From: Sphingorhabdus sp. EL138
GTDB lineage: Bacteria > Pseudomonadota > Alphaproteobacteria > Sphingomonadales > Sphingomonadaceae
Reading direction: 5' to 3'
NCBI RefSeq assembly: GCF_945890115.1
Contig: NZ_CAMDCK010000001.1
Location: forward strand, 62,001 to 126,000
DNA length: 64,000 nt
The notes beneath the pieces are model-generated. The model was not told the origin of the DNA and searched no databases. It saw only the letters and a list, made by a program, of their open reading frames with translations. Below are positions 1 through 64,000 of this stretch, in pieces; within the stretch, counting starts at the first letter, position 1; each line of letters opens with the position of its first letter. A program made the position numbers and the translations under genes.

Positions 1-1
1 C

Positions 2-160
2 GATGTACGCTATCTCCACCGCCTGCATGCCGAATTTGTGATCCGCCTTGAACGTGAAGGCCGCACCGCCATGGCGCAGGCGTGTTTTGACTTTCTGCCG
101 CACCGTGCAGACCTTGATCTTGCAGGTTGGCCCGAAATCGACATATTCGGGCACAGTTAA
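2..160 (+). CDS. rnd: Ribonuclease D, C-terminal fragment (cut by window start)
   Basis: The window opens inside a reading frame that runs DVRYLHRLH...CFDFLPHRADLDLAGW and stops at TAA 158-160. The tail (CFDFLPxRAxLDL..W.E.DIF.HS) is that of the short single-domain RNase D-like 3'-5' exonucleases of alphaproteobacteria, which belong to the DEDD family and act in 3' trimming of structured RNA. Only about 52 C-terminal residues are present, so the catalytic DEDD residues lie outside the window. Its position directly before lptC-lptA-lptB is the usual sphingomonad order and supports the call. Confidence 0.75.
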   Translation, partial: DVRYLHRLHAEFVIRLEREGRTAMAQACFDFLPHRADLDLAGWPEIDIFGHS

Positions 161-185
161 GCTTCGATCTCGTTAGGCATCAATC

Positions 186-821
186 ATGTCAGCACAAGCC
201 GATCTTGAACGCACACACAGACAGCGCTGGGCAATGCCGGGCGGACAGCATGATCGCCTAATCCGCGCGCTGCGCATTGTGTTGCCTATCATCATTGGCC
301 TGTTGGTGGCTTTACTGGCATTCAGCCCCTTTACCGGCAAACAGGAATTGAGCTTTGTGCTGAACAAGGATGAAGTTAACCTCTCGCGCGAGCGGCTGCG
401 CGTCGTTGAGGCATTATACCGCGGTGATGACAGCAATGGCCGGCCCTTTTCCGTGCGGGCGGGCAGCGCAGTGCAGAAAACATCCGCTGACCCTGTCTTG
501 GACATGACATCCTTGTCGGGCAGAATCATGTTAAATGACGGGCCAGCGTCCATCGTTGCGCAGCGCGGTGTTTACGACCTGAATAAAGAAACGATGCGTG
601 TGAACGGCCCCTTGGCTGTTCAATCGACGGGATATGATATGGTCGCCAGCAATGTAGAGCTATCGTTGAAAGATCGTTCGATGCAAAGCTTTGGTCCTGT
701 TAGCGGTCGGACGAAAGTTGGCACCTTCCATGCAGGGCGCCTGCGCGCGGACCTCGACACGCGTATTGTGCGTCTGGATGGCGGCGTTCGTTTGCGTATC
801 GACCAGAATGCGATTAAGTAA
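186..821 (+). CDS. lptC: LPS export ABC transporter periplasmic protein LptC
   Basis: A 211-residue protein with one N-terminal transmembrane helix (about residues 29-48, LRIVLPIIIGLLVALLAF) followed by a soluble periplasmic domain, as expected for LptC. LptC is bitopic, docks on LptBFG and passes LPS to LptA. The repeated beta-strand pattern of the LptC/OstA fold (GVYDLN..TMRVNGPL, FHAGRLRADLDTRIVRLDGGVRL) is visible. The gene lies 7 bp before lptA, and rnd-lptC-lptA-lptB-rpoN is a conserved alphaproteobacterial order. The N-terminal cytoplasmic tail of about 28 residues is normal for this group. Identification rests on fold pattern plus context. Confidence 0.9.
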   Translation: MSAQADLERTHRQRWAMPGGQHDRLIRALRIVLPIIIGLLVALLAFSPFTGKQELSFVLNKDEVNLSRERLRVVEALYRGDDSNGRPFSVRAGSAVQKTSADPVLDMTSLSGRIMLNDGPASIVAQRGVYDLNKETMRVNGPLAVQSTGYDMVASNVELSLKDRSMQSFGPVSGRTKVGTFHAGRLRADLDTRIVRLDGGVRLRIDQNAIK

Positions 822-828
822 GCGCGCA

Positions 829-1356
829 ATGACTATTCGTTCTCTCTCCTTTGGTCTGTGTGCAGCGATTGCTGGCATGAGCATGCTGTCCACGGCCTCG
901 ACGGCGCAAAGCATTCGTAATCATGATAGCAACGCCCCTGTCGATTTTTCGGCTGCTTCTATGGAGTTGCAAGACCGCGCCGACCGAGTGGTATTGTCTG
1001 GCGGGGTAACGGCAATACAAGCCGGGCTTACGCTGAAGGCGAATCGCGTGACCGCCGCATATTCGAGCAATGGAGGCGTTGATGTGAACCGCCTGGACGC
1101 CACCGGCGGCGTGATGGTAACCAAGGATGATCTGCGCGCAACCAGCAATTCCGCCATTTATGATCTCGACTCCAGCCTGATCACGCTGATCGGCAATGTG
1201 AACCTCGTGCAAGGCAGTAATCGCCTCACCGGCGGCCGATTGGTCATTGACCTAAACTCAGGCCGTTCAACCATCAACGGCGGCGGTGCACCAGGCACGA
1301 CAAATGGCGGAGGCCGAGTCACTGGCTCCTTTAGCGTATCTCAGCGTAAGAATTGA
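829..1356 (+). CDS. lptA: LPS transport periplasmic protein LptA
   Basis: The ORF track opens at 691, but the first 46 residues overlap lptC and are a frame extension. The start at 829 gives a normal signal peptide (MTIRSLSFGLCAAIAGMSM...STAQS) and a 175-residue protein. The OstA/LptA jellyroll repeats follow: DFSAASMELQDRADRVVLSGGV, LTLKANRVTAAYSSNG, ATSNSAIYDLDSSLITLIGNV, LTGGRLVIDLNSGRSTI. LptA forms the periplasmic bridge that carries LPS from LptC to LptDE. A Gly-rich tail ends the protein. It is likely co-transcribed with lptC (7-bp gap). Confidence 0.9.
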   Translation: MTIRSLSFGLCAAIAGMSMLSTASTAQSIRNHDSNAPVDFSAASMELQDRADRVVLSGGVTAIQAGLTLKANRVTAAYSSNGGVDVNRLDATGGVMVTKDDLRATSNSAIYDLDSSLITLIGNVNLVQGSNRLTGGRLVIDLNSGRSTINGGGAPGTTNGGGRVTGSFSVSQRKN

Positions 1357-1471
1357 GCTAAGCTAAAGCTGTAAATTCGGCGCAGCATGAACCATGCCAA
1401 TTGCCAAATGCTTTGCTATTCACTAGCTATTGTCGCGAAAACAAAAGCATCATTGCGGATGAATATTGAAT

Positions 1472-2251
1472 ATGGAAAGCATGAAGGCCACCCCACCTGC
1501 TGCTGATGCGACTACCGATGCGGCTATGCAATTGGGGCTGGGTGTTGTTTCAATTGCCAAAAGCTACGACAAGCGCGCCGTTTTGACGGATGTTTCGCTG
1601 TCCGTGGCAAAGGGCGAAGTGGTTGGCCTGCTTGGACCCAATGGCGCGGGCAAGACGACCTGTTTTTACTCGATCATGGGGCTGGTCAAACCCGATAGCG
1701 GCCGCATCACGCTTGATGGCGCGGATATAACCAAGCTGCCAATGTATCGCCGCGCCATTTTGGGGCTTGGCTATCTGCCCCAGGAAACCTCGATTTTTCG
1801 GGGGATGACGGTTGAACAGAATATCAGCGCGGTTCTCGAAATGTCGGAACCCGACCCAGAATCGCGCGGCGAGCGGCTGGAAAAACTGCTGGACGAATTT
1901 GGCCTGACCCGTTTGCGTAGCGCGCCTGCGATGGCCTTGTCCGGCGGAGAGCGTCGGCGGTGCGAGATCGCCCGTGCACTGGCCGCGAACCCCTCGATCA
2001 TGCTGCTTGACGAACCTTTTGCCGGCATTGACCCGATTTCGATCTCTGACATTCGCGATCTTGTGAAGGAACTCAAGACACGCGGAATTGGCGTGCTCAT
2101 CACGGATCATAATGTCCGTGAAACATTGGATATCGTGGACCGTGCCTGCATCATCTATGGCGGGCAGGTCCTGTTTGCCGGATCACCAGAGGCGCTGGTC
2201 GCCGATCCCAATGTCCGCCGCCTCTATCTGGGCGAGAGCTTTGCAATGTGA
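1472..2251 (+). CDS. lptB: LPS export ABC transporter ATP-binding protein LptB
   Basis: Cytoplasmic ATPase of the LptBFG exporter. The Walker A (GPNGAGKTT), signature (LSGGERRRCEIARAL), Walker B (IMLLDEPFAGID) and H-loop (ITDHNVRETL) are all present. The coupling segment GLGYLPQETSIFRGMTVEQN is characteristic of LptB rather than other ABC ATPases. The N-terminus is longer than in E. coli LptB by about 25 residues. The track uses TTG at 1466; ATG 1472 or ATG 1481 are equally plausible and none has a strong Shine-Dalgarno. It lies between lptA and rpoN, as in most proteobacteria. Confidence 0.95.
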   Translation: MESMKATPPAADATTDAAMQLGLGVVSIAKSYDKRAVLTDVSLSVAKGEVVGLLGPNGAGKTTCFYSIMGLVKPDSGRITLDGADITKLPMYRRAILGLGYLPQETSIFRGMTVEQNISAVLEMSEPDPESRGERLEKLLDEFGLTRLRSAPAMALSGGERRRCEIARALAANPSIMLLDEPFAGIDPISISDIRDLVKELKTRGIGVLITDHNVRETLDIVDRACIIYGGQVLFAGSPEALVADPNVRRLYLGESFAM

Positions 2252-2280
2252 TGTGGAGGAAATGACGGAAAATTAACGTC

Positions 2281-3774
2281 ATGGCATTAGCTCCGCGCCT
2301 CGACCTCCGCCAAAGCCAGTCGCTGGTCATGACGCCGCAGCTGCAGCAAGCGATTAAGCTGTTGGCGCTTTCGTCGCTCGAAATCGAAGCCTTCATCGCC
2401 GAAGAGATTGAACGCAACCCGGTGCTTGACGCGGGCGGCGGCGATTCCTTTTCCGACACGCCAGTTGATACATTCCCGCAAGCCACAATTGCCGAGAGCA
2501 ACGAACGCGGCAGTGACGAGATATTAGGCAATGACAGCCACGCTGCCTCCGACGCGCTGGACGTCGATTTCGGGGCGGAAACCTTCTATCATGATGCGCC
2601 ATCCGACAGCGTGGGCGGCACAGACGGGATGCTGGGCCTGTCGGGCAGCGCGCTGTCCAGCGGTAGCTTTGACGGCGACGGCCCAGATTTTGACAGCTTT
2701 GCAGCTCGCGACGGTAATTTACGCGAACATTTAATGGCGCAGGCGGGTGCGGGCCTTTCGGGTCGCCAGCTTTTTCTGGTGCAACAGATTATCGAACATA
2801 TTGAACCCACTGGTTATGTGGGTGAAGATTTGCTGGCCATGGCGCAAAGGCTTAATGTGCCCTTGGCCGAAGCAGAAGCTGCGCTGACCGAGCTTCAGCG
2901 CTTTGACCCCACGGGGGTTGGTGCACGCAATCTTGCCGAGTGCCTTGCGCTGCAGGCCAAGGATGCGGACCGCTATGACCCATGCATGGCAAGGCTGATC
3001 GGCAATCTCGATTTGGTCGCCAAGGGCGCGTTTGACCAATTGAAACGCATGTGCCGCGTCGATGATGAAGATCTGCGCGATATGTTGATAGAACTGCGCG
3101 GCTATGATCCAAAGCCAGGGTGCCGTTTTGAAAGCGAAGACAGCATGGCGGTCACACCGGACATCTATGTGACACCTCGCGGCGATGGTTGGTCGATTGA
3201 ATTGAACAGCGCTAACCTACCGCGGTTGCTTATCAACCGAAGCTATGTGGCTGAACTTGGACAGGATAAGGCCACTAAGGCTTGGCTCAGCGATTGCATG
3301 GCCGATGCCAATTGGCTGATCAAGGCCATGGACCAACGGCAGCGCACGATCGTCAAGGTCGCGACCGAAATCGTGAAGCAGCAAGAAGGGTTTTTCCGGC
3401 GCGGCGTTGCCCATTTGCGGCCCTTGACGCTGCGCCAGGTCGCAGACGCCATTGAAATGCATGAATCTACCGTCAGCCGGGTAACGAGCAACAAATATCT
3501 GCATTGCGGACGCGGGCTGTTTGACCTCAAATATTTCTTTTCATCCGGTGTTCAGTCCGCCGATGGCGAAGGCGCATCTGCCGAAGCGATCAAAAGCCAT
3601 ATCAAATCGCTGATTGAGGCCGAGGGCGATAAAATCCTGTCCGACGATATGTTGGTCGAACTGCTAACGGCAAAGGGCTTTGACATTGCCCGCCGGACGG
3701 TCGCCAAATATCGTGAGGCGATGGGTATTGGTTCGTCGGTGCAGCGTCGTCGGCAAAAGAAAATGGGCCGTTAA
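2281..3774 (+). CDS. rpoN: RNA polymerase sigma-54 factor
   Basis: A 497-residue sigma-54. The N-terminal activator-interacting region is Gln/Leu rich (RLDLRQSQSLVMTPQLQQAI). An acidic linker (about residues 60-150) follows, then the core-binding and HTH regions (LTLRQVADAIEMHESTVSRVTSNKYL), and the C-terminal RpoN box ARRTVAKYREAMGI, which reads the -24 element. It directs transcription with AAA+ activators, often for nitrogen and flagellar genes. It starts 29 bp after lptB. A candidate sigma-54 promoter occurs in this window before flgC. Its stop codon directly abuts the stop of the convergent nucleotidyltransferase gene. Confidence 0.97.
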   Translation: MALAPRLDLRQSQSLVMTPQLQQAIKLLALSSLEIEAFIAEEIERNPVLDAGGGDSFSDTPVDTFPQATIAESNERGSDEILGNDSHAASDALDVDFGAETFYHDAPSDSVGGTDGMLGLSGSALSSGSFDGDGPDFDSFAARDGNLREHLMAQAGAGLSGRQLFLVQQIIEHIEPTGYVGEDLLAMAQRLNVPLAEAEAALTELQRFDPTGVGARNLAECLALQAKDADRYDPCMARLIGNLDLVAKGAFDQLKRMCRVDDEDLRDMLIELRGYDPKPGCRFESEDSMAVTPDIYVTPRGDGWSIELNSANLPRLLINRSYVAELGQDKATKAWLSDCMADANWLIKAMDQRQRTIVKVATEIVKQQEGFFRRGVAHLRPLTLRQVADAIEMHESTVSRVTSNKYLHCGRGLFDLKYFFSSGVQSADGEGASAEAIKSHIKSLIEAEGDKILSDDMLVELLTAKGFDIARRTVAKYREAMGIGSSVQRRRQKKMGR

Positions 3775-4569
3775 TCAAGCCACATCAATATTGCCGCTCC
3801 GCGCCGCGCGTTCAGTCAGTATTTTTTCTGCCAGCGCATGATCGCTCAACTTGTCGACATCTATGGCGGCAACGGGATCGGACATGGGAACCAACTGTGC
3901 GTCTAGGCCAAGCCGCTTCCCAGCATTCTCCATCGCTTGGTGCAAGCCAATGGTGCGGGTAAGCGCACGTATCGCCAAAAGTAGACCAAAATGCAGGAAC
4001 AGCCGCCACGCCTTTTTGCGGTCCTGCTCGGCATTGGCCCATAATTTAAGCGCGAACGATGACTTCTGGGTCATCAGCGCAAACAGATTGGCGCCGGACC
4101 AAGCGCCGTCGGAAAAGCGAAGCCAGGTGCGCTGCGCATCCGGAAATTGCCTAAGCATGGTTTGGCGTTCCACCATCGCAACCGCGACGTCGCCATCCGC
4201 ATAGCGCACAAATTCGTCGATCATCTTCACGGTCAACAAGGGATGGTCCGCCGTGGTCACCAATAAGGGCGATGAAAACCCCAAGATCTCAGCCTGCGCT
4301 TGAATGCTCAAGGAAATGCTTTTCTGGCTTTCCACCAAAATGGCGCCCCCGGCTGCGTCAACGGCAGAGCGCAGATATTCTACGTCTTGCGATAATATGA
4401 CGATCTTACCGATGTGGGGTGACATATGCAGCGTGCGGACAACATGACAAATCATCGGTTCGCCGCGAACCGGGACTAAGGCCTTGCGTTCAAGGCCGAA
4501 ATGCTGTGCAAGCATATCGGGGCCGGGCCGCTGTCCGGCAAGGACGATGCAGGTCCATTGCGCTTGCAA
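3775..4569 (-). CDS. MobA-like NTP transferase (nucleotidyltransferase family protein)
   Basis: A Rossmann-type NTP transferase of about 264 residues. The N-terminal nucleotide-binding motif reads CIVLAGQRPGPDMLAQHFG followed by the RKALVPVRGEPMICHVV Lys/Gly region, and TTADHPLL is the metal-binding Asp segment. The family includes MobA-, IspD- and CMP-sugar-forming enzymes; the substrate cannot be told from sequence. The track's ATG (4665) and the inner ATG (4647) give an unusual N-terminal extension. TTG at 4569 is preceded on the minus strand by AGGAGAAGCGAC, a strong Shine-Dalgarno at good spacing, and starts just before the LAG motif, so I choose it. This leaves about 83 bp for divergent promoters with the HAD gene. 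It likely works with the adjacent glycan genes. Confidence 0.75.
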   Translation of the reverse strand: MQAQWTCIVLAGQRPGPDMLAQHFGLERKALVPVRGEPMICHVVRTLHMSPHIGKIVILSQDVEYLRSAVDAAGGAILVESQKSISLSIQAQAEILGFSSPLLVTTADHPLLTVKMIDEFVRYADGDVAVAMVERQTMLRQFPDAQRTWLRFSDGAWSGANLFALMTQKSSFALKLWANAEQDRKKAWRLFLHFGLLLAIRALTRTIGLHQAMENAGKRLGLDAQLVPMSDPVAAIDVDKLSDHALAEKILTERAARSGNIDVA

Positions 4570-4652
4570 GTCGCTTCTCCTAAACGCGAAAAAATCAGAA
4601 GGGTTCGTCGATTTGTCTGACGGCACCTTGAGGCGAGGCTTGGCCATCAAAT

Positions 4653-5336
4653 ATGAATATTGCAATATATGATCTCGACAAGACCATAACGCGCCGTCCG
4701 ACCTTTACCCGTTTTCTGCTCTATTACGCACAGCAGACAGCGCCCTTTCGGCTCGCTGGGCTACCCTTATGGATTATCGCCTTGATCGGGTACCGCATTG
4801 GATTATATGGCCGCAAGCCATTGAAACAATTTGGTATAAGTATGTTCATGGGACTTAATTTAGATGCGGCAATCCTGGCTAAAGTGGTGGCCGATTTTGT
4901 GTCCAAGGCCGTTTTAACCGATATCCAACCCGGCGCCGCCAAATCTATTGAAAATGACCGAAGCCAAAACCAAAAACTGGTGGTCGCTACGGCTGCACCG
5001 GCGTTTTACGCCCATCAAATTGCTTCGCGCCTCAGCTTTGACGCGGTTGTTGCGACACAGCATGTAACGCGACCAGACGGCAGAATCTGCCACTGCATCG
5101 ATGGCGAAAATTGCTATGGCCCGGAAAAGTTGAAAATGGTCAGAACATGGTTCGACGTGCAGGGATTAAAGCGCGAAGACTGCCATATTTCGGTATATTC
5201 CGACCACGCCAGCGATGCACCGTTAATGGATTGGGCAGATACGGCATATCTGGTCAACCCAACTAAAAAGCTACGCCGGCTGGCGGCGCAAAAAAATTGG
5301 CAAATACGCGACTTTTCGACCGATAAAGGGCATTAA
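4653..5336 (+). CDS. HAD-IB family phosphatase
   Basis: A 227-residue HAD superfamily hydrolase of the phosphoserine-phosphatase-like IB subfamily. Motif I is IYDLDKTIT near the N-terminus, motif II is the VVATAAP segment, and motif IV is SVYSDHASDAPLMDWAD. A hydrophobic stretch (residues about 30-50, LAGLPLWIIALIGYRIGLY) in the cap suggests membrane association or a lipidic substrate. It is the first gene of a tight plus-strand unit (5 bp before the next ORF) with a glycerophosphotransferase-like enzyme, a flippase and an FkbM methyltransferase. The phosphomonoester substrate is unknown; an alditol or lipid phosphate in envelope glycan synthesis is an inference from context. Confidence 0.8.
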   Translation: MNIAIYDLDKTITRRPTFTRFLLYYAQQTAPFRLAGLPLWIIALIGYRIGLYGRKPLKQFGISMFMGLNLDAAILAKVVADFVSKAVLTDIQPGAAKSIENDRSQNQKLVVATAAPAFYAHQIASRLSFDAVVATQHVTRPDGRICHCIDGENCYGPEKLKMVRTWFDVQGLKREDCHISVYSDHASDAPLMDWADTAYLVNPTKKLRRLAAQKNWQIRDFSTDKGH

Positions 5337-5341
5337 AGCGC

Positions 5342-6502
5342 GTGCAAAAAATCTGTTTCCTTTTCAACCATGACCAAACGCACCAGATTGCGCATAGTTT
5401 GCCAATTGCGTTGCAGATGGCCAAAAGCGGCGTTGCCGATGTAACGCTGGCTGTTACCAGCATTTTGGTTGAGGCCGAAATCCGCAGATTAAGCGGCGCG
5501 GCGCTTCAGGGCGTAAAAATCGTCCCATTACACACCAAATCTGCTGTGTCGCAATTACTCGTCCGTGCATTTGACCGTTTGGTCCCAGCGCGCAAGCTGC
5601 TCGTCTACCGCGATAATCTTGAATTCTTCCGACAATTCGACGCGTTGGTCGTATCGGAAAAATCAAGCCTGATCCTGAAAACCCGATATGGATTGGACAA
5701 CATAAAGTTCATCCATACCCGCCATGGAGCTGGCGACCGGGCGATCGGGTTCAATGCGGAAAGTGCGCAATTCGATCTCATTTTAGTATCGGGCGAAAAG
5801 ATCCGCGATCGCCTTGTCCGCGACGCGGGGGTGCCGCCGGAAAAAATCCGTATCACCGGATATGCGAAGTTCGATATTGCCGTCCCAGCGTCAGCGCCGC
5901 TGTTTCCGCAATCTCATCGCCGGACCATTCTATACAACCCCCACCCTTCGCCGCATCTTTCTAGCTGGTTCAAATTCGGTGCAGAGCTGTTGGAGCAGTT
6001 CTACCAGAGTGATCGCTATAATCTTATATTTGCGCCGCATGTGATGCTGTTTGCGCGGCCATGGACGATCACAATCGATAGGCTGTCGATCGCGTCCGCC
6101 AAAAAGCCCGCTGCCCGATATAATGATGCACCGCATATGTTGATGGATTTGGGTAGCCCGGCCTGCACAGACATGACCTATACCAACGCAGCGGACCTGT
6201 ATCTGGGCGATGTGAGCAGTCAGGTCTATGAATTTCTCAACCGCCCGCGCCCGTGCCTGTTTTTGGATGCCCATGATACGCCATGGCAAGGGAACCCTAA
6301 CTACCGCCACTGGGCAACTGGACCTGTGAAGACAGACGCAAGCGACATTATCGGCGCTGTCGATGCAGCGTTTGCATCGCAGGCTTCCTATAGCGATGCG
6401 CAACGTGCCCTGTTGGAGGACAGCTTTTCAGTCACCGCCATACCTGCATCTGTGCGGGCGACGGCAGCTATTATCGATTATCTGGATCAAGCCATTGGGT
6501 GA
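5342..6502 (+). CDS. CDP-glycerol glycerophosphotransferase-like (TagB/TagF-type) GT-B enzyme
   Basis: A 386-residue protein with a GTG start. The C-terminal half carries hallmarks of the CDP-glycerol:poly(glycerophosphate) glycerophosphotransferase fold: an HG motif in a loop (HTRHGAGDRAIGF), then DLILVSGEKIRDRL, ITGYAKFD where TagF has GYPRND, ILYNPHPS where TagF has YAPTWR, and ADLYLGDVSSQVYEFLNRPR, matching the family's aDSSS-xxEF signature. In Gram-positives such enzymes build teichoic acids; in Gram-negatives related proteins add polyol-phosphate or sugar-phosphate to surface glycans. It overlaps the flippase gene if that gene begins at TTG 6495. Donor and acceptor are unknown. Confidence 0.7.
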   Translation: MQKICFLFNHDQTHQIAHSLPIALQMAKSGVADVTLAVTSILVEAEIRRLSGAALQGVKIVPLHTKSAVSQLLVRAFDRLVPARKLLVYRDNLEFFRQFDALVVSEKSSLILKTRYGLDNIKFIHTRHGAGDRAIGFNAESAQFDLILVSGEKIRDRLVRDAGVPPEKIRITGYAKFDIAVPASAPLFPQSHRRTILYNPHPSPHLSSWFKFGAELLEQFYQSDRYNLIFAPHVMLFARPWTITIDRLSIASAKKPAARYNDAPHMLMDLGSPACTDMTYTNAADLYLGDVSSQVYEFLNRPRPCLFLDAHDTPWQGNPNYRHWATGPVKTDASDIIGAVDAAFASQASYSDAQRALLEDSFSVTAIPASVRATAAIIDYLDQAIG

Positions 6503-7829
6503 AGAGGCACGCCAATTGCCCCTATCGGCGCAATCACCACTGCACCGGATTGCCGGGAATATGGGCCGATTGCTCTCGGGTAAGGCGGCGGCAGGCATCA
6601 TCAGCCTTGGCTCGATTGCCATTGCGGCCCGAATCCTTGGGGTCGAACAATATGGTGTGCTCAATCTGGTGCACGGCTTTGCGACGCTGATGGGTGGGAC
6701 CATCGCCTTTTCCGGCTTTCACGGCATGGTACGCTATGGTGCAGAGGCACTCAACCGTGGCGCAGCTACACAGTTCCGCAACCTCATATTGTTACTTGCA
6801 CTTATTGAACTCGGCATGGCCGCTGTGGCCATCGGCGTGGCGATGCTGCTGGTTCCATGGGTCGGTGTATCCTTGGGGTGGAGCCCAGAAGCGATTCAAT
6901 TTGGCGGGCTGTATTGCTTGGCCATTCTCGCCACGGTTCGGGCCACGCCACAAGGCTTGCTTCAGTTGGCCGAACGCTTTGACCTGATCGGTCTGCACCC
7001 CGTCATCATGCCACTGATCCGCTTAATAGGGGCGCTTTTCATTTTGTTTAATGGCGGGGGACTGGCTGCATTTTTGTGGGTGTGGCTAGCCGCAGCGATT
7101 GCCGAGGGCCTTTCCATGTGGCTCTTGTGCTGGATGGGTACGCGTCATCTGGCAATCGGCGCAGATGGGCGGCTGACGTTAAAGGGCACGCGGCGCGACA
7201 ATCCGGGTATCGTGCGCTTCATTGCGACAACCAATCTCGACCTTACCTTACGCGATATTGCGCCTAAGGCGACGCCCTTAATCATTGGCTGGATGCTAGG
7301 GCCAGCCGCTGCGGGCCTGTATGCCCTTGTGCAAAGGGCAAGTGCCATTCTGATTCAACCCGCACAAATGCTTGGGGAGGCCGCCTATCCGGTCGTAACC
7401 CGCCTGTTGATTAGTGGCAATGATCAGGCCGCAGGCAAAGCGGTCCGGCGTTCGGCCATCTTTGCAACAGGCATGGCATTGCTGGCCGCAGCCATTATGT
7501 GCCTGTTCGCCGGAAAAGTTCTGGAGCTGCTTGGCGGCGCAAGCTTTGCAGGCGGCGCGTCGTTGCTTATCTTAGTCCTGCTTGGTCGGGCGATGATTGC
7601 AGGCATGCCGACTTTATCGGCGGCGCTCACCGCGCAAGGACGACCCTGGGTCAGTGCTCGCGCCAATTTGGCCAGCAATGTGGGCATGTTACCTTTGCTA
7701 CCGCTGTTGATTTGGTGGTTTGGCCTGAATGGTGCGGGGGTGCACGGAATATTGCAAAGCCTTGTCCTCCTTAGCTTGTTGATATGGAGCTATAATGGAT
7801 CGCGCCTTGCACCGCGCGTCGGGATGTGA
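6495..7829 (+). CDS. Polysaccharide flippase (Wzx/MurJ-like MOP superfamily)
   Basis: A highly hydrophobic protein with about 12-14 predicted membrane segments and the MOP-type opening IAGNMGRLLSGKAAAGIISL...AARILGVEQYGVLN, typical of Wzx and other polysaccharide biosynthesis flippases. It should move a lipid-linked oligosaccharide across the inner membrane. The ORF track start (6363) lies inside the preceding gene. TTG 6495 (8-bp overlap) or ATG 6561 are the realistic starts, and the choice is not settled by a clear ribosome binding site. Context is the same glycan unit as the HAD phosphatase, the glycerophosphotransferase-like enzyme and the FkbM methyltransferase. Confidence 0.85.
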   Translation: MGEEARQLPLSAQSPLHRIAGNMGRLLSGKAAAGIISLGSIAIAARILGVEQYGVLNLVHGFATLMGGTIAFSGFHGMVRYGAEALNRGAATQFRNLILLLALIELGMAAVAIGVAMLLVPWVGVSLGWSPEAIQFGGLYCLAILATVRATPQGLLQLAERFDLIGLHPVIMPLIRLIGALFILFNGGGLAAFLWVWLAAAIAEGLSMWLLCWMGTRHLAIGADGRLTLKGTRRDNPGIVRFIATTNLDLTLRDIAPKATPLIIGWMLGPAAAGLYALVQRASAILIQPAQMLGEAAYPVVTRLLISGNDQAAGKAVRRSAIFATGMALLAAAIMCLFAGKVLELLGGASFAGGASLLILVLLGRAMIAGMPTLSAALTAQGRPWVSARANLASNVGMLPLLPLLIWWFGLNGAGVHGILQSLVLLSLLIWSYNGSRLAPRVGM

Positions 7830-7862
7830 TTACGCGGCCACCTACGCGGCAGGGGAACTAAA

Positions 7863-8624
7863 ATGACGAGCGGCGATTTTTTGATCAAGCAACTGAAAAA
7901 GGCTGTTTTTGTGCCATATGCCAAATTGCGGGCAACGCTTGGCGGCGAAGGCACTGGTTTTAGCCGCTCCAGCTATGGCGTGCTGATGAAAACAAACTGG
8001 CGCGACCGCACCTTCATTTATTGCCGTTTTGCTGTCTATGGGCACGGCCTGTCCGATTATCTGAAAGGCCTCACACAGCCGTTCGTCTTTTTAGATATTG
8101 GTGCAAACCAAGGTCTCTACAGCCTGATTGCCGGCCAGAACCCCCATTGCACCCGCGCGATTGCGCTTGAGCCAGTGCCGGACACGTTTGAGCGGCTGCG
8201 CCAGAATATCGAGGCCAACAACCTTCAAGATAAAGTCCAAGCGGTGCAAGCCGCCCTGTCAAACCAAGCGGGCACCGCGAAAATCGTCTTTGATGCCGCA
8301 CATAGCGGGCTTGCGTCGCTACGCAATGATGGCGCCGACGGTTTGGACATCAGTACCATCAACATGGAAGCTTTTGATGTGCTGCTTGGCGCGCCCGAAA
8401 TGTTAGTCATCAAGGTTGATGTCGAGGGGCATGAAGCCGCGGTCATGGCAGAGTTGGTCAAGTCGCGCTTTCTATCGCGCATCCAGTCAGTGTTTTACGA
8501 AGTCGATGCCAAATGGAGCGATGCCGACGGCTTGCGGGCGATTTTGGAAAGCGGCGGCTTTACCCATTTCGTGACCGTGGGTCGCGGGAAGCATTATGAC
8601 GTGTTGGCTACGCGCCAACCATAA
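7863..8624 (+). CDS. FkbM family SAM-dependent methyltransferase
   Basis: A 253-residue class I methyltransferase with FkbM landmarks: SAM-binding motif FLDIGANQGLYSLIAG, then ALEPVPDTFERLRQNIEAN and the FkbM-specific IKVDVEGHEAAVM near residue 183. FkbM enzymes O-methylate sugars or polyketide hydroxyls and are common at the ends of surface-glycan loci. It starts 33 bp after the flippase gene and is the last gene of the plus-strand glycan unit. An N-terminal Lys-rich segment of about 50 residues precedes the methyltransferase fold. The acceptor is unknown. Confidence 0.85.
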   Translation: MTSGDFLIKQLKKAVFVPYAKLRATLGGEGTGFSRSSYGVLMKTNWRDRTFIYCRFAVYGHGLSDYLKGLTQPFVFLDIGANQGLYSLIAGQNPHCTRAIALEPVPDTFERLRQNIEANNLQDKVQAVQAALSNQAGTAKIVFDAAHSGLASLRNDGADGLDISTINMEAFDVLLGAPEMLVIKVDVEGHEAAVMAELVKSRFLSRIQSVFYEVDAKWSDADGLRAILESGGFTHFVTVGRGKHYDVLATRQP

Positions 8625-8641
8625 GTCACTGCCTTTATCGG

Positions 8642-9523
8642 TTAGTGCGCATTTATGAAGTTCACGACATCGGCGACGACGGGTGCCTTTTGGCGGAACG
8701 GACGCGCGACGGCCATGATGATATCGGCGTGGTCGACATCGGGGTATATCTGCAACTGCTGCTGCCCACCGAGTGCTTGTATCTTCTCGGATAGGATTTT
8801 GCTGTTGCGGGGCTTCACGACGGTATCCTTTTCGCCGGTAAGCAATAACAAAGGCGGCGCATCCGCGCGCGCAAAAGTGATCGGTTGCGTTTCCGTCAGG
8901 TCCGGCCATTGCCCCAAGGCAATTTGTGACGATTCGGTCGTCAGCGGTAGGAAATCATAAGGCCCGGCAAGGCCAATGACCCCTTTGATCACATCCGGCT
9001 TGAGATTTTTCGCAGCAAGCCATTGCGGGTCAAGCGCCGTCATCATGGCGATATGGGCACCAGCACTATGCCCCATAAGAAAAATGCGTTTGGGGTCGCC
9101 ATCATGCGTGGCGATGTTGGCATTGACCCAAGCAATAGCCGCTGCCGTATCCTCGACAAATGCAGGAAAGCGCACCTTCGGCGATTTGCGATAATCGGCA
9201 ATGATCGTGACAAAGCCGCGCGATGCAAAAGCGCGGCCCAAAAAGCCATAGCCCTCCCGCTCGCCATCACGCCACGCGCCGCCATGAAAGAAGATAAGTA
9301 CCGCAGATGTGCCAGCGGCGTTTTGCTTGGGCAGGTAAATATCAAGCATCTGCCGCGCGTCATCGCCATATGCGATGCCCGTCAGCGGGGCTTGGCTATA
9401 CTCGGCAGGACCAGGTGCCATCCGGTCTGCAAAATCGAGCTTTTGCGGATCTGTCTTGGCCCAGAACCATAAACCGCAACCAATCAAGGCCAGCGTGAGC
9501 GCGATAAGGATATATTTGATCAT
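8642..9523 (-). CDS. Alpha/beta hydrolase (HSL/BD-FAE-like esterase), membrane-anchored
   Basis: An esterase with an oxyanion-hole motif FFHGGAWRDG, nucleophile elbow MGHSAGAH, a catalytic Asp region (LTGEKDTVV) and a His in YPDVDHADI, so the triad is complete. The track start at 9589 adds an unlikely N-terminus; ATG 9523 gives a hydrophobic leader (MIKYILIALTLALIGCG). LIGC resembles a lipobox, but the residues after it stay hydrophobic, so this may be a signal anchor instead of a lipoprotein. It converges on the FkbM gene with an 17-bp gap. The substrate is unknown; carbohydrate-ester or small-ester hydrolysis are family possibilities. Confidence 0.8.
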   Translation of the reverse strand: MIKYILIALTLALIGCGLWFWAKTDPQKLDFADRMAPGPAEYSQAPLTGIAYGDDARQMLDIYLPKQNAAGTSAVLIFFHGGAWRDGEREGYGFLGRAFASRGFVTIIADYRKSPKVRFPAFVEDTAAAIAWVNANIATHDGDPKRIFLMGHSAGAHIAMMTALDPQWLAAKNLKPDVIKGVIGLAGPYDFLPLTTESSQIALGQWPDLTETQPITFARADAPPLLLLTGEKDTVVKPRNSKILSEKIQALGGQQQLQIYPDVDHADIIMAVARPFRQKAPVVADVVNFINAH

Positions 9524-9673
9524 ACGATATATGTGCCTATCAAAACGCCAGTCCACAACGTAAAAAGGTGGCCCCAGAGGACGGAACAAAAGAGGTCTTA
9601 GATCGACAAGCTAGCTTGCCCCGAAGTGGATTTAAGAGCATCTCATTCAAGAAGAGATTAATGGGGGTAGAAT

Positions 9674-9769
9674 GTGTCCGAGATCGTCACGGCAGTCCAG
9701 AGGGGCAGTCAAATTTACGTTTACGATCATAAAGGTCGCCAGATTTCCAGCGTATTTGCCGGAAGTTAA
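9674..9769 (+). CDS. Tiny ORF with one RGSxIYVYDxKGRQ-type repeat (31 aa)
   Basis: Too short for the ORF track. GTG at 9674 follows GGGGGTAG and encodes MSEIVTAVQRGSQIYVYDHKGRQISSVFAGS then TAA. The unit QRGSxIYVYDxKGRQ resembles, from memory, the repeat seen twice in small conserved sphingomonad proteins (RGS-x-(V/I)Y-x-YDE-(K/R)G). Here only one unit is present, so this is either a complete micro-protein or a truncated copy. No second unit is obvious in any frame after the stop. It sits alone in the 220-bp space between the esterase and a winged-helix gene. Function unknown. Confidence 0.4.
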   Translation: MSEIVTAVQRGSQIYVYDHKGRQISSVFAGS

Positions 9770-9810
9770 ATTCAGATTTTACGAAATCCCGAGGGGGGGG
9801 TGGAGGTTTT

Positions 9811-10248
9811 GTGAACGAATTGCCAACCAGATATATATCGTCATTTGTCGTGGAGTTCATAAGTGACTTCATGCACTTCTGCGTTGAAAAATATGGATTT
9901 TCAACTGAGGAAATTAGCATTATTTGCGTGGTTACAACGGAAAGCACGCGGGAAATCCGTCATGATGGTTATTTGCTCACAACCTATGGAACAGAGGTTC
10001 AGGCAATCCCAGATGAGTTCCGATTTCCGGTCAGCGTTCAATTCGTCTGTCGTCGGTTGGGCATGCGGCGAGAAACGACGCGACGAAAACTTGAAGATCT
10101 CGCAAATAGAGGTTTTCTAAATAAAATTAAGGGCGGATACACGCTACCAGCTCAAACAAACGCTGCTGATTATACCCAAGAGTTGAGGGATTTTTTGGTG
10201 TCAAAAATCTGCAATCTCAGGACGTATATAGAAAAAATTCCAGGGTAA
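9811..10248 (+). CDS. Winged-helix DNA-binding protein, hypothetical
   Basis: A 145-residue protein with GTG start 7 nt after a clear GGAGG. The central part (about residues 75-115, VQFVCRRLGMRRETTRRKLEDL followed by ANRGFLNKIKGGYTL) reads as a helix-turn-helix plus wing, like MarR/GntR-type readers. The N-terminal segment (SFVVEFISDFMHFCVEKYGF) is helical and may dimerise. No ligand domain is visible. The codon mix is more AT-rich than in the surrounding genes. I do not recognise a named family. It precedes a second HTH gene on the same strand. Confidence 0.65.
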   Translation: MNELPTRYISSFVVEFISDFMHFCVEKYGFSTEEISIICVVTTESTREIRHDGYLLTTYGTEVQAIPDEFRFPVSVQFVCRRLGMRRETTRRKLEDLANRGFLNKIKGGYTLPAQTNAADYTQELRDFLVSKICNLRTYIEKIPG

Positions 10249-10370
10249 AAACGCTATCGGTGATTCGGGAGCAACTGCATGTCGATGCCCAAATTGGGCA
10301 AACTGTGTTGTTGTAAACTTTGCTGCTTATTATTTACCCACCACGACTCGGTGATGTGGGGACATACCTA

Positions 10371-10766
10371 GTGGCAGATACGGAACTAAAAGAAGCAAGC
10401 CTAGTCTTGTCTGCAATTGGGCAGCGCATACAGGCTGCCCGAAAAAAATGCAGAATGTCGGTGGCTAAATTGTCGGCTAAGACTGCAATTTCGAGCCGAT
10501 TTATTGAAAATATCGAGGCAGGCGAGTTCAGCAAACTCCCTGGGCGATCGCATGTGCTGGGTTTCACCCGATCAATCTGCCGTGAACTAGCATTAGACGC
10601 AGAAGAGATTGTTCAGGCGATCAAATCAGCGATGTACCCTGCCCCAATGACGGAATTCGAAATAACCATTGCCCAGCAGATGAAACGTCCGCTGGTAGCG
10701 AAGATCGTCAATGGGTTAAAATCTGTTCTGGGCCGTATTGCAATTTTTAAAGAACCCATTCCTTAA
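10371..10766 (+). CDS. RodZ-N-terminal-like helix-turn-helix protein, short
   Basis: The protein begins best at GTG 10371, which follows TGTGGGGACATACCTA; the track start at 10320 adds 17 unlikely residues. It has an XRE-type HTH of the RodZ N-terminal kind (IGQRIQAARKKCRMSVAKLSAKTAISSRFIENIEAGEFSKLPGRSHVLGFTRSICREL). After this, only about 45 residues follow, with no transmembrane helix and no periplasmic RodZ domain. It is therefore a stand-alone cytoplasmic HTH protein rather than the cell-shape protein. It may be a transcription factor or a decayed RodZ paralogue. Sequence is more AT-rich than neighbours. Confidence 0.65.
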   Translation: MADTELKEASLVLSAIGQRIQAARKKCRMSVAKLSAKTAISSRFIENIEAGEFSKLPGRSHVLGFTRSICRELALDAEEIVQAIKSAMYPAPMTEFEITIAQQMKRPLVAKIVNGLKSVLGRIAIFKEPIP

Positions 10767-10833
10767 TTTTCGCGCGCATAATGCTGCGCTTTTTATAGGG
10801 TGCTGGACCTTTGATGGTGTGCTGGCAACACAA

Positions 10834-10866
10834 CAAAAAGGGGCTGCGATTTCTCGCAACCCCTTG
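10834..10866 (-). terminator. Rho-independent terminator of rplM-rpsI
   Basis: Read on the minus strand the sequence is AAGGGGTTGCGA-GAAA-TCGCAGCCCCTT followed by TTTG. It forms a 12-bp stem (one G-U pair) with a GAAA tetraloop and a U-tract, 30 bp beyond the rpsI stop codon. Confidence 0.85.
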
Positions 10867-10895
10867 AACTCCATACGAAAAAGAGACTTTTCGTA

Positions 10896-11387
10896 TCAGC
10901 GCTTCGAAAACTGGAAGCTCTTACGCGCCTTGGCCTTGCCGTATTTCTTACGCTCGACCACGCGGCTGTCGCGGGTCAGGAAGCCTTCCGACTTCACGGC
11001 GCTACGCAGCAGTGGCTCATATTTCGACAGTGCTTGCGCGATGCCATGCTTTACGGCGCCGGCCTGGCCCGAAAGACCACCGCCCTTGACGGTTGCGATG
11101 ACGTCATATTGACCGATCCGCTCGGTAACACCGAACGGTTGATTGATCACAAGACGCAGCGAAGGGCGTGCGAAATAGATTTCCTGGTCGCGGCCATTGA
11201 CGACAATCTTGCCAGTGCCAGGCTTCAACCATACGCGGGCAACCGCGTCCTTGCGGCGGCCAGTTGCATAAGCGCGGCCTTGCGCGTCGATTTCCTGTTC
11301 ACGAATGACAGCAGCGATCTGTGCAGGTGCTTGAACGTCGGCGCCCAAGGTTTCGAGATCAGCGAGCGAAGTTGCAGTATCAGACAT
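10896..11387 (-). CDS. rpsI: 30S ribosomal protein S9 (uS9)
   Basis: A 163-residue uS9 with an N-terminal extension of about 35 residues ([19 protein letters not shown]...), usual in alphaproteobacteria, then the conserved [18 protein letters not shown] and the invariant C-terminus [11 protein letters not shown], whose terminal Lys-Arg contacts P-site tRNA. Its ATG overlaps the uL13 stop (TAATG), so translation is probably coupled. A strong terminator lies just downstream. Confidence 0.98.
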
Positions 11388-11866
11388 TATGCACCCACCT
11401 TATTCTTGCGGTTCATGGAAGCGACGTCGAGCGTCGTTGGCTGTTGACCGGCATGGGGATGCTCGGAGCCATTGTACAAATGCAGCGCGCGCATTTGCGC
11501 ACGACCCAAAGGACCGCGTGGAACCATGCGCTCAACGGCCTTTTCAAGGACGCGCTCAGGGAATTTGCTGTCCAGCACCTTGCCAGCAGTGATACCCTTG
11601 ATACCGCCGATGTAACCCGTGTGGCGATAATAAACCTTGTCGGTCAATTTCTTGCCTGTGAACTTCACCTTGTCCGCATTGATGACAACCACATGGTCGC
11701 CGCAATCCACATGCGGGGTGTAGCTTGGCTTGGTCTTACCACGCAGGATGTTGGCGATGAGGCTAGCCACGCGGCCAACAACCAAACCTTCTGCGTCAAT
11801 GAGGATCCACGATTTCTCGACGTCCTGTGGACGGATCGATTTCGTAACTCTGGATAGCGTTTTCAT
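11387..11866 (-). CDS. rplM: 50S ribosomal protein L13 (uL13)
   Basis: uL13 with the diagnostic segments [36 protein letters not shown] and [15 protein letters not shown]. The track's GTG at 11878 would add four residues. ATG 11866 gives the usual MKTLS start and follows AAGGTG on the minus strand, so I use it (159 residues). uL13 is an early assembly protein of the large subunit. It is the first gene of the rplM-rpsI operon and shares a TAATG junction with rpsI. Confidence 0.98.
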
Positions 11867-11933
11867 CGCTAATCGCACCTTTCGAAATTTTGTAGATATG
11901 TAGAATCATCACTGACCCACATGCGAAGCGGAG

Positions 11934-11962
11934 CCAATGGCGACAAACGCCCGATTAGTCAA
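11934..11962 (-). promoter_or_regulatory. Candidate promoter of rplM-rpsI
   Basis: On the minus strand, TTGACT (complement of 11957-11962) is followed after about 17 nt by CATTGG, roughly 70 nt before the rplM start. The -35 element is good and the -10 element weak, as is common for alphaproteobacterial housekeeping promoters. Assigned by pattern only. Confidence 0.4.
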
Positions 11963-12009
11963 GCAAAAGCAAGGGTCTCACGACGGGTAAAATAATACCG
12001 TTGGTTGAA

Positions 12010-13068
12010 TTACACGGTTTCACGTCCCAATATATGCGCACCCCAAACGGTGGACGCGACCAGCAAAGCGCCGACCGCCTGATGCGATACCGCCAACACA
12101 ATGTTCACGCCGGTCATGACGGTAGCAATGCCTAAGATAATCTGAACGCCAAAGCTGCTGTGGATGGCAATAGAGGCGCTACGGCCGCCTGCTTTTTTGA
12201 CACGGCGCGCCAGCAGGATCAGGGCAAACACCGCGACCCACGCCCACCAGCGATGAACAAAATGCGTGAGATAGGGGTCGTTCACCAACGCGTAGAAAAC
12301 GCCTTTGGTGGTATCTACTCCGTCAGGGTACAGCCGGTCATTCATTAAAGGCCAACTGTTGGACACATAGCCCGCGTTCAATCCTGCGACCCATGCGCCA
12401 AACAACATCTGGATAAACAGGATTGCAAAAACCGAAGCCGTCAAGGGGGATATTCTCGCTGGCTTCGCCGCTGGGTTTTTGACCAGCGCCTTGAGGTCAA
12501 GCGCCGTCCAAACCAGCCCGCCAAGAATGATGAAAGCCGTGAGCAAATGGACCGCAAGGCGGTAATGGCTCACATCGGTACGCGCCGAAAGGCCCGAAGA
12601 CACCATCCACCAGCCAATGGTACCCTGAAGCCCGCCCAAGGCCAGCAACGCAAGCAAGCGTGGCTTATACCCTGCGGGAATGGCTTGCTTCACCCAGAAC
12701 CACGCCAGCGGAAGTGCAAAGGCCAAGCCTATGACGCGTCCAAGCAAGCGGTGCACCCATTCCCAGAAATAGATAAATTTGAATTCGGCTATCGTCATGC
12801 CGGCCGGACCGTTGATCTGGGTATATTCCGGAATCTGCTTATATTTCTCAAATTCTGACATCCAAGCGGCCTCGCTGAGCGGAGGAAGCGTGCCGGTTAT
12901 GGGTTTCCATTCGGTGATTGATAATCCCGATTCGGTCAGACGCGTGATCCCGCCGACGACGACCATTGCAAAGACCAAGGCAGCAACGCCCATCAGCCAG
13001 TTGATCAAAGCAGCAGGTCGAGCTGATGCGGTTTCGGACGCGGGGTGTGAGGTGAGCGCAGTATCCAT
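12010..13068 (-). CDS. ctaA: Heme A synthase (Cox15/CtaA type)
   Basis: The long track ORF (489 aa) includes 137 spurious residues that read back over merC. The start at ATG 13068 gives a 352-residue protein of the expected length. It has eight hydrophobic segments and the family's conserved His-bearing helices: FIYFWEWVHRLLGRVIGLA, DVSHYRLAVHLLTAFIILGG, THFVHRWWAW and VSHQAVGALLV. GGITRLTESGLSITEWKPITG is the Cox15 signature. It oxidises heme O to heme A for aa3-type oxidase in the inner membrane. It is divergent from merC, with 124 bp between starts. Confidence 0.95.
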   Translation of the reverse strand: MDTALTSHPASETASARPAALINWLMGVAALVFAMVVVGGITRLTESGLSITEWKPITGTLPPLSEAAWMSEFEKYKQIPEYTQINGPAGMTIAEFKFIYFWEWVHRLLGRVIGLAFALPLAWFWVKQAIPAGYKPRLLALLALGGLQGTIGWWMVSSGLSARTDVSHYRLAVHLLTAFIILGGLVWTALDLKALVKNPAAKPARISPLTASVFAILFIQMLFGAWVAGLNAGYVSNSWPLMNDRLYPDGVDTTKGVFYALVNDPYLTHFVHRWWAWVAVFALILLARRVKKAGGRSASIAIHSSFGVQIILGIATVMTGVNIVLAVSHQAVGALLVASTVWGAHILGRETV

Positions 13069-13192
13069 GCGCGCCGATATGCCGCTTAATGCGGATTGCC
13101 GCAAGCAAAGGAGGTTGCAAAATTTGCTAATCAAGCTGCAATTTAGCGATGTAATGTTGTAACGTGCATCAGATCCGTGTAATGACCATGAT

Positions 13193-13558
13193 ATGGCACA
13201 GGTATGGCAAAAATGGCGGTGGGACGGGCTTGGCCTGAGCATTGCCGGATTGTGCCTGTTGCATTGCCTGATAACCACGGTTTTGCTGGCCATTCTTGCG
13301 TCTGCGGGTGGCGCTTTATTGAACCCTATGATCCATGAGGTCGGGCTGGTCCTCGCCATCCTTCTGGGTGTTTTGGCATTGGGCCAAGGCTTCCGCATGC
13401 ATGGCTTGTTCCTGCCCGCCTTTGTCGGCGCACTTGGTATCGGCATGATGGGCGGCGCACTGACGCTGCCACATGGCACTATGGAAATCGCTTGGACGGT
13501 AATTGGCGTTGTCTTTCTTGGACTTGGCCATTTGCTTAATCATCGGGCCAAAGGCTGA
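13193..13558 (+). CDS. MerC-domain membrane protein
   Basis: A 121-residue protein with four hydrophobic helices and the MerC helix-1 signature GLCLLHCLITTVLL, where two closely spaced residues around the Cys form the metal site. In mer operons MerC imports mercuric ion, but there is no merA, merP, merT or merR here. The next gene, 50-odd bp downstream, is a Fur/Zur-type regulator with a His-rich start, so a role in transition-metal (zinc-like) handling is more likely; this is inference. A conserved final segment (LGHLLNHRAKG) ends the protein. Confidence 0.8.
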   Translation: MAQVWQKWRWDGLGLSIAGLCLLHCLITTVLLAILASAGGALLNPMIHEVGLVLAILLGVLALGQGFRMHGLFLPAFVGALGIGMMGGALTLPHGTMEIAWTVIGVVFLGLGHLLNHRAKG

Positions 13559-13611
13559 ACCCCAATCGCGCGGTGATTGACCCGCCGCATGCCAGCGCCT
13601 ACATCGCCATC

Positions 13612-14070
13612 ATGGCAGCACATCACCATCATGAGCATGCAGGCGCATCGCTTGCGCAAGCCGCAGAAGCCACGCTTGTCGAGGCTGGCGAACAATGGAC
13701 CGATATGCGGTCAGATATTTTCGCGGTACTCGCAACCTTTGAAAAGCCGGCGTCGGCTTATGATATAGCGGACCTTGTGTCACAAAGACGCGGCAAACGC
13801 GTTGCTCCCAACAGCGTCTATCGCATCTTGGACCTATTTGTGACAACGAACCTCGCGCGCCGCGTGGAAAGCGCAAACGCATATATCGCCAACTCGCACC
13901 CGGGATGCTTGCATGATTGCATTTTCCTGATTTGCGATAGCTGCGGCACCGCAACGCATATTGACGATGATGCACTGACCATGAGCGTGCGTGCAGCGGC
14001 GGAACATGCTGGCTTTGCGCAAGTTCGCCCCGTCATCGAAGTCCGCGGCAAATGCGCCGATTGTGATTGA
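13612..14070 (+). CDS. Fur-family transcriptional regulator (Zur-like)
   Basis: Fur fold of about 152 residues: winged helix (SAYDIADLVSQRRGKRVAPNSVYRILDLFVTTNLARRV) and a C-terminal dimer/metal domain with HPGCLHDCIFLICDSCGTATHID and a closing CADCD, giving two CxxC pairs for structural zinc. This matches Zur rather than Fur, which usually has HHDH metal-sensing spacing. The N-terminus MAAHHHHEHAG is His-rich. GTG 13573 is an alternative start adding 13 residues. It follows merC and is probably co-transcribed with it. Likely Zn-responsive repressor; the metal is not proven. Confidence 0.8.
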   Translation: MAAHHHHEHAGASLAQAAEATLVEAGEQWTDMRSDIFAVLATFEKPASAYDIADLVSQRRGKRVAPNSVYRILDLFVTTNLARRVESANAYIANSHPGCLHDCIFLICDSCGTATHIDDDALTMSVRAAAEHAGFAQVRPVIEVRGKCADCD

Positions 14071-14124
14071 AAAATCTGCAATTACCCGTTCGACAGCCAG
14101 ATAAAACGCCGCTAAGCTTAAAGT

Positions 14125-16056
14125 ATGACTCATTCGCCTGACACGCCGTTACTTGATACGGTTAAAGTGCCCTCGGACCTTCGTAATCTTGCCGCATCGC
14201 AGCTTCGTCAGCTTGCCGACGAATTGCGCGCCGAAACTATTTCCGCCGTATCTGTCACGGGCGGCCATTTGGGCGCTGGGCTGGGCGTTGTTGAACTGAC
14301 TACGGCCATCCATTATGTCTTCAACACACCCGATGACCGGTTGGTCTGGGATGTGGGCCATCAATGCTATCCGCACAAAATTCTCACTGGACGCCGCGAC
14401 CGCATCCGCACCTTGCGCACTGGCGGGGGGCTCTCGGGCTTCACCAAACGCAGCGAGAGCGAATATGATCCGTTCGGTGCGGCACATAGCTCAACGTCCA
14501 TTTCCGCAGCCTTGGGCTTTGCCGTCGCCAACAAGATCGCTGGCACGCCCGGCAAGGCGATTGCCGTCATTGGCGATGGGTCCATGTCCGCTGGCATGGC
14601 GTATGAGGCGATGAACAACGCGCAAGCCGCGGGCAACCGCTTGATCGTGATCCTGAATGACAATGACATGTCGATCGCGCCGCCCGTCGGCGGACTGTCG
14701 GCCTATTTGTCGCGTTTGGTATCGTCAAGCGAGTATCTGGGCCTGCGCAGCCTTGCAAGTAAGGTCGCCAAGCGCCTGTCGCGCCGTATCTACACTGCGG
14801 CGTCAAAGGCCGAAGAATTCGCCCGTGGAATGGCGATGGGCGGCACCTTGTTTGAAGAGCTTGGCTTTTATTATGTCGGCCCCATTGACGGCCATAATTT
14901 GGACCAACTGATTCCCGTCCTCGAAAATGTCCGCGACAATGCCGACGGTCCGGTCCTGATCCATGTCGTCACGCAAAAGGGTAAGGGCTATGCCCCTGCC
15001 GAAGCAGCCGCCGACAAATATCATGGCGTTGTGAAATTCGACGTCATCACCGGCAAGCAGGAGAAAGGCCCCGGTGGCGGGCCACCTTCTTATCAAAATG
15101 TGTTTGGTGAAACGCTTGCCAAGCTTGCGGAAACCGACCCCAAAATCTTTGCGATCACCGCCGCCATGCCTGGCGGGACGGGCGTTGACAAATTCTCTGC
15201 CGCGCACCCCGAACGCTCCTTTGATGTAGGCATCGCAGAACAGCATGCCGTGACCTTTGCCGCTGGTCTCGCGGCGCAGGGGATGCGCCCATTCTGTGCG
15301 ATTTACTCGACCTTCCTGCAACGCGCGTATGATCAAGTCGTCCATGACGTCGCGATCCAGAATCTGCCCGTACGTTTTGCTATCGACCGCGCCGGTTTGG
15401 TCGGTGCCGACGGCAGCACGCACGCCGGATCGTTCGACATTACCTATTTGGCGACCCTGCCAAATATGGTCGTCATGTCACCAGCCGATGAGGCGGAGTT
15501 GGTCCACATGACCTATACCGCCGTCTTGCACGACAGCGGCCCAATCGCGTTCCGTTACCCGCGCGGAAATGGCACGGGCATTGCCTTGCCCGAAGTGCCT
15601 CAGCAGCTCGAAATCGGTAAGGGCCGCATTGTCCGTGAAGGCAAAAAGGTCGCGATCCTGTCGCTCGGTACCCGTCTGGCCGAAGCTATCAAGGCGGCGG
15701 ACACGCTGGACGCTAAGGGTCTGAGCACCACTGTTGCAGATTTGCGCTTTGCCAAGCCGCTTGACGAAAAATTGATCCGCCACCTTATCGCCACGCATGA
15801 AGTTGTGGTGACAGTCGAAGAAGCGTCAGTTGGCGGGCTTGGAGCGCATGTGCTCACCTTGGCCAGCGACGCTGGCCTGATGGACGCAGGCCTAAAAATC
15901 CGCACTATGCGTCTGCCAGATATTTTCCAAGAGCATGACAGCCCACAGAAGCAATATGACGAAGCGGGCCTCAATGCGCCACAGATCGTCGACACTGTGC
16001 TGAAGGCGCTGCGCCACAATAGCACAGGCGTTGAGGAAGCGAGCGTGCGCGCTTAA
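14125..16056 (+). CDS. dxs: 1-deoxy-D-xylulose-5-phosphate synthase
   Basis: A 643-residue DXS of full length. The thiamine diphosphate motif is [17 protein letters not shown]...NDNDMSI, the transketolase-type Pyr domain contains [17 protein letters not shown], and the linker [12 protein letters not shown] is DXS-specific. It joins pyruvate and glyceraldehyde-3-phosphate, the entry step of the MEP isoprenoid pathway (also feeding thiamine and pyridoxal). It starts 54 bp after the Fur-family gene and stands alone, followed by convergent lipoprotein genes. Confidence 0.97.
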
Positions 16057-16077
16057 GGGCGCGCTGCTGTCACCCCA

Positions 16078-16491
16078 TTAACCCGGAATAACCGCCTGCG
16101 CGGTTTGGCCATCGCCTTCGGGTGCGGCGATGATGTCGCGTGTGATGCTGCCTTTGTTTACCGTCGTGGTCTGCGGATCACCGACCGATGAACGGATGCC
16201 CAATTCGGCAGTACCCGACGTCGTCGAAATCGCACGTTCAGCAGCAGAGCGCGTCGCGGTGCCGCCAAACAAAGTCTCCAGCATCTGCTCTTGCCCAGCC
16301 TGAGCAGGGCGAATGGCCGAGGCTACCGTTGGTTCAAGCGCAAAATCAGGCGGAACCACCAAGGGCGCAGCGCGGCCAACCGACGGCGCAGCGGCTTTAT
16401 TGCCGCCTAATATGTTACCCATCGACCCACATCCCGACAGCAAAGGAAGCGTCATTAGGGCAACGGCGAAAAGGACAGGTTTTGTGTTCAT
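16078..16491 (-). CDS. DUF3035-type lipoprotein
   Basis: A small secreted lipoprotein. From ATG 16491 the leader MNTKPVLFAVALMTLPLLSGCGS has a perfect lipobox (LLSGC). The mature part contains PLVVPPDFALEP and EQMLETLFGGTA, features of the DUF3035 family of Sphingomonadales envelope lipoproteins of unknown function. The track start at 16503 adds four residues and is less likely. It is the second of two tandem DUF3035-like genes after lspA and shares the EQxL(E/D)xxFGG motif with its neighbour. Confidence 0.75.
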   Translation of the reverse strand: MNTKPVLFAVALMTLPLLSGCGSMGNILGGNKAAAPSVGRAAPLVVPPDFALEPTVASAIRPAQAGQEQMLETLFGGTATRSAAERAISTTSGTAELGIRSSVGDPQTTTVNKGSITRDIIAAPEGDGQTAQAVIPG

Positions 16492-16515
16492 ATATTTATC
16501 CACTTTCAGGCCGGG

Positions 16516-16773
16516 TTACGGGCGGGGCGCAGTTGCAGGCGCAGCGCCGCCAAACATGGCGTCCAAAACCTGCTCCTTCGTGTCGCCATCCTGCGGACGC
16601 GGGGCGTTAGGGGTCGGCGTTGGCAGGGTGAAGGTCTTAGGGACCTCGATCGGCTTTGACCGGCTAACGGCAAATTCATCGGGACGTTCACGGTCATAGA
16701 TGCTGGTCGTGCCGCAGCCCGACAGCGCAAGAATAGCAACTGACGCCGCCGCTAAGATAGATATCCGCTTCAT
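16516..16773 (-). CDS. Short DUF3035-like lipoprotein
   Basis: An 85-residue lipoprotein with leader MKRISILAAASVAILALSGCG (lipobox ALSGC). The mature part contains RERPDEFAVSRSKPIEVPKTFTLP and a C-terminal EQVLDAMFGG that mirrors the next gene's EQMLETLFGG. The DEF-v-xx-xPLxxPp core is typical of DUF3035. Its ATG overlaps the lspA stop (4 bp), so the two are translationally coupled, and it may itself be a client of LspA. Function unknown. Confidence 0.75.
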   Translation of the reverse strand: MKRISILAAASVAILALSGCGTTSIYDRERPDEFAVSRSKPIEVPKTFTLPTPTPNAPRPQDGDTKEQVLDAMFGGAAPATAPRP

Positions 16774-17318
16774 GACTTCTCCACTATATCGGCATTGCTT
16801 GCAGTTTCCTGAACATCTGGACCGCGACCGCTTTCCTTGTCACCTATCAGGAACGCGCGGGCAAGCAATATCAATACGCCGATGCTAATGCAGGCATCGG
16901 CCAGATTGAAAATATAAAAAGGTCGGAAAGCGCCAAAATGCAAATCGGCATAATCCACGACATAGCCATAACGCGTCCGATCAACGATGTTCCCAAGCGC
17001 ACCGCCCAAGACCAATGACAAAGCCAGTATATCGCCGCGCAGCTTCTCACGCCACATCCATACCCCTACGCCAGCCGCAATCACCGATGTGAGTGCAACC
17101 AGAGCCCAGCGTTCGCCATCACTGTCCGCAGTTAGGAAACTCATCGATACACCGCGATTTTCGGCATAGCGCAGGTCGAAAAACGATATGATGTGAATGA
17201 CGCCACGCTCTTTCAACTGCAGCGGCCCAAGCATTGCATATTTCACGATCTGGTCGAGAATGAACACAAGGCTTGCGACCATGAGGCCCTGAAGGCGGAA
17301 TTTAGAATTGGGGTTCAT
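16770..17318 (-). CDS. lspA: Lipoprotein signal peptidase (signal peptidase II)
   Basis: A 182-residue inner membrane aspartyl protease with four transmembrane helices. The two catalytic Asp motifs are present: GNIVDRTRYGYVVDYAD and FNLADACISIGV. AENRGVSMSFL matches the conserved NxGvsfs segment. It removes signal peptides from prolipoproteins after diacylglyceryl transfer. It lies downstream of ileS, the classical ileS-lspA order, but separated by about 196 bp holding two palindromic elements. Its stop overlaps the start of a lipoprotein gene. Confidence 0.96.
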   Translation of the reverse strand: MNPNSKFRLQGLMVASLVFILDQIVKYAMLGPLQLKERGVIHIISFFDLRYAENRGVSMSFLTADSDGERWALVALTSVIAAGVGVWMWREKLRGDILALSLVLGGALGNIVDRTRYGYVVDYADLHFGAFRPFYIFNLADACISIGVLILLARAFLIGDKESGRGPDVQETASNADIVEKS

Positions 17319-17347
17319 GCGTGCGTCCTAACCCACCAAAGCTGCAT

Positions 17348-17423
17348 CGTCACCCTGAACTTGTTTCAGGGTCTTAATATTAAACCGTCCAAAGTAAGAT
17401 GCTGAAACAGGTTCAGCATGACG
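17348..17423. repeat. BIME-like pair of REP palindromes
   Basis: CGTCACCCTGAACTTGTTTC...GGGTC (17348-17373) and GATGCTGAAACAGGTTCAGC...ATGACG (17398-17423) are the same REP type in opposite orientation, each with an internal short hairpin. They lie between ileS and lspA and may stabilise or terminate mRNA segments. Confidence 0.7.
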
Positions 17424-17436
17424 GGCTTTAGTCGGT

Positions 17437-17507
17437 CTTCGTGCCTTCGTGGCTTTGTGCGAGCCCTTCATGCTTTTTGGTTCGCACAAAGGCACAAAGG
17501 CACGAAG
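17437..17507. repeat. Long imperfect inverted repeat, 29-bp arms
   Basis: Left arm CTTCGTGCCTTCGTGGCTTT-GTGCGAGCC and right arm GGTTCGCACAAAGGCACAAA-GGCACGAAG are complementary with three mismatches, around a 13-nt loop. It would form a stable hairpin just past the ileS stop in the mRNA. No T-tract follows, so it resembles a dispersed palindrome rather than a simple terminator. Confidence 0.75.
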
Positions 17508-17514
17508 AAGATCA

Positions 17515-20355
17515 TTACCCACCAACAACATCCGCACACCGACCGCACAATGCACCATCGTCGACAACCTCAGGCAGATGCCGCCAGCAACGACCGCATT
17601 TGTGGTTGGTGGTGGGAGCGACAACGGCGCGTTCGCCCTGAGCTACTGACGCAACAATAAACAGTTCTGCCATAAGGGCCTCGCGACCGGCGACAATTGG
17701 AGACGGGTACACAACAGCCGCTTCAAGACTCGAGCCAATGATCTTCTCTCTCCGGAGAATTTCAATTTCCTTCAGAATCGCTTCGCGGACTCGCCGAATG
17801 GCTTCCCATTCACCCGCAAATGAAGCTCCAACAGCATCAGGTTTGTCAAAAGCGCCGAAATCTAAGGTCGGCACCGCCGGCCAATCCGAAAAATGCACGC
17901 TGTGTTCATCGGGGAAGCGCGTTTGCCACACTTCTTCGCTGGTGAAGACCAACACCGGCGCGGCATAGCGCACCAGTGCGTGGAACAAGGTGTCGAGCAC
18001 GGTGCGATACGCCATCCGCTTGTCACTGGTCGGCGCGTCGCAATAGAGGCAATCTTTGCGGATATCGAAGAAGAAGGCCGACAGGTCTTCGTTGCAAAAC
18101 TCGGTCAGCAAACGGACATAAGTATTGAAGTCAAAGTCATTGACGGCGACCTTCAACTTCGCATCCATGTCGGCGAGCAGATGGAGCATATACCGCTCCA
18201 GTTTCGGCATGTCCGCCACCGCTACCTTTTCGGCATTCGAAAACCCGTCGAGCGCGCCCAGCAGATAGCGGAAGGTGTTGCGCAATTTGCGATATTGGTC
18301 GGACACGCCAGCAAGGATTTCCTTGCCGATCCGGTGATCCTCGGTGAAGTCCACGGTCAACGCCCACAGCCGCAAGATGTCCGCGCCATTATCACGCATC
18401 AGGTCCAACGGGTTGATCGTGTTGCCCAAGGATTTGGACATTTTCATGCCCTTTTGGTCCATGGTAAAACCATGCGTCAGCACCGCGTTATAGGGCGCAC
18501 GGCCCCGCGTGCCGCAGCTTTGCAGCAGGCTTGATTGGAACCAGCCGCGATGCTGGTCGCTACCTTCCAAATAAAGATCAGCAGGCCATTGCAAATCAGG
18601 CCAGCGTCCGCTTTCGAGCACAAAGGCATGCGTGCAGCCCGAATCGAACCAGACATCCAAAATGTCCGTCACGCGCTCATAATCCGCCAAGGCATAATCG
18701 CTGCCCAGATATTCTTGCGCGCGTTCGTCGCTCCAGCCATCGACGCCGTTTTCGCGAATACCCGCGATGATGCGTGCGTTCACGCCTGCGTCGCAGAGAT
18801 ATTGGCCGGACTTGCGATCCACAAAAAGCGTGATCGGCACGCCCCATGCGCGTTGGCGCGACAGCACCCAATCGGGACGGCCTTCGACCATCGCAGTGAT
18901 GCGGTTCTGGCCCTTTTCGGGCACCCAGCGGGTTTCCGAAATCGCAGTCATCGCTTTTTCACGCAGCGTGCCATCGACGGTGGCTTTGTCCATCGGCACA
19001 AACCATTGCGGGGTGCAACGGTAAATGACCTTCGCCTTCGACCGCCAGCTATGCGGATAGCTGTGCTTGTAATCCGCCGACGCCGCGAGCAATCCACCAG
19101 CTTCGTGCAAAGCCGCGCAGATCGGGCCATCGGGCGCGTTGAACTTGGGGTTGATGACGCTGCCCTCACCGCCCAGCCAGAGCCAATCGGCGCGATATTT
19201 GCCATCGCCTTCGACCGCGAAGACCGGTTCAATGCCATTGGCCTTGCACAGGTCGAAATCATCCTCGCCATGGTCAGGCGCCATATGGACAAGCCCGGTG
19301 CCGCTGTCAGTGGTAACGAAATCGCCCGCGAGCATTGGGCGGGGCTTAGCAAAGAAACCGCCGAGTTCGTGCATTGGATGGCGGACGATGGTTCCGGCTA
19401 GTTCGGAGCCTTTGCCGGACCAGAATTGTGTTGTTATACCAAACGCTTCGCCTGTAACCAAAAATTGACCAGCTTCTGTAGATGTCGGTTCCGCTGTCTT
19501 CGGGTGAATACGCTTGTTAAATTCGCCCGCCAACGCGGATGCCACTAGGATCGAACGACCCTCATATTTAAAGGCTATGTATTCAACATCCGGCCCATAA
19601 GCGATCGCCTGATTGACCGGAATCGTCCACGGCGTCGTTGTCCAGATCACCGCATGTGCGTCAACCAACTCCGCAATCGGGCTCTCAACAATCTCAAACG
19701 CCACATCGATCTGCGTGGATGTGATGTTCTCATATTCAATCTCAGCCTCGGCCAACGCGGTCTTTTCAACCGGCGACCACATCACGGGCTTCGCGCCGCG
19801 ATAGAGCTGACCGCTTTCGGCGAACTTCAACAACTCGGCAACAATCGTCGCCTCGGCCTGAAAATCCATCGTCAGATAGGGATTGTCCCAATCGGCATTG
19901 ATGCCCAGCCGCTTTAATTGCTCGCGCTGCGTATCGACCCAATTTTGCGCATAAGCGCGGCATTCGGCACGAAACTCTTGCTGCGGCACTTCATCCTTGT
20001 TGAGCTTTTTCTTGCGATATTGCTCCTCAACCTTCCACTCGATGGGCAGGCCGTGGCAATCCCAGCCGGGCACATAAGGCGCGTCTTTGCCCAACAATGT
20101 CTGCGTGCGGACAACCATGTCTTTCAGAATATGGTTCAGCGCATGGCCAATATGCATGTCGCCATTGGCGTAAGGCGGGCCATCATGCAGGATGAACTTT
20201 TCGCGCCCACGGCGGCGATTGCGCAACTCGGCGTAGAAATCCTGCTCTTGCCAGCGTGCGAGAATGCCCGGCTCCTTCTGCGGAAGGCCAGCCTTCATAG
20301 GGAAATCTGTTTTCGGCAGGAAAACGGTGTCGCGATAGTCGATAGGATCAGTCAT
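17515..20355 (-). CDS. ileS: Isoleucyl-tRNA synthetase
   Basis: A 946-residue class Ia synthetase. The HIGH region is PPYANGDMHIGHALNHIL and the KMSKS loop is GMKMSKSLGNT. The editing CP1 domain lies between them (about residues 200-430, with WTTTPWTIPVNQAI). The C-terminal zinc knuckle is KCGRCWRHLPEV...CGRC. It charges tRNA-Ile and edits valine. Several long antisense ORFs in the track are shadows of this gene. It is followed by repeats, then lspA. Confidence 0.98.
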   Translation of the reverse strand: MTDPIDYRDTVFLPKTDFPMKAGLPQKEPGILARWQEQDFYAELRNRRRGREKFILHDGPPYANGDMHIGHALNHILKDMVVRTQTLLGKDAPYVPGWDCHGLPIEWKVEEQYRKKKLNKDEVPQQEFRAECRAYAQNWVDTQREQLKRLGINADWDNPYLTMDFQAEATIVAELLKFAESGQLYRGAKPVMWSPVEKTALAEAEIEYENITSTQIDVAFEIVESPIAELVDAHAVIWTTTPWTIPVNQAIAYGPDVEYIAFKYEGRSILVASALAGEFNKRIHPKTAEPTSTEAGQFLVTGEAFGITTQFWSGKGSELAGTIVRHPMHELGGFFAKPRPMLAGDFVTTDSGTGLVHMAPDHGEDDFDLCKANGIEPVFAVEGDGKYRADWLWLGGEGSVINPKFNAPDGPICAALHEAGGLLAASADYKHSYPHSWRSKAKVIYRCTPQWFVPMDKATVDGTLREKAMTAISETRWVPEKGQNRITAMVEGRPDWVLSRQRAWGVPITLFVDRKSGQYLCDAGVNARIIAGIRENGVDGWSDERAQEYLGSDYALADYERVTDILDVWFDSGCTHAFVLESGRWPDLQWPADLYLEGSDQHRGWFQSSLLQSCGTRGRAPYNAVLTHGFTMDQKGMKMSKSLGNTINPLDLMRDNGADILRLWALTVDFTEDHRIGKEILAGVSDQYRKLRNTFRYLLGALDGFSNAEKVAVADMPKLERYMLHLLADMDAKLKVAVNDFDFNTYVRLLTEFCNEDLSAFFFDIRKDCLYCDAPTSDKRMAYRTVLDTLFHALVRYAAPVLVFTSEEVWQTRFPDEHSVHFSDWPAVPTLDFGAFDKPDAVGASFAGEWEAIRRVREAILKEIEILRREKIIGSSLEAAVVYPSPIVAGREALMAELFIVASVAQGERAVVAPTTNHKCGRCWRHLPEVVDDGALCGRCADVVGG

Positions 20356-20417
20356 GTTAGAAGCGCCTTTAGCGTAAAGATGAGGAGAATTGAAACCTCC
20401 TTGTCACTCCACGCGTG

Positions 20418-20510
20418 TGTCATTCCCGCGAATGCGGGAATCCATGGCATGACATGTCAGCGAAAACTGCGCAGACAGACCATGGACCCCCGATCAAGTC
20501 AGGGGTGACA
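20418..20510. repeat. Two REP-like palindromes between ribF and ileS
   Basis: TGTCATTCCCGCGAATGCGG...GAATCCATG (20418-20446) and CATGGACCCCCGATCAAGTC...AGGGGTGACA (20481-20510) are each imperfect palindromes ending in the TGTCA/TGACA and CCATG signatures of sphingomonad REP sequences. They face each other, giving a BIME-like unit in the ileS leader region. Confidence 0.7.
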
Positions 20511-20599
20511 AATGGTATAACTATCAATTATCGCCATGCACGCAGAGTAAATACACCGCATCGGACTACCGCCGCAACGCCGGGCCAAGCTCTTCGATA

Positions 20600-21532
20600 T
20601 TATGCGCTCAATATCCGGCGGGCTTCGTCGCAATCCTTCGCCATTTGCTTTATCAGTGCGTCCAGACTGTCAAACTTCGCCTCCCCGCGAATGAAGGCGT
20701 GGAATTCGATTTCGATATTCTTGTCATATAAATCTTCAGCAAAGTCGAAGAAATGCGGCTCAAGCAATTCCTTGGGCGGGTCAAAGGTTGGGCGGATGCC
20801 CAGATTTGCCGCGCCGTTTAGCACGCGGCCATCGGGCAAACGGCCCTTCACCGCATAAATGCCGTAACGCGGGCGCAGATAATGGCCCATGTCGATATTG
20901 GCGGTTGGAAAGCCCAGAAGACGACCGTTTTTGTCGCCATGCTGGACGATACCTTGCACAGTAAAGGGTCGCGTCAACAAGGCGGTGGCGGTTGCGCAGT
21001 TGCCATCTTGCAATGCCGTGCGGACGCGGCTTGACGAGATGATGCCCGCGTCATCGACCACTGGGCCCATCGCCGTCGCGGAAAGCCCGTGCACGCCACC
21101 AATATCGCGCAGCACATCGATATTGCCGCCGCGCGCTTTGCCAAAGGTGAAGTCTTCGCCGGTAACGACAGCCGAAAACCCAAGCCGTTCGACAAGTAAT
21201 TTAACGATGAAATCTTCCGCGCTGGTCGCCGCCAGTTCAGCATCAAAATCAAACACCAACATGGCGTCCGCGCCCGCATTTTCGAACAAAAGCTGCCGCT
21301 GGTCCAATGTCGTCAACCGGAACCAAGGCGATTGCGGCGCGAAAAAGCGCACGGGGTGCGGATCAAATGTGGCAATGATGGCGGGACGGCCTGCTGCCTT
21401 CGCCTGCGCGATGGCCGCGCCCGCGACAGCCTGATGCCCCAGATGAAAGCCGTCGAAATTGCCCAAAGCGACCACAGCGCCGCGCAAGGCATCGGGCATG
21501 CGATCTTTGGCGGAAAGGCGGGGGATCATCAT
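20600..21532 (-). CDS. ribF: Bifunctional riboflavin kinase / FAD synthetase
   Basis: A 310-residue two-domain enzyme. The N-terminal nucleotidyltransferase (FAD synthetase) has VALGNFDGFHLGHQAVAG and GEDFTFGKARGGN. The C-terminal flavokinase has GDKNGRLLGFPTANID and NGAANLGIRPTFD. It phosphorylates riboflavin to FMN and adenylylates FMN to FAD. It lies upstream of ileS on the same strand, as in many proteobacteria. ribD and ribE are elsewhere in this window (43-45 kb). Confidence 0.97.
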   Translation of the reverse strand: MMIPRLSAKDRMPDALRGAVVALGNFDGFHLGHQAVAGAAIAQAKAAGRPAIIATFDPHPVRFFAPQSPWFRLTTLDQRQLLFENAGADAMLVFDFDAELAATSAEDFIVKLLVERLGFSAVVTGEDFTFGKARGGNIDVLRDIGGVHGLSATAMGPVVDDAGIISSSRVRTALQDGNCATATALLTRPFTVQGIVQHGDKNGRLLGFPTANIDMGHYLRPRYGIYAVKGRLPDGRVLNGAANLGIRPTFDPPKELLEPHFFDFAEDLYDKNIEIEFHAFIRGEAKFDSLDALIKQMAKDCDEARRILSA

Positions 21533-21581
21533 GTCAATATTACCCTAGCCCTGAGCCGTCAGTGCGATAGCACTGGCGAAA

Positions 21582-21619
21582 GTCGAAGGGCGGTATTGCG
21601 CAAATGGCCGCCCTTCGAC
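21582..21619. repeat. 12-bp perfect inverted repeat between dipeptidase and ribF
   Basis: GTCGAAGGGCGG and CCGCCCTTCGAC face each other over a 14-nt loop. Degenerate flanks (CCTGAGCC... and ...CTCAAGG) indicate a decayed member of the common CCTGAGC-GTCGAAGG dispersed repeat family. Confidence 0.6.
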
Positions 21620-21670
21620 GGACGCAGCCGCTGCGCGACTGCTGCTCAAGGCTGCGGTTAAGGGGGAACA

Positions 21671-22849
21671 TCATTGCGCATTCACCTTCGGCACCAAGCC
21701 AGCGCGAATAACGCGCAGCGCATTTTCGCCCATGGCGGCGCGAATTTCGGCTGCGGTAAACCCTTCGTCCAGCAACGCTTGCGTCACCTGAACCAATTGC
21801 GATGTGTCGAACCGCACGGTGGTCGCTCCATCATAATCTGAACCTAAGGCGACATGCTCTATGCCCACCAGATCGCGGACATGCTTCATTGCTTTTGCTG
21901 CCGCGCGCGGGCTGGTGTCGCACAAGGCGCCGTCCCAATACCCAATGCCAATGATGCCGCCGGTTTTGGCCACACCGCGCACTTCGTCATCGGTCAAGTT
22001 GCGGTTGACCTTACAGGTCGCCTGCACGCCGCCATGGCTGGAGACGACCGGACGTGTGGCCATCGCCAACACTTCGGCAACGCCGCTATGCGACAAATGG
22101 GCGATGTCGATGATCATGCCCTTGACTTCCATCCGCTTGACAATGTCGCGGCCAAAGGGGGTCAAGCCGCCTTTTTTCAAGCCATGCATCGAACCCGCCA
22201 GTTCATTGTCAAAGAAATGGGTCAGGCCAGCCATACGAAAACCAGCGTCATACAAACGGTCGAGATTGCTCGCCTTCCCTTCCAGATTTTGCAGACCTTC
22301 AATAGTCAGCATGGCGCCGACGGGGCGCTTCTCTTTCTGCCGCGCGGCCAGCAAAGCATCCAACTGGCCTGCGGTATCAACAGCCTTGATCGCATTATCG
22401 GACGCATCAACTGCAGCATCACGCTTTTGGGCATGATATAAGGAACGCTCGGCCAAAGAGCTCCAAGCCTTCACTGGCTGCAACTGCGCAATGGTCAATA
22501 AGGTGATGTTGTCGCTGTCGGCACCATTACCATCATAATTCTGGTTCTTTGGTGTCTTTGTCACGGACGAGAACAATTGCAGTGCGACATTGCCGTCTTG
22601 CAAACGCGGCAAATCCATATGGCCGCGCGACGCACTGTCGTTTAGGTCGCGGTTCCACATCAATGTGTCGCTGTGCAGGTCAACGATGTTGAGCGTATTG
22701 TGCAAAGCCTTGGCCTCATCGCTGACCGCGATCAGTGGCTTGCCATCGATCTGGTTCATTGACCCTTCGACATAGCCAGGTGCAAAGCCGAAAAAGCCGA
22801 CAGCCGCCACGGCAATCAACGTCGCCGGTATCCAGATTTTCTTGCGCAT
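21671..22849 (-). CDS. Membrane dipeptidase (peptidase family M19)
   Basis: A zinc dipeptidase of the renal-dipeptidase family. Metal and active-site motifs are VDLHSDTLMW (HxD), GHMDLPRL, a Glu-containing TIEGLQNLEG, IDIAHLSHSG and PVVSSHGG, and LGSDYDGA closes the barrel. The start at ATG 22849 gives a signal anchor (MRKKIWIPATLIAVAAVGFFGF), so the enzyme is probably periplasmic and inner-membrane tethered. The track's extra five residues lack support. It cleaves dipeptides, possibly including D-amino acid or beta-lactam substrates. It is 23 bp from folA on the same strand. Confidence 0.9.
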   Translation of the reverse strand: MRKKIWIPATLIAVAAVGFFGFAPGYVEGSMNQIDGKPLIAVSDEAKALHNTLNIVDLHSDTLMWNRDLNDSASRGHMDLPRLQDGNVALQLFSSVTKTPKNQNYDGNGADSDNITLLTIAQLQPVKAWSSLAERSLYHAQKRDAAVDASDNAIKAVDTAGQLDALLAARQKEKRPVGAMLTIEGLQNLEGKASNLDRLYDAGFRMAGLTHFFDNELAGSMHGLKKGGLTPFGRDIVKRMEVKGMIIDIAHLSHSGVAEVLAMATRPVVSSHGGVQATCKVNRNLTDDEVRGVAKTGGIIGIGYWDGALCDTSPRAAAKAMKHVRDLVGIEHVALGSDYDGATTVRFDTSQLVQVTQALLDEGFTAAEIRAAMGENALRVIRAGLVPKVNAQ

Positions 22850-22872
22850 AATGCCCCCTATCACCCCGACGT

Positions 22873-23370
22873 TTAGACTGCAGCCCGCCGCAACAATGTT
22901 ACAAAATCATACGCAGGAGCGCCGCCTTGCGCGGCATGGCTCTCCCGCGCCATTTCTTGCCAGACCGACATGTCAAACGCCGCAACGGTCGCGTCACCAT
23001 CGGGGCTGGCCGCGATTTCGGTAAGCTCAACGCGGTCGGCCAGCGGCAGGAACAGGTTGTAGATTTCGGCGCCACCGATGACGCAGACATGTGGTCCATT
23101 GGCGCGCTTCAATGCCTCCTCGACCGAGTGCACAACTTCGGCGCCCTCTTCTTCCCAATCTTGGTCGCGAGTCAGCACGATATGGCGGCGGCCCTCCAAC
23201 AGCCCCGGCAGGCTGTCAAAGGTCTTGCGTCCCATAATCATGGGACGCCCCTTGGTCACTTGCTTAAAATGCCGCAGGTCGGCCGGGATATGCCATGGCA
23301 TGCCGCCATCCTTCCCGATTGTTCCATTACAGGCGCGGGCGAGGACAAGAACGATTTCGGGATGATTCAT
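22873..23370 (-). CDS. folA: Dihydrofolate reductase
   Basis: A 165-residue chromosomal DHFR: VLARACNGTIGKDGGMPWHIPADLRHFK contains the substrate pocket (MPWHIPADL, with Asp), TKGRPMIMGRKTFDSLP the NADPH-binding segment, and VCVIGGAEIYNLFLP the second cofactor loop. It reduces dihydrofolate to tetrahydrofolate for thymidylate and purine synthesis. It lies just downstream of purK on the minus strand, so purE-purK-folA may be one unit. No thyA is visible. Confidence 0.96.
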   Translation of the reverse strand: MNHPEIVLVLARACNGTIGKDGGMPWHIPADLRHFKQVTKGRPMIMGRKTFDSLPGLLEGRRHIVLTRDQDWEEEGAEVVHSVEEALKRANGPHVCVIGGAEIYNLFLPLADRVELTEIAASPDGDATVAAFDMSVWQEMARESHAAQGGAPAYDFVTLLRRAAV

Positions 23371-23393
23371 GCGCCCGTCTTGCCGACTTTTTC

Positions 23394-24464
23394 TTACCTA
23401 TACAAGCGGGTGACATGGCCTATTTTTCGGCCCGGTCGCGCTTCGGCCTTGCCATATAGATGCAGATGCGCCGCAGGGTCAGCCAAAATTTGTTCAAAGC
23501 GATCGCCATCGCTGCCAATAAGATTTTCCATTTCCACGCGTTGCGCCACTGTTTCGGTGGATCCAAGCGGTAGTCCGCAAATGGCGCGAATATGGTTTTC
23601 AAACTGGCTCGTGACTGCGCCCTCAATGGTCCAATGTCCGCTATTGTGCACGCGGGGCGCGATTTCGTTGAACAACGGGCCTTGTCCGCTGGCGAAGAAT
23701 TCAGCGGTAAAGACGCCGACATAATCCAGCGCCGATGCGACCGCGGCGGCCATATCCCGCGCCGCTTGTTGTTGGCTTTCGACCAATGGTCCGGACGGCA
23801 GTGTCGATTTTGCGAGGATACCGCCGATATGCAAATTTTGCGAACTGTCCCAAAAACGGATTTCACCGTCTTGACCGCGGACCAATATCACCGAGAATTC
23901 TGCATCAAACGACACCATGGCTTCGGCGATGAGCGGCTGTTCGCCTGTGCGTTCCCACGCACCTGCTACGTCCCCATCGTCGGTGATCCGCGACTGGCCT
24001 TTGCCGTCATAGCCCATGCGGATTGTTTTGAGGACGCAAGGGATGCCAACGGCCGCAATTGCAGCCGCCAGGCCGCTTTCGTCCTGCGCAACCGCAAACT
24101 CCGCCGTTTTTCCGCCAAGGGCGCGGACAAACTGCTTTTCGACAGCGCGGTCCTGCGCCACTTCAAGCGCCTTAAGCGGCGGGTATACCGAAACAAGCCC
24201 AGTGATCGATTCCAGCGGCGTCACGGGCACATTTTCAAATTCAAAAGTCACCACGTCACAGGCCATTGCAAATGCCTTCAGCGCCGCCAGATCATCATAT
24301 TCCGCGACCGTATAAGCGGCAGCGACATCGCTGGCGACATTGTCCCCCGGCGGCGCGTAAATATGGCAACGATAGCCCAATTGCGCAGCCGCAGTCGCCA
24401 GCATGCGGCCAAGCTGACCACCGCCCAATATGCCAATCGTCGATCCCGGGGGTAACGCCGCCAT
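23394..24464 (-). CDS. purK: N5-carboxyaminoimidazole ribonucleotide synthase
   Basis: A 356-residue ATP-grasp enzyme. The N-terminal AIR-binding segment is TIGILGGGQLGRMLATAAAQLGY, ATP-grasp motifs include VLKTIRMGYDGKGQ, and FFASGQGPLFNEIAPRVHNSGHWT is the PurK signature. It makes N5-CAIR from AIR, ATP and bicarbonate. It begins 9 bp after purE, so the pair is an operon. The C-terminus is compact (LYGKAEARPGRKIGHV). Confidence 0.97.
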   Translation of the reverse strand: MAALPPGSTIGILGGGQLGRMLATAAAQLGYRCHIYAPPGDNVASDVAAAYTVAEYDDLAALKAFAMACDVVTFEFENVPVTPLESITGLVSVYPPLKALEVAQDRAVEKQFVRALGGKTAEFAVAQDESGLAAAIAAVGIPCVLKTIRMGYDGKGQSRITDDGDVAGAWERTGEQPLIAEAMVSFDAEFSVILVRGQDGEIRFWDSSQNLHIGGILAKSTLPSGPLVESQQQAARDMAAAVASALDYVGVFTAEFFASGQGPLFNEIAPRVHNSGHWTIEGAVTSQFENHIRAICGLPLGSTETVAQRVEMENLIGSDGDRFEQILADPAAHLHLYGKAEARPGRKIGHVTRLYR

Positions 24465-24473
24465 AAATGAACC

Positions 24474-24962
24474 TTATTCAGGCGTTTCGGCGACCGAAGC
24501 CGTCTGTGCCGCGCGCCAAGCGTCCAACCGCTCGGCCAGTGCGGCATCTTCATTCGCCAACATGGCCGCCGCCAAAAGCGCGGCGTTTGTTGCGCCCGCT
24601 TTGCCGATGGCCAATGTGCCAACCGGAATGCCAGCGGGCATTTGCACGATGGACAAAAGGCTATCCATGCCATCCAGCGCCTTCGACTGCACGGGTACGC
24701 CCAGCACCGGCAGGCGCGTCATGGATGCTGCCATACCCGGCAGATGCGCCGCGCCCCCTGCGCCCGCGATAATGCATTTCAGACCGCGGCTAACGGCAGT
24801 TTTGGCATATTCATAAAGACGTTCGGGCGTGCGATGCGCAGACACCACTTTGCATTCATGGGGAATGTGCAGCGCAGCAAGCGTCGCTGAGGCTTCGCGC
24901 ATCGTTTCCCAGTCCGAACGGCTTCCCATGATGATGCCAATGATCGGCGCTGCGTCGGTCAT
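24474..24962 (-). CDS. purE: N5-carboxyaminoimidazole ribonucleotide mutase
   Basis: A 162-residue class I PurE. The N-terminal [13 protein letters not shown] holds the Ser-Asp substrate site, and [27 protein letters not shown] and [15 protein letters not shown] are the conserved blocks, the last being class I specific. It converts N5-CAIR to CAIR and is the partner of PurK encoded immediately downstream. A 111-bp gap separates it from gpmA. Confidence 0.98.
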
Positions 24963-25073
24963 ATGTCACTCCCCTGACAAGTTCGTTGGCAATGGCCTTA
25001 GCCTTGTGGTGCAAAAGGCGCAATCCAGCAACGAAGCGTTAACCGTCAACCCGCTTATACGCGCAGCGGCATG

Positions 25074-25760
25074 TTATGACCGTTCGGACAGATAGTAATA
25101 TTCACCGTTCAGATGGTCGTCCAATTCATACACGATTGGCTGCCCCGTCGGGATTTCCAAGCCGTTAATGTCCGCATCGGAAATACCCGACAAATGCTTG
25201 ACGAGCGCGCGCAGGCTATTGCCATGCGCCGAAATCAATACGGTTTTTCCAGCCTGTAACTCCGGCACTATCGCGCTATCCCAATAAGGCAGCACACGGT
25301 TAATGGTGTCTTTAAGGCTTTCAGACGCCGGAATATTGATACCGGCATAACGCGGGTCATTGGACAGGTCATATGGCGACCCTACCGCAAGCGGCGGCGG
25401 CGGAATGTCGAAGCTGCGGCGCCAGATCTTCACCTGATCCTGGCCATGCTTGGCCGCTGTCTCTGCTTTATCCAGGCCCGTTAGCCCGCCATAATGCCGT
25501 TCGTTCAATTGCCAATTTTTGGTTACCGGAACCCATAAACGCCCCATCGCCTCCAACGCCAGATTAAGCGTCTTGATTGCCCGTGTCTGCACGCTGGTAA
25601 AGGCAGTGTCGGGCGCGATGCCCTTTTCCTTCATCAACGCGCCTGCCGCCCAAGCCTCCGCCGCACCCTTTTCGGTGACATCCACATCCCACCAGCCGGT
25701 AAAACGGTTTTCAAGGTTCCATTGCGATTGGCCGTGACGGATGAGGATAAGTTTTGGCAT
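25074..25760 (-). CDS. gpmA: 2,3-bisphosphoglycerate-dependent phosphoglycerate mutase
   Basis: A 228-residue glycolytic mutase of the histidine phosphatase superfamily. The catalytic RHG motif is [20 protein letters not shown], the Glu region is [16 protein letters not shown], and the second His lies in [16 protein letters not shown]. It interconverts 3- and 2-phosphoglycerate in the cytoplasm. It stands alone between purE and an M14 peptidase gene, all on the minus strand. Confidence 0.97.
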
Positions 25761-25869
25761 ATATGATTTCCTAAATTATTTGGTCGGGCCCTAACGCAAA
25801 TTGGTCACATCGCCAAGGTCATGAAACGACTGAAGGGGCTTTTGCGCGCGACCGAGCACACAGCTATAT

Positions 25870-27006
25870 CTACACCATCTCCGCCAAGGTCGCGAGGCAT
25901 TCGCGGGCCAATAAACGGCAGCGTTCGGGGGACCAGCCTTGGTCGGGGTCGTTGCCATGGACGGTGTCCTTGTAGGGCATTTCCAACGTCATGGAGACGC
26001 ATTGATGCGAAGGGCCAAAGCGTTCGGCCAGTTGGTTGGTGGACATGGAAAGATTGGCCCTGCCAGGACCAGCTTTGGTATAACCCAGCTCTGTCTGAAA
26101 ATCGGGGGTGCGCGCCGACAGGCGGTTGATAAAAGCATTATAGCGATCACCCTGATCATCGGTCCATGACGGAATGCCTTCAAACCCAGCCATAAATGCT
26201 GCGGGAATGGCTTCATCGCCATGAATGTCCATCGCCCAATGCACGCCTGATTCATCCATCGCGTTACGGATAGCCAACACTTCGGGGCTGCGCTCTGCCG
26301 ACGGTTCGGCCCATTCGCGGTTCAGGTTTACGCCCAGATAATTGGTGCGCAAATGCCCACGGCAGCTTCCATCCGGATTGCAATTGGGCACAATGTGGAA
26401 GCGGCATTTATCGAGCAGTCGCCGGGTATGCGGGTCGCTGAGGTCCGTCAGCATATCAATGGCGCCTTCGATCCAATATTCGGCCTGCGTCTCGCCGGGA
26501 TGCTGCCGCGCATAGAGCCAGACCTGCGTATCGCCATGGCCCATTTCGAGGCAATCAATCGGCTGGCCTTCGATGCTATGGCCAAGGCAGCGATAGGTCA
26601 CGCCTTCCAGCGATGCCGTCTCGGCAATCAGATCATGGTGCCGTTCCATGCTATAAGGGGCGAAATAAGCAAAGCATGCAAGGTCGCTTGCGGGGGTGTA
26701 ACGGATGGTCAATGTGCCGCCATCTTTTGCCTTGTCATAGGTCGTATCGGCGCGTCCCCAATAATCGCGGTCTTCAGAGACGCAAGCCCGGTAATCGGGC
26801 CAGCCACCGGGATAGGCGCTGCTTTCCAGTCCGGTAATCCGCAATTCCAGTTCTTCGCCTGCGGTACACGCCACGCGGAAGTGAAACCATTGGGCGAATT
26901 CCGAATCCTTGTCCTTGCGGATGCCCAGCGTCGCAACATTGCCATCAATGGCATGAACGATGATGTTACCGCTGTCGAAGGCAGCATTGATATCGGTGAT
27001 CGGCAT
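25870..27006 (-). CDS. M14-type cytosolic carboxypeptidase (CCP-like)
   Basis: A 378-residue zinc carboxypeptidase. An N-terminal beta-sandwich (about residues 1-125, ending [14 protein letters not shown]) is typical of the cytosolic carboxypeptidase group, followed by the M14 domain. The zinc ligands are in [13 protein letters not shown] (HxxE) and the third His in AMDIHGDEA. Substrate-binding NLNREW and a catalytic Glu in [10 protein letters not shown] are present. No signal peptide is present. Eukaryotic relatives trim polyglutamate; the bacterial substrate is unknown. REP palindromes follow upstream of its start. Confidence 0.9.
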
Positions 27007-27026
27007 AAAATCTTACTTCCCCACTA

Positions 27027-27134
27027 TGTCATTCCCGCGAAAGCGGGAACCCATGGATTAACCGTGCAGCAAGCTGCGCCGGTATGTTAATATGAAAGCT
27101 CAGCTAATGGACTCCCGCTTTCGCCGGAATGACA
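27027..27134. repeat. Pair of REP-like palindromes
   Basis: TGTCATTCCCGCGAAAGCGG...GAACCCATGG (27027-27056) and CTAATGGACTCCCGCTTTCG...CCGGAATGACA (27104-27134) are the same repeat in opposite orientation, flanking a 47-bp spacer. They are the same family as the elements at 20418 and 50675. Confidence 0.75.
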
Positions 27135-27146
27135 ATGTCTGGCTGT

Positions 27147-27746
27147 TTATGGCACGCGGATAGTCTCACCCGACACGCCGGGGAAGTCCTTAAACAAGGC
27201 TTCGGCCAATTTTGATGCAGCGATGCCGGGTTGTGCGGCGGGTGAACCGGCCTTGGCAGATTGCAACGCCGTTCCCTCCCAAATCACCATTTGGTCGCTG
27301 CGCCGCAATATGCGGACGGCCAAGCTGGATTGTACCTGTGCCGCTGAACCGCCAGCCAGATTGAAACCAAGGCTAACACCCACTCCCGATCCATAGCTAC
27401 CCGTCGACCCGCCGACGCCAACCGACACGGGCGCGGGCGCAGGGCGGTCGGGGCGGATCACGGTTGCGCCAAAACGCACTTCGGCGATCACGTGGGAATT
27501 TCCGCTATTATCCCGATAGCCGATACGCTGCATTTCGCGTGCAACAGCGGCCAGATAGGGCGATCCGGCAAGTGGCTGGTTCGAAACCGATTCGCCCACA
27601 AGCGCGACAGCAAAGCTGCCCGCGCCATAAGGGACGCCTTCGGCGGCGCGGTTAAAGCGGGTGACCTCGACAGGTCCCGTTGGCACGACGCAAGCGGTTA
27701 ACCCAGTCAGCGCGAGAAGCGACAAAATTCGGGCAATTTTCATCAT
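27147..27746 (-). CDS. DUF4136-like lipoprotein
   Basis: A secreted lipoprotein: from the ATG pair at 27746/27743 the leader MMKIARILSLLALTGLTACV has a lipobox (LTAC). The mature protein has the PxxVTRFN..A......SF.V and AREMQRIGYRDNSG patterns of the DUF4136 fold and a Gly/Ser-rich middle (VGVGGSTGSYGSGVGVSLGF). DUF4136 proteins are cell-envelope lipoproteins of unknown role. The track's first ten residues are not supported. It is divergent from rpmJ, with 152 bp between starts. Confidence 0.7.
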   Translation of the reverse strand: MMKIARILSLLALTGLTACVVPTGPVEVTRFNRAAEGVPYGAGSFAVALVGESVSNQPLAGSPYLAAVAREMQRIGYRDNSGNSHVIAEVRFGATVIRPDRPAPAPVSVGVGGSTGSYGSGVGVSLGFNLAGGSAAQVQSSLAVRILRRSDQMVIWEGTALQSAKAGSPAAQPGIAASKLAEALFKDFPGVSGETIRVP

Positions 27747-27822
27747 GCAGATATCCTTAGGCCTGTCATATAGCATATCAAGCGATGTACGGTGGCTGAA
27801 TCCGCAAAAGGGCCAATCCCGC

Positions 27823-27850
27823 TTGACTTTCCAGTGCCCGACCCATAGGA
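27823..27850 (+). promoter_or_regulatory. Candidate promoter of rpmJ
   Basis: TTGACT at 27823 followed after 15-17 nt by CATAGG/TAGGAG, about 50 nt before the bL36 start codon. The good -35 with a poor -10 is the usual alphaproteobacterial ribosomal-protein pattern. Pattern-based only. Confidence 0.45.
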
Positions 27851-27898
27851 GCGCGCCTTCAATTCAAGCTTCTTGCATTTATTAGACGGGTAAATCCG

Positions 27899-28024
27899 AT
27901 GAAAGTCGTTAATTCTCTTAAGTCGCTCAAAGGCCGCCATCGCGATAACCGCGTGATTCGTCGCCGTGGCCGCACCTATGTCATCAACAAGACTCAGCCA
28001 CGCTTCAAGGCGCGTCAGGGTTAA
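27899..28024 (+). CDS. rpmJ: 50S ribosomal protein L36 (bL36, cysteine-free type)
   Basis: A 41-residue protein missed by the ORF track: [20 protein letters not shown] then [11 protein letters not shown]...RFKARQG. This is bL36 of the C-minus type, which lacks the zinc-binding cysteines and is the standard form in alphaproteobacteria. It sits at the surface of the large subunit and contacts 23S rRNA. It stands alone, with a strong terminator 46 bp after its stop. Confidence 0.97.
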
Positions 28025-28069
28025 TTTGGCCCTGCCTGCGCAATGCGGGCAGTTGGTTCAGGCAGAATG

Positions 28070-28102
28070 CCGCTCCGAATCTGATTCGTGGGCGGTTTTT
28101 TT
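28070..28102 (+). terminator. Rho-independent terminator after rpmJ
   Basis: CCGCTCCGAAT-CTG-ATTCGTGGGCGG forms an 11-bp stem with one bulged T and one G-T pair, followed by seven T residues. Confidence 0.9.
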
Positions 28103-28147
28103 GCGCCTTAACCTCGATCAAGTCCCTCCGGCGAAGAGGTGCAATGC

Positions 28148-28759
28148 ATGACCAAAATAACCACTGTGGTCTTTGACGTCGGCAAAGTGCTGTTCGAATG
28201 GGATCTCAGGCATCTTTTTGCAAAGCTGATTACAGACAGGGATGAGCTGGAATATTTCGTCACAGTCATTGTGACGCCCGAATGGCATTTTCAACATGAT
28301 GCAGGTCGCGCTTTGGACGATATGGTTGCCGAGCGGATTGCTGAATTTCCAGAATATGCCGCGTGGATTGCGGCCTACGCCCCCCGTTTCAATGAGACCA
28401 TTCCAGGACCCGTCACGGGGTCACTGGAGATCGTGCAGGAACTCGCCGAACGCGACGTTCCGTTATTTGCGATAACCAATTTCGGCGCTGAGTTTTGGGA
28501 TATGTTTCGCCCCACCCAGCCGATATTCGACCGTTTTCAGGACATAATCGTGTCGGGAGTCGAAAAATTGGTGAAGCCTGACCCTGCGATCTATGCGCTG
28601 GCATTACAGCGCTTCGGGCTCAAGTCGGGCGAAGCGATTTTTATCGACGATAATCATGACAATGTCGTCAGCGCGCGCAAAAACGGTTTTGCTGCGCATC
28701 ATTTTACAGATGCCGAGTCACTTCGTCGTGAATTGGTTGCCCTGGAGTTATTACTGTAG
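28148..28759 (+). CDS. HAD-IA family hydrolase (haloacid dehalogenase-like)
   Basis: A 203-residue HAD phosphatase of the YihX type. Motif I reads VVFDVGKVLFEWD (catalytic DxG variant of DxD), motif II FAITNFG, motif III Lys in VSGVEKLVKPDPAIY, and motif IV AIFIDDNHDNV. This pattern (FDVGxVL...KPDxxIY...FIDD) is that of alpha-D-glucose-1-phosphate or FMN phosphatases. ATG 28148 has GAAGAGG upstream; the track start GTG 28139 is weaker. Stand-alone gene between rpmJ and sucC. The physiological substrate is unknown. Confidence 0.85.
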   Translation: MTKITTVVFDVGKVLFEWDLRHLFAKLITDRDELEYFVTVIVTPEWHFQHDAGRALDDMVAERIAEFPEYAAWIAAYAPRFNETIPGPVTGSLEIVQELAERDVPLFAITNFGAEFWDMFRPTQPIFDRFQDIIVSGVEKLVKPDPAIYALALQRFGLKSGEAIFIDDNHDNVVSARKNGFAAHHFTDAESLRRELVALELLL

Positions 28760-28766
28760 TTTTTTG

Positions 28767-28832
28767 CACGCAGAGGCGCGGAGGATGTAGAGTAGAGTCA
28801 TCAAATCTCCGCGCCCTCTGCGCCTCTGCGTG
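28767..28832. repeat. Imperfect inverted repeat (CTCTGCGCC family)
   Basis: CACGCAGAGGCGCGGAG (28767-28783) pairs with CTCCGCGCCCTCTGCGCCTC...TGCGTG (28807-28832). The right arm carries an extra CCTCTGCG-type 9-nt insertion. A poly-A follows on the plus strand. Likely a dispersed palindrome that can also act as a terminator. Confidence 0.65.
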
Positions 28833-28923
28833 ACCCAAAAAACATCAGCGCAAGCCCTTCCATTCATGGCGCGTCTGTGCTTTAGCAATATAGAAATCTC
28901 GCTTTGCAAGGACGTAATCTCCC

Positions 28924-30132
28924 ATGAATATCCATGAATATCAGGCCAAAGAACTGCTCGCAAAATTCGGTGTCGCTGTGCCCGCCGGTATCGCGGCATT
29001 GAGCGTAGAAGAGGCCGTTGCCGCCGCGAAGCAGCTTCCCGGCCCTCTTTACGTCGTAAAGTCGCAAATTCACGCTGGTGGACGCGGCAAGGGCAAGTTC
29101 AAGGAACTGGGTCCCGATGCGAAGGGCGGCGTCCGTCTGGCCTTTAATCTGGATGAGGTTGAGGCCCATGCAAAAGACATGTTGGGCAACACGCTAGTAA
29201 CGATCCAGACCGGCCCCGAAGGCAAGCAAGTCAACCGCCTATACATCACCGATGGCGCTGATATTAAGCAGGAATTCTACCTCGCTTTGCTCGTCGACCG
29301 TGCAACCAGCCGTATCGCGGTTGTGGCGTCCACCGAAGGCGGCATGAATATCGAAGACGTGGCACATGACAGCCCCGAGAAGATCCACACCATCGTCATC
29401 GACCCCGCCACTGGTCTTCAGCCCCATCATGGCCGCAGCGTGGCCAAGGCGCTTGGCCTGACTGGTGACTTGGCCAAGCAAGCGCAGACTGTGCTTGCCG
29501 GTCTCTACAGTGCGTTCATTGGTACCGATGCGGAACAGATCGAAATCAACCCGTTGGCGGTTTGCGAAGGCAAGAATGGCGACGCGCTTTTGGTGCTTGA
29601 TGCCAAAGTCAGTTTTGACGGCAATGCGATGTTCCGGCACAAGGACCTCGCCGAACTGCGCGATTTGACCGAGGAAGACCCTGCAGAGGTTGAAGCATCG
29701 GAATATGATCTGGCCTATATTAAACTCGACGGCAATATCGGCTGCATGGTCAATGGCGCGGGCCTTGCCATGGCAACGATGGACATCATCAAGCTGAACG
29801 GTGAATTTCCTGCCAACTTCTTGGACGTCGGCGGCGGCGCATCGAAGGAAAAGGTCACGGCCGCGTTCAAGATCATATTGAAGGACCCTGCCGTAAAGGG
29901 AATCCTCGTGAACATTTTCGGTGGCATCATGAAATGCGACATCATCGCCGATGGTATTGTTGCTGCGGCCAAGGAAGTGAACCTGTCGGTGCCGCTCGTG
30001 GTGCGCCTGGAAGGCACCAATGTGCAGCAGGGCAAGGACATCCTCGCCAATAGCGGCCTGCCCATCGTGTCCGCCAATGACTTGGGCGATGCAGCGGAGA
30101 AAATTGTCGCGGAGGTGCGCAAGGCAGCTTAG
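28924..30132 (+). CDS. sucC: Succinyl-CoA synthetase, beta subunit (ADP-forming)
   Basis: A 402-residue SucC: N-terminal ATP-grasp ([36 protein letters not shown]), and C-terminal ligase domain ([20 protein letters not shown]). It catalyses the substrate-level phosphorylation step of the TCA cycle together with SucD. No sucD follows; the next gene is a methyltransferase starting 5 bp later, then etfBA. sucD must be elsewhere in the genome. A long antisense ORF (29239-30150) is a shadow. Confidence 0.97.
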
Positions 30133-30136
30133 CGCA

Positions 30137-30865
30137 TTGGCCGATAACACCGCACCGAACGTCTATCGCTCCGGTTTTTTTCAGCGTCAGAATTCGACAT
30201 CTGCACGGTCCGCCAGCCGGATCGTGCCATTTATCACAGATCTGATCGCGCCGAAATCGGTGCTTGACGTCGGGTGCGGTTCGGGCGCGTGGTCACGGGC
30301 ATTTCTTGAAAACGATGTGCCGTCCTTGCGCGCCATCGACGGTGACTATGCCCGTTCATCCTTGCTGATCGATGACGCGCATTTTACGTCGGTTAATCTC
30401 GCCAATTTTGACGGCAACCTTGGCACGTTTGATCTCGTCGCCTGCATTGAAGTAGCGGAGCATTTGGATGTAGATCGCGCGGCTGGCTTCGTGCAGTTGC
30501 TTTGCAAGCATAGCCCAGCGGTCTTGTTTTCTGCGGCAACACCGGGTCAGGGCGGCACGCATCATGTTAACGAGCAGCCCTTGTCCTATTGGACCGAGCA
30601 TTTTGCGCAGTGCGGTTATCGCCTTTTCGACATTATCCGTCCGGTATTTTGGTACGACGACACGGTGCAGTGGTGGCATCGGCAGAATATGGTCATTTTT
30701 GCTAATGAAAATAATGCAGGCCTGATAGATATTTTTGAACAAAAGCACACTGTTACTCCGGCATTGATTGATGTAATTCACCCCGATGCGTTCATAGCCA
30801 AAACAGTGTTATCGGCGGTTGTGGACAATGCGCTAAATCGCGTCCGTCGCCGCTTTGGCGCTTGA
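30137..30865 (+). CDS. Class I SAM-dependent methyltransferase (UbiG/Methyltransf_23-like)
   Basis: The track ORF opens inside sucC; the likely start is TTG 30137, five bp after the sucC stop, giving 242 residues (LADNTAPNVYRSGFF...). The SAM motif is SVLDVGCGSGAWSRAFL, and CIEVAEHLDVDRAAGFV is the motif IV region typical of Methyltransf_23. The C-terminal part (WTEHFAQCGYRLFDIIRPVFW) resembles glycan or small-molecule methyltransferases. It is close-coupled to sucC, which is odd; the substrate is unknown. A regulatory-looking palindrome overlaps its stop codon. Confidence 0.75.
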   Translation: MADNTAPNVYRSGFFQRQNSTSARSASRIVPFITDLIAPKSVLDVGCGSGAWSRAFLENDVPSLRAIDGDYARSSLLIDDAHFTSVNLANFDGNLGTFDLVACIEVAEHLDVDRAAGFVQLLCKHSPAVLFSAATPGQGGTHHVNEQPLSYWTEHFAQCGYRLFDIIRPVFWYDDTVQWWHRQNMVIFANENNAGLIDIFEQKHTVTPALIDVIHPDAFIAKTVLSAVVDNALNRVRRRFGA

Positions 30866-30883
30866 CGTTCACGTAAACGTTAA
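30862..30883. promoter_or_regulatory. 22-bp ACGT-centred palindrome upstream of etfB
   Basis: TTGACGTTCACGTAAACGTT...AA is symmetric at 18 of 22 positions and all mismatches are transitions. It lies 67 bp before the etfB start and overlaps the preceding stop codon. The shape (ACGT core with outer ACGTT arms) suggests a dimeric operator. It recalls the ACGT-containing sites reported for LiuR/MerR-type regulators of acyl-CoA and ETF genes, but the regulator is not identified here. Confidence 0.5.
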
Positions 30884-30949
30884 GCATATGCGCATCATAT
30901 TAAGCAGGTATCCAATTGTCTTTTTGAGTCGGTATGGAAGGATGAGCAC

Positions 30950-31696
30950 ATGAAGATCATCGTCCCCGTGAAGCGGGTCATCGATTATAACGTAAAGCCT
31001 CGGGTTAAGCCTGATGGTTCGGGTGTAGATTTGGCGAATGTCAAAATGAGCATGAACCCGTTTGACGAGATTGCGGTCGAAGAAGCGCTGCGTTTGCGGG
31101 AAAAGGGCGTTGCGACCGAGGTTATCGCGGTGTCGATTGGGCCGGACAAGGCGCAAGAAACATTGCGCACGGCCTTGGCCATGGGCGCGGATCGCGCAAT
31201 CTTGGTCGTCGCTGAAGATGTTGAGCCTTTGGGCGTTGCCAAGATCCTTGCAAAGATCATGGACGAAGAACAGCCCGGCCTTGTCATATTGGGCAAACAA
31301 GCGATTGACGATGATAGCAACCAGACAGGGCAAATGCTCGCTGCGTTGACCGGTCGTCCGCAGGGCACCTTTGCCAACACTGTGAACGTATCGGGCGACG
31401 ACGTGCATGTCGCACGCGAAGTCGATGGCGGTTTGCAGACTGTGGCGTTGAAGATGCCAGCGATCATCACGACGGATTTGCGTTTGAACGAACCACGTTA
31501 TGCGTCGCTGCCCAACATCATGAAGGCAAAGTCCAAGCCACTCGCGCAGAAAACACCCGCCGATTATGGCGTCGATGTTAGCCCACGCCTTAAGACGTTG
31601 AAGGTAATCGAGCCACCTGTGCGCAGCGCCGGTATCAAGGTTGCCGACGTCGATGCGTTAGTTGCAAAGCTTAAGGAAATGGGAGTGGCCGCATGA
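30950..31696 (+). CDS. etfB: Electron transfer flavoprotein, beta subunit
   Basis: A 248-residue EtfB: opening [30 protein letters not shown]-binding segment [12 protein letters not shown], and the family signature [37 protein letters not shown]. With EtfA it accepts electrons from acyl-CoA dehydrogenases and passes them to ETF-ubiquinone oxidoreductase. Its stop overlaps the etfA start by 4 bp (ATGA). Confidence 0.97.
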
Positions 31697-32622
31697 AGAC
31701 CCTCGTTTATGCCGAACATGACAATGCATCGTTGAAGGATGCAACATTGGCCGTCGTCACCGCTGCATCGCAGATTGGCGAAGTGCATATCCTCGTTGCA
31801 GGCTCTGGCTGCGGCGCGGTTGCCGAAGCGGCTGCCAAGATTGCGGGTGTGACCACCGTGCATGTTGCCGATGACGCAGCTTATGCACAACAGCTTGCAG
31901 AAAATGTCGCACCACTGGTGGCATCATTGATGGCAAGCCATGACGCGTTTCTGGCGCCCGCCACATCGAATGGTAAGAACATCGCACCGCGCGTTGCGGC
32001 TTTGTTGGATGTCATGCAAATCTCGGACATCCTCAGCGTTGAGAGCGCGGACACGTTCACGCGCCCCATCTATGCCGGTAACGCGATTGCCACGGTGCAA
32101 TCGTCCGATGCCAAGAAGGTTATCACCGTGCGCGGCACAGCCTTTGCCAAGGCAGAAGAAAGCGGCGGTTCGGCAACGATCGCAGCGGTCGCAAGTAGCG
32201 GCGATGCAGGCACGTCGACGTTCATCTCGGCAGAGATTGCCAAGCAAGAACGCCCCGAACTCACCTCGGCCAAGATCATCGTCTCGGGCGGCCGTGCGTT
32301 GAAGGATGCGGACACCTTTGCCGCCACCATCCTGCCCTTGGCCGACAAACTTGGCGCAGGCGTTGGTGCAAGCCGCGCTGCCGTGGACGCCGGCTTTGTG
32401 CCCAATGACTATCAGGTCGGCCAGACGGGTAAGATCGTCGCGCCAGAAGTATATGTCGCGGTTGGCATTTCGGGTGCGATCCAGCATTTGGCCGGCATGA
32501 AGGATTCCAAGGTCATCATCGCGATCAACAAGGACGAAGACGCCCCGATATTCCAAGTTGCGGATATCGGTCTTGTCGGCGACCTGTTTACCGTCGTGCC
32601 GGAGCTGGTCGGGAAGCTCTAA
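31693..32622 (+). CDS. etfA: Electron transfer flavoprotein, alpha subunit
   Basis: A 309-residue EtfA. The C-terminal FAD domain shows [37 protein letters not shown] (FAD pyrophosphate site), [17 protein letters not shown] [15 protein letters not shown], and [20 protein letters not shown]. It carries the FAD of the ETF heterodimer. It is translationally coupled to etfB and followed by a strong terminator. Confidence 0.97.
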
Positions 32623-32648
32623 TAGCTTGCAATAAAATGTAAATCTTT

Positions 32649-32677
32649 AAGGGTGGGCAGAAATGTCCGCCCTTTTT
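32649..32677 (+). terminator. Rho-independent terminator after etfBA
   Basis: AAGGGTGGGCA-GAAA-TGTCCGCCCTT forms an 11-bp stem (two G-T pairs) with a GAAA tetraloop and a T5 tract, 26 bp after the etfA stop. Confidence 0.9.
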
Positions 32678-32716
32678 GCTTGTGGCGACGTGCCTGTGCT
32701 GTCTAACTTGCTGATT

Positions 32717-33613
32717 ATGGCAAAATCATTCGTCGCATCGCTCATATGTGTCGCCCTCGCCACGCCCGCGGCCGCTGCAGCACCTGCGCCGTTGATTTTG
32801 AAGCCCTCGTCAAAATGGCAGGTAAACTACGCCGAACAACAATGCCGCCTCGCACGACAGTTTGGCGAAGGTAAGCAAACGGTCCTTTTGTTCATGGACC
32901 GCTATGGACCCGGCGGAGCCTTTCAGCTGACTATTGCGGGTAAGCCAGTCAAAACGTTTGCTGACAAAGGTGAAGCGGCGATCCAGTTTGGACCAAATGA
33001 GGCAGAACAGCAGCTGCAGTTCCTAAACGGTAATCTCGGTGAGCAACCAGCAATGGTGTTTGCAAGCAGCGCTCGTATTGCTCCACTGCGCGGGGCAGAA
33101 TTGTCGCAAGCGAAAGATGAGCAGGGCAATTTAGATCGACCTGTTCCCCCCATCAGCGCCGATCGGGAACAAGCTGTTAAATTCTTGCGCGTTGGTAAGC
33201 CGCTCCGCCAACAGGTGATTCTCGAAACGGGTTCGATGGGTGCACCGTTTGCGGCGCTCGACAAGTGCATAACCGATCTGATGACTACATGGGGCATCGA
33301 TGTCGAAAAGCACATGGCCCTCAGTCAATCGGCACGGCCCACGCAGTCACCGACGGAATGGGTCAAGTCGTCCGACTATCCCATTGCAATGCTGTCTGCA
33401 GGACAACCAGCTTTAGTAAATTTTAGGCTTATCATTGGCACTGATGGAGTGCCCACAAACTGCCACATCCAGGCAACAACTCGCCCGAAAGAATTTGACA
33501 ATGCTGTTTGCAAATCTGTCATGAAACGTGCCCGCTTCTCTCCAGCTTTGGACGCCATGGGACAACCCGTTGCAACATATTACCAAAACAGAGTTCGATT
33601 CCAGATTCCTTAG
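32717..33613 (+). CDS. Secreted protein with C-terminal TonB-like domain
   Basis: From ATG 32717 (the track start at 32663 lies within the etfA terminator) the protein has a signal peptide MAKSFVASLICVALATPAAAA and about 298 residues. The last 75 residues (VNFRLIIGTDGVPTNCHIQATTRPKEFDNAVCKSVMKRARFSPALDAMGQPV) match the TonB C-terminal beta-alpha-beta fold. The middle domain is not recognised. There is no N-terminal membrane anchor, proline-rich linker, ExbB or ExbD, so it is not an energising TonB. Such TonB-C proteins are frequent and uncharacterised in sphingomonads. Periplasmic location is likely. Confidence 0.7.
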   Translation: MAKSFVASLICVALATPAAAAAPAPLILKPSSKWQVNYAEQQCRLARQFGEGKQTVLLFMDRYGPGGAFQLTIAGKPVKTFADKGEAAIQFGPNEAEQQLQFLNGNLGEQPAMVFASSARIAPLRGAELSQAKDEQGNLDRPVPPISADREQAVKFLRVGKPLRQQVILETGSMGAPFAALDKCITDLMTTWGIDVEKHMALSQSARPTQSPTEWVKSSDYPIAMLSAGQPALVNFRLIIGTDGVPTNCHIQATTRPKEFDNAVCKSVMKRARFSPALDAMGQPVATYYQNRVRFQIP

Positions 33614-33762
33614 ATAGCTTCAAAACCCGCTTGGAAGACTACCCAAATTGCCGCCCAAATTATCGACGGCATCGCAGCCTTCGGTCATGATGACAGTTGG
33701 CAATCCGTCTCCGGAGACCTAACCGAAGACAAGCGAACCACCTGACTCCGCAAACATCTTGG

Positions 33763-35082
33763 CTAAGGCAGCAAGTCCGCTGGCACGGTGGGCTCGCTCA
33801 ATATTTTCTCCATCCGGCGCCAGCGTTCGGTCGTATCTGGATTGCCGCGTTCGATATAGTCGCGGACCAGATCTTTGCCCCAGCCATAGTTGATCACATA
33901 GCTGCGATAATGGTCGGTGAACTTGATCGATTGTTCCGCGCGGGCGGGCGAGAGCAACAGATATTTCTGCGTTAACGCGAGCGCCTGCGCACGTGTGACA
34001 GCGCCATCGAGATACATTTCCGCGATGGTCAGGCGCGCGCCCGAGAGCGCTTCGGTCATTTGCTGCATTTGCCAGAAGGCGTCTGCCGATTTGGGGTCAA
34101 GGCCAGCCATCGGGTACAGAATATCGCGTTCAAATGCCAAGCGTTCCGCCGCAGGAAAGGCGAGATCAATGCCATAATTGGCGCTACCTTCGGATACAAC
34201 GCTCGTTGGGCTGTAGAGTGGATTAACTTCATATTCCTTCCACCCATTTTTGCGCGCCATTTGTTCTTCGGCCATCAGGTTCAGCACATGGTGACCGGGA
34301 TAGCCTTCATGGCAGCCCAAATCGACCGCGCGGCTGATGCGGATAGGAAGGTCGGTATTGATCTGGATCAGGCTTTTATAATTGCCCTTATAATAGTTAT
34401 AACCTGACCAAGGCTTGCCCGTGACAAACTCCATCACGAATGTCTCGCCCGCTGGCAAATTCATATATTGCGCCGTGCGGCGCTTACATTCGGCAATGGC
34501 TGCATCGAAAACGGGCTGCAGCCGGTCTTTGGGAATGACATAACGCTCATTAAAGGAATCGACCCTTGCGGCGAGTGGACCATCGCCGGGAATCAGCGTT
34601 TCAAGATTGGCCAATATGGCGTCATAATGTGCCAGAGGCTTCAAGTCCGGTACCGTCGCAAACTGACCTTGTGCTTCATCATTGAACGCAAATTTTCGTC
34701 CCTGAAGCATCTGCAACCGTGTATCAGCGGCGACCAGCGTGCCACGTAGCGCAACCGCGCGGCGGCGGTCCGAGCCGGCACGTAAGGATGGCAAAGCCGC
34801 ATCAATAGCAGCCGTCAGCGCGCGGGCTTCGGCAATCAATTGTGCCAATGATCGCGGATTTGCCTTCGCTGCGTCTTGCAACGCGGGCGGGCCATAATAT
34901 GCATCAACATATTCCGCTTCATGGGTACCTGCCTCAAGCGTCAACCGAATATAGGCATCAGAGATAGCAGCAATCGACATCGCCGGTGCAGCGACATTTG
35001 CAGGGGCGGGGGCCGCTGGCGCAACTGTGGCGCAACCCGATGCAAGCAAAGCGAGCGGAAGGATGATGTGGTTAAGATTCAT
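33763..35082 (-). CDS. DUF885 family lipoprotein (putative metallopeptidase)
   Basis: A 439-residue lipoprotein (lipobox LLASGC in MNLNHIILPLALLASGCA). It contains the zinc-binding-like HEGYPGHHVLNLM motif, the key feature of DUF885, and a later Glu-containing SEGSANYGIDLAF, suggesting a gluzincin-type peptidase. YSPTSVVSEG and an Ala-rich linker after the lipobox are visible. It is probably anchored in the envelope. Its ATG overlaps the nhaA stop (ATGA), so it is translationally coupled to the antiporter gene upstream, an unusual partner. The substrate is unknown. Confidence 0.8.
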   Translation of the reverse strand: MNLNHIILPLALLASGCATVAPAAPAPANVAAPAMSIAAISDAYIRLTLEAGTHEAEYVDAYYGPPALQDAAKANPRSLAQLIAEARALTAAIDAALPSLRAGSDRRRAVALRGTLVAADTRLQMLQGRKFAFNDEAQGQFATVPDLKPLAHYDAILANLETLIPGDGPLAARVDSFNERYVIPKDRLQPVFDAAIAECKRRTAQYMNLPAGETFVMEFVTGKPWSGYNYYKGNYKSLIQINTDLPIRISRAVDLGCHEGYPGHHVLNLMAEEQMARKNGWKEYEVNPLYSPTSVVSEGSANYGIDLAFPAAERLAFERDILYPMAGLDPKSADAFWQMQQMTEALSGARLTIAEMYLDGAVTRAQALALTQKYLLLSPARAEQSIKFTDHYRSYVINYGWGKDLVRDYIERGNPDTTERWRRMEKILSEPTVPADLLP

Positions 35083-36299
35083 ATGGTGCTTTCAGATGCA
35101 ATTTTTTGCGGTGCGGCAAAACGCAGGATTAGATATCCAATTATCGCGGACAGCATAGACCCCATCAAAACCCCAATTTTGACATCATCCACCTGATCAG
35201 GATCCGTGAAGGCAAGGCCGCCGATAAACAAGCTCATCGTAAAGCCGATACCGCACAGCAAGGCTACACCATAGACTTGCAGCCAGCTTGCCTTTGACGG
35301 ACGCGCAGCAATGCCAAGTTTGACCGCGATCCAGACGCTGGTAAATATTCCAAGCTGCTTGCCCAAAAACAGGCCCATAGCGATACCAAGCGGCAGCGGT
35401 GCAGCCAATGCAGCAAGGCTGATCCCCGCCAACGAAACACCTGCATTGGCGAACCCAAAAATTGGTACGATAAGGAAGGCAACTGGCTTTACCAGCGCGT
35501 GTTCAAGCCGGTGGAGTGCCGAATCTTCCGCGTCAGGTGCGGCGAGCGTTCGGCGGAAGGGAATGGCAAATGCCGCCATCACGCCCGCAATGGTGGCATG
35601 CACGCCGGATAATAATGTCGCATACCATAAAAGGACCGCGAGGATGAGATATGGCCAAAGGGCATTTACCCGAAAACGGTTCAGCAGCATCATTGCGACC
35701 CAAATGCCGCCCGCAGCAGCCAACGCGACGATGTTCAACTCGGCTGTATAAAATAAAGCGATGATCGCCACCGCACCCATGTCGTCCACAATGGCAACGG
35801 TCGTCAGGAACAGTTTCAGCGAAGCAGGCGCCCGACTGCCCAAAAGCGCAAGCACGCCAATGGCAAAGGCAATGTCGGTAGCAGCCGGTATAGCCCAGCC
35901 ACGCTGCAATGCAGGATCGCCACCCGCGACCGCAAGATACACAATCGCCGGAACAACCATCCCCGCCGCAGCGGCAAGCGTTGGAAGCGTGCGGTCGGCC
36001 CAAGTGGACAAATGCCCATCGACAAATTCGCGCTTAATCTCCAGCCCGACGAGCAAAAAGAAAATCGCCATCAGACCGTCATTTATCCAAAGATGGACGG
36101 TCATCGGGCCAAGCTTTGGTGTTAACTCCGGCCCGATTACCCAATGTAGAAAATGATTATAGTTTTCAGCAATTGCCGAATTGGCAATAATCATGGCCAA
36201 TGCGGCGGCCGCCATTAGCAAAATACCGCCCGCGGCTTCACTCGATAAAAATGCTCGCAAAGCAGAATTTTTGGCGGGTTGTTTTGCAGTTCCAATCAT
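35079..36299 (-). CDS. nhaA: Na+/H+ antiporter NhaA
   Basis: A membrane protein of about 406 residues with twelve helices. Family landmarks are WINDGLMAIFFLLVGLEIKREFVDG, AIPAATDIAFAIGVLALLGSRAP and FLTTVAIVDDMGAVAIIALFY (the adjacent Asp pair of the ion site). LLCGIGFTMSLFIGGLAF is the last signature. It exports sodium in exchange for protons at alkaline pH. Either ATG 36305 or 36299 may start it. It is the first gene of a two-gene unit with the DUF885 lipoprotein. Confidence 0.96.
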   Translation of the reverse strand: MIGTAKQPAKNSALRAFLSSEAAGGILLMAAAALAMIIANSAIAENYNHFLHWVIGPELTPKLGPMTVHLWINDGLMAIFFLLVGLEIKREFVDGHLSTWADRTLPTLAAAAGMVVPAIVYLAVAGGDPALQRGWAIPAATDIAFAIGVLALLGSRAPASLKLFLTTVAIVDDMGAVAIIALFYTAELNIVALAAAGGIWVAMMLLNRFRVNALWPYLILAVLLWYATLLSGVHATIAGVMAAFAIPFRRTLAAPDAEDSALHRLEHALVKPVAFLIVPIFGFANAGVSLAGISLAALAAPLPLGIAMGLFLGKQLGIFTSVWIAVKLGIAARPSKASWLQVYGVALLCGIGFTMSLFIGGLAFTDPDQVDDVKIGVLMGSMLSAIIGYLILRFAAPQKIASESTI

Positions 36300-36415
36300 C
36301 GCCAATCCTTATGGCGACTCGCCTCAACGATAGCAAGTGAAGGCAAAAAATAGAGCAATTGCCTTGCCTTAACTGCTTATCTCGGTTTATAACCTTCGTT
36401 AAGGGGGCTGGGGCC

Positions 36416-36934
36416 ATGGCCGAAATAATGTCCAAAAAGTCTTTTGTCGAAGAAAGCATTTCGATGAGCGCACAGTCGCCTCTTCACTTGACCGAAGGTC
36501 AAAAGGCGTGCCTCCGGCTGGTAGCGCAGCTTCACACTTCTAAGGAAATAGGCCGGACATTGGGCATATCGCCATTCACTGTTGATCAACGGCTTGACGC
36601 GGCAAGGCGCAAATTAAATGCCGCCACTCGCATAGACGCTGCCAAGATATTCGACGCAATGGAACGCAACGATATATACGAGCCATTCGTATACGAAACG
36701 TCGATGCTTGAATCCACCGACGATGCCGTTAGCCAAAACGCTCTTCCCGACGGACTGGGACGGAGATTTGCGAAAATAATTTCGTTCATTTCCGTGCCGC
36801 CCATCGGGGGGGAGAGACATGAATTATCCAAAAGGAAAATTCTGGTTCTTGCGCTGAATTTGGCATTTTTCAGCACGTTGGTGATGGCTTTTGTTGTTGT
36901 GGTTTTAACGGGTACGTTTCGACTGTTTCAATAA
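36416..36934 (+). CDS. LuxR-type HTH regulator with C-terminal membrane helix
   Basis: ATG 36416 has AAGGGGGCTGGGG upstream and gives 172 residues; the track start at 36359 is not supported. A GerE/LuxR helix-turn-helix occupies about residues 25-80 (LTEGQKACLRLVAQLHTSKEIGRTLGISPFTVDQRLDAARRKL). The final 30 residues form a hydrophobic helix (ILVLALNLAFFSTLVMAFVVVVL), so the protein should be tethered to the inner membrane by its C-terminus. No receiver or ligand domain is present. It is followed 49 bp later by a small helical protein that may be its partner. Target genes unknown. Confidence 0.75.
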   Translation: MAEIMSKKSFVEESISMSAQSPLHLTEGQKACLRLVAQLHTSKEIGRTLGISPFTVDQRLDAARRKLNAATRIDAAKIFDAMERNDIYEPFVYETSMLESTDDAVSQNALPDGLGRRFAKIISFISVPPIGGERHELSKRKILVLALNLAFFSTLVMAFVVVVLTGTFRLFQ

Positions 36935-36983
36935 CCTGTTCCCTCGTCGGCTGAAAATGCCTTGAACATGAGGAAACTTCGAC

Positions 36984-37247
36984 ATGGTACATATTGAGCA
37001 TGAAACAGCCAAGCAATTGGCATTGGACATTACCTCCACACATCTCGCCATTGATAAGGCTCTGGCTGACCTCGCCACACTTACATATTCCGTTATTGAC
37101 GCGTGCCGTCATTCGGATGCGTCCTTGGCGCAATCACAGGCGGCCATTGAAGGCGTAGCGAATGGCCTCACAAAAATGGTCGATGCGCGCAAAGGGTTTA
37201 TGCATGCCCACCGCAAGATTGCCCATCGCCACAGCAAGAAAAATTAA
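36984..37247 (+). CDS. Small helical hypothetical protein downstream of LuxR-TM gene
   Basis: An 87-residue protein with two predicted long helices (TAKQLALDITSTHLAIDKALADLATLTYSVIDACR and SLAQSQAAIEGVANGLTKMVDARKGFMHAHRKIAHRH). It has a preceding GAGG, no signal peptide, and a basic His/Lys-rich C-terminus. I recall similar small proteins next to LuxR-type regulators in sphingomonads but cannot name a family. The tandem arrangement suggests a functional pair. Function unknown. Confidence 0.65.
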   Translation: MVHIEHETAKQLALDITSTHLAIDKALADLATLTYSVIDACRHSDASLAQSQAAIEGVANGLTKMVDARKGFMHAHRKIAHRHSKKN

Positions 37248-37271
37248 CCGTATTTTGAAACTGTTCATTTG

Positions 37272-39419
37272 CTACTCCGCTTTGCCCATCTGCCACACAA
37301 TAAACGCCGCCTCTTCTGCATTTTCGCGCAAGCGTTCGAACCGTCCGGACTTGCCGCCATGGCCAGCGCCCATATTGGTTTTGAGCAAAAGCACATTGTC
37401 GTCGGTTTTCATGTCGCGCAGCTTTGCGACCATCTTGGCGGGTTCCCAATAGGTGACGCGCGGGTCGTTGAGGCCTGCGGTCCATAGCATCGGCGGATAA
37501 GCCTGCGCCTTCACATTGTCATAAGGCGAGTAGCTGCGGATATAATCAAACGCCGCCTTATCTGTGATCGGGTTGCCCCATTCGGGCCATTCGCCCGGCG
37601 TCAATGGCAAGTCTTTATCCAACATGGTGTTGAGCACATCAACAAAGGCGACATGGCTAACCACCGCGCCGAACAATTCGGGTGCCTGATTGACGACAGC
37701 GCCCATGAGTTCGCCGCCAGCCGAACCGCCGCTTGCGGTCACCTTGCCCTTGCTGGTGAAGCCCAGATTGATCAAGCCTTTGGCCGCATCGACAAAGTCG
37801 TTGAAGGTATTGGTCCGCTTCGTCAGCTTACCATCCAGATACCATTGATAGCCCAAGTCATCCCCGCCCCGAATATGCGCAATGGCATACGCAAAACCAC
37901 GGTCGACCATCGACAGGCGGTTGGCGCTAAAACCGGGCGGCATGGCATAGCCATAAGCGCCATAAGCATATAGATGCAGCGGCTGACTGCCGTCTTTCTT
38001 GAAATCTTTTTTGGTCAGGATCGACACCGGAACCTGTGTGCCATCACGCGCGGTTATCATCACGCGTTCGGTCACATATTGGCTTGGGTCATATCCGCTG
38101 GGGATTTCCTGCACCTTCAGCGTTTCCAGCCGACCATCGGCGAGGGTGTAATCAAACACCGTGTCGGGCGTGACCATCGATTCATAGCCCAACCGCAGCT
38201 TCGTCACATCATATTCGGGGTTGTCGCCTAAACCAGCGTCATAGCTTGCCTCAGGAAATTTGATCCGCTCAACCTTTTTGGCATCGGCATAATCGCGGAT
38301 TTCAACCTGATCGAGGCCGTCAATACGGCCTTCGGTCACATAGAAATTCTTGAACAAAGACAGGCCGGTCAAATAATGGCGGTCGGAACCGGCAATCAAC
38401 GTGGTCCAGTCGCCGGGTGCCTTCATGCTGGCGGTCGCCACGCGGAAGTTTACATGATCATCATTGGTCAGAATGAATAAGGTTCCGTCGCGCACATCGA
38501 CGCTATATTGCCGCCCCACTTTGCGCGCAGATACCATGATGGGCGTCGCGGTCGGGTTGCTGGCGGGGACCAAGCGCACTTCGCTGGTGACATTGTCGCC
38601 CGTGCCAATGACAATCCAATCCTCTTGCGCGGTCAGGCCAACGCCGACGCCAAAGCCGATATCCTCTTCCTTATAGAGAAGCTTGGCCTTGCTCAGGTCA
38701 TCGCCCAGATGGTGGAACCACGCATTGTCGGTGCGCCAATTTTCGTTGGCTAGTCCATAGACCACGCCCTTGCTATCCGATGACCAGACAATGCCGGACA
38801 ATGTGCCGGGGATGATGTCGGCCAATTTTTTGCCCGTTTCCAAATTGCGGAAATGCAGGTCAAAGCGTTCCGACCCATTATCATCATAAGCATAAGCCAA
38901 AATCTTGCCGTCGGGGCTGATCTCGGCGGCCCCAAGGCGGAAATAGGCTTTGTCCTTGGCCAATTCATTTTCATCAAGGATAAGCTGGTCCGCGCCGCCC
39001 GCAACGGGCTTGCGATAATGCTTGCGATATTGCGCGCCCTCTTCGAATTTCGACCAGTAAATATAATCGCCATCCTTTTGCGGCACGCTGCTGTCATCTT
39101 CTTTGACGCGGCCCTTCATTTCTTGAAAAATCGTTTCGGTCAGCTTGGCCTGCGGCGCCATTTGTGCTTCGAAATAGGCATTTTCGGCATTGAGATGCGC
39201 CAATATCTCGGCATCATCGATCGTTGGATAGCTTGCATCGCGCAGCCAATGATAATCATCGCTAATCGTCACTCCATGATGGGTCGCCTGATGCGGACGC
39301 TTAACGGCGACGGGCGGCTTGATTTGCGCGGTGGCTTTTTCGGTCATGGCTTCTTTCTGGGCGAATGCGGGCGAGGATAATGCGCTGGTTGCAAAAATGA
39401 GTGGGAGCAGTGCTTTCAT
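37272..39419 (-). CDS. Prolyl oligopeptidase family S9A serine peptidase (oligopeptidase B-like)
   Basis: From ATG 39419 the protein is 715 residues with a signal peptide (MKALLPLIFATSALSSPAFAQ); the track's 133-residue extension reads back over the next gene. The N-terminal half is the beta-propeller (starting HGVTISDDYHWLRD), and the C-terminal half is the alpha/beta hydrolase. The nucleophile is in ASGGSAGGELMGAV, the Asp in LNDPRVTYWEP, and the His in GAGHGGKSGR. Oligopeptidase B cleaves after basic residues in short peptides; here it should be periplasmic. It is divergent from an aminopeptidase P gene. Confidence 0.93.
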   Translation of the reverse strand: MKALLPLIFATSALSSPAFAQKEAMTEKATAQIKPPVAVKRPHQATHHGVTISDDYHWLRDASYPTIDDAEILAHLNAENAYFEAQMAPQAKLTETIFQEMKGRVKEDDSSVPQKDGDYIYWSKFEEGAQYRKHYRKPVAGGADQLILDENELAKDKAYFRLGAAEISPDGKILAYAYDDNGSERFDLHFRNLETGKKLADIIPGTLSGIVWSSDSKGVVYGLANENWRTDNAWFHHLGDDLSKAKLLYKEEDIGFGVGVGLTAQEDWIVIGTGDNVTSEVRLVPASNPTATPIMVSARKVGRQYSVDVRDGTLFILTNDDHVNFRVATASMKAPGDWTTLIAGSDRHYLTGLSLFKNFYVTEGRIDGLDQVEIRDYADAKKVERIKFPEASYDAGLGDNPEYDVTKLRLGYESMVTPDTVFDYTLADGRLETLKVQEIPSGYDPSQYVTERVMITARDGTQVPVSILTKKDFKKDGSQPLHLYAYGAYGYAMPPGFSANRLSMVDRGFAYAIAHIRGGDDLGYQWYLDGKLTKRTNTFNDFVDAAKGLINLGFTSKGKVTASGGSAGGELMGAVVNQAPELFGAVVSHVAFVDVLNTMLDKDLPLTPGEWPEWGNPITDKAAFDYIRSYSPYDNVKAQAYPPMLWTAGLNDPRVTYWEPAKMVAKLRDMKTDDNVLLLKTNMGAGHGGKSGRFERLRENAEEAAFIVWQMGKAE

Positions 39420-39473
39420 GAGACGACTTCCTCGCGTATATGGATAGCATAACCATATGAACGGAAGTCCGAC

Positions 39474-41282
39474 ATGTCTACCTATGAAGCCCGCCTCGCT
39501 GCCCTGCGCGCACAATTGAAGAAAGAACAGCTCGACGGATTTGTCGTGCCGATCTGCGACGAACATATGTCGGAATATGTCGGCGATTATGCACAACGGC
39601 TGGGCTGGCTCACGGGTTTTGGCGGCTCGGCGGGCAGCGCCGTTGTTTTGAGCGAAGAAGCCGCGATCTTCACCGATGGCCGCTACACGTTGCAGGTGCG
39701 TGAGCAGGTTGATGGCAAGCATTGGCAATATGTCGGCGTGCCGCAAACGAGCATCGCAGACTGGTTGCAAGAATATGCCCCGACCGGCGCGCGTATCGGC
39801 TATGACGCATGGGTCCACACCAAAAATTGGGTCGAAAGCGCGACCAAGGCACTGGCCGCCAAGGGCGCTGAACTGGTTGCGGTCAAGAGCAATCCAATCG
39901 ACAGGGTGTGGGCTGAACAGCCGCAGAAAAGCGTGGCCAAGCTAATCGTACACGACACCCAATATGCGGGGCAGAGCAGCGCCGAAAAACGTGCCGCTGT
40001 GGCCGAGTGGCTGACGGCGCATAAGCTCGACAGCACCGTCATTTCTGCGCTCGATTCGGTGGCGTGGTTGCTGAACATCCGCGGCTCCGACGTGTCGAAC
40101 ACCCCCGTCGCGCTCAGCTTTGTGCTGGCTTATGCCGATGGCACGGCGGACCTTTTTGTCGCGCCTGAAAAGGTTGACGACGCGGTCCGCGCGCATCTGG
40201 GCAATGCCGTGCGCCTGCGCGATCCGTCGGAATTTGTGCCCGAACTGCGGTCGATGGAGGGCAAGCGGATTGCCGTTGACCCCGACCGAGCGGTCGCCGC
40301 AATCTTTGGCGCGCTGCAAGCTGGCGGCGCCCAAATTATCGAGGCGCGCGACCCGACCATCCTGCCCAAGGCGGTCAAAAACCCTATCGAACAATCCGGC
40401 CACCGCGCCGCACAAGCCCGCGATGGCGCCGCGTTAAGCCGGTTCCTGCATTGGATGCGCGAAACCGCGTATAAAGGCGAATTGAACGAGTTATCCGCCG
40501 CCGCACGGTTGAAAGCATTCCGCGAAGATACTGGCATGCTCAAGGATCTGTCGTTCGATACCATCTCCGCCACTGGTCCTAATGGCGCGCATTGCCATTA
40601 TAAGGTCGATGAAAGCACCAACCGCGATATTGAACCCAACAGCATCTATCTCGTCGATAGCGGCGGGCAATATTTGGACGGCACCACCGACGTCACCCGC
40701 ACCATCTGGGTCGGCCCGGGCAAACCCACCGCCGAGATGAAGGACCGCTTCACCCGCGTTCTGAAGGGCCACATCGCCTTGGCCTGCGCCGTGTTTCCCG
40801 AAGGCACCAGAGGGGCGCAATTAGACAGCATGGCACGCGCTTCCCTGTGGCAGGCCGGCCTCGATTACGCCCATGGCACGGGCCATGGCGTCGGCAGCTT
40901 CCTTGCGGTCCACGAAGGGCCGCAACGCATCGCCAAATTCGCTGGCGGGCAGGCGGGCAGCGACGAGCCGTTGCAAGCGGGCATGATCCTGTCGAACGAG
41001 CCAGGCTATTATAAATCCGGCGAATATGGCATCCGCATCGAAAATCTCGTGCTGGTCGAGGAGCGCTCGATTGCAGGCGCGGAGGGGCGCTATTTCGGGT
41101 TTGAGACTTTGACCTTCGCGCCGATTGACAAGAATTTGGTGGACGTGAGCCTACTCAACGCCGACGAACTGCGCTGGTGGAATGAATATCACATTAAGGT
41201 ATTCGAAATTGTAGGCCCGCAATTGGAGGGCGCTGCACTGGCATGGGCGACGGAGGCCTGTGCGGGGTTGGCGGCAGGCTAA
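39474..41282 (+). CDS. Xaa-Pro aminopeptidase (M24B, three-domain APP1 type)
   Basis: A 602-residue aminopeptidase P of the long eukaryote-like form. Two creatinase-like N-terminal domains (EARLAALRAQLKKEQLDGFVVP..., and EKRAAVAEWL...) precede the M24 catalytic domain. Metal ligands are in YLVDSGGQYLDGTTDVTRT, HGTGHGVGSFLAVHEGPQ and ILSNEPGYYKSGEYGIRIEN. It removes an N-terminal residue before proline. No signal peptide, so cytoplasmic. It starts 54 bp divergent from the S9 peptidase gene; the pair suggests peptide recycling. Confidence 0.95.
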   Translation: MSTYEARLAALRAQLKKEQLDGFVVPICDEHMSEYVGDYAQRLGWLTGFGGSAGSAVVLSEEAAIFTDGRYTLQVREQVDGKHWQYVGVPQTSIADWLQEYAPTGARIGYDAWVHTKNWVESATKALAAKGAELVAVKSNPIDRVWAEQPQKSVAKLIVHDTQYAGQSSAEKRAAVAEWLTAHKLDSTVISALDSVAWLLNIRGSDVSNTPVALSFVLAYADGTADLFVAPEKVDDAVRAHLGNAVRLRDPSEFVPELRSMEGKRIAVDPDRAVAAIFGALQAGGAQIIEARDPTILPKAVKNPIEQSGHRAAQARDGAALSRFLHWMRETAYKGELNELSAAARLKAFREDTGMLKDLSFDTISATGPNGAHCHYKVDESTNRDIEPNSIYLVDSGGQYLDGTTDVTRTIWVGPGKPTAEMKDRFTRVLKGHIALACAVFPEGTRGAQLDSMARASLWQAGLDYAHGTGHGVGSFLAVHEGPQRIAKFAGGQAGSDEPLQAGMILSNEPGYYKSGEYGIRIENLVLVEERSIAGAEGRYFGFETLTFAPIDKNLVDVSLLNADELRWWNEYHIKVFEIVGPQLEGAALAWATEACAGLAAG

Positions 41283-41358
41283 CGCGTAACCACCCTTGAC
41301 GCCCAAGCGCGGGCAAAGCCATACACTGCTCCAACGTCCTAATATTTGAGGAACCCCC

Positions 41359-42237
41359 ATGACGCAGACATTTTCCGAATATACTCCCGCCGACGTCTGG
41401 GAATGGAACACCGAAAATGGCGGCCAATTTGCCAATATCAACCGGCCCGTCGCTGGTGCGACCCATGACAAAGAGCGCCCCGTCGGCAAGCACCCGATGC
41501 AGCTCTATTCGCTGGCCACGCCCAATGGCGTGAAGGTTACGGTGATGCTTGAGGAGTTGTTGGCGCTGGGACACAGCGGCGCAGAATATGATGCGTGGCT
41601 GGTCAACATCCGTGAGGGCAACCAGTTTTCGAGCGGCTTTGTTGAGGCAAACCCCAATTCCAAAATCCCAGCTTTGTTCGACCATTCCACGCCCACGCCG
41701 ACGCGCGTTTTCGAGTCTGGGTCGATCCTTTGGTATCTGGCAGAGAAATTCGGTGCCTTTCTCCCTACCGAGCATCAGGCGCGGACTGAGACCATCAACT
41801 GGCTGATGTGGCAAATGGGCAGCGCGCCCTATCTCGGCGGCGGTTTTGGCCATTTTTACGCATATGCGCCGTTCAAGTTCGAATATGCCATTGACCGTTT
41901 TGCCATGGAGGTAAAGCGGCAATTGGACGTCCTAGATCGCAATTTGGCAGAGCGGGAATATATGGCGGGCGATGCTTACACTATCGCCGATATAGCAATT
42001 TGGCCGTGGTATGGCGCGTTGGTGAAAGGGTTAATTTACAACGCTGGGGACTTCCTTTCAGTGCATGAATATAAAAATGTCATCCGCTGGACCGACCAAA
42101 TTGCCGAGCGGCCTGCCGTCAAACGAGGCCGCATGGTCAACCGCGTCATGGGCGACCCCGCGAGCCAGTTGCCTGAACGGCATGACGCAAGCGATTTTGA
42201 CACCAAAACGCAGGACAAGGTCGCGGCAGCAAGCTGA
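41359..42237 (+). CDS. yghU: Glutathione S-transferase, YghU (Nu-class) type
   Basis: A 292-residue GST with the YghU-type N-terminal extension (YTPADVWEWNTENGGQFANINRPVAGATHDKERPVGKHPMQLYSLATPNG). ANPNSKIPALFD and FESGSILWYLAEKFG are the glutathione-binding thioredoxin fold, and YTIADIAIWPWYGALVKG is the helical domain. YghU is a glutathione-dependent disulfide reductase/peroxidase that binds two glutathiones. The length and extension separate it from ordinary GSTs. It stands alone and precedes tRNA-Ser. Confidence 0.92.
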   Translation: MTQTFSEYTPADVWEWNTENGGQFANINRPVAGATHDKERPVGKHPMQLYSLATPNGVKVTVMLEELLALGHSGAEYDAWLVNIREGNQFSSGFVEANPNSKIPALFDHSTPTPTRVFESGSILWYLAEKFGAFLPTEHQARTETINWLMWQMGSAPYLGGGFGHFYAYAPFKFEYAIDRFAMEVKRQLDVLDRNLAEREYMAGDAYTIADIAIWPWYGALVKGLIYNAGDFLSVHEYKNVIRWTDQIAERPAVKRGRMVNRVMGDPASQLPERHDASDFDTKTQDKVAAAS

Positions 42238-42321
42238 AAGCTGTCATCTTTAGAAGGTTGCGCGCACCTATCGGCCTTGTCCGAAAACAGTTCGGGCGTT
42301 TCCTTTGGCGCGGCCACAGAT

Positions 42322-42413
42322 TGGCGGAGACGGAGGGATTCGAACCCTCGGTACCGAATTATCAGTACGACGGTTTAGCAAACCGTTGGTTTCAGCCACT
42401 CACCCACGTCTCC
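42322..42413 (-). tRNA. tRNA-Ser (anticodon GCT)
   Basis: On the minus strand GGAGACG...CGTCTCC forms the 7-bp acceptor stem with discriminator G and an encoded CCA end. The anticodon arm is ACGGT-TTGCTAA-ACCGT, giving anticodon GCT (codons AGC/AGU). The long variable arm (GTACTGATAATTCGGTAC) marks a class II tRNA, and GGGTTCGAATCCC is the T arm. Total 92 nt with CCA. Confidence 0.95.
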
Positions 42414-42610
42414 TGTGCGCTTGGCATGGGCGGCCTATAGCGGCCCATGCATTTAGCTGCAATGGTTATTGACACAGACGACGGATAAGAAGAAAAACTG
42501 GCGGTGCAGGTTCGATTTGACGCGCATCGGACGTGTAGTGTCGCCTGTTCATCATGCGCTCATCCAGATAGTCCATAGCGCGGCAAGAATAACTTTTGAG
42601 GTGGGTCCGG

Positions 42611-43390
42611 ATGTTTTTGGCGAAAATGGGATTAAAGAAACCGATATATTATCTGACGATGCTGCTGGCGGCAGGCGCGCTTGTTGCTTCGCCCGCACAG
42701 GCACAGATCAGTAATGTTGATCCGAACGACGCGATTGACGCAGACCTTGGCACCCCGCCCGCTGGCCCAGATGCAAGCACTGAAACTGCGCCAATGGCGC
42801 AAGACGAGACAGTCACGCAAGATGGCGTGCCGACCGACGCAATACCCGCAGATGGATCGGACGCCCAAGCCAGCGCTGCACCGGCGCAAGCAGTCGTTCC
42901 GATAGGCGATACATATCAAAAGGACGACCTCCTTGGCGCCGCTGAGGGCGTCTTTGGAAAAGGCGCGCAGGGGCTTGGTTTGCTAATTGAGGATATCCTC
43001 AAAAAACAAGGTCGCCCCAATGGATATATTGTGGGACGTGAAGGCGGCGGCGCTTTTTTAGTCGGCCTTCGTTATGGGTCCGGTACGTTGAACCACCGCG
43101 TGGAAGGCGAAAAGCCGGTCTATTGGACAGGCCCCTCCATTGGTCCTGACGCTGGGGCAAATGCAGGAAGCACCTTCATTTTGGTCTATAATCTGTACGA
43201 TACAGAAGACATCTATGAACGCTTCCCTGCCGCAGAAGGCGTCGCCTATCTGGTCGGCGGTTTCAACGCCAGCTATCTGCGTCGCGGTGGTGTGGTATTG
43301 ATCCCGATCCGGGTCGGTGCAGGGCTTCGGCTTGGCGCAAATGTGGGCTATATGCGCTTTTCCAAAAAGCAGCGCTGGCTACCCTTTTAA
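42611..43390 (+). CDS. eipA: EipA family protein (DUF1134)
   Basis: A secreted protein of about 259 residues; ATG 42611 gives the signal sequence MFLAKMGLKKPIYYLTMLLAAGALVASPAQAQ. After a Pro/Ala/Asp-rich linker comes the DUF1134 domain: GAAEGVFGKGAQGLGLLIEDILKKQGRPNGYIVGREGGGAF, LRYGSGTLNH, and YLVGGFNASYLRRGGVVLIPIRVGAGLRLGANVGYM. EipA (Brucella/Caulobacter) is a periplasmic protein needed for envelope integrity. Its stop shares the palindrome TTAA with the convergent ribE stop. Confidence 0.88.
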   Translation: MFLAKMGLKKPIYYLTMLLAAGALVASPAQAQISNVDPNDAIDADLGTPPAGPDASTETAPMAQDETVTQDGVPTDAIPADGSDAQASAAPAQAVVPIGDTYQKDDLLGAAEGVFGKGAQGLGLLIEDILKKQGRPNGYIVGREGGGAFLVGLRYGSGTLNHRVEGEKPVYWTGPSIGPDAGANAGSTFILVYNLYDTEDIYERFPAAEGVAYLVGGFNASYLRRGGVVLIPIRVGAGLRLGANVGYMRFSKKQRWLPF

Positions 43391-43995
43391 CGCGCGCGGA
43401 TATCTTCCATCCGTTTGAGATAGCGGGCAAGCACGTCAATTTCCAAATTGACGTGCCGTCCGACGGCAAGTGTATCCAATGTCGTCATCTGCGCCGTGTG
43501 CGGAATGATATTCAGCATGAAATGCGCTGAACCATCGGCTTGGTCTGCAATGTCATTAACAGTCAGCGATACGCCGTCAACGGTGATCGAACCTTTTGCC
43601 GCGATATAAGCCGCAAGGCCGGATGGAGCCGCAACCGTCACTTTCCAACTGTCCCCAATGGTTTCGCTGGCGACGATTTGGCCAACACCATCGACATGTC
43701 CGGTAACAATATGCCCGCCCAGTTCATCGCCAACTTTTAACGCACGTTCGAGGTTCAGTCGGGTGCCTTGTTCCCACATGCCGGCGGCTGTGCACGAAAC
43801 GGTTTCTGCCGATGCGTCGATCGCGAACCATCCATCACCTTTATCAACGACCGTCAGGCATACACCCGAACAGGCAATCGAGGCCCCAATGGCAACAGTA
43901 TCCATATCATAAGCGCAGGATATGACGAGGCGCAGGTCACCGCGCTGTTCGGATGTCCGAATGCTGCCGACGTCCGTTATGATACCTGTAAACAT
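43387..43995 (-). CDS. ribE: Riboflavin synthase, alpha subunit
   Basis: A 202-residue lumazine-dismutating synthase with the invariant start MFTGIITDVGSI and two tandem lumazine-binding repeats: SIACSGVCLTVVDKGDGWF...GTRLNLERAL in the first and SITVDGVSLTVNDIADQ...GRHVNLEIDVLARY in the second. It forms riboflavin from two 6,7-dimethyl-8-ribityllumazines. It is 18 bp downstream of ribD on the same strand, so both are in one unit. No FMN riboswitch is visible before ribD. Confidence 0.97.
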   Translation of the reverse strand: MFTGIITDVGSIRTSEQRGDLRLVISCAYDMDTVAIGASIACSGVCLTVVDKGDGWFAIDASAETVSCTAAGMWEQGTRLNLERALKVGDELGGHIVTGHVDGVGQIVASETIGDSWKVTVAAPSGLAAYIAAKGSITVDGVSLTVNDIADQADGSAHFMLNIIPHTAQMTTLDTLAVGRHVNLEIDVLARYLKRMEDIRAR

Positions 43996-44013
43996 AAAAG
44001 CTGCACCCTTTTC

Positions 44014-44958
44014 CTAATTCGCTTTTTCGTAGACTTCGAGACGGTCTTTGCCAAGACTGCGGGCATCCGAAAGCTGCCATATTCCGTGGGCATCCTGAAG
44101 TTGGGTTAGCCCGATATCGTTCAAACATGCCTTACCCGCGCCCAGCAATATCGGCGCGCGATACAGCATGAGCCTGTCGACGAGACCTTCACGCAAGAAA
44201 GCTGTCGCTGTCGCAGCGCCGCCTTCAATCAGCAAACTGTTGCAGCCCAATTCAGCAATGTCCTGCGGCCTGCGAATACCCTCCCAACCCTGCGGCGCGT
44301 CGGCGCTACCCAGCATTATCCTGCGGGGTTGGCATGCACCCAGCCCTGCGAGCCGGACGTTCAATTGCGGTGCATCGGCACGCACGGTCCCTGACCCCAC
44401 CAATATTGCGTCGGAGCGTGCCCGTTCGACATGGCTATGCGCGCGCGCAACGTCGCCAGTGACCCACCGGCTGCTGCCATCTGCCATGGCGATTTGACCA
44501 TCTAGCGAGCTTGCGATCTTCAAAGTTACAAAAGGGCGGCGGTGATCTATTCGGCTTATAAAACCAGCTAGGCTTTGCCGCGCTTGGGGTGCCATGACGT
44601 CCGTGGTGACCGTGATGCCCGCGGCTTTGAGCGCCTCTATGCCTGCACCAGCCGTGCGTGGATCGGGGTCTTGCAATGCAATGACAACCCTCGCGGGCCC
44701 TGCTTCGGTCAATAATTGGGCGCAAGCTGGGCCGCGTTGTGACATATGTGCGCAGGGTTCCAGCGTGACGTAGATGGTACTGCCGCGCGCCGCTTCGCCC
44801 GCTTGCGCAAGTGCCATTGCCTCTGCATGTGGACGGCCACCCCGCTGCGTCCATCCGCGCCCTATGACTCGGTCGTCTTTCACGATGATACAAGCTACAG
44901 ACGGATTTTGGCCGGTTCGCCCAACACCGCGTTCAGCGAGCGACAACGCCGCCGCCAT
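44014..44958 (-). CDS. ribD: Bifunctional diaminohydroxyphosphoribosylaminopyrimidine deaminase / 5-amino-6-(5-phosphoribosylamino)uracil reductase
   Basis: A 314-residue two-domain enzyme. The N-terminal CDA-like deaminase has the zinc motifs PHAEAMALAQAG and EPCAHMSQRGPACAQ. The C-terminal reductase contains RPFVTLKIASSLDGQIAMADG and ITGDVAR-type WVTGDVARAHSHVERA. LLIEGGAATATAFL is the final reductase motif. It performs the second and third steps of riboflavin synthesis. The start is right at the deaminase helix (MAAALSLAERG), shorter than E. coli by a few residues. It follows a small membrane protein gene. Confidence 0.96.
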   Translation of the reverse strand: MAAALSLAERGVGRTGQNPSVACIIVKDDRVIGRGWTQRGGRPHAEAMALAQAGEAARGSTIYVTLEPCAHMSQRGPACAQLLTEAGPARVVIALQDPDPRTAGAGIEALKAAGITVTTDVMAPQARQSLAGFISRIDHRRPFVTLKIASSLDGQIAMADGSSRWVTGDVARAHSHVERARSDAILVGSGTVRADAPQLNVRLAGLGACQPRRIMLGSADAPQGWEGIRRPQDIAELGCNSLLIEGGAATATAFLREGLVDRLMLYRAPILLGAGKACLNDIGLTQLQDAHGIWQLSDARSLGKDRLEVYEKAN

Positions 44959-44981
44959 GAACCGAAGGTCACTGGCGATCG

Positions 44982-45389
44982 TTATTGCCCTGCCCCTTCA
45001 GTAGCCGGAGGCGCAGCGGCTTTCGTCGCCTCCTGCGCGCGTTGTGCTTCACGATCTATCTTGTCGACGTCCATCCCGACGGCCCGTCCAAATGCCTTAT
45101 ATGCTTCCTTTTCACGCGCGCGCATTTCGTCTTTCAGCTTCTGGCGCTCGGCAATTGCGGCCTTGCTTTCTTCAAGCGAGCGCGTGGCGGGCCAGCTTTC
45201 AATATAAATGATTTCGCGCGGCGGTGGCGTAGCCTTCTCGATGGAATCGAGATAAAATGTGTAGATGATGATCGTCGTCGGCACGCAGGCCGCCAAAAAC
45301 AGCCAAGGGCTATGACTGCCTGACGTGCGCAGAAATCCGACAAGGTCTCGACCTGCGTTGCGGAGCGATACATCTTTTAAAAACGCCAT
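44982..45389 (-). CDS. Conserved single-TM hypothetical protein
   Basis: A 135-residue protein with one membrane helix (about residues 29-48, PWLFLAACVPTTIIIYTFYL), a short cytoplasmic N-terminus (MAFLKDVSLRNAGRDLVGFLRTSG) and a charged, likely periplasmic, coiled-coil-like region (LEESKAAIAERQKLKDEMRAREKEAYKAFGRAVGMDVDKIDREAQRAQEA). It appears to be a sphingomonad-conserved protein of unknown function. It lies 23 bp upstream of ribD and is probably co-transcribed. Confidence 0.7.
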   Translation of the reverse strand: MAFLKDVSLRNAGRDLVGFLRTSGSHSPWLFLAACVPTTIIIYTFYLDSIEKATPPPREIIYIESWPATRSLEESKAAIAERQKLKDEMRAREKEAYKAFGRAVGMDVDKIDREAQRAQEATKAAAPPATEGAGQ

Positions 45390-45448
45390 GGCACTCCAAT
45401 AAGGCGCACGCGGCGCGATTTCCAGTGCCCACTTACAAGACGCGCAGA

Positions 45449-47107
45449 TTATCCACCGCTGCGGAAGGCATTGGTGATCGGATAACGCCGATCGCGGCCA
45501 AAATTGCGTGTCCCAAGCTTTACGCCCGGCGGTGCCTGCCGCCGCTTATATTCGGCGAGATAGAGCAAGCGTTCGATCCGCGTGACCGCGTCCCGGTCAA
45601 AGCCAAGCGCGACAACCTCATCCACCGACTTCTCCCCCTCCACCAATGCATGCAGCATCTTATCGAGAATGGGATAATCGGGCAGCGAATCGCTGTCTTT
45701 CTGGTCTGGCCGCAATTCCGCACTTGGTGGCTTGGTGATGATGTTTTCCGGGATCAATGGCCCGTCACGCCCAAGGCCAATGCGAGGCTTGTGGCTGTTG
45801 CGCCATTCTGAAATGGCAAAGACAGTCATTTTATACGCGTCCTTCAACGGATTATACCCGCCCGCCATGTCGCCATAGATGGTGGCATAACCAACGCTCA
45901 TCTCGCTCTTGTTGCCGGTCGTTAGCAGCATGTGCCCAAATTTGTTGGACAAGGCCATCAGCGTAAGCCCGCGGACACGCGACTGGATGTTTTCCTCACT
46001 AATATCGGCATCGCGGCCGGCAAAACTGTCCGACAACATGCCATCGAATGCCTCGACCGCTGACGAAATAGGGATAGTGTCGATCTTGCACCCGATCATC
46101 GCGGCGCATTCGGCTGCGTCATCGAGGCTGGATTGGCTGGTGTAGCGACTGGGCAACATGACACACCAGACGCGATCAGGTCCAAGCGCGTCCGCTGCGA
46201 TAGCGGCACATAATGCACTGTCGATACCGCCCGACATGCCAAGCACCACGCCCGGAAAGCGATTGGTGTCGACATAATCGCGCAGGCCAACGACCATAGC
46301 GCTATAAATATCGGCGGGATGCTCGTCCCACCGCGCCTTGGGGCCATCTGCACATACCCAGCCCCCGTCACTGCGGTGCCAATGCGTCATGCGCAGATGT
46401 TCTTCCCAATCGGGCAAGCGCTGCGCAACAGCGCCATCAGCGTTCAGCACGAAGGAGCAGCCGTCAAAGACCAGCTCATCCTGTCCGCCCACCCGGTTCA
46501 GGAACATTAATGGCAATCCGGTTTCGCGAACCCGCGCCGCAAAAACTTCTTCCAGCCGCCGGTCATCCTTATCGATTTCATAAGGGCTGCCATTGGTTGA
46601 AATCAGCAATTCAGCGCCGCGTTGCTTTAAGTGCAGGCTGACAGGTGCCAACCAGCCATCTTCGCAAATGGGCACACCCAGACGCACACCGCGAAATTCG
46701 ACAGGCTCTGGCAGCGGACCCGCCGCAAAAATACGCTTTTCATCAAAGGTCCCGTAATTGGGCAGTTCATGCTTATAGCGCACGGCGGCAATCCGCCCGC
46801 CGTCCAGCAAGGCAATGCCGTTATAAAGCGTGCCATCATCCGCAAAAATCGAGCCAACCAGCATCGCTGGCCCCCCGTCAGAGGTTGCAGCCGCGAGCTT
46901 GGCCAATTCTTCGGCGGCACGTGCCGCAAATGCGGGCTTTAACACCAGATCTTCGGCCGGATAGCCAATCAGTTGCTGTTCGGGAAATACGATCAGATCA
47001 GCTTGCCCAGCCTTTACGCGCCATTCCAGCATTGCTGCTGCGTTACCTGCAAGGTCGCCCACGCGCTGATTAAGCTGCGCCATTGCAATATTAAGCTGGT
47101 TTGTCAT
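45449..47107 (-). CDS. nadE: Glutamine-dependent NAD+ synthetase
   Basis: A 552-residue two-domain enzyme from ATG 47107 (the track start adds seven residues). The N-terminal nitrilase-like glutaminase has the Glu-Lys-Cys triad in DLIVFPEQQLIGYP, YKHELPNYGTFDEKRIF and RLGVPICEDGW. The C-terminal synthetase has the P-loop VLGMSGGIDSALCAAIA. LLTTGNKSEMSVGYATIYGDMAGGYNPLKD is the deamido-NAD site. It makes NAD+ from deamido-NAD+, ATP and glutamine. It is divergent from prs, which supplies PRPP for NAD synthesis, 97 bp away. Confidence 0.96.
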   Translation of the reverse strand: MTNQLNIAMAQLNQRVGDLAGNAAAMLEWRVKAGQADLIVFPEQQLIGYPAEDLVLKPAFAARAAEELAKLAAATSDGGPAMLVGSIFADDGTLYNGIALLDGGRIAAVRYKHELPNYGTFDEKRIFAAGPLPEPVEFRGVRLGVPICEDGWLAPVSLHLKQRGAELLISTNGSPYEIDKDDRRLEEVFAARVRETGLPLMFLNRVGGQDELVFDGCSFVLNADGAVAQRLPDWEEHLRMTHWHRSDGGWVCADGPKARWDEHPADIYSAMVVGLRDYVDTNRFPGVVLGMSGGIDSALCAAIAADALGPDRVWCVMLPSRYTSQSSLDDAAECAAMIGCKIDTIPISSAVEAFDGMLSDSFAGRDADISEENIQSRVRGLTLMALSNKFGHMLLTTGNKSEMSVGYATIYGDMAGGYNPLKDAYKMTVFAISEWRNSHKPRIGLGRDGPLIPENIITKPPSAELRPDQKDSDSLPDYPILDKMLHALVEGEKSVDEVVALGFDRDAVTRIERLLYLAEYKRRQAPPGVKLGTRNFGRDRRYPITNAFRSGG

Positions 47108-47204
47108 GTCTTCACCCTTATTGTCCACAAACTAGCGGAGCAAGCCGATTGTCAGGCTTGCCTCGCACCGCTAGAGCGTCACAACAGATTGCAGGGACAC
47201 ATAT

Positions 47205-48140
47205 ATGAAATTGATGACAGGCAACAGCAACCTGCCACTGGCGCAGGGTATTGCCGATTATATGAAATTGCCGCTGACCAACGCCAGCGTCCGCCGTTTC
47301 GCCGACAATGAAATTTTCGTCGAAATTCACGAAAATGTGCGCGGCGAGGATATGTTTGTGATTCAATCCACCAGCCATCCTGCAAATGACAATTTGATGG
47401 AACTGCTGATCATGATCGATGCGTTGCGGCGGGCGTCAGCCAAACGGATTACTGCCGTTTTGCCCTATTTCGGCTATGCACGTCAGGACCGGAAACCCGG
47501 CCCACGCACGCCCATCTCTGCCAAGCTTGTCGCCAATCTCATTACCGAAGCTGGGGCCGACCGGGTGTTGACCGTTGATTTGCACGCTGGGCAGATTCAG
47601 GGCTTTTTTGATATTCCCACTGACAATCTCTATGGCGCACCCGTCATGAGCGCAGACATATTGGAACGACATGGCGACAAAAATATCACTGTCGTATCGC
47701 CCGATGTTGGCGGCGTTGTCCGCGCCCGCGCGCTCGCCAAACGCCTCGACGACGCGCCGCTTGCCATCGTCGACAAGCGACGCGAAAAAGCAGGTGTGTC
47801 CGAAGTTATGAACATCATCGGTGACGTAAAGGACCGATTCTGCATCCTAATCGACGACATTGCTGACAGCGCCGGTACATTGTGCAACGCCGCCGACGCC
47901 TTGAAAGCGGCTGGCGCGTCAGACGTGGTTGCCTATATCACCCATGGCGTATTATCTGGTGAAGCCGTAAATCGGGTCAACGCGTCGTCGTTACGAAAGT
48001 TGGTCATCACCGATTCGATTATGGCGTCGGATGCAGCCATTGCGAGCGCGAAAATCCGCCAGCTTCCGATCGCGCCCTTGTTGGGTGAGGCGATCAAGCG
48101 GATTGCGGACGAAAGCTCGGTTAGCTCCTTGTTCGATTGA
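47205..48140 (+). CDS. prs: Ribose-phosphate pyrophosphokinase
   Basis: A 311-residue PRPP synthetase. ATP-site motifs are [18 protein letters not shown] and [26 protein letters not shown] (the flexible loop), the ribose-5-P/catalytic loop is [14 protein letters not shown], and the PRPP-binding loop is [16 protein letters not shown]. It makes PRPP for nucleotide, His, Trp and NAD synthesis. TGATG links it to the next phosphatase gene. Confidence 0.97.
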
Positions 48141-48919
48141 TGACACCTGCCGATATCCTCCTTGCCAATCGCTTGGCGGACGCCGCAGGACAGGCAATCC
48201 GTCCGTTTTTCCGGACAAGCTTCGCACAGGAAACAAAGGCAGATGCCTCACCTGTAACTGAAGCGGACCGCGCAGCCGAAAGCGCAATACGCCGAATGTT
48301 AGACGCAGAATGTCCCCGCGACGGCATCATTGGTGAAGAATTTGGTGAGAAAACTGGCACATCAGGCCGTCGCTGGATTATCGACCCGATTGACGGCACC
48401 GTCAGCTTCATGGCCGGGCGCCCGATATTCGGGACGCTCATCGCGTTGTTGGAGGACAATTGGCCCGTGCTGGGTGTGATTGACCAATGCATCAACGGCG
48501 AACGCTGGGTTGGCGCTGCGGGATATCCAACAACATTGAACGGCACACCAGTGCAAACCCGTTCGTGTAGGGCGCTTGCCGACGCGACCTTGGCGACATC
48601 TGGACCACAATATTTCAGCCAGCATGATGGCGACCATTTTATGGCGCTTGCAGCGCAAACAGCGCATAAGAAAATGCTGTTTGGCGGGGATTGTTATAAT
48701 TACGCATTGCTTGCCAGCGGCCATATCGACATCGTTGTGGAAGCAGGGTTGAAACTGCATGATTTTGCTGCTTTAATTCCCGTGATAACCGGAGCAGGGG
48801 GCATGATGAGCGACTGGTCGGGAGAGCCGCTTCACGGGGGTTCGGATGGACATATCATAGCGGTGGGCGATCCGGCGCGCCTTGACGATGTGCTTGAGGC
48901 ACTTGTATGCCATCATTAG
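48140..48919 (+). CDS. hisN: Inositol monophosphatase family protein, histidinol-phosphatase-like
   Basis: A Mg-dependent phosphatase of about 259 residues. Motifs are SPVTEADRAAESAIR, IIGEEFGE (metal Glu), WIIDPIDGTVSFMAGRPIFGT (catalytic DPxDGT), and a C-terminal GLKLHDFAALIPVITGAGG (the WD-xxA region with His in place of Trp). The HDFA replacement and FxxGxP region match HisN-type histidinol-phosphate phosphatases rather than SuhB. ATG 48140 overlaps the prs stop (TGATG). Co-transcription with prs, the PRPP source for histidine synthesis, fits HisN. Gene symbol is probable, not certain. Confidence 0.8.
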   Translation: MTPADILLANRLADAAGQAIRPFFRTSFAQETKADASPVTEADRAAESAIRRMLDAECPRDGIIGEEFGEKTGTSGRRWIIDPIDGTVSFMAGRPIFGTLIALLEDNWPVLGVIDQCINGERWVGAAGYPTTLNGTPVQTRSCRALADATLATSGPQYFSQHDGDHFMALAAQTAHKKMLFGGDCYNYALLASGHIDIVVEAGLKLHDFAALIPVITGAGGMMSDWSGEPLHGGSDGHIIAVGDPARLDDVLEALVCHH

Positions 48920-49794
48920 CGGGCGCAGGCTCCGTTCAATTCATTTTGCCGGCCAAACCGCTTCGGCGCTATCTTTCCTCTTATTATTTCCTTGATACTG
49001 GTACCAACGGGCCCGAGCAGGAGGATGTAATCTATCCGGAATGGGCAACCGTGCGCTTTGCCTTGCGCGGGCAGGCAACAGGCAACACCGTCCGTTTGAA
49101 TTCCCGCGATATTCCCGCCGAAAGCGTTACGGGGCCAACGGGCCGGGCCGCATTGGTGCGCTTTCGCAACATACAGCTTGTCGGGTTCGGATTATTGCCT
49201 TTAGGTTGGTATCGGATCATTGGATGTCCAGCAGATCGCTGGGCCGACAGAGTAAGCGCGGTGGATGCGGCCCCTGAGTTCGCGCGACTTGCGCAGTTAA
49301 GGCGGGAAATAGACGGAATCACCGATCCAGAGCAAATTGCGGCATTGTTCGATCACATCATGCTGCAATCTCTAGGCGACCCCGACCCGCTAGAAGCGGA
49401 CATTGACAACATCCACCAAGCCATAGCCAATCCCGAGATCAGCAATGTACGCGACCTTGCAGAGGCATCCGGGATGAGCCAACAACGGCTTGAGCGGCTC
49501 GCGCGCCGGATATTCGGTTTCCCGCCCAAATTCATGCTGCGTCGCCAACGTTTTTTGCGGACATTGGCCAATGCAATGCAGCATCCGGACCTCACATGGT
49601 CCGATGCGATGGACGGACAATATTTTGACCAAGCCCATTTTAATCGCGAATTCCATCAATTTATGGGCATGTCCCCTGGCCATTTTCTCGTCATGCCGCG
49701 TGCAATCAGCAGCGCGTCGACCCAAGTACGCGCGGAACAGGTCGGTCAGCGACTGCAATCCTTACAGGTTCCGGAGCCTTGGAAGGGGCAATAG
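48907..49794 (+). CDS. AraC-family transcriptional regulator
   Basis: A 295-residue regulator. The C-terminal AraC domain has two HTH units: DLAEASGMSQQRLERLARRIFGFPPKFMLRRQRF and FDQAHFNREFHQFMGMSPGHFL. The N-terminal 150 residues (LRRYLSSYYFLDTGTNGPEQEDVIYPEWATVRFALRGQ) match the sensor domain found in many sphingomonad AraC proteins, with unknown ligand. It begins inside the end of the hisN-like gene (13-bp overlap), so its expression is tied to prs-hisN. The targets are unknown. Confidence 0.88.
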   Translation: MPSLAGAGSVQFILPAKPLRRYLSSYYFLDTGTNGPEQEDVIYPEWATVRFALRGQATGNTVRLNSRDIPAESVTGPTGRAALVRFRNIQLVGFGLLPLGWYRIIGCPADRWADRVSAVDAAPEFARLAQLRREIDGITDPEQIAALFDHIMLQSLGDPDPLEADIDNIHQAIANPEISNVRDLAEASGMSQQRLERLARRIFGFPPKFMLRRQRFLRTLANAMQHPDLTWSDAMDGQYFDQAHFNREFHQFMGMSPGHFLVMPRAISSASTQVRAEQVGQRLQSLQVPEPWKGQ

Positions 49795-49901
49795 ACTTGC
49801 ATTCGCCTGCGAATCCCGCTAGTCGCGCGCCTTCCGAATAAGCAGGCTGGCCAATAGGGCTGCCATGTCGGCTTGATACGGACTCAACAAAGGAGACCAA
49901 A

Positions 49902-50102
49902 ATGCCCAAGCTCAAGACCAAGAGCGGTGTGAAGAAACGCTTCAAAATCACCGCAACAGGCAAGATCAAACATGGCGTCGTTGGAAAGCGGCACCGTTTG
50001 AGCAGCCATAATGCCAAGTATATCCGGCAAAACCGTGGCACCAGTGTGATCTCTGATCCCGATGCCAAGACAATCAAGAAATGGGCGCCATACGGTCTGT
50101 AA
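49902..50102 (+). CDS. rpmI: 50S ribosomal protein L35 (bL35)
   Basis: A 66-residue bL35: [20 protein letters not shown] opening, [12 protein letters not shown] core, and a basic profile throughout. AAAGGAG lies 8 nt upstream. It is a late-assembly large-subunit protein. The usual upstream partner infC is absent; an AraC gene precedes instead. rplT follows after a 99-bp gap containing a palindromic repeat. Confidence 0.97.
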
Positions 50103-50134
50103 GACCCGCGCACGTTTTCAGACCAAACGTGGTG

Positions 50135-50159
50135 CGAAAAAGTGGGAACCGGTTTTTCG
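50135..50159. repeat. Palindromic element between rpmI and rplT
   Basis: CGAAAAAGTGGGAACCGGTT...TTTCG, a palindrome with CGAAAAA/TTTTTCG arms. The same core (GTGGGAACCGGTTTTTCG) is a widespread dispersed repeat in alphaproteobacteria, to my memory. It could form a hairpin in the rpmI-rplT transcript. Confidence 0.65.
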
Positions 50160-50201
50160 GTTAAGCCACGCGACCACGTAAAAAATTAAAGGATATAGAT
50201 T

Positions 50202-50567
50202 ATGGCACGCGTCAAACGTGGTGTGACCACCAAAGCCAAACATAAAAGAATTTTAGAGCAGGCGAAGGGCTATTATGGCCGTCGCAAAAATACGATCCGC
50301 GTTGCACGTCAGGCCGTCGAAAAGGCCGGCCAATATGCATATCGCGACCGTAAGGTAAACAAGCGGAACTTCCGCGCATTGTGGATCCAGCGTATCAACG
50401 CCGCAGTTCGCGCCGAAGGCATGACCTATGGCGTGTTCATGCACGGCCTGAAGCTTGCTAATGTCGAATTGGACCGTAAGGTTCTTGCGGACCTCGCGAT
50501 GAACGAAGGCGCGATGTTTAGCACGATCATTGCGCAGTCGAAAGCGGCGCTCGCGAAAGCAGCTTAA
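50202..50567 (+). CDS. rplT: 50S ribosomal protein L20 (bL20)
   Basis: A 121-residue bL20: [49 protein letters not shown], and NRKxLADLA-type [19 protein letters not shown]. It is essential for early 50S assembly and in some bacteria represses the infC-rpmI-rplT operon. AAAGGAT is upstream. A terminator follows, so pheST is likely a separate unit. Confidence 0.98.
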
Positions 50568-50589
50568 GCCTCTAAAACTTCGATATTGC

Positions 50590-50631
50590 GCAAAAGGGCG
50601 TGGGCGGCACTTGCCGTTCGCGCCCTTTTGC
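50590..50631 (+). terminator. Terminator after rplT
   Basis: GCAAAAGGGCG...CGCCCTTTTGC encloses an inner partial hairpin (GGGCGGCACTTGCCGTTC). Strong stem with a T4 run on the 3' side, 23 bp after the rplT stop. Confidence 0.8.
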
Positions 50632-50674
50632 TTATTCAGTTCAGGCAGTAAATTTTAGGAAAGTGCGGGCGTTA

Positions 50675-50699
50675 GATTCCCGCCTTCGCGGGAATGACG
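50675..50699. repeat. REP-like palindrome abutting pheS
   Basis: ATTCCCGCCTTCGCGGGAAT...GACG, a short perfect-stem hairpin ending only 6 nt before the pheS ATG. Same family as the elements at 20418 and 27027. It occupies the position where the ribosome binding site should be. Confidence 0.7.
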
Positions 50700-50705
50700 A
50701 GAATT

Positions 50706-51785
50706 ATGGATATTGAAACCCTCCAAACCGAGCTGATGGCGGCTATCGAGTCAGCGGACACGCTAGAAGCGCTGGAGGCTGTCCGCGTTTCTGCGCTTGG
50801 CAAACAGGGCAGCGTGTCGGCTTTGCTGAAGACGATGGGCGGCATGTCGCCCGAGGAACGGCAAACCCAAGGGCCGATCATCAACGGCTTGCGTGAAAGC
50901 ATCACCTCAGCGCTTACCGCGAAGAAAGCAGATCTCGAAACGGCAGAGCTAAACCGCCGCCTCGCCACTGAGCGTGTCGACATGACGCTGCCTGCGCCAG
51001 ACGCCCCGCGCGGGACCATCCACCCTGTTAGCCAAGTCATGGATGAACTGGCCGAGATTTTTGCCGATATGGGCTTTGCCGTTGCCGAGGGGCCGGAAAT
51101 TGAGGATGACTGGCACAATTTCACCGCGCTCAATATTCCCGAAACGCATCCGGCCCGCGCGATGCACGACACATTTTACTTCCCCGACGACATGGCCCGT
51201 GATGGCCAGAAAATGGTGCTGCGCACGCATACATCGCCCGTGCAAATCCGCACCATGACGTCACAGGAACCGCCCATCCGCATCATCGCCCCAGGCCGTG
51301 TATACCGCAGCGACAGCGACGCGACCCACACGCCTATGTTTCATCAGATTGAAGGCCTTGTCATAGACAAGGGCATTCACCTTGGCCATTTGAAATGGAC
51401 GCTGGAAACATTTTTGAAAGCCTATTTCGAACGCGAGGATGTCGTCCTGCGTCTGCGCCCCAGCTATTTCCCGTTCACCGAACCATCGGTGGAGGTTGAT
51501 GTCGGCTATTCCGTCATCAACGGCAAGCGCGTTATCGGCGGGTCCGAAGGCTGGATGGAAGTGCTCGGCTCAGGCATGGTCCACCGTAAGGTTATTGAGG
51601 CCTGCGGCCTTGATCCCGATGTCTGGCAGGGCTTTGCGTTTGGCACCGGCGTCGACCGTTTGGCGATGCTGAAATATGGCATGGATGATCTGCGCGCCTT
51701 CTTCGACGGCGATAATCGCTGGCTGCAACATTATGGGTTCAATGCGCTCGATGTACCGACGCTGAGCGGAGGCGTAGGCGCATGA
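50706..51785 (+). CDS. pheS: Phenylalanyl-tRNA synthetase, alpha subunit
   Basis: A class II synthetase catalytic subunit of 359 residues from ATG 50706; the track's ATG at 50694 lies inside a REP palindrome. The N-terminal coiled coil (about residues 1-90) binds tRNA. Motif 2 is in [13 protein letters not shown]...[23 protein letters not shown], and motif 3 is [19 protein letters not shown]. It charges tRNA-Phe as a heterotetramer with PheT. Its stop overlaps the pheT ATG by 4 bp. Confidence 0.97.
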
Positions 51786-54181
51786 AATTTTCCTTATCTT
51801 GGTTGAAAGAGCATCTGGACACCGACGCGGATATGCAGGCTGTCGCCGATTGCCTGAACCGCATTGGGTTGGAAGTCGAAGGCATTGAAAACCCGGCTGA
51901 CGCCTTGTCCGCCTTCCGCATTGCAAAGGTTATCAGCGCCGCGCCCCACCCACAGGCTGACAAGTTGCAAGTCCTGTCCGTTGACGCAGGTGGGGATCCG
52001 CTTCAAGTTGTCTGCGGCGCGCCTAACGCGCGCGCCGGTATGCTTGGCGTCTTTGGCCCGGCCGGCGCTGTCGTGCCCGCCAATGGCATGCTGCTGAAGG
52101 TCGCGGCTATTCGCGGCGTCGAATCGAACGGCATGATGTGTTCCATCGCAGAGCTTGAACTTGGCGATGATCATGATGGCATTATCGAGCTTCCAGACAA
52201 TGCACCCGTTGGGCAAATCTATGCCGATTGGGCGGGCCTTGATGACCCAGTCATCGATGTTAGCATCACGCCGAACCGTCAGGATTGCATGGGCGTGCGT
52301 GGCATTGCGCGCGACCTGGCGGCAGCGGGGCTTGGCACGCTAAAGCCGCTGGGCGACGTCTATAAAATTGACCTTTCCGCGCCTTTCGAGGGCAGCGACC
52401 CCGCGCCGAACGTCCGCACGGATGACGCAGCCGGATGTCCCGCATTTTATGCGCAATCCGTCTCCCGCGTGCGCAATATTGATTCGCCCGAATGGATGCG
52501 CGCCAAATTGAAAGCGATTGGCCAAAAGCCAATTTCGGCATTGGTCGACATCACCAATTTTCTGTCAATTGACCTTGGTCGTCCTTTGCATGTCTATGAC
52601 CGTGCAAAATTGAACGGCGCACTTGTCGCCCGCAAGGCGGTTGATGGTGAGCAGCTGGTTGCGCTTAATGGCAAAACCTACACCTTGGATGCCAGCATGA
52701 CTGTCATCGCCGACGACGCGATGGTGCATGACATTGGCGGCATCATGGGCGGCGAACATAGCGGTGTTTCGGAAGATACAACTGACATCCTAATTGAATG
52801 CGCCTTTTTCGATCCTGAACATATTGCCCGCACGGGGCAGAAGCTTGGCCTGACAAGCGATGCGCGTCAGCGTTTTGAACGCGGCGTTGATCCGGCGTTT
52901 TTAGACAACGGGTTAGCGATTGCCACCAAGTTGTTACTGGACCTAACGGGCGGGACGGCGAGCGCGATCACCCGCGTTGGCCAAGCGCCCGTTGCGCCGC
53001 GTATATTTTCTTATGACACCGATTATTGCCGCCGCCTTGGCGGGGTTGATGTTGCGCCAGAGGAACAGCGCAGCATTCTTGAAAGACTCGGCTTTTCCGT
53101 CACATCCGACTGGAGCATAAATGTCCCATCATGGCGTCGCGACGTCGATGGACCGGCCGATATTGTCGAAGAAATCGTGCGCATGATCGGGCTCGATAAT
53201 GTCGTGTCGGTGCCATTGCCGCGCGCAGACGGCGTGGCCAAGCCCACCGCGACGCCCGCACAATCCTTGGAACGCAAAGTCCGGCGCGCTGCGGCGGCAC
53301 GCGGGCTGAATGAAGCGATCAACTGGTCCTTTCTGCCGCAAAAGGCGGCGGACGCCTTTGGTGGCGGCGCATGGAGCCTAGCTAACCCCATATCTGAAGA
53401 CATGAAGGTCATGCGGCCCTCCTTGTTGCCAGGGCTGCTGTCTGCCGCACAGCGCAACATGGACCGCGGCGCATCCTCCGTTCGATTATTCGAGATTGGG
53501 CGGCGCTACTTTATGGGCGCTGACGGCGCGAGCGACGAGCGCGCGACCACAGGTATCGTGCTGGCAGGCGATCGTTCCGCACGAAACTGGGCAACAGGCA
53601 AGGCCGCGCGCTTTGATGCCTTTGATGCAAAGGCCGAAGCGATCGCCCTGCTCAAGGCCGCGGGTGTCGCCACAGACAGTCTGTTGGTGATGGATGATGC
53701 CGGCGCGCATTATCATCCGGGGCAGTCGGCCACGTTGCGCATGGGGCCAAAGACCATATTGGCGGCCTTTGGCACTGTACATCCGGCGACTGCGAAGGCG
53801 TTCGACCTTGACGGCAGTGTCGTTGCAGCGGAAATCTTTTTGGATGCCATACCGTTGAAGAAGGCAAGCGGCTTCATGCGACCAGCATTCACACCGCCAG
53901 CGTTGCAAGCGGTAACGCGCGATTTTGCGTTTCTGGTCGCAGAGAGCATGCCTGCCAATGATCTGGTTCGCGCCATAAAGGGATGTGACAAGGATGATAT
54001 CGTGGCGGTCCGTCTGTTTGACCGCTTTGTCGGACAAGGCGTTCCTGAGGGGCAAGTGAGCCTTGCGGTTGAAGTTACGCTTCAACCCACCGAGAAAAGC
54101 TATAGCGATGACGCGCTGAAAGCCATGTCAGACAAGATCATTACCGCGGCCACAAAATTGGGCGCCGTGCTGCGCGGATAA
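51782..54181 (+). CDS. pheT: Phenylalanyl-tRNA synthetase, beta subunit
   Basis: A 799-residue PheT: N-terminal start [24 protein letters not shown]-like tRNA-binding domain ([21 protein letters not shown]...CGAPN), the editing B3/B4 region, and catalytic-like core B6/B7 ([11 protein letters not shown]). The C-terminal B8 anticodon domain is present (FRDFAF-type [11 protein letters not shown]...DAL..M). It binds and edits tRNA-Phe with PheS. Translation is coupled to pheS (ATGA). Confidence 0.98.
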
Positions 54182-54256
54182 AAAGGCGGGGCGATTGCCG
54201 CTGACCTGCTGACAAACGGGTTGAAGCGTTAATCAATCACCCCTAAGCCGCGCGGC

Positions 54257-55819
54257 ATGACGCTGAACCGCCGGACCTTTGCCATTATTTCCCACCCTGA
54301 TGCGGGTAAGACCACGCTGACGGAGAAATTGCTGCTGCAAGGTGGAGCAATTCACTTGGCTGGTGAGGTCAAGGCACGCGGGCAGGCGCGGCGTGCGCGT
54401 TCGGACTGGATGAAGATCGAACAACAACGCGGCATTTCGGTAACCTCGTCGGTGATGACGTTCCAGAAAGATGGCATTGTTTTTAATCTGCTCGATACGC
54501 CGGGGCATGAGGATTTTTCCGAGGATACCTACCGGACGCTGACGGCGGTCGATTCGGCCATCATGGTCATTGATGCCGCCAAAGGGATTGAGCCACAGAC
54601 GCGCAAGCTGTTTGAAGTCTGCCGCCTGCGCAGCGTGCCGATCATCACCTTCGTCAACAAGGTCGACCGCGAAGGCCGCGCCGCGTTTGAAACTATCGAC
54701 GAAGTGGCCGATGCACTCGCGCTTGATGTCTGCCCGATGAACTGGCCCGTCGGCATGGGCGGTGAATTTGAAGGCCTGTATGATTTCCATAGCGGACGCC
54801 TGAGCCAACCGTCCGGCGACAGTAAGGCATTTGAAGGTAAGACGAGCGATCATAAAGGGCTTGACGCGGCCACGCTGGAACAGGTGCTGACGCCAGCCGG
54901 TATCGCACGACTGCGCGAAGAGGCGGAGCTTGCGCAGGCTGGATATTCGGACTTTGATCTGACGGCTTTCCAGAACGGCGACCTGACGCCAGTCTATTTC
55001 GGGTCTGCGTTGAAAGAATTTGGCGTGATCGAGCTGATTAACGCCATTGCGGCTTACGCCCCCTCACCTAGGCCACAGCCAAGTTCAAAGGGCAATATCG
55101 ATCCTTCGGACAAGGAAGTCACCGGCTTTATTTTTAAGGTGCAGGCCAATATGGACCCGCAGCACCGTGACCGTATCGCATTCATGCGCCTATGCTCAGG
55201 TACGTTCAAGCGCGGCATGAAGCTGACGCCATCCGGGCTTGGAAAGCCGGTTGCGATTCATTCGCCCATCCTGTTTTTTGCTCAAGACCGCGAAATTGCC
55301 GACAGCGCCGAACCCGGCGACATCATCGGTATTCCGAACCATGGCACGCTGCGCGTTGGCGATACATTGTCGGAACGCAATGATGTACGCTTTACGGGTC
55401 TGCCCAACTTTGCGCCGGAAATCTTGCGCCGTGTCGTGTTGCGCGACCCCACAAAGACCAAGCAATTGCGCAAGGCGCTCGATGATTTGAGCGAAGAGGG
55501 GGTGATTCAGGTATTCTACCCTGAAATTGGTTCCAATTGGGTCATTGGCGTTGTCGGGCAATTGCAATTGGACGTGCTGCTCTCCCGGCTTGAGGCGGAG
55601 TATAAGGTTGATGCGTTCTTGGAAGCTGCGCCGTATGACACCGCACGCTGGTTGATGGGTTCGGAAAGCGCATTGGCGCAATTTGTATCGTTCAATGGCG
55701 GCAATATGGCCAAAGACCGCGATGGTCACCCTGTATTTATGGCACGCTCGTCATGGGATGTGGGGTATCAGCAGGAAAAGCATCCGGACCTGAAATTTAG
55801 CGCAACCAAAGAACGCTAA
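54257..55819 (+). CDS. prfC: Peptide chain release factor 3
   Basis: A 520-residue translational GTPase. G1 is ISHPDAGKTTLTEKLL, G2/switch I RGISVTSSVMTF, G3 LLDTPGHEDFSEDTYRTL, and G4 TFVNKVDREGR. The G-domain subtype and the C-terminal VIQVFYPEIGSNWVIGVVGQLQLDVLLSRLEAEY are RF3-specific. It releases RF1/RF2 from the ribosome after termination. It is 76 bp after pheT. Its TAA overlaps the TAG of the convergent pseudogene. Confidence 0.97.
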   Translation: MTLNRRTFAIISHPDAGKTTLTEKLLLQGGAIHLAGEVKARGQARRARSDWMKIEQQRGISVTSSVMTFQKDGIVFNLLDTPGHEDFSEDTYRTLTAVDSAIMVIDAAKGIEPQTRKLFEVCRLRSVPIITFVNKVDREGRAAFETIDEVADALALDVCPMNWPVGMGGEFEGLYDFHSGRLSQPSGDSKAFEGKTSDHKGLDAATLEQVLTPAGIARLREEAELAQAGYSDFDLTAFQNGDLTPVYFGSALKEFGVIELINAIAAYAPSPRPQPSSKGNIDPSDKEVTGFIFKVQANMDPQHRDRIAFMRLCSGTFKRGMKLTPSGLGKPVAIHSPILFFAQDREIADSAEPGDIIGIPNHGTLRVGDTLSERNDVRFTGLPNFAPEILRRVVLRDPTKTKQLRKALDDLSEEGVIQVFYPEIGSNWVIGVVGQLQLDVLLSRLEAEYKVDAFLEAAPYDTARWLMGSESALAQFVSFNGGNMAKDRDGHPVFMARSSWDVGYQQEKHPDLKFSATKER

Positions 55820-56300
55820 CGCCAGACGGCAACACCAAAAGGTTCGATTTCTGCGCCACCGATGACAAATACTGCGCCAACTGGCGCAGGGGCATGCGCA
55901 TGCGTTTCAGCGAGATTGAAAGCGAAGGTCAGATCGCCCCGAGAGCGCAAGCGCAAGGTCGGCGGCAGCGGCGTTATCGCGACCCCAGCCTCAGCGCACA
56001 GATCCACCAGCAGGTTTTTGACAAACGCATCGTCTGTCAACGTCGCGAGATATAAGCTCCGCCCCAACGGGGCGGCGTTGCGGTCGGCGTGCCCAAAACA
56101 ACCTTGAGGCCCACAGCGCCGAGGGTTTCGATCGCGCGGTCCATCCACGCCCAATCAAAAACGCCTTCGCTTTTTTCGATCCGCCCCCAAGCAAATTCGC
56201 CAATCCGGACATAGGTCAGCCCAAGCGCACGCATCCGATGGGCGTCACGCGCCCAATATTCTTCCGGCCAATGTTCGGGATATTAGCAAACACCTAACAC
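55816..56300 (-). pseudogene. GH42 beta-galactosidase remnant (nonsense, frameshift, large internal deletion)
   Basis: Read on the minus strand, the segment starts LGVC[21 protein letters not shown], where GH42 enzymes have [12 protein letters not shown]; the second Tyr codon is TAA (56283-56285). It continues [20 protein letters not shown] and [13 protein letters not shown], the GH42 N-terminus. Immediately after PPRW the frame changes and the sequence jumps to [28 protein letters not shown]...VFVIGGAEIEPFGVAVWR, the GH42 C-terminal domain. About 70 N-terminal and 90 C-terminal residues remain of an enzyme normally around 650 long, so the middle (including both catalytic Glu) is deleted. Several track ORFs (55816, 55991, 56037) are pieces of it. 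Confidence 0.85.
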
Positions 56301-56445
56301 AGGCCATGTTTAGCGGACGCCGACCGCCTGACAAGCCTGTAGACGTTGTGCTTGCAGGAACGCGAATGGCGTAAGGGGAACAACAGCGCCATAATTTGCC
56401 CATTCTGCCATTTTCTCGCCATGACTGGTGCGTATCTAGGGTGGC

Positions 56446-57591
56446 ATGACAATAACTGGCCCCATTGATTCGCCTATGCGTAACAGCAATCTGACCGCGC
56501 ATACCCCCGCAACGGATGTCCAGCCGGATACCGATATTGCGCAGCGCGCGGCCGCGCTCAAGCGCGTGCCCGATGACAAAGCGATGCTGCGCGCTGTGGC
56601 AGAATTGACGCGCGACTTGGGCGCGCCCAATCCACGTATTTTTTGGTCTGACTTTCTGGCTTCGGCCTTTTTGGGCTATGCTGGCCTTGCCGTAGCCATC
56701 CTGTCCGGTAATCTTTGGCTGCAAAGCGTGGCGGCTCTCATATCCGTGCTTGCGCTATATCGCGCCGGCGGCTTCATCCATGAAGTCAGCCATGTAAAGC
56801 ATTCCGCCCTGCCTGGTTTTCGCTTTGGCTTTAACGCGGTGATTGGCGTGCCTTTGCTTGTGCCATCCTACATGTATGAAGGCATTCACAATCTCCACCA
56901 TGCGCGCACGCGTTATGGCACGGATCAGGATCCGGAATATCTGCCGCTGGCGTTGATGAAGCCTTGGACATTACCCTTGTTCATATGCGTCTCGCTGTTT
57001 GCGCCCTTTGCTTTGCTGTTCCGCAACGCCGTGCTTGCGCCGCTTTCGCTGTTCATTCCCGCGCTTCGCCAGATTGTGGTGGAACGATATTCGGGCCTTG
57101 CAATCAATCCCGCCTTCCGCCGCCGTCCGGCTGAGGGCGAAGCACATCGCAACTGGATCATACAAGAAACCGCCGCGAGCATTTGGTCGATTGTTCTGCT
57201 GGGCGGCGTGTTCAGCGGTTTTATTCCGATGCATGCCTTTCTGATATTTTTGGCTATCGTCTCCAGCGTTGCCGTGCTGAATCAGGTCCGCACGCTCGTG
57301 GCCCATTTGTGGGAAAATGACGGTGAACCGTTAAGCGTCACTGCGCAGTTCCTTGACAGCGTCAACGTGCCGCCTCCGGGCGTGCTGGCGTCGATTTGGG
57401 CGCCCGTCGGGCTGCGTTACCATGCGCTTCACCATTTACTCCCAAGCGTGCCTTATCATGCTTTGGGCGAGGCCCACCGCCGCCTGACGGCACAATTGGC
57501 CCCCGATTCCGTTTATCACCGCGCAAATTATGATGGTTTGGCCGGATTGATAACGCGGCTCACACGCAGCACCTTCGTGCGCGGCGCTTAA
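56446..57591 (+). CDS. Fatty acid desaturase (membrane di-iron)
   Basis: A 381-residue membrane desaturase with three His boxes: HEVSH (GGFIHEVSHVKHSALPG), HNLHH (EGIHNLHHARTRYG) and HALHH (GLRYHALHHLLPSVPYHALGEAHRRL), plus about four to six transmembrane helices. Di-iron enzymes of this superfamily insert double bonds into acyl chains or hydroxylate carotenoids and other lipids. ATG 56446 is used; ATG 56476 would shorten the N-terminal hydrophilic region. It stands alone between the GH42 remnant and the flagellar cluster. Confidence 0.85.
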   Translation: MTITGPIDSPMRNSNLTAHTPATDVQPDTDIAQRAAALKRVPDDKAMLRAVAELTRDLGAPNPRIFWSDFLASAFLGYAGLAVAILSGNLWLQSVAALISVLALYRAGGFIHEVSHVKHSALPGFRFGFNAVIGVPLLVPSYMYEGIHNLHHARTRYGTDQDPEYLPLALMKPWTLPLFICVSLFAPFALLFRNAVLAPLSLFIPALRQIVVERYSGLAINPAFRRRPAEGEAHRNWIIQETAASIWSIVLLGGVFSGFIPMHAFLIFLAIVSSVAVLNQVRTLVAHLWENDGEPLSVTAQFLDSVNVPPPGVLASIWAPVGLRYHALHHLLPSVPYHALGEAHRRLTAQLAPDSVYHRANYDGLAGLITRLTRSTFVRGA

Positions 57592-57682
57592 CCAGCAACA
57601 TTTATAGTGACCCCGAAAGGGTCCACGCGCCCCGCCCGACTTTCGTTTACTAGACGCATGAGCATATTGGGCTAACTGCTTC

Positions 57683-58477
57683 CTACTGGAAACTTCGGAC
57701 GAGTGAGCCGGCAACCAGCGACCAGCCATCGGCCAAGACAAAGAAAATGATTTTCAACGGCAATGATATTGTCGGCGGCGGCAGCATCATCATGCCCATC
57801 GCCATCAACACGGCGGACACCGCCAGATCGATGATTAGGAACGGGAGCAGAAGCAGGAAGCCGATTTCGAACGCGCGGCGCAATTCTGAAATCATGAAGG
57901 CTGGAACGAGGGTCGTGAACGGCACCTCAGCGGCTGATTTTGGCACAGCCTTCGAACCGGCTGGCAAACTCGCCTGCCGCATATCGTCGAAAAGTTTCAG
58001 GTCATCTGGCCGCACGTGTTTGAGCATGAACTGCTGAAATGGCTTGCTTCCGCGTTCAAAGGCCTGCTCTTCGGTGATCGTTCCGCTATTGTAAGGCTGG
58101 ATGGCGTCTCGCCACGCCACGTCAAAGGTCGGCGCCATGACGAAGAACGAAAGGAACATTGCGAGGCTGATCAGCACCGGGTTGGGCGGCACACCGGGCG
58201 CACCTATACCGTTTCGTAGCAAAGATAGCGCCACGACTATGCGGGTGAATGACGTCACCGTCATCAAAATGCCAGGAGCCAGGCTCAGGACCGTGAGCAG
58301 CAGGACGAGCTGAATAGTTTTGCCAGGTGCCCAGCCGCCAGCCATTCCCGCCGCATCAGAAGCTGCACCAGACAAAGCCCCTGCCGCAGCCTCAACGGCC
58401 TGCGCATGGGCCAACTCCGGCAGACTGCCAAGCGCGAACGCGAGCCCGATCGGCAAAAAGACACGGACAAGCTTCAT
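57683..58477 (-). CDS. fliP: Flagellar biosynthesis protein FliP
   Basis: A 264-residue core export-gate protein. It has a signal peptide (MKLVRVFLPIGLAFALGSLPELAHAQ), then TM helices with ILMTVTSFTRIVVALSLLRNGIG, the family signature LIxLAMFLSFFVMAP, FMLKHVRPDDLKLF, and the C-terminal PFLIIDLAVSAVLMAMGMMMLPPPTISLPLKIIFFVLADGW. FliP forms the pentameric pore with FliQ and FliR. Its ATG overlaps the fliO stop by 4 bp. Confidence 0.97.
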   Translation of the reverse strand: MKLVRVFLPIGLAFALGSLPELAHAQAVEAAAGALSGAASDAAGMAGGWAPGKTIQLVLLLTVLSLAPGILMTVTSFTRIVVALSLLRNGIGAPGVPPNPVLISLAMFLSFFVMAPTFDVAWRDAIQPYNSGTITEEQAFERGSKPFQQFMLKHVRPDDLKLFDDMRQASLPAGSKAVPKSAAEVPFTTLVPAFMISELRRAFEIGFLLLLPFLIIDLAVSAVLMAMGMMMLPPPTISLPLKIIFFVLADGWSLVAGSLVRSFQ

Positions 58478-58755
58478 TCTTTGTGACCTACAAGGATGTT
58501 TTGCTCAACCAGCAGCATGGAATTGGGACCGATCAGAATGAGGTGATCGAAAAAATCGCGGCGCACCATGACCAACGTATGCTTGGCATCCACCGGCACC
58601 CTCAGCACAACTGATACGTTAGGCTCGAAATCGCTCCGGCCAAAACCACGACCTTGGAAAAGGCGGAAGCGCCGAATGCCCCATACCGCCAGTATGAGCA
58701 GGGAGAGCACAAGGACAAGGGTACCGAATGTGCGGGCAAGGCTAATGAAATCCAA
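58474..58755 (-). CDS. fliO: Flagellar biosynthesis protein FliO
   Basis: A 93-residue protein with one N-terminal TM helix (FGTLVLVLSLLILAVWGIRRF) and a short cytoplasmic beta-domain ending GPNSMLLVEQ (the FliO pattern SVVLRVPVDAKHTLVMVRRDFFDHLILIGP). FliO is an assembly chaperone for FliP. It lies between fliN and fliP in overlapping order, which secures the call despite weak conservation. Confidence 0.85.
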   Translation of the reverse strand: MDFISLARTFGTLVLVLSLLILAVWGIRRFRLFQGRGFGRSDFEPNVSVVLRVPVDAKHTLVMVRRDFFDHLILIGPNSMLLVEQNILVGHKE

Positions 58756-58768
58756 GTGAAGACTACCT

Positions 58769-59002
58769 TTACGTGGTTTGGTTCAGGATCTCGCTGATCC
58801 TGAGTGAAATCTTGTCGCCTTTGAGAAGCACCTCGCCCGAGGCAACGGGCACATCGCCCGCATAGACCAGGGTAAGATCTTCCTGCCGGCGATCGAGTGG
58901 GATCATGGTGCCGCGGGTCATCTTGAGTAACTGAGAAATCGGAGCTTCAGCGGCACCAATCACTACAGATAGTTCAATTCTTACGTTGTCGAGCGCTTTC
59001 AT
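58769..59002 (-). CDS. fliN: Flagellar motor switch protein FliN (short, SPOA domain only)
   Basis: A 77-residue protein formed of just the SPOA/FliN C-terminal domain: VRIELSVVIGAAEAPISQLLKMTRGTMIPLDRRQEDLTLVYAGDVPVASGEVLLKGDKISLRISEI. It lacks the long N-terminal extension of E. coli FliN, common in small alphaproteobacterial forms. It is part of the C-ring below the motor. It is the first gene of the fliN-fliO-fliP unit. fliM and fliG are not in the window. Confidence 0.9.
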   Translation of the reverse strand: MKALDNVRIELSVVIGAAEAPISQLLKMTRGTMIPLDRRQEDLTLVYAGDVPVASGEVLLKGDKISLRISEILNQTT

Positions 59003-59047
59003 TTCATCTCCCTCATGCCACTCATATAGGACTATTTTTCCGCTATC

Positions 59048-59063
59048 TGGAGCGTACTAGGCA
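59048..59063 (+). promoter_or_regulatory. Candidate sigma-54 (-24/-12) promoter before flgC
   Basis: TGGAGCGTACTAGGCA keeps the essential GG and GC with the required 10-nt spacing (GG 59049-59050, GC 59061-59062) and five of seven bases of the -24 consensus TGGCACG. It is about 50 bp before the flgC start. Sigma-54 itself is encoded at 2.3-3.8 kb. Assigned by pattern. Confidence 0.4.
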
Positions 59064-59113
59064 AAATCTTCCTATGAGGGATGCACCACGGCTCATTTCG
59101 AAAGGTGTCCCGC

Positions 59114-59518
59114 ATGGAACTGAAGAATATCATGGCTATCTCCGCTTCGGCATTGCGCGCACAGTCGCTCCGCATGCGTGTTATTGCGGAGAACCTCGCC
59201 AACTCGGACTCGATTGCCGCAAAACCCGGTGCCGAGCCCTACCGGCGCAAGGTCGTCAATTTCGAGCCCACGGATATTGGAGGGGCTGGCCAGGGTGTCA
59301 GCATTTCGAGTGTCGGGCAGGACCAGTCCGCGTTCAAGCGTGCTCTGCGTCCTGGGGCTCCATCCGCCGATGCCAACGGTTATATTGACCTGCCCAACGT
59401 CAATACAGCGATGGAGATGGTTGATATGCAGAGCGCCCAGCGATCCTATGAGGCCAACCTCAGCGCTATCCAAGCATCCAAAAATTTGACGATGCGCACC
59501 ATCGATCTACTCAAATGA
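59114..59518 (+). CDS. flgC: Flagellar basal-body rod protein FlgC
   Basis: A 134-residue rod protein from ATG 59114: MELKNIMAISASALRAQSLRMRVIAENLANSDS is the FlgC N-terminal heptad region, and the C-terminus YIDLPNVNTAMEMVDMQSAQRSYEANLSAIQASKNLTMRTIDLL is the matching rod signature. The track start at 59081 adds eleven unsupported residues. It is a proximal rod component. flgB, normally directly upstream, is missing here. fliE follows 17 bp downstream. Confidence 0.96.
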   Translation: MELKNIMAISASALRAQSLRMRVIAENLANSDSIAAKPGAEPYRRKVVNFEPTDIGGAGQGVSISSVGQDQSAFKRALRPGAPSADANGYIDLPNVNTAMEMVDMQSAQRSYEANLSAIQASKNLTMRTIDLLK

Positions 59519-59535
59519 TACTCGGGAGATAATCC

Positions 59536-59850
59536 ATGTCCATTGGTGCACTTGATGCAATTAATGCCTATGGGCGGCTGGTCCGCCCAACCTCGCTTTC
59601 ACCTTCTAATGAAGTAACGCCGGGAAGTGAGACATCCAACTTCGGCAACATTCTGACTGGCGTGATCAGCAACACAACAGATTCACTCAAGGCCGCCGAA
59701 AATGCAACGGCGCGTCAGATTTCTGGCAAGGGTGACCTCATCGACGTGACCACGGCTATGACGGCTGCGGAAATGGCGATGGATACTGTGGTCGCGGTGC
59801 GGGACCGGGTCATAAGTGCGTATTCCGACATCATCAGGATGCAGATTTAG
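59536..59850 (+). CDS. fliE: Flagellar hook-basal body protein FliE
   Basis: A 104-residue FliE with the characteristic C-terminus ISGKGDLIDVTTAMTAAEMAMDTVVAVRDRVISAYSDIIRMQI. It joins the MS ring to the rod and is an early export substrate. GGGAGATAATCC precedes the start. It lies between flgC and fliQ. Confidence 0.95.
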   Translation: MSIGALDAINAYGRLVRPTSLSPSNEVTPGSETSNFGNILTGVISNTTDSLKAAENATARQISGKGDLIDVTTAMTAAEMAMDTVVAVRDRVISAYSDIIRMQI

Positions 59851-59852
59851 CC

Positions 59853-60116
59853 ATGGGCGCTGCGGACGTTGCCGAGCTCGCCAAAGCGAGCCTTATCCTA
59901 TTCTTGACCATATCGGCGCCCATGCTGATTGTGTCGCTCGTTGTGGGTGTCTTGATTGGCATACTGCAGGCTTTGACGCAGGTTCAGGAAATGACGCTGA
60001 CCTTCGTGCCGAAGTTGGTCGCCATGGGGATCGCATTCCTGTTCTGCCTGCCAATGATCGGCCAAGCCATGTCGAACTTTATGCAGTCCATCGCAGGCGC
60101 GATTGTCAGTGGATGA
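59853..60116 (+). CDS. fliQ: Flagellar biosynthesis protein FliQ
   Basis: An 87-residue membrane protein with two TM helices and the FliQ signature ISAPMLIVSLVVGVLIGILQALTQVQEMTLTFVPKL. It is part of the FliPQR export gate. It starts 2 bp after fliE and overlaps fliR by about 8-14 bp. Confidence 0.97.
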   Translation: MGAADVAELAKASLILFLTISAPMLIVSLVVGVLIGILQALTQVQEMTLTFVPKLVAMGIAFLFCLPMIGQAMSNFMQSIAGAIVSG

Positions 60117-60885
60117 TCTCGTCTCCAGATATTCTGATTTCTTCATTCTCCTGCTTGTGGTCTTCGCCCGAACGGGTTCAATCGTCATGCTTCTGCCTGC
60201 TTTTTCGGACGAAGCCATTCCAACTCGGATCCGGCTTTTTCTGGCCCTTGGCATCGCGACCGGTCTCTCTGGTCTGGTAGCGCCCTATGTGAACCCCGCC
60301 GTGACAGGGCCGAAGGCGTTGCCCGGAATTATCATTGCCGAAACGATGGTCGGGCTCAGCCTAGGCATGCTCATGCGCATGATGTTCCAAGCCATAGGTG
60401 CGGCCGGCTCGATCATCAGCTTTCAGATCGGCCTTTCCTCGGCGATGGTATCAGATGCTTCCATGGGGGGGCAGGCAACCGTCGTCTCGCGCTTTCTTTT
60501 GCTGGCGGCGACGCTGACATGCATGGCGCTTAATGTGCACCATCTTTGGTTTGCGGCAATGCTGCGCTCGTACGAAAATTTTCCGATCGGCCAATTGCCG
60601 CCGGGGCGTGATCTTGCCGAATTGGCCGTCATGACAATGGCACATGCCTTCACGCTATCGCTCAGCTTGGCCGCCCCTCTCATTGCCTTTGGCGTGATCT
60701 TCAACGTCGCGCTTGGGCTGGTAAGCCGCGTGACCCCTGCGTTGCAGTTGTTCATGATACTCGCGCCGCTCAACCTGTTGCTTGGCGTCGCCTTTTTTGC
60801 GGCCATCGTCGGCGCTATCCTGAATACTTTTGCCGTCAGCTATGGTGATTGGCTGAACGCCGGCTGGGCAATGCCCGGTGGCTGA
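60109..60885 (+). CDS. fliR: Flagellar biosynthesis protein FliR
   Basis: A membrane protein of about 258 residues; GTG 60109 or TTG 60103 can start it, both inside fliQ. Typical features are RTGSIVMLLPAFSDEAIPTRIRLFLALGIATGLS, MLMRMMFQAIGAAGSIISFQIGLSSAMVSDAS, and VTPALQLFMILAPLNLLLG, with about six TM helices. It closes the FliPQR gate complex and contacts FlhB. It overlaps flhB by 8 bp. Confidence 0.95.
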   Translation: MDDLVSRYSDFFILLLVVFARTGSIVMLLPAFSDEAIPTRIRLFLALGIATGLSGLVAPYVNPAVTGPKALPGIIIAETMVGLSLGMLMRMMFQAIGAAGSIISFQIGLSSAMVSDASMGGQATVVSRFLLLAATLTCMALNVHHLWFAAMLRSYENFPIGQLPPGRDLAELAVMTMAHAFTLSLSLAAPLIAFGVIFNVALGLVSRVTPALQLFMILAPLNLLLGVAFFAAIVGAILNTFAVSYGDWLNAGWAMPGG

Positions 60886-61951
60886 AACCGATCAGGAAAA
60901 GACCCAGGAGCCTACCGAAAAGCGCCTAGAGGATGCCCGAAAACGCGGCGATGTTCCTGTGGCGCAGGACGTTCGGCACGCTGTGATGTTTGCAGCGATG
61001 CTGTTGCTGCTGGGGACGTTGGGAGCCGCGGCGGCCAAGTCCCTCTCGAAGATATTCATCGTTGTATGGGGCGGGGCGGACCGGATACGCTTTGCAGATG
61101 AGGGCGCTCAATCCACCCTTGCTGGTCTCATGCAAGATACTGTTTTGGCCATCACCCCCATGCTCGCCGTATTGATGGCGAGTGCAGCCTCGATCTTCGT
61201 GTTGCAGGGAAAACCGGTACTGACATGGACGCGGCTCGCCATAAAGTGGGAGAAACTATCGCCTGTCGCCGGCCTCAAACGGATCTTCGGGCCCCAAGGA
61301 CTTTTCGAGTTCGCCAAATCACTGCTCAAGGCGGGTTTGATTATCGGCCTCGCGACCGCAATTGTCTGGCCCAACCGGGTCGCGATGGCTGGCTTGGTGG
61401 GCGCAGGCCCTCTCTTTTTGTCACAGCAGTTGGTCCTGCTGGTATTAAACGTGCTTCAACCAATTGTCGTAGCGGTTGTCATCGTCGCTGCGGCCGATCT
61501 GTTCTTTCAGAACCGTTCCTACATGAAGCGCATGATGATGACGCTCCAAGAGGTCAAAGATGAGATGAAGGATTCCGAGGGCAACCCGCTGATTAAATCG
61601 CGGCAACGCGCCATCGCTTATGCACGCGCGCGGCGGCGCATGATGGCGGCCGTGCCCAGCGCTAGTGTGATCATCACCAACCCGACACACTATGCGATCG
61701 CGCTTAACTATGAACACGGCGTCAACGGAGCGCCGGTCGTGGTTGCCAAGGGAGTCGACCTTGTCGCACTGAAGATCAGGGAAATCGCGACCGAGGCGGG
61801 AGTCCCGATTGTCGAAAGCCCGCCGCTCGCTCGCGCACTATACGCCGGCGTGGAGATTGATCATCCGATCCCGGTCGAACATTATACCGCCGTCGCCGAG
61901 ATCATCAGTTTTGTGATGCGCCTACGCCGCACACCCAGCCTGACCTCTTAA
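60878..61951 (+). CDS. flhB: Flagellar export switch protein FlhB
   Basis: A 357-residue protein, GTG start. N-terminal cytoplasmic segment EKTQEPTEKRLEDARKRGDVP, four TM helices, and a C-terminal cytoplasmic domain. The autocleavage site NPTH is intact in VIITNPTHYAIAL, so it can switch substrate specificity from rod/hook to filament. It continues LVALKIREIATEAGVPIVESPPLARALYAGVEI. It is the last recognised export gene; an unknown gene follows 9 bp later. Confidence 0.97.
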   Translation: MAETDQEKTQEPTEKRLEDARKRGDVPVAQDVRHAVMFAAMLLLLGTLGAAAAKSLSKIFIVVWGGADRIRFADEGAQSTLAGLMQDTVLAITPMLAVLMASAASIFVLQGKPVLTWTRLAIKWEKLSPVAGLKRIFGPQGLFEFAKSLLKAGLIIGLATAIVWPNRVAMAGLVGAGPLFLSQQLVLLVLNVLQPIVVAVVIVAAADLFFQNRSYMKRMMMTLQEVKDEMKDSEGNPLIKSRQRAIAYARARRRMMAAVPSASVIITNPTHYAIALNYEHGVNGAPVVVAKGVDLVALKIREIATEAGVPIVESPPLARALYAGVEIDHPIPVEHYTAVAEIISFVMRLRRTPSLTS

Positions 61952-61960
61952 GGAGCGCAC

Positions 61961-62272
61961 ATGAGCATTATCCCCCCCGATGATTTCGAAGTCCCTGCCG
62001 CGGGCCTGCGCATGGTCATTGCCGCGCCCGAGGGGGTCACCACGGACCGCAACAACATCAAGGCGGTCCGGATAGGCCACGCCGCTGGATTTTCTCTGTT
62101 CACCGCAGCGACAGAACCGGGCGTTTGGCAATTTGCCGGCTGCGGTATTGAGTGGCTCTGCCGCGATGGAAATATTGAGCGGCAATCCGTGGCGGAGGCC
62201 ATGGTCGAAGTTCTGGCGCCCGGGGTCATCGCGATTGCCTGCCGGTCAGCTAACTCAGGGGTAGGAAAATGA
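61961..62272 (+). CDS. Unknown protein in the flagellar operon
   Basis: A 103-residue protein with a strong AAGGAG Shine-Dalgarno 8 nt before ATG and only 9 bp after flhB, so it is certainly expressed with it. No signal peptide or TM helix is visible. The sequence contains GLRMVIAAPEGVTTDRNNIK and IEWLCRDGNIERQSVAEAMVEVLAPGVIAIACRS. It is not FlaF or FlbT, which are the usual flagellin regulators, and I do not recognise a family. A flagellar assembly, chaperone or regulatory role is inference from position. Confidence 0.7.
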   Translation: MSIIPPDDFEVPAAGLRMVIAAPEGVTTDRNNIKAVRIGHAAGFSLFTAATEPGVWQFAGCGIEWLCRDGNIERQSVAEAMVEVLAPGVIAIACRSANSGVGK

Positions 62273-62282
62273 CCGGCTGAAT

Positions 62283-62335
62283 AATATATTAGCTGCGACA
62301 CCGAAAAAATGAGCAGCCGAAAAAAATATATTAGC
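62283..62335 (+). promoter_or_regulatory. Direct repeats AATATATTAGC, 42 bp apart, upstream of flagellin
   Basis: AATATATTAGC occurs at 62283-62293 and again at 62325-62335, exactly 42 bp (four helical turns) apart. Between them CCGAAAAAA occurs twice (62301 and 62318). The AT-rich block sits about 130-180 bp before the flagellin start in the 188-bp leader. The spacing fits two sites for one regulator on the same DNA face. No confident sigma-28 or sigma-54 promoter is seen. Confidence 0.5.
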
Positions 62336-62419
62336 ATTCGAACCGTTCCGCTGAATTCTTTTCCTATGAGCTTCTTAGAGCCCATTTCCGGGCTTTCGGT
62401 TGGTTGCCCGATGTAACCA

Positions 62420-62437
62420 CCTCACAAGAATGTGAGG
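62420..62437 (+). promoter_or_regulatory. Hairpin in the flagellin 5' leader
   Basis: CCTCACA-AGAA-TGTGAGG is a perfect 7-bp stem with a 4-nt loop, ending 23 nt before the flagellin ATG and 11-12 nt before its AAGGA site. A second hairpin AGCCC-ATTTCC-GGGCT lies at 62379-62394. Flagellin leaders in Caulobacter are targets of FlbT, so post-transcriptional control is possible. Confidence 0.55.
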
Positions 62438-62460
62438 ACACTCCTAGAAAGGAATTTACT

Positions 62461-63288
62461 ATGGCTTTTTCTGTTAACACGAACTCCAGCGCGCTTGCTG
62501 CCCTCCAGAACCTGAACAACACCCAGAACGAACTTAACTCCACTCAACAGCGGATTAACACCGGTCTTAAGGTGAGCTCAGCCAAGGATGACAGCTCTGC
62601 ATTCGTCATCGCCCAGAACCTGCGTTCAGACCTCAGCGGAATGAAGTCGGTCACCTCGTCGCTCAATCGTGCGAAGAGCGTGCTCGATGTCACTCTAAAT
62701 GGTGCCACGCAGATTTCGGACCTGATGAACCAGATGCAGGCGAAGGCACTTGAAGCCAGCGATGCGGGCCTTGACACCGCCAGCCGCACAGCCCTCAATC
62801 TCGACTTCGTGGCACTCCAGAGCCAGATTGAGACTGTTATTGATTCGTCGGACTTCAACGGTTCTAATTTGCTTAAAGGACCTGCAGCTACCGGCAATTC
62901 GCTGAGCGCTCTGCAGTCGATCCAGGGATCGTCGACTTTGGTCGTCGCTAACATGGATATCGAAACCATGTTGGGCACCGCCCTGACGGGCGACATCTCG
63001 ACTGGTGCCAACGCGACAACCCAGTTGGGTTTGCTCGAAACAGCCAAGGCCGCGATGGCTGGAAAGCTCAACACGCTTGGTTCGGCCGCACGTCAGGTGG
63101 ATTCGCAGTTGACCTTCACCGCGAAGCTCGCTGATGCAATCAAGAGCGGTATCGGCACTCTTGTCGATGCTGACTTGGCCGCGGAATCGGCAAACTTGCA
63201 AGCCCTGCAGCTCAAGCAGCAGCTGGGTGTTCAGGCCTTGTCGATTGCGAACCAGTCGCCGCAGGCAATCTCGTCGCTGTTCCGTTAA
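62461..63288 (+). CDS. Flagellin
   Basis: A 275-residue flagellin from ATG 62461, with AGAAAGGA upstream; the track start at 62404 is in the leader. D0/D1 domains are clear: N-terminal MAFSVNTNSSALAALQNLNNTQNELNSTQQRINTGLKVSSAKDDSS and C-terminal LVDADLAAESANLQALQLKQQLGVQALSIANQSPQAISSLFR. The centre (about residues 140-190) is short, so outer D2/D3 domains are absent, as in Caulobacter FljK-type flagellins. It forms the filament. A strong terminator follows. Confidence 0.97.
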   Translation: MAFSVNTNSSALAALQNLNNTQNELNSTQQRINTGLKVSSAKDDSSAFVIAQNLRSDLSGMKSVTSSLNRAKSVLDVTLNGATQISDLMNQMQAKALEASDAGLDTASRTALNLDFVALQSQIETVIDSSDFNGSNLLKGPAATGNSLSALQSIQGSSTLVVANMDIETMLGTALTGDISTGANATTQLGLLETAKAAMAGKLNTLGSAARQVDSQLTFTAKLADAIKSGIGTLVDADLAAESANLQALQLKQQLGVQALSIANQSPQAISSLFR

Positions 63289-63309
63289 GTTGAACTGAGA
63301 CATATAGTT

Positions 63310-63349
63310 AAGGCCGGGGGCGGACTTGTTCCTCCTCCGGCCTTTTTTT
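63310..63349 (+). terminator. Rho-independent terminator after flagellin
   Basis: AAGGCCGGGGGCGGA-CTTGT-TCCTCCTCCGGCCTT gives a long G/C-rich stem with a T7 tract, 22 bp after the flagellin stop. Confidence 0.9.
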
Positions 63350-63396
63350 ATGCGTGGCAGGGGTGCAGGCAGCGCAGGGCGCTCCCCCGCAATAGA

Positions 63397-63810
63397 TCAG
63401 AACGCTAAGGCGTCGATCACCAGCACGTCTTTCACCTTATGTCCCGGCTTGCGCACCGCATCGAGCAGCAATTTCCGGAGCGTTTTGACATTGACCGGAC
63501 GAAAGGTCGAAACGTTCAGGCGCGCATATTCATTGGCTGCGCTCAGCAGTATCGACTGGATAGCGGGCTGATGGGCGGACAGAACCGACCCATCCTCAGG
63601 CGTTTGCGGCACAAGTTTCAGCACAACCCGGAACTGGCCAGTAATCCGCCCGCCCTCGATGATGGGCACGGAGATCGGATTGATCGTGAGATAGGCTCCC
63701 TCGCCCGTCTTCCCGCCCCCCCCTGCCGCTCTGGCCGGGCTGGCTGCGCATAGAAGCGCGCCTATGATCAGGCCGGACACCCGCGTGGAGGTTAAAACAT
63801 ATCGGCGCAC
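63397..63810 (-). CDS. Secreted protein, possibly FliL-like
   Basis: The best start is GTG 63810, which has GAGGAG 8 nt upstream on the minus strand; the track's TTG 63825 overlaps that site. The protein (137 residues) begins with a signal peptide (RYVLTSTRVSGLIIGALLCAASPARA). The mature part (YLTINPISVPIIEGGRITGQFRVVLKLVP and VKTLRKLLLDAVRKPGHKVKDVLVIDALAF) resembles the periplasmic domain of FliL: an initial beta-strand pair, a helical middle with EYARL, and a final hydrophobic strand. It lacks the FliL membrane anchor. Position in a flagellar cluster supports, but does not prove, the link. Confidence 0.5.
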   Translation of the reverse strand: MRRYVLTSTRVSGLIIGALLCAASPARAAGGGGKTGEGAYLTINPISVPIIEGGRITGQFRVVLKLVPQTPEDGSVLSAHQPAIQSILLSAANEYARLNVSTFRPVNVKTLRKLLLDAVRKPGHKVKDVLVIDALAF

Positions 63811-63864
63811 AGTTTTGCTCCTCAAATACCCTTAGTGGCATCTCACTTTCCTATAATAGGAAGG

Positions 63865-64000
63865 ATGCAGCCACTCCTTCGCCCGACCCCCACCAAAGTC
63901 GCCTCCCTTCTGCTTGGGCGCGATCGCTTTGCCTTAGCTATCGCGCGCGTGTGGCGCGCCGCGCGCCTCGCGCCTCTCCTCCTCGGCTCTGTTGCGATGG
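63865..64000 (+). CDS. Partial ORF running off the window end
   Basis: ATG 63865 with AGG(A) just upstream opens a frame that stays open to the window end (45 codons): MQPLLRPTPTKVASLLLGRD then RFALAIARVWRAARLAPLLL. It is Arg/Ala/Leu rich and not recognisable. Its location diverges from the FliL-like gene. It may be the start of another flagellar gene or a chance frame in GC-rich DNA. Confidence 0.3.
   Translation, partial: MQPLLRPTPTKVASLLLGRDRFALAIARVWRAARLAPLLLGSVAM

Follow-up and report, generated by a model that had tools for sequence, protein, structure and literature searches.

Upstream of the flagellin gene in the window (the whole stretch of 64,000 nucleotides that was analysed), the direct repeat consists of the A/T-rich box in front of the flagellin promoter, duplicated back to back. 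Judged from sequence, this promoter is rather probably read by a divergent sigma factor encoded in the flagellar cluster and not by sigma-54. The earlier note had reported that AATATATTAGC is repeated with a start-to-start distance of 42 bp and that CCGAAAAAA is also repeated between the copies, and both observations are real. AATATATTAGC lies at 62283-62293 and 62325-62335, and CCGAAAAAA at 62301 and 62317, 16 bp apart. The search for AATATATTAGC near other flagellar genes that the note proposed gave nothing further, these being the only two copies in the whole 2.31-Mb genome. Self-alignment shows that each copy forms the core of one half of a longer, imperfect tandem duplication on the forward strand, in which two units of about 41 bp abut, the distal unit 1 (GGAAAATGACCGGCTGAATAATATATTAGCTGCGACACCG, 62264-62303) and the proximal unit 2 (AAAAAATGAGCAGCCGAAAAAAATATATTAGCATTCGAACCG, 62304-62345). 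The 2-bp difference in their length lies in an A-tract, and the offset between the units is 40 bp for the 5' blocks and 42 bp for the 3' blocks. The best self-alignment of the leader scores 19, while 4000 dinucleotide shuffles have a mean of 8.1 and only one of them reaches 19. Note that such repeats are not unique: the leader tile ranks fourth for self-alignment among 1211 tiles in 120 kb, and five pairs of exact 11-mers within 100 bp occur in the window. As for the note's remark that no coding feature explains the repeats, they do lie outside annotated genes, except that unit 1 takes in the stop codon of a 103-aa ORF (61961-62272, forward strand). This small ORF stands between flhB and the flagellin gene and is conserved in the sister MAG G069 (67% aa identity).

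Is the spacing itself a signal? The earlier note took it as precisely four turns of the helix. We rejected exact helical phasing as the main signal, as the block offsets are 40, 42 and 16 bp and the relatives have one box. A spacing of 42 bp can arise without selection, because back-to-back duplication of a unit of about 41 bp yields such a spacing. The cooperative binding by one regulator that the note also proposed is possible.

The repeats do belong to the flagellin promoter region. The proposed -10-like element of this promoter lies at 62357-62371 on the forward strand, with its core TCCTATGA at 62362-62369, 99 bp before the ATG of the flagellin gene (62461-63288, forward strand; 275 aa, Pfam Flagellin_N and Flagellin_C). 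It would be the counterpart of the relatives' TTTCTTYCCAGAATGAA. In 23 other sphingomonad flagellin leaders a single A/T-rich box is centred about 37 bp upstream of a TYCC-A-AAT element, which itself stands about 100 bp before the start codon. The same arrangement, a TTTCTTYCCAGAATGAA-like sequence about 100 bp before the ATG with the A/T box about 37 bp further upstream, is found in the 21 same-family genomes with a box leader. The A/T content peaks at 0.88 at -37 in the 23 relatives' leaders and at 0.65 at -36 over 42 flagellar TCC-box sites of this genome and its relatives, and the own proximal copy is 100% A/T from -38 to -35, counted from TCCTATGA at 62362. The A/T peak of unit 2, about 36 bp upstream of TCCTAT, thus coincides with the positionally conserved box of the relatives, while that of unit 1 lies about 77 bp upstream and the 23 relatives' leaders have no second peak at -77. 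The conservation in orthologous leaders on which the earlier note had staked its proposal is found for one box, at the proximal position, and is missing for the second in these relatives.

An A/T-rich tract at a fixed position immediately upstream of a promoter is what an UP element looks like. The UP element is the site of the alpha-CTD, at about -38 to -59, and displaced UP subsites exist. The proximal copy would be the box that promoters of this class keep in front of them. It lies about 36 bp ahead of TCCTATGA and at about -50 from the inferred start, where either an UP-type element contacted by the alpha subunit of RNA polymerase or a site for a proximal activator would fit. Four turns further upstream, the distal copy would probably be a second, weaker contact on the same face of the DNA. 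The likeness to UP elements extends to the A/T-rich tract at about -50 before a -10-like TATAAT element and to an extra site an integral number of turns upstream; the difference is that the sigma factor here is by inference not RpoD, and the alpha-CTD contact is putative.

Flagellins from other genera and families of the order match this one at 43-63% identity along most of its length; a search at E 1e-30 through the 44 further genomes of the window genome's GTDB genus did not find it. Many same-genus genomes carry a distant flagellin, whose leader shows a sigma-28-like site by eye. The flagellar cluster may have been acquired or differentially lost. In the sister MAG G069 the flagellin is 70% and FlhB 91% identical. 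The distal copy is retained there, with 30 of 36 columns of the distal unit identical, a level of conservation that does not exceed that of the coding DNA next to it. The rest of this leader is absent from the assembly, as contig C23 breaks off directly behind the distal copy and C180 begins 11 bases ahead of the ATG.

The own flagellin element, TCCTATGAG, is a weak form. A matrix of the relatives' flagellin boxes failed to locate it and led instead to the own-genome form TCCTATRA. Because the matrix scores the element poorly, we assign it from the motif of its own genome, from how far it lies from the A/T box and from its distance to the ATG. TCCTATRA has 11 matches in 120 kb around the window, all in the 44-kb flagellar cluster and 10 of them intergenic, and two matches in 465 kb of control DNA. 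There are 38 matches in the genome, so that 11 of 38 fall in the flagellar cluster, which is 2% of the genome. Alone it is less specific: the 273 kb of flagellar regions from genomes lacking the divergent sigma factor contain six matches. Other occurrences of TCCTATGA and its like in the window are TCCTATGA at 59070-59077 upstream of flgB/flgC-type genes, with GACTATTTTTCC centred 34 bp upstream, and TCCTATAA at 63849-63856 at the start of a flagellar-cluster ORF of 632 aa, also present in the sister contig L036 (both on the forward strand). Pairs or groups of TCCTATRA are also seen outside the flagellar cluster, at G000:C2:106425-107661, G000:C14:5286-42243 and G000:C23:8505-8782. The motif TCCTATAAT was spotted in the window genome first and then tested on other genomes. 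It has 14 matches in 164 kb of sigma-carrying flagellar clusters (five in this genome, two in G231 and seven in G237), none in the flagellar clusters (273 kb) of six genomes that lack the divergent sigma factor, and none in 669 kb of non-flagellar DNA. For sigma-54 sites the picture is reversed, with one in the sigma-carrying flagellar clusters and 15 in the clusters without the divergent sigma factor. In the relatives' clusters TYCCANAAT is hardly enriched outside flagellin, and TCCTANAAT is enriched.

Downstream of the promoter element, the 5' leader of the flagellin gene (62377-62453, forward strand) is predicted to fold into four hairpins, with a folding energy of -30.6 kcal/mol and a z-score of -3.5. 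They lie at 62377-62396, 62401-62419, 62420-62437 (CCTCACA-AGAA-TGTGAGG) and 62442-62453; two of the four have AGAA loops, and the last overlaps the ribosome-binding site. Inverted repeats of a similar kind with AGAA loops are visible in the relatives' leaders, Rfam gives no match, and FlaF is encoded in the flagellar cluster. The predicted structures are likely to serve post-transcriptional control.

Which sigma factor reads the promoter? RpoN is encoded in the window (2281-3774, forward strand; Pfam Sigma54_AID, Sigma54_CBD and Sigma54_DBD). Both sigma-54 and sigma-28 promoters at the flagellin gene were scanned for and rejected: the -24/-12 element (TGGCAC-N5-TTGC) has no match upstream of flagellin and one relaxed match in the 44-kb cluster, and TAAA-N15-GCCGATAA has no match in the flagellar region. 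The genome encodes four sigma-70-family proteins, and three of them were classed as RpoD-, RpoH- and ECF-like solely from their size and region-2 score. A divergent member of the family lies in the flagellar cluster near flaF (G000:C1:141907-142863; L004:8907-9863). It scores 21 bits against the NCBIfam FliA model, whose cut-off is 189.6, and is just at the Pfam cut-off for region 2. Among its orthologues, Sigma70_r2 is found in 19 of 19 and Sigma70_r4 in 5 of 19. The family alignment shows region 2 and a region-4-like helix, and the profile matches region 4 of RpoS in the PDB with an E-value of 6e-6. In a Foldseek search with the predicted model, sigma factors were ranked on top, with E > 0.05, which is suggestive only. 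With both region 2 and region 4 found, we place the protein in the sigma-70 family.

All 21 family genomes that have a box leader encode the divergent sigma factor. Two family genomes, G123 and G127, lack it, and their leaders look like sigma-54 promoters; nor does it occur in 20 genomes from other families of the order or in 10 from the same genus. One genome, G109, has a weak sigma match only and no box; in the possibly incomplete MAG G069 the factor was not found. The association of sigma factor and leader may reflect one evolutionary event. On a 408-kb plasmid of Erythrobacter aureus YH-07 (L249/L250, NZ_CP031358.1), a flagellar cluster lies together with the same sigma factor and a degenerate FlbD; in the stretch read there is a box leader, TCCTATAAT occurs at two flagellar sites and a sigma-54 site is absent. 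A Sphingosinicella plasmid (L248, NZ_CP035502.1) carries a sigma homologue, 62% identical to the protein of G452, outside a flagellar cluster, and the one strand scanned has no TCCTANAAT. We infer the link between sigma factor and promoter from co-occurrence within one order, and likewise the start site, the sigma factor that would read the promoter, the protein that would bind the box and whatever role the distal copy may have.

FlbD is a textbook activator of sigma-54. Then what has become of it in genomes with the divergent sigma factor? The own FlbD relative (G000:C1:148021-149352, minus strand; L004:15021-16352) has GAFDGA for GAFTGA and RN for the Asp-Glu of Walker B (LRNID), so it lacks both features by which a sigma-54 activator is recognised. 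The GAFTGA and Walker B residues are lost in all eight full-length FlbD proteins of sigma-carrying genomes, namely the own one, those of G075, G169, G201, G226, G231 and G343, and that of E. aureus YH-07 (NZ_CP031358), which is annotated as 'sigma-54 dependent transcriptional regulator'. The FlbD of the sister MAG G069 has likewise lost the GAFTGA threonine and the Walker B acidic pair. The variants of GAFTGA are GAFDGA, GAFEGA, GAFPGA, GDFPGA and GAFAAA, or the loop is deleted. In 10 of the 11 other sigma carriers (G091, G114, G141, G177, G193, G237, G251, G283, G354 and G452) the whole AAA+ domain is gone, and what is left is a short protein that has the recognition helix of FlbD and lacks a Walker A motif; in G452 an apparent receiver is joined directly to the helix. 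The eleventh, G329, has no FlbD remnant in the stretches read. The DNA-binding helix is thus kept in sigma carriers, and FlbD is canonical in 16 of 16 cases from genomes without the divergent sigma factor. Together with the co-occurrence of the sigma factor, this decay suggests that another sigma factor has taken the place of sigma-54. Several relatives (L234, L235, L236, L237, L239 and others) share a promoter that combines an A/T box (about -36) and an FlbD-type palindrome (about -18) with TCCTATAATG. By analogy with Caulobacter, where FlbD represses fliF, this shared arrangement suggests repression by the FlbD remnant.

There is a further question of what the copies are for. Since the relatives have a single box, the distal copy may do nothing. 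That only the proximal copy matters, the distal one being a functionless lineage-specific tandem duplication and the phasing a by-product of the duplicated length, is a possible though less favoured reading. It accords with units that abut exactly, a block spacing that varies between 40 and 42, the single A/T peak in relatives and a conservation not above that of neighbouring coding DNA, but the distal core TATATTAGC was kept in G069 despite flagellins that are only 70% identical. The copies might instead be two sites for an FlbD-type regulator working as an ordinary DNA-binding activator without ATPase. The conserved recognition helix, the GGCAAAATTTGCC-like palindromes that several further flagellar promoters of this genome carry at about -34 to -36 and the resemblance of TTAGC to the half-site TTTGCC speak for such sites. 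However, we think it unlikely that the copies are of this kind, for no ftr-type FlbD palindrome with up to four mismatches occurs in the 130 bp upstream of the flagellin element. The proximal box is distinct from the FlbD palindrome because no such palindrome stands upstream of this flagellin gene and because relatives carry both, separately within one promoter, at about -36 for the box and -16 to -20 for the palindrome.

A T-A-step-rich sequence with A-tracts could also be where an H-NS-like silencer such as MucR nucleates, or could curve the DNA, but the A-tracts are 16 bp apart and out of helical phase and the box keeps a fixed place relative to TCCTAT in many genomes, which makes this very improbable. 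Least credible is the enhancer suggested by the earlier note, if taken as a sigma-54 enhancer bound by FlbD as in Caulobacter. RpoN is present, and the cluster encodes FliX and a relative of FlbD, yet there is no -24/-12 site here and the own FlbD has lost its sigma-54 contact loop and Walker B pair. We keep to a duplicated box before a promoter that would be read by the cluster sigma factor.

How does this arrangement compare with known systems? With the FlbD/ftr/sigma-54 promoters of middle and late flagellar genes in Caulobacter (PMC3930126, PMC3096577) it shares an FlbD relative beside fliN, FliX, FlaF, RpoN, palindromic ftr-like sites and a hairpin-rich flagellin leader. It differs in having the TCCTATAAT element in place of a -24/-12 site, and in an FlbD that has lost either GAFTGA and Walker B or the AAA+ domain altogether. 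Like the FliA (sigma-28) flagellin promoters, it would have a dedicated sigma-70-family factor for flagellar genes, but the cluster factor falls far below the FliA cut-off and the promoter is not TAAAG-N11-GCCGATAA. Caulobacter NtrC is an enhancer-binding protein that lacks GAFTGA and is active at sigma-70 promoters (PMC10274813, PMC12421884); that protein is a nitrogen regulator, while here FlbD is concerned, Walker B is also lost and the AAA+ domain is deleted in some genomes. In Sphingomonas sp. WG (PMC8921679) the Caulobacter scheme was assumed, no fliA was found and FlbD was called a sigma-54 activator. A search that covered the open literature found no paper on the divergent sigma factor or on FlbD decay in sphingomonads, so that the system is new only provisionally.

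Taken more widely, we lean towards a rewired regulon in a large group of sphingomonads, in which a divergent sigma-70-family factor, encoded in the flagellar cluster in the window genome, would read TCCTATAAT promoters in place of sigma-54. FlbD would have lost its ATPase function and survived simply as a DNA-binding regulator, with the AAA+ domain lost whole in some lineages, and the lineage of the window would have doubled its flagellin upstream box. If this is true, the Caulobacter scheme fails in the lineages examined here. The graded series of FlbD proteins, from intact through a dead AAA+ domain to its deletion, would then show an enhancer-binding protein turning into an ordinary transcription factor after a sigma switch, and a concrete promoter motif is now available for testing the regulon.
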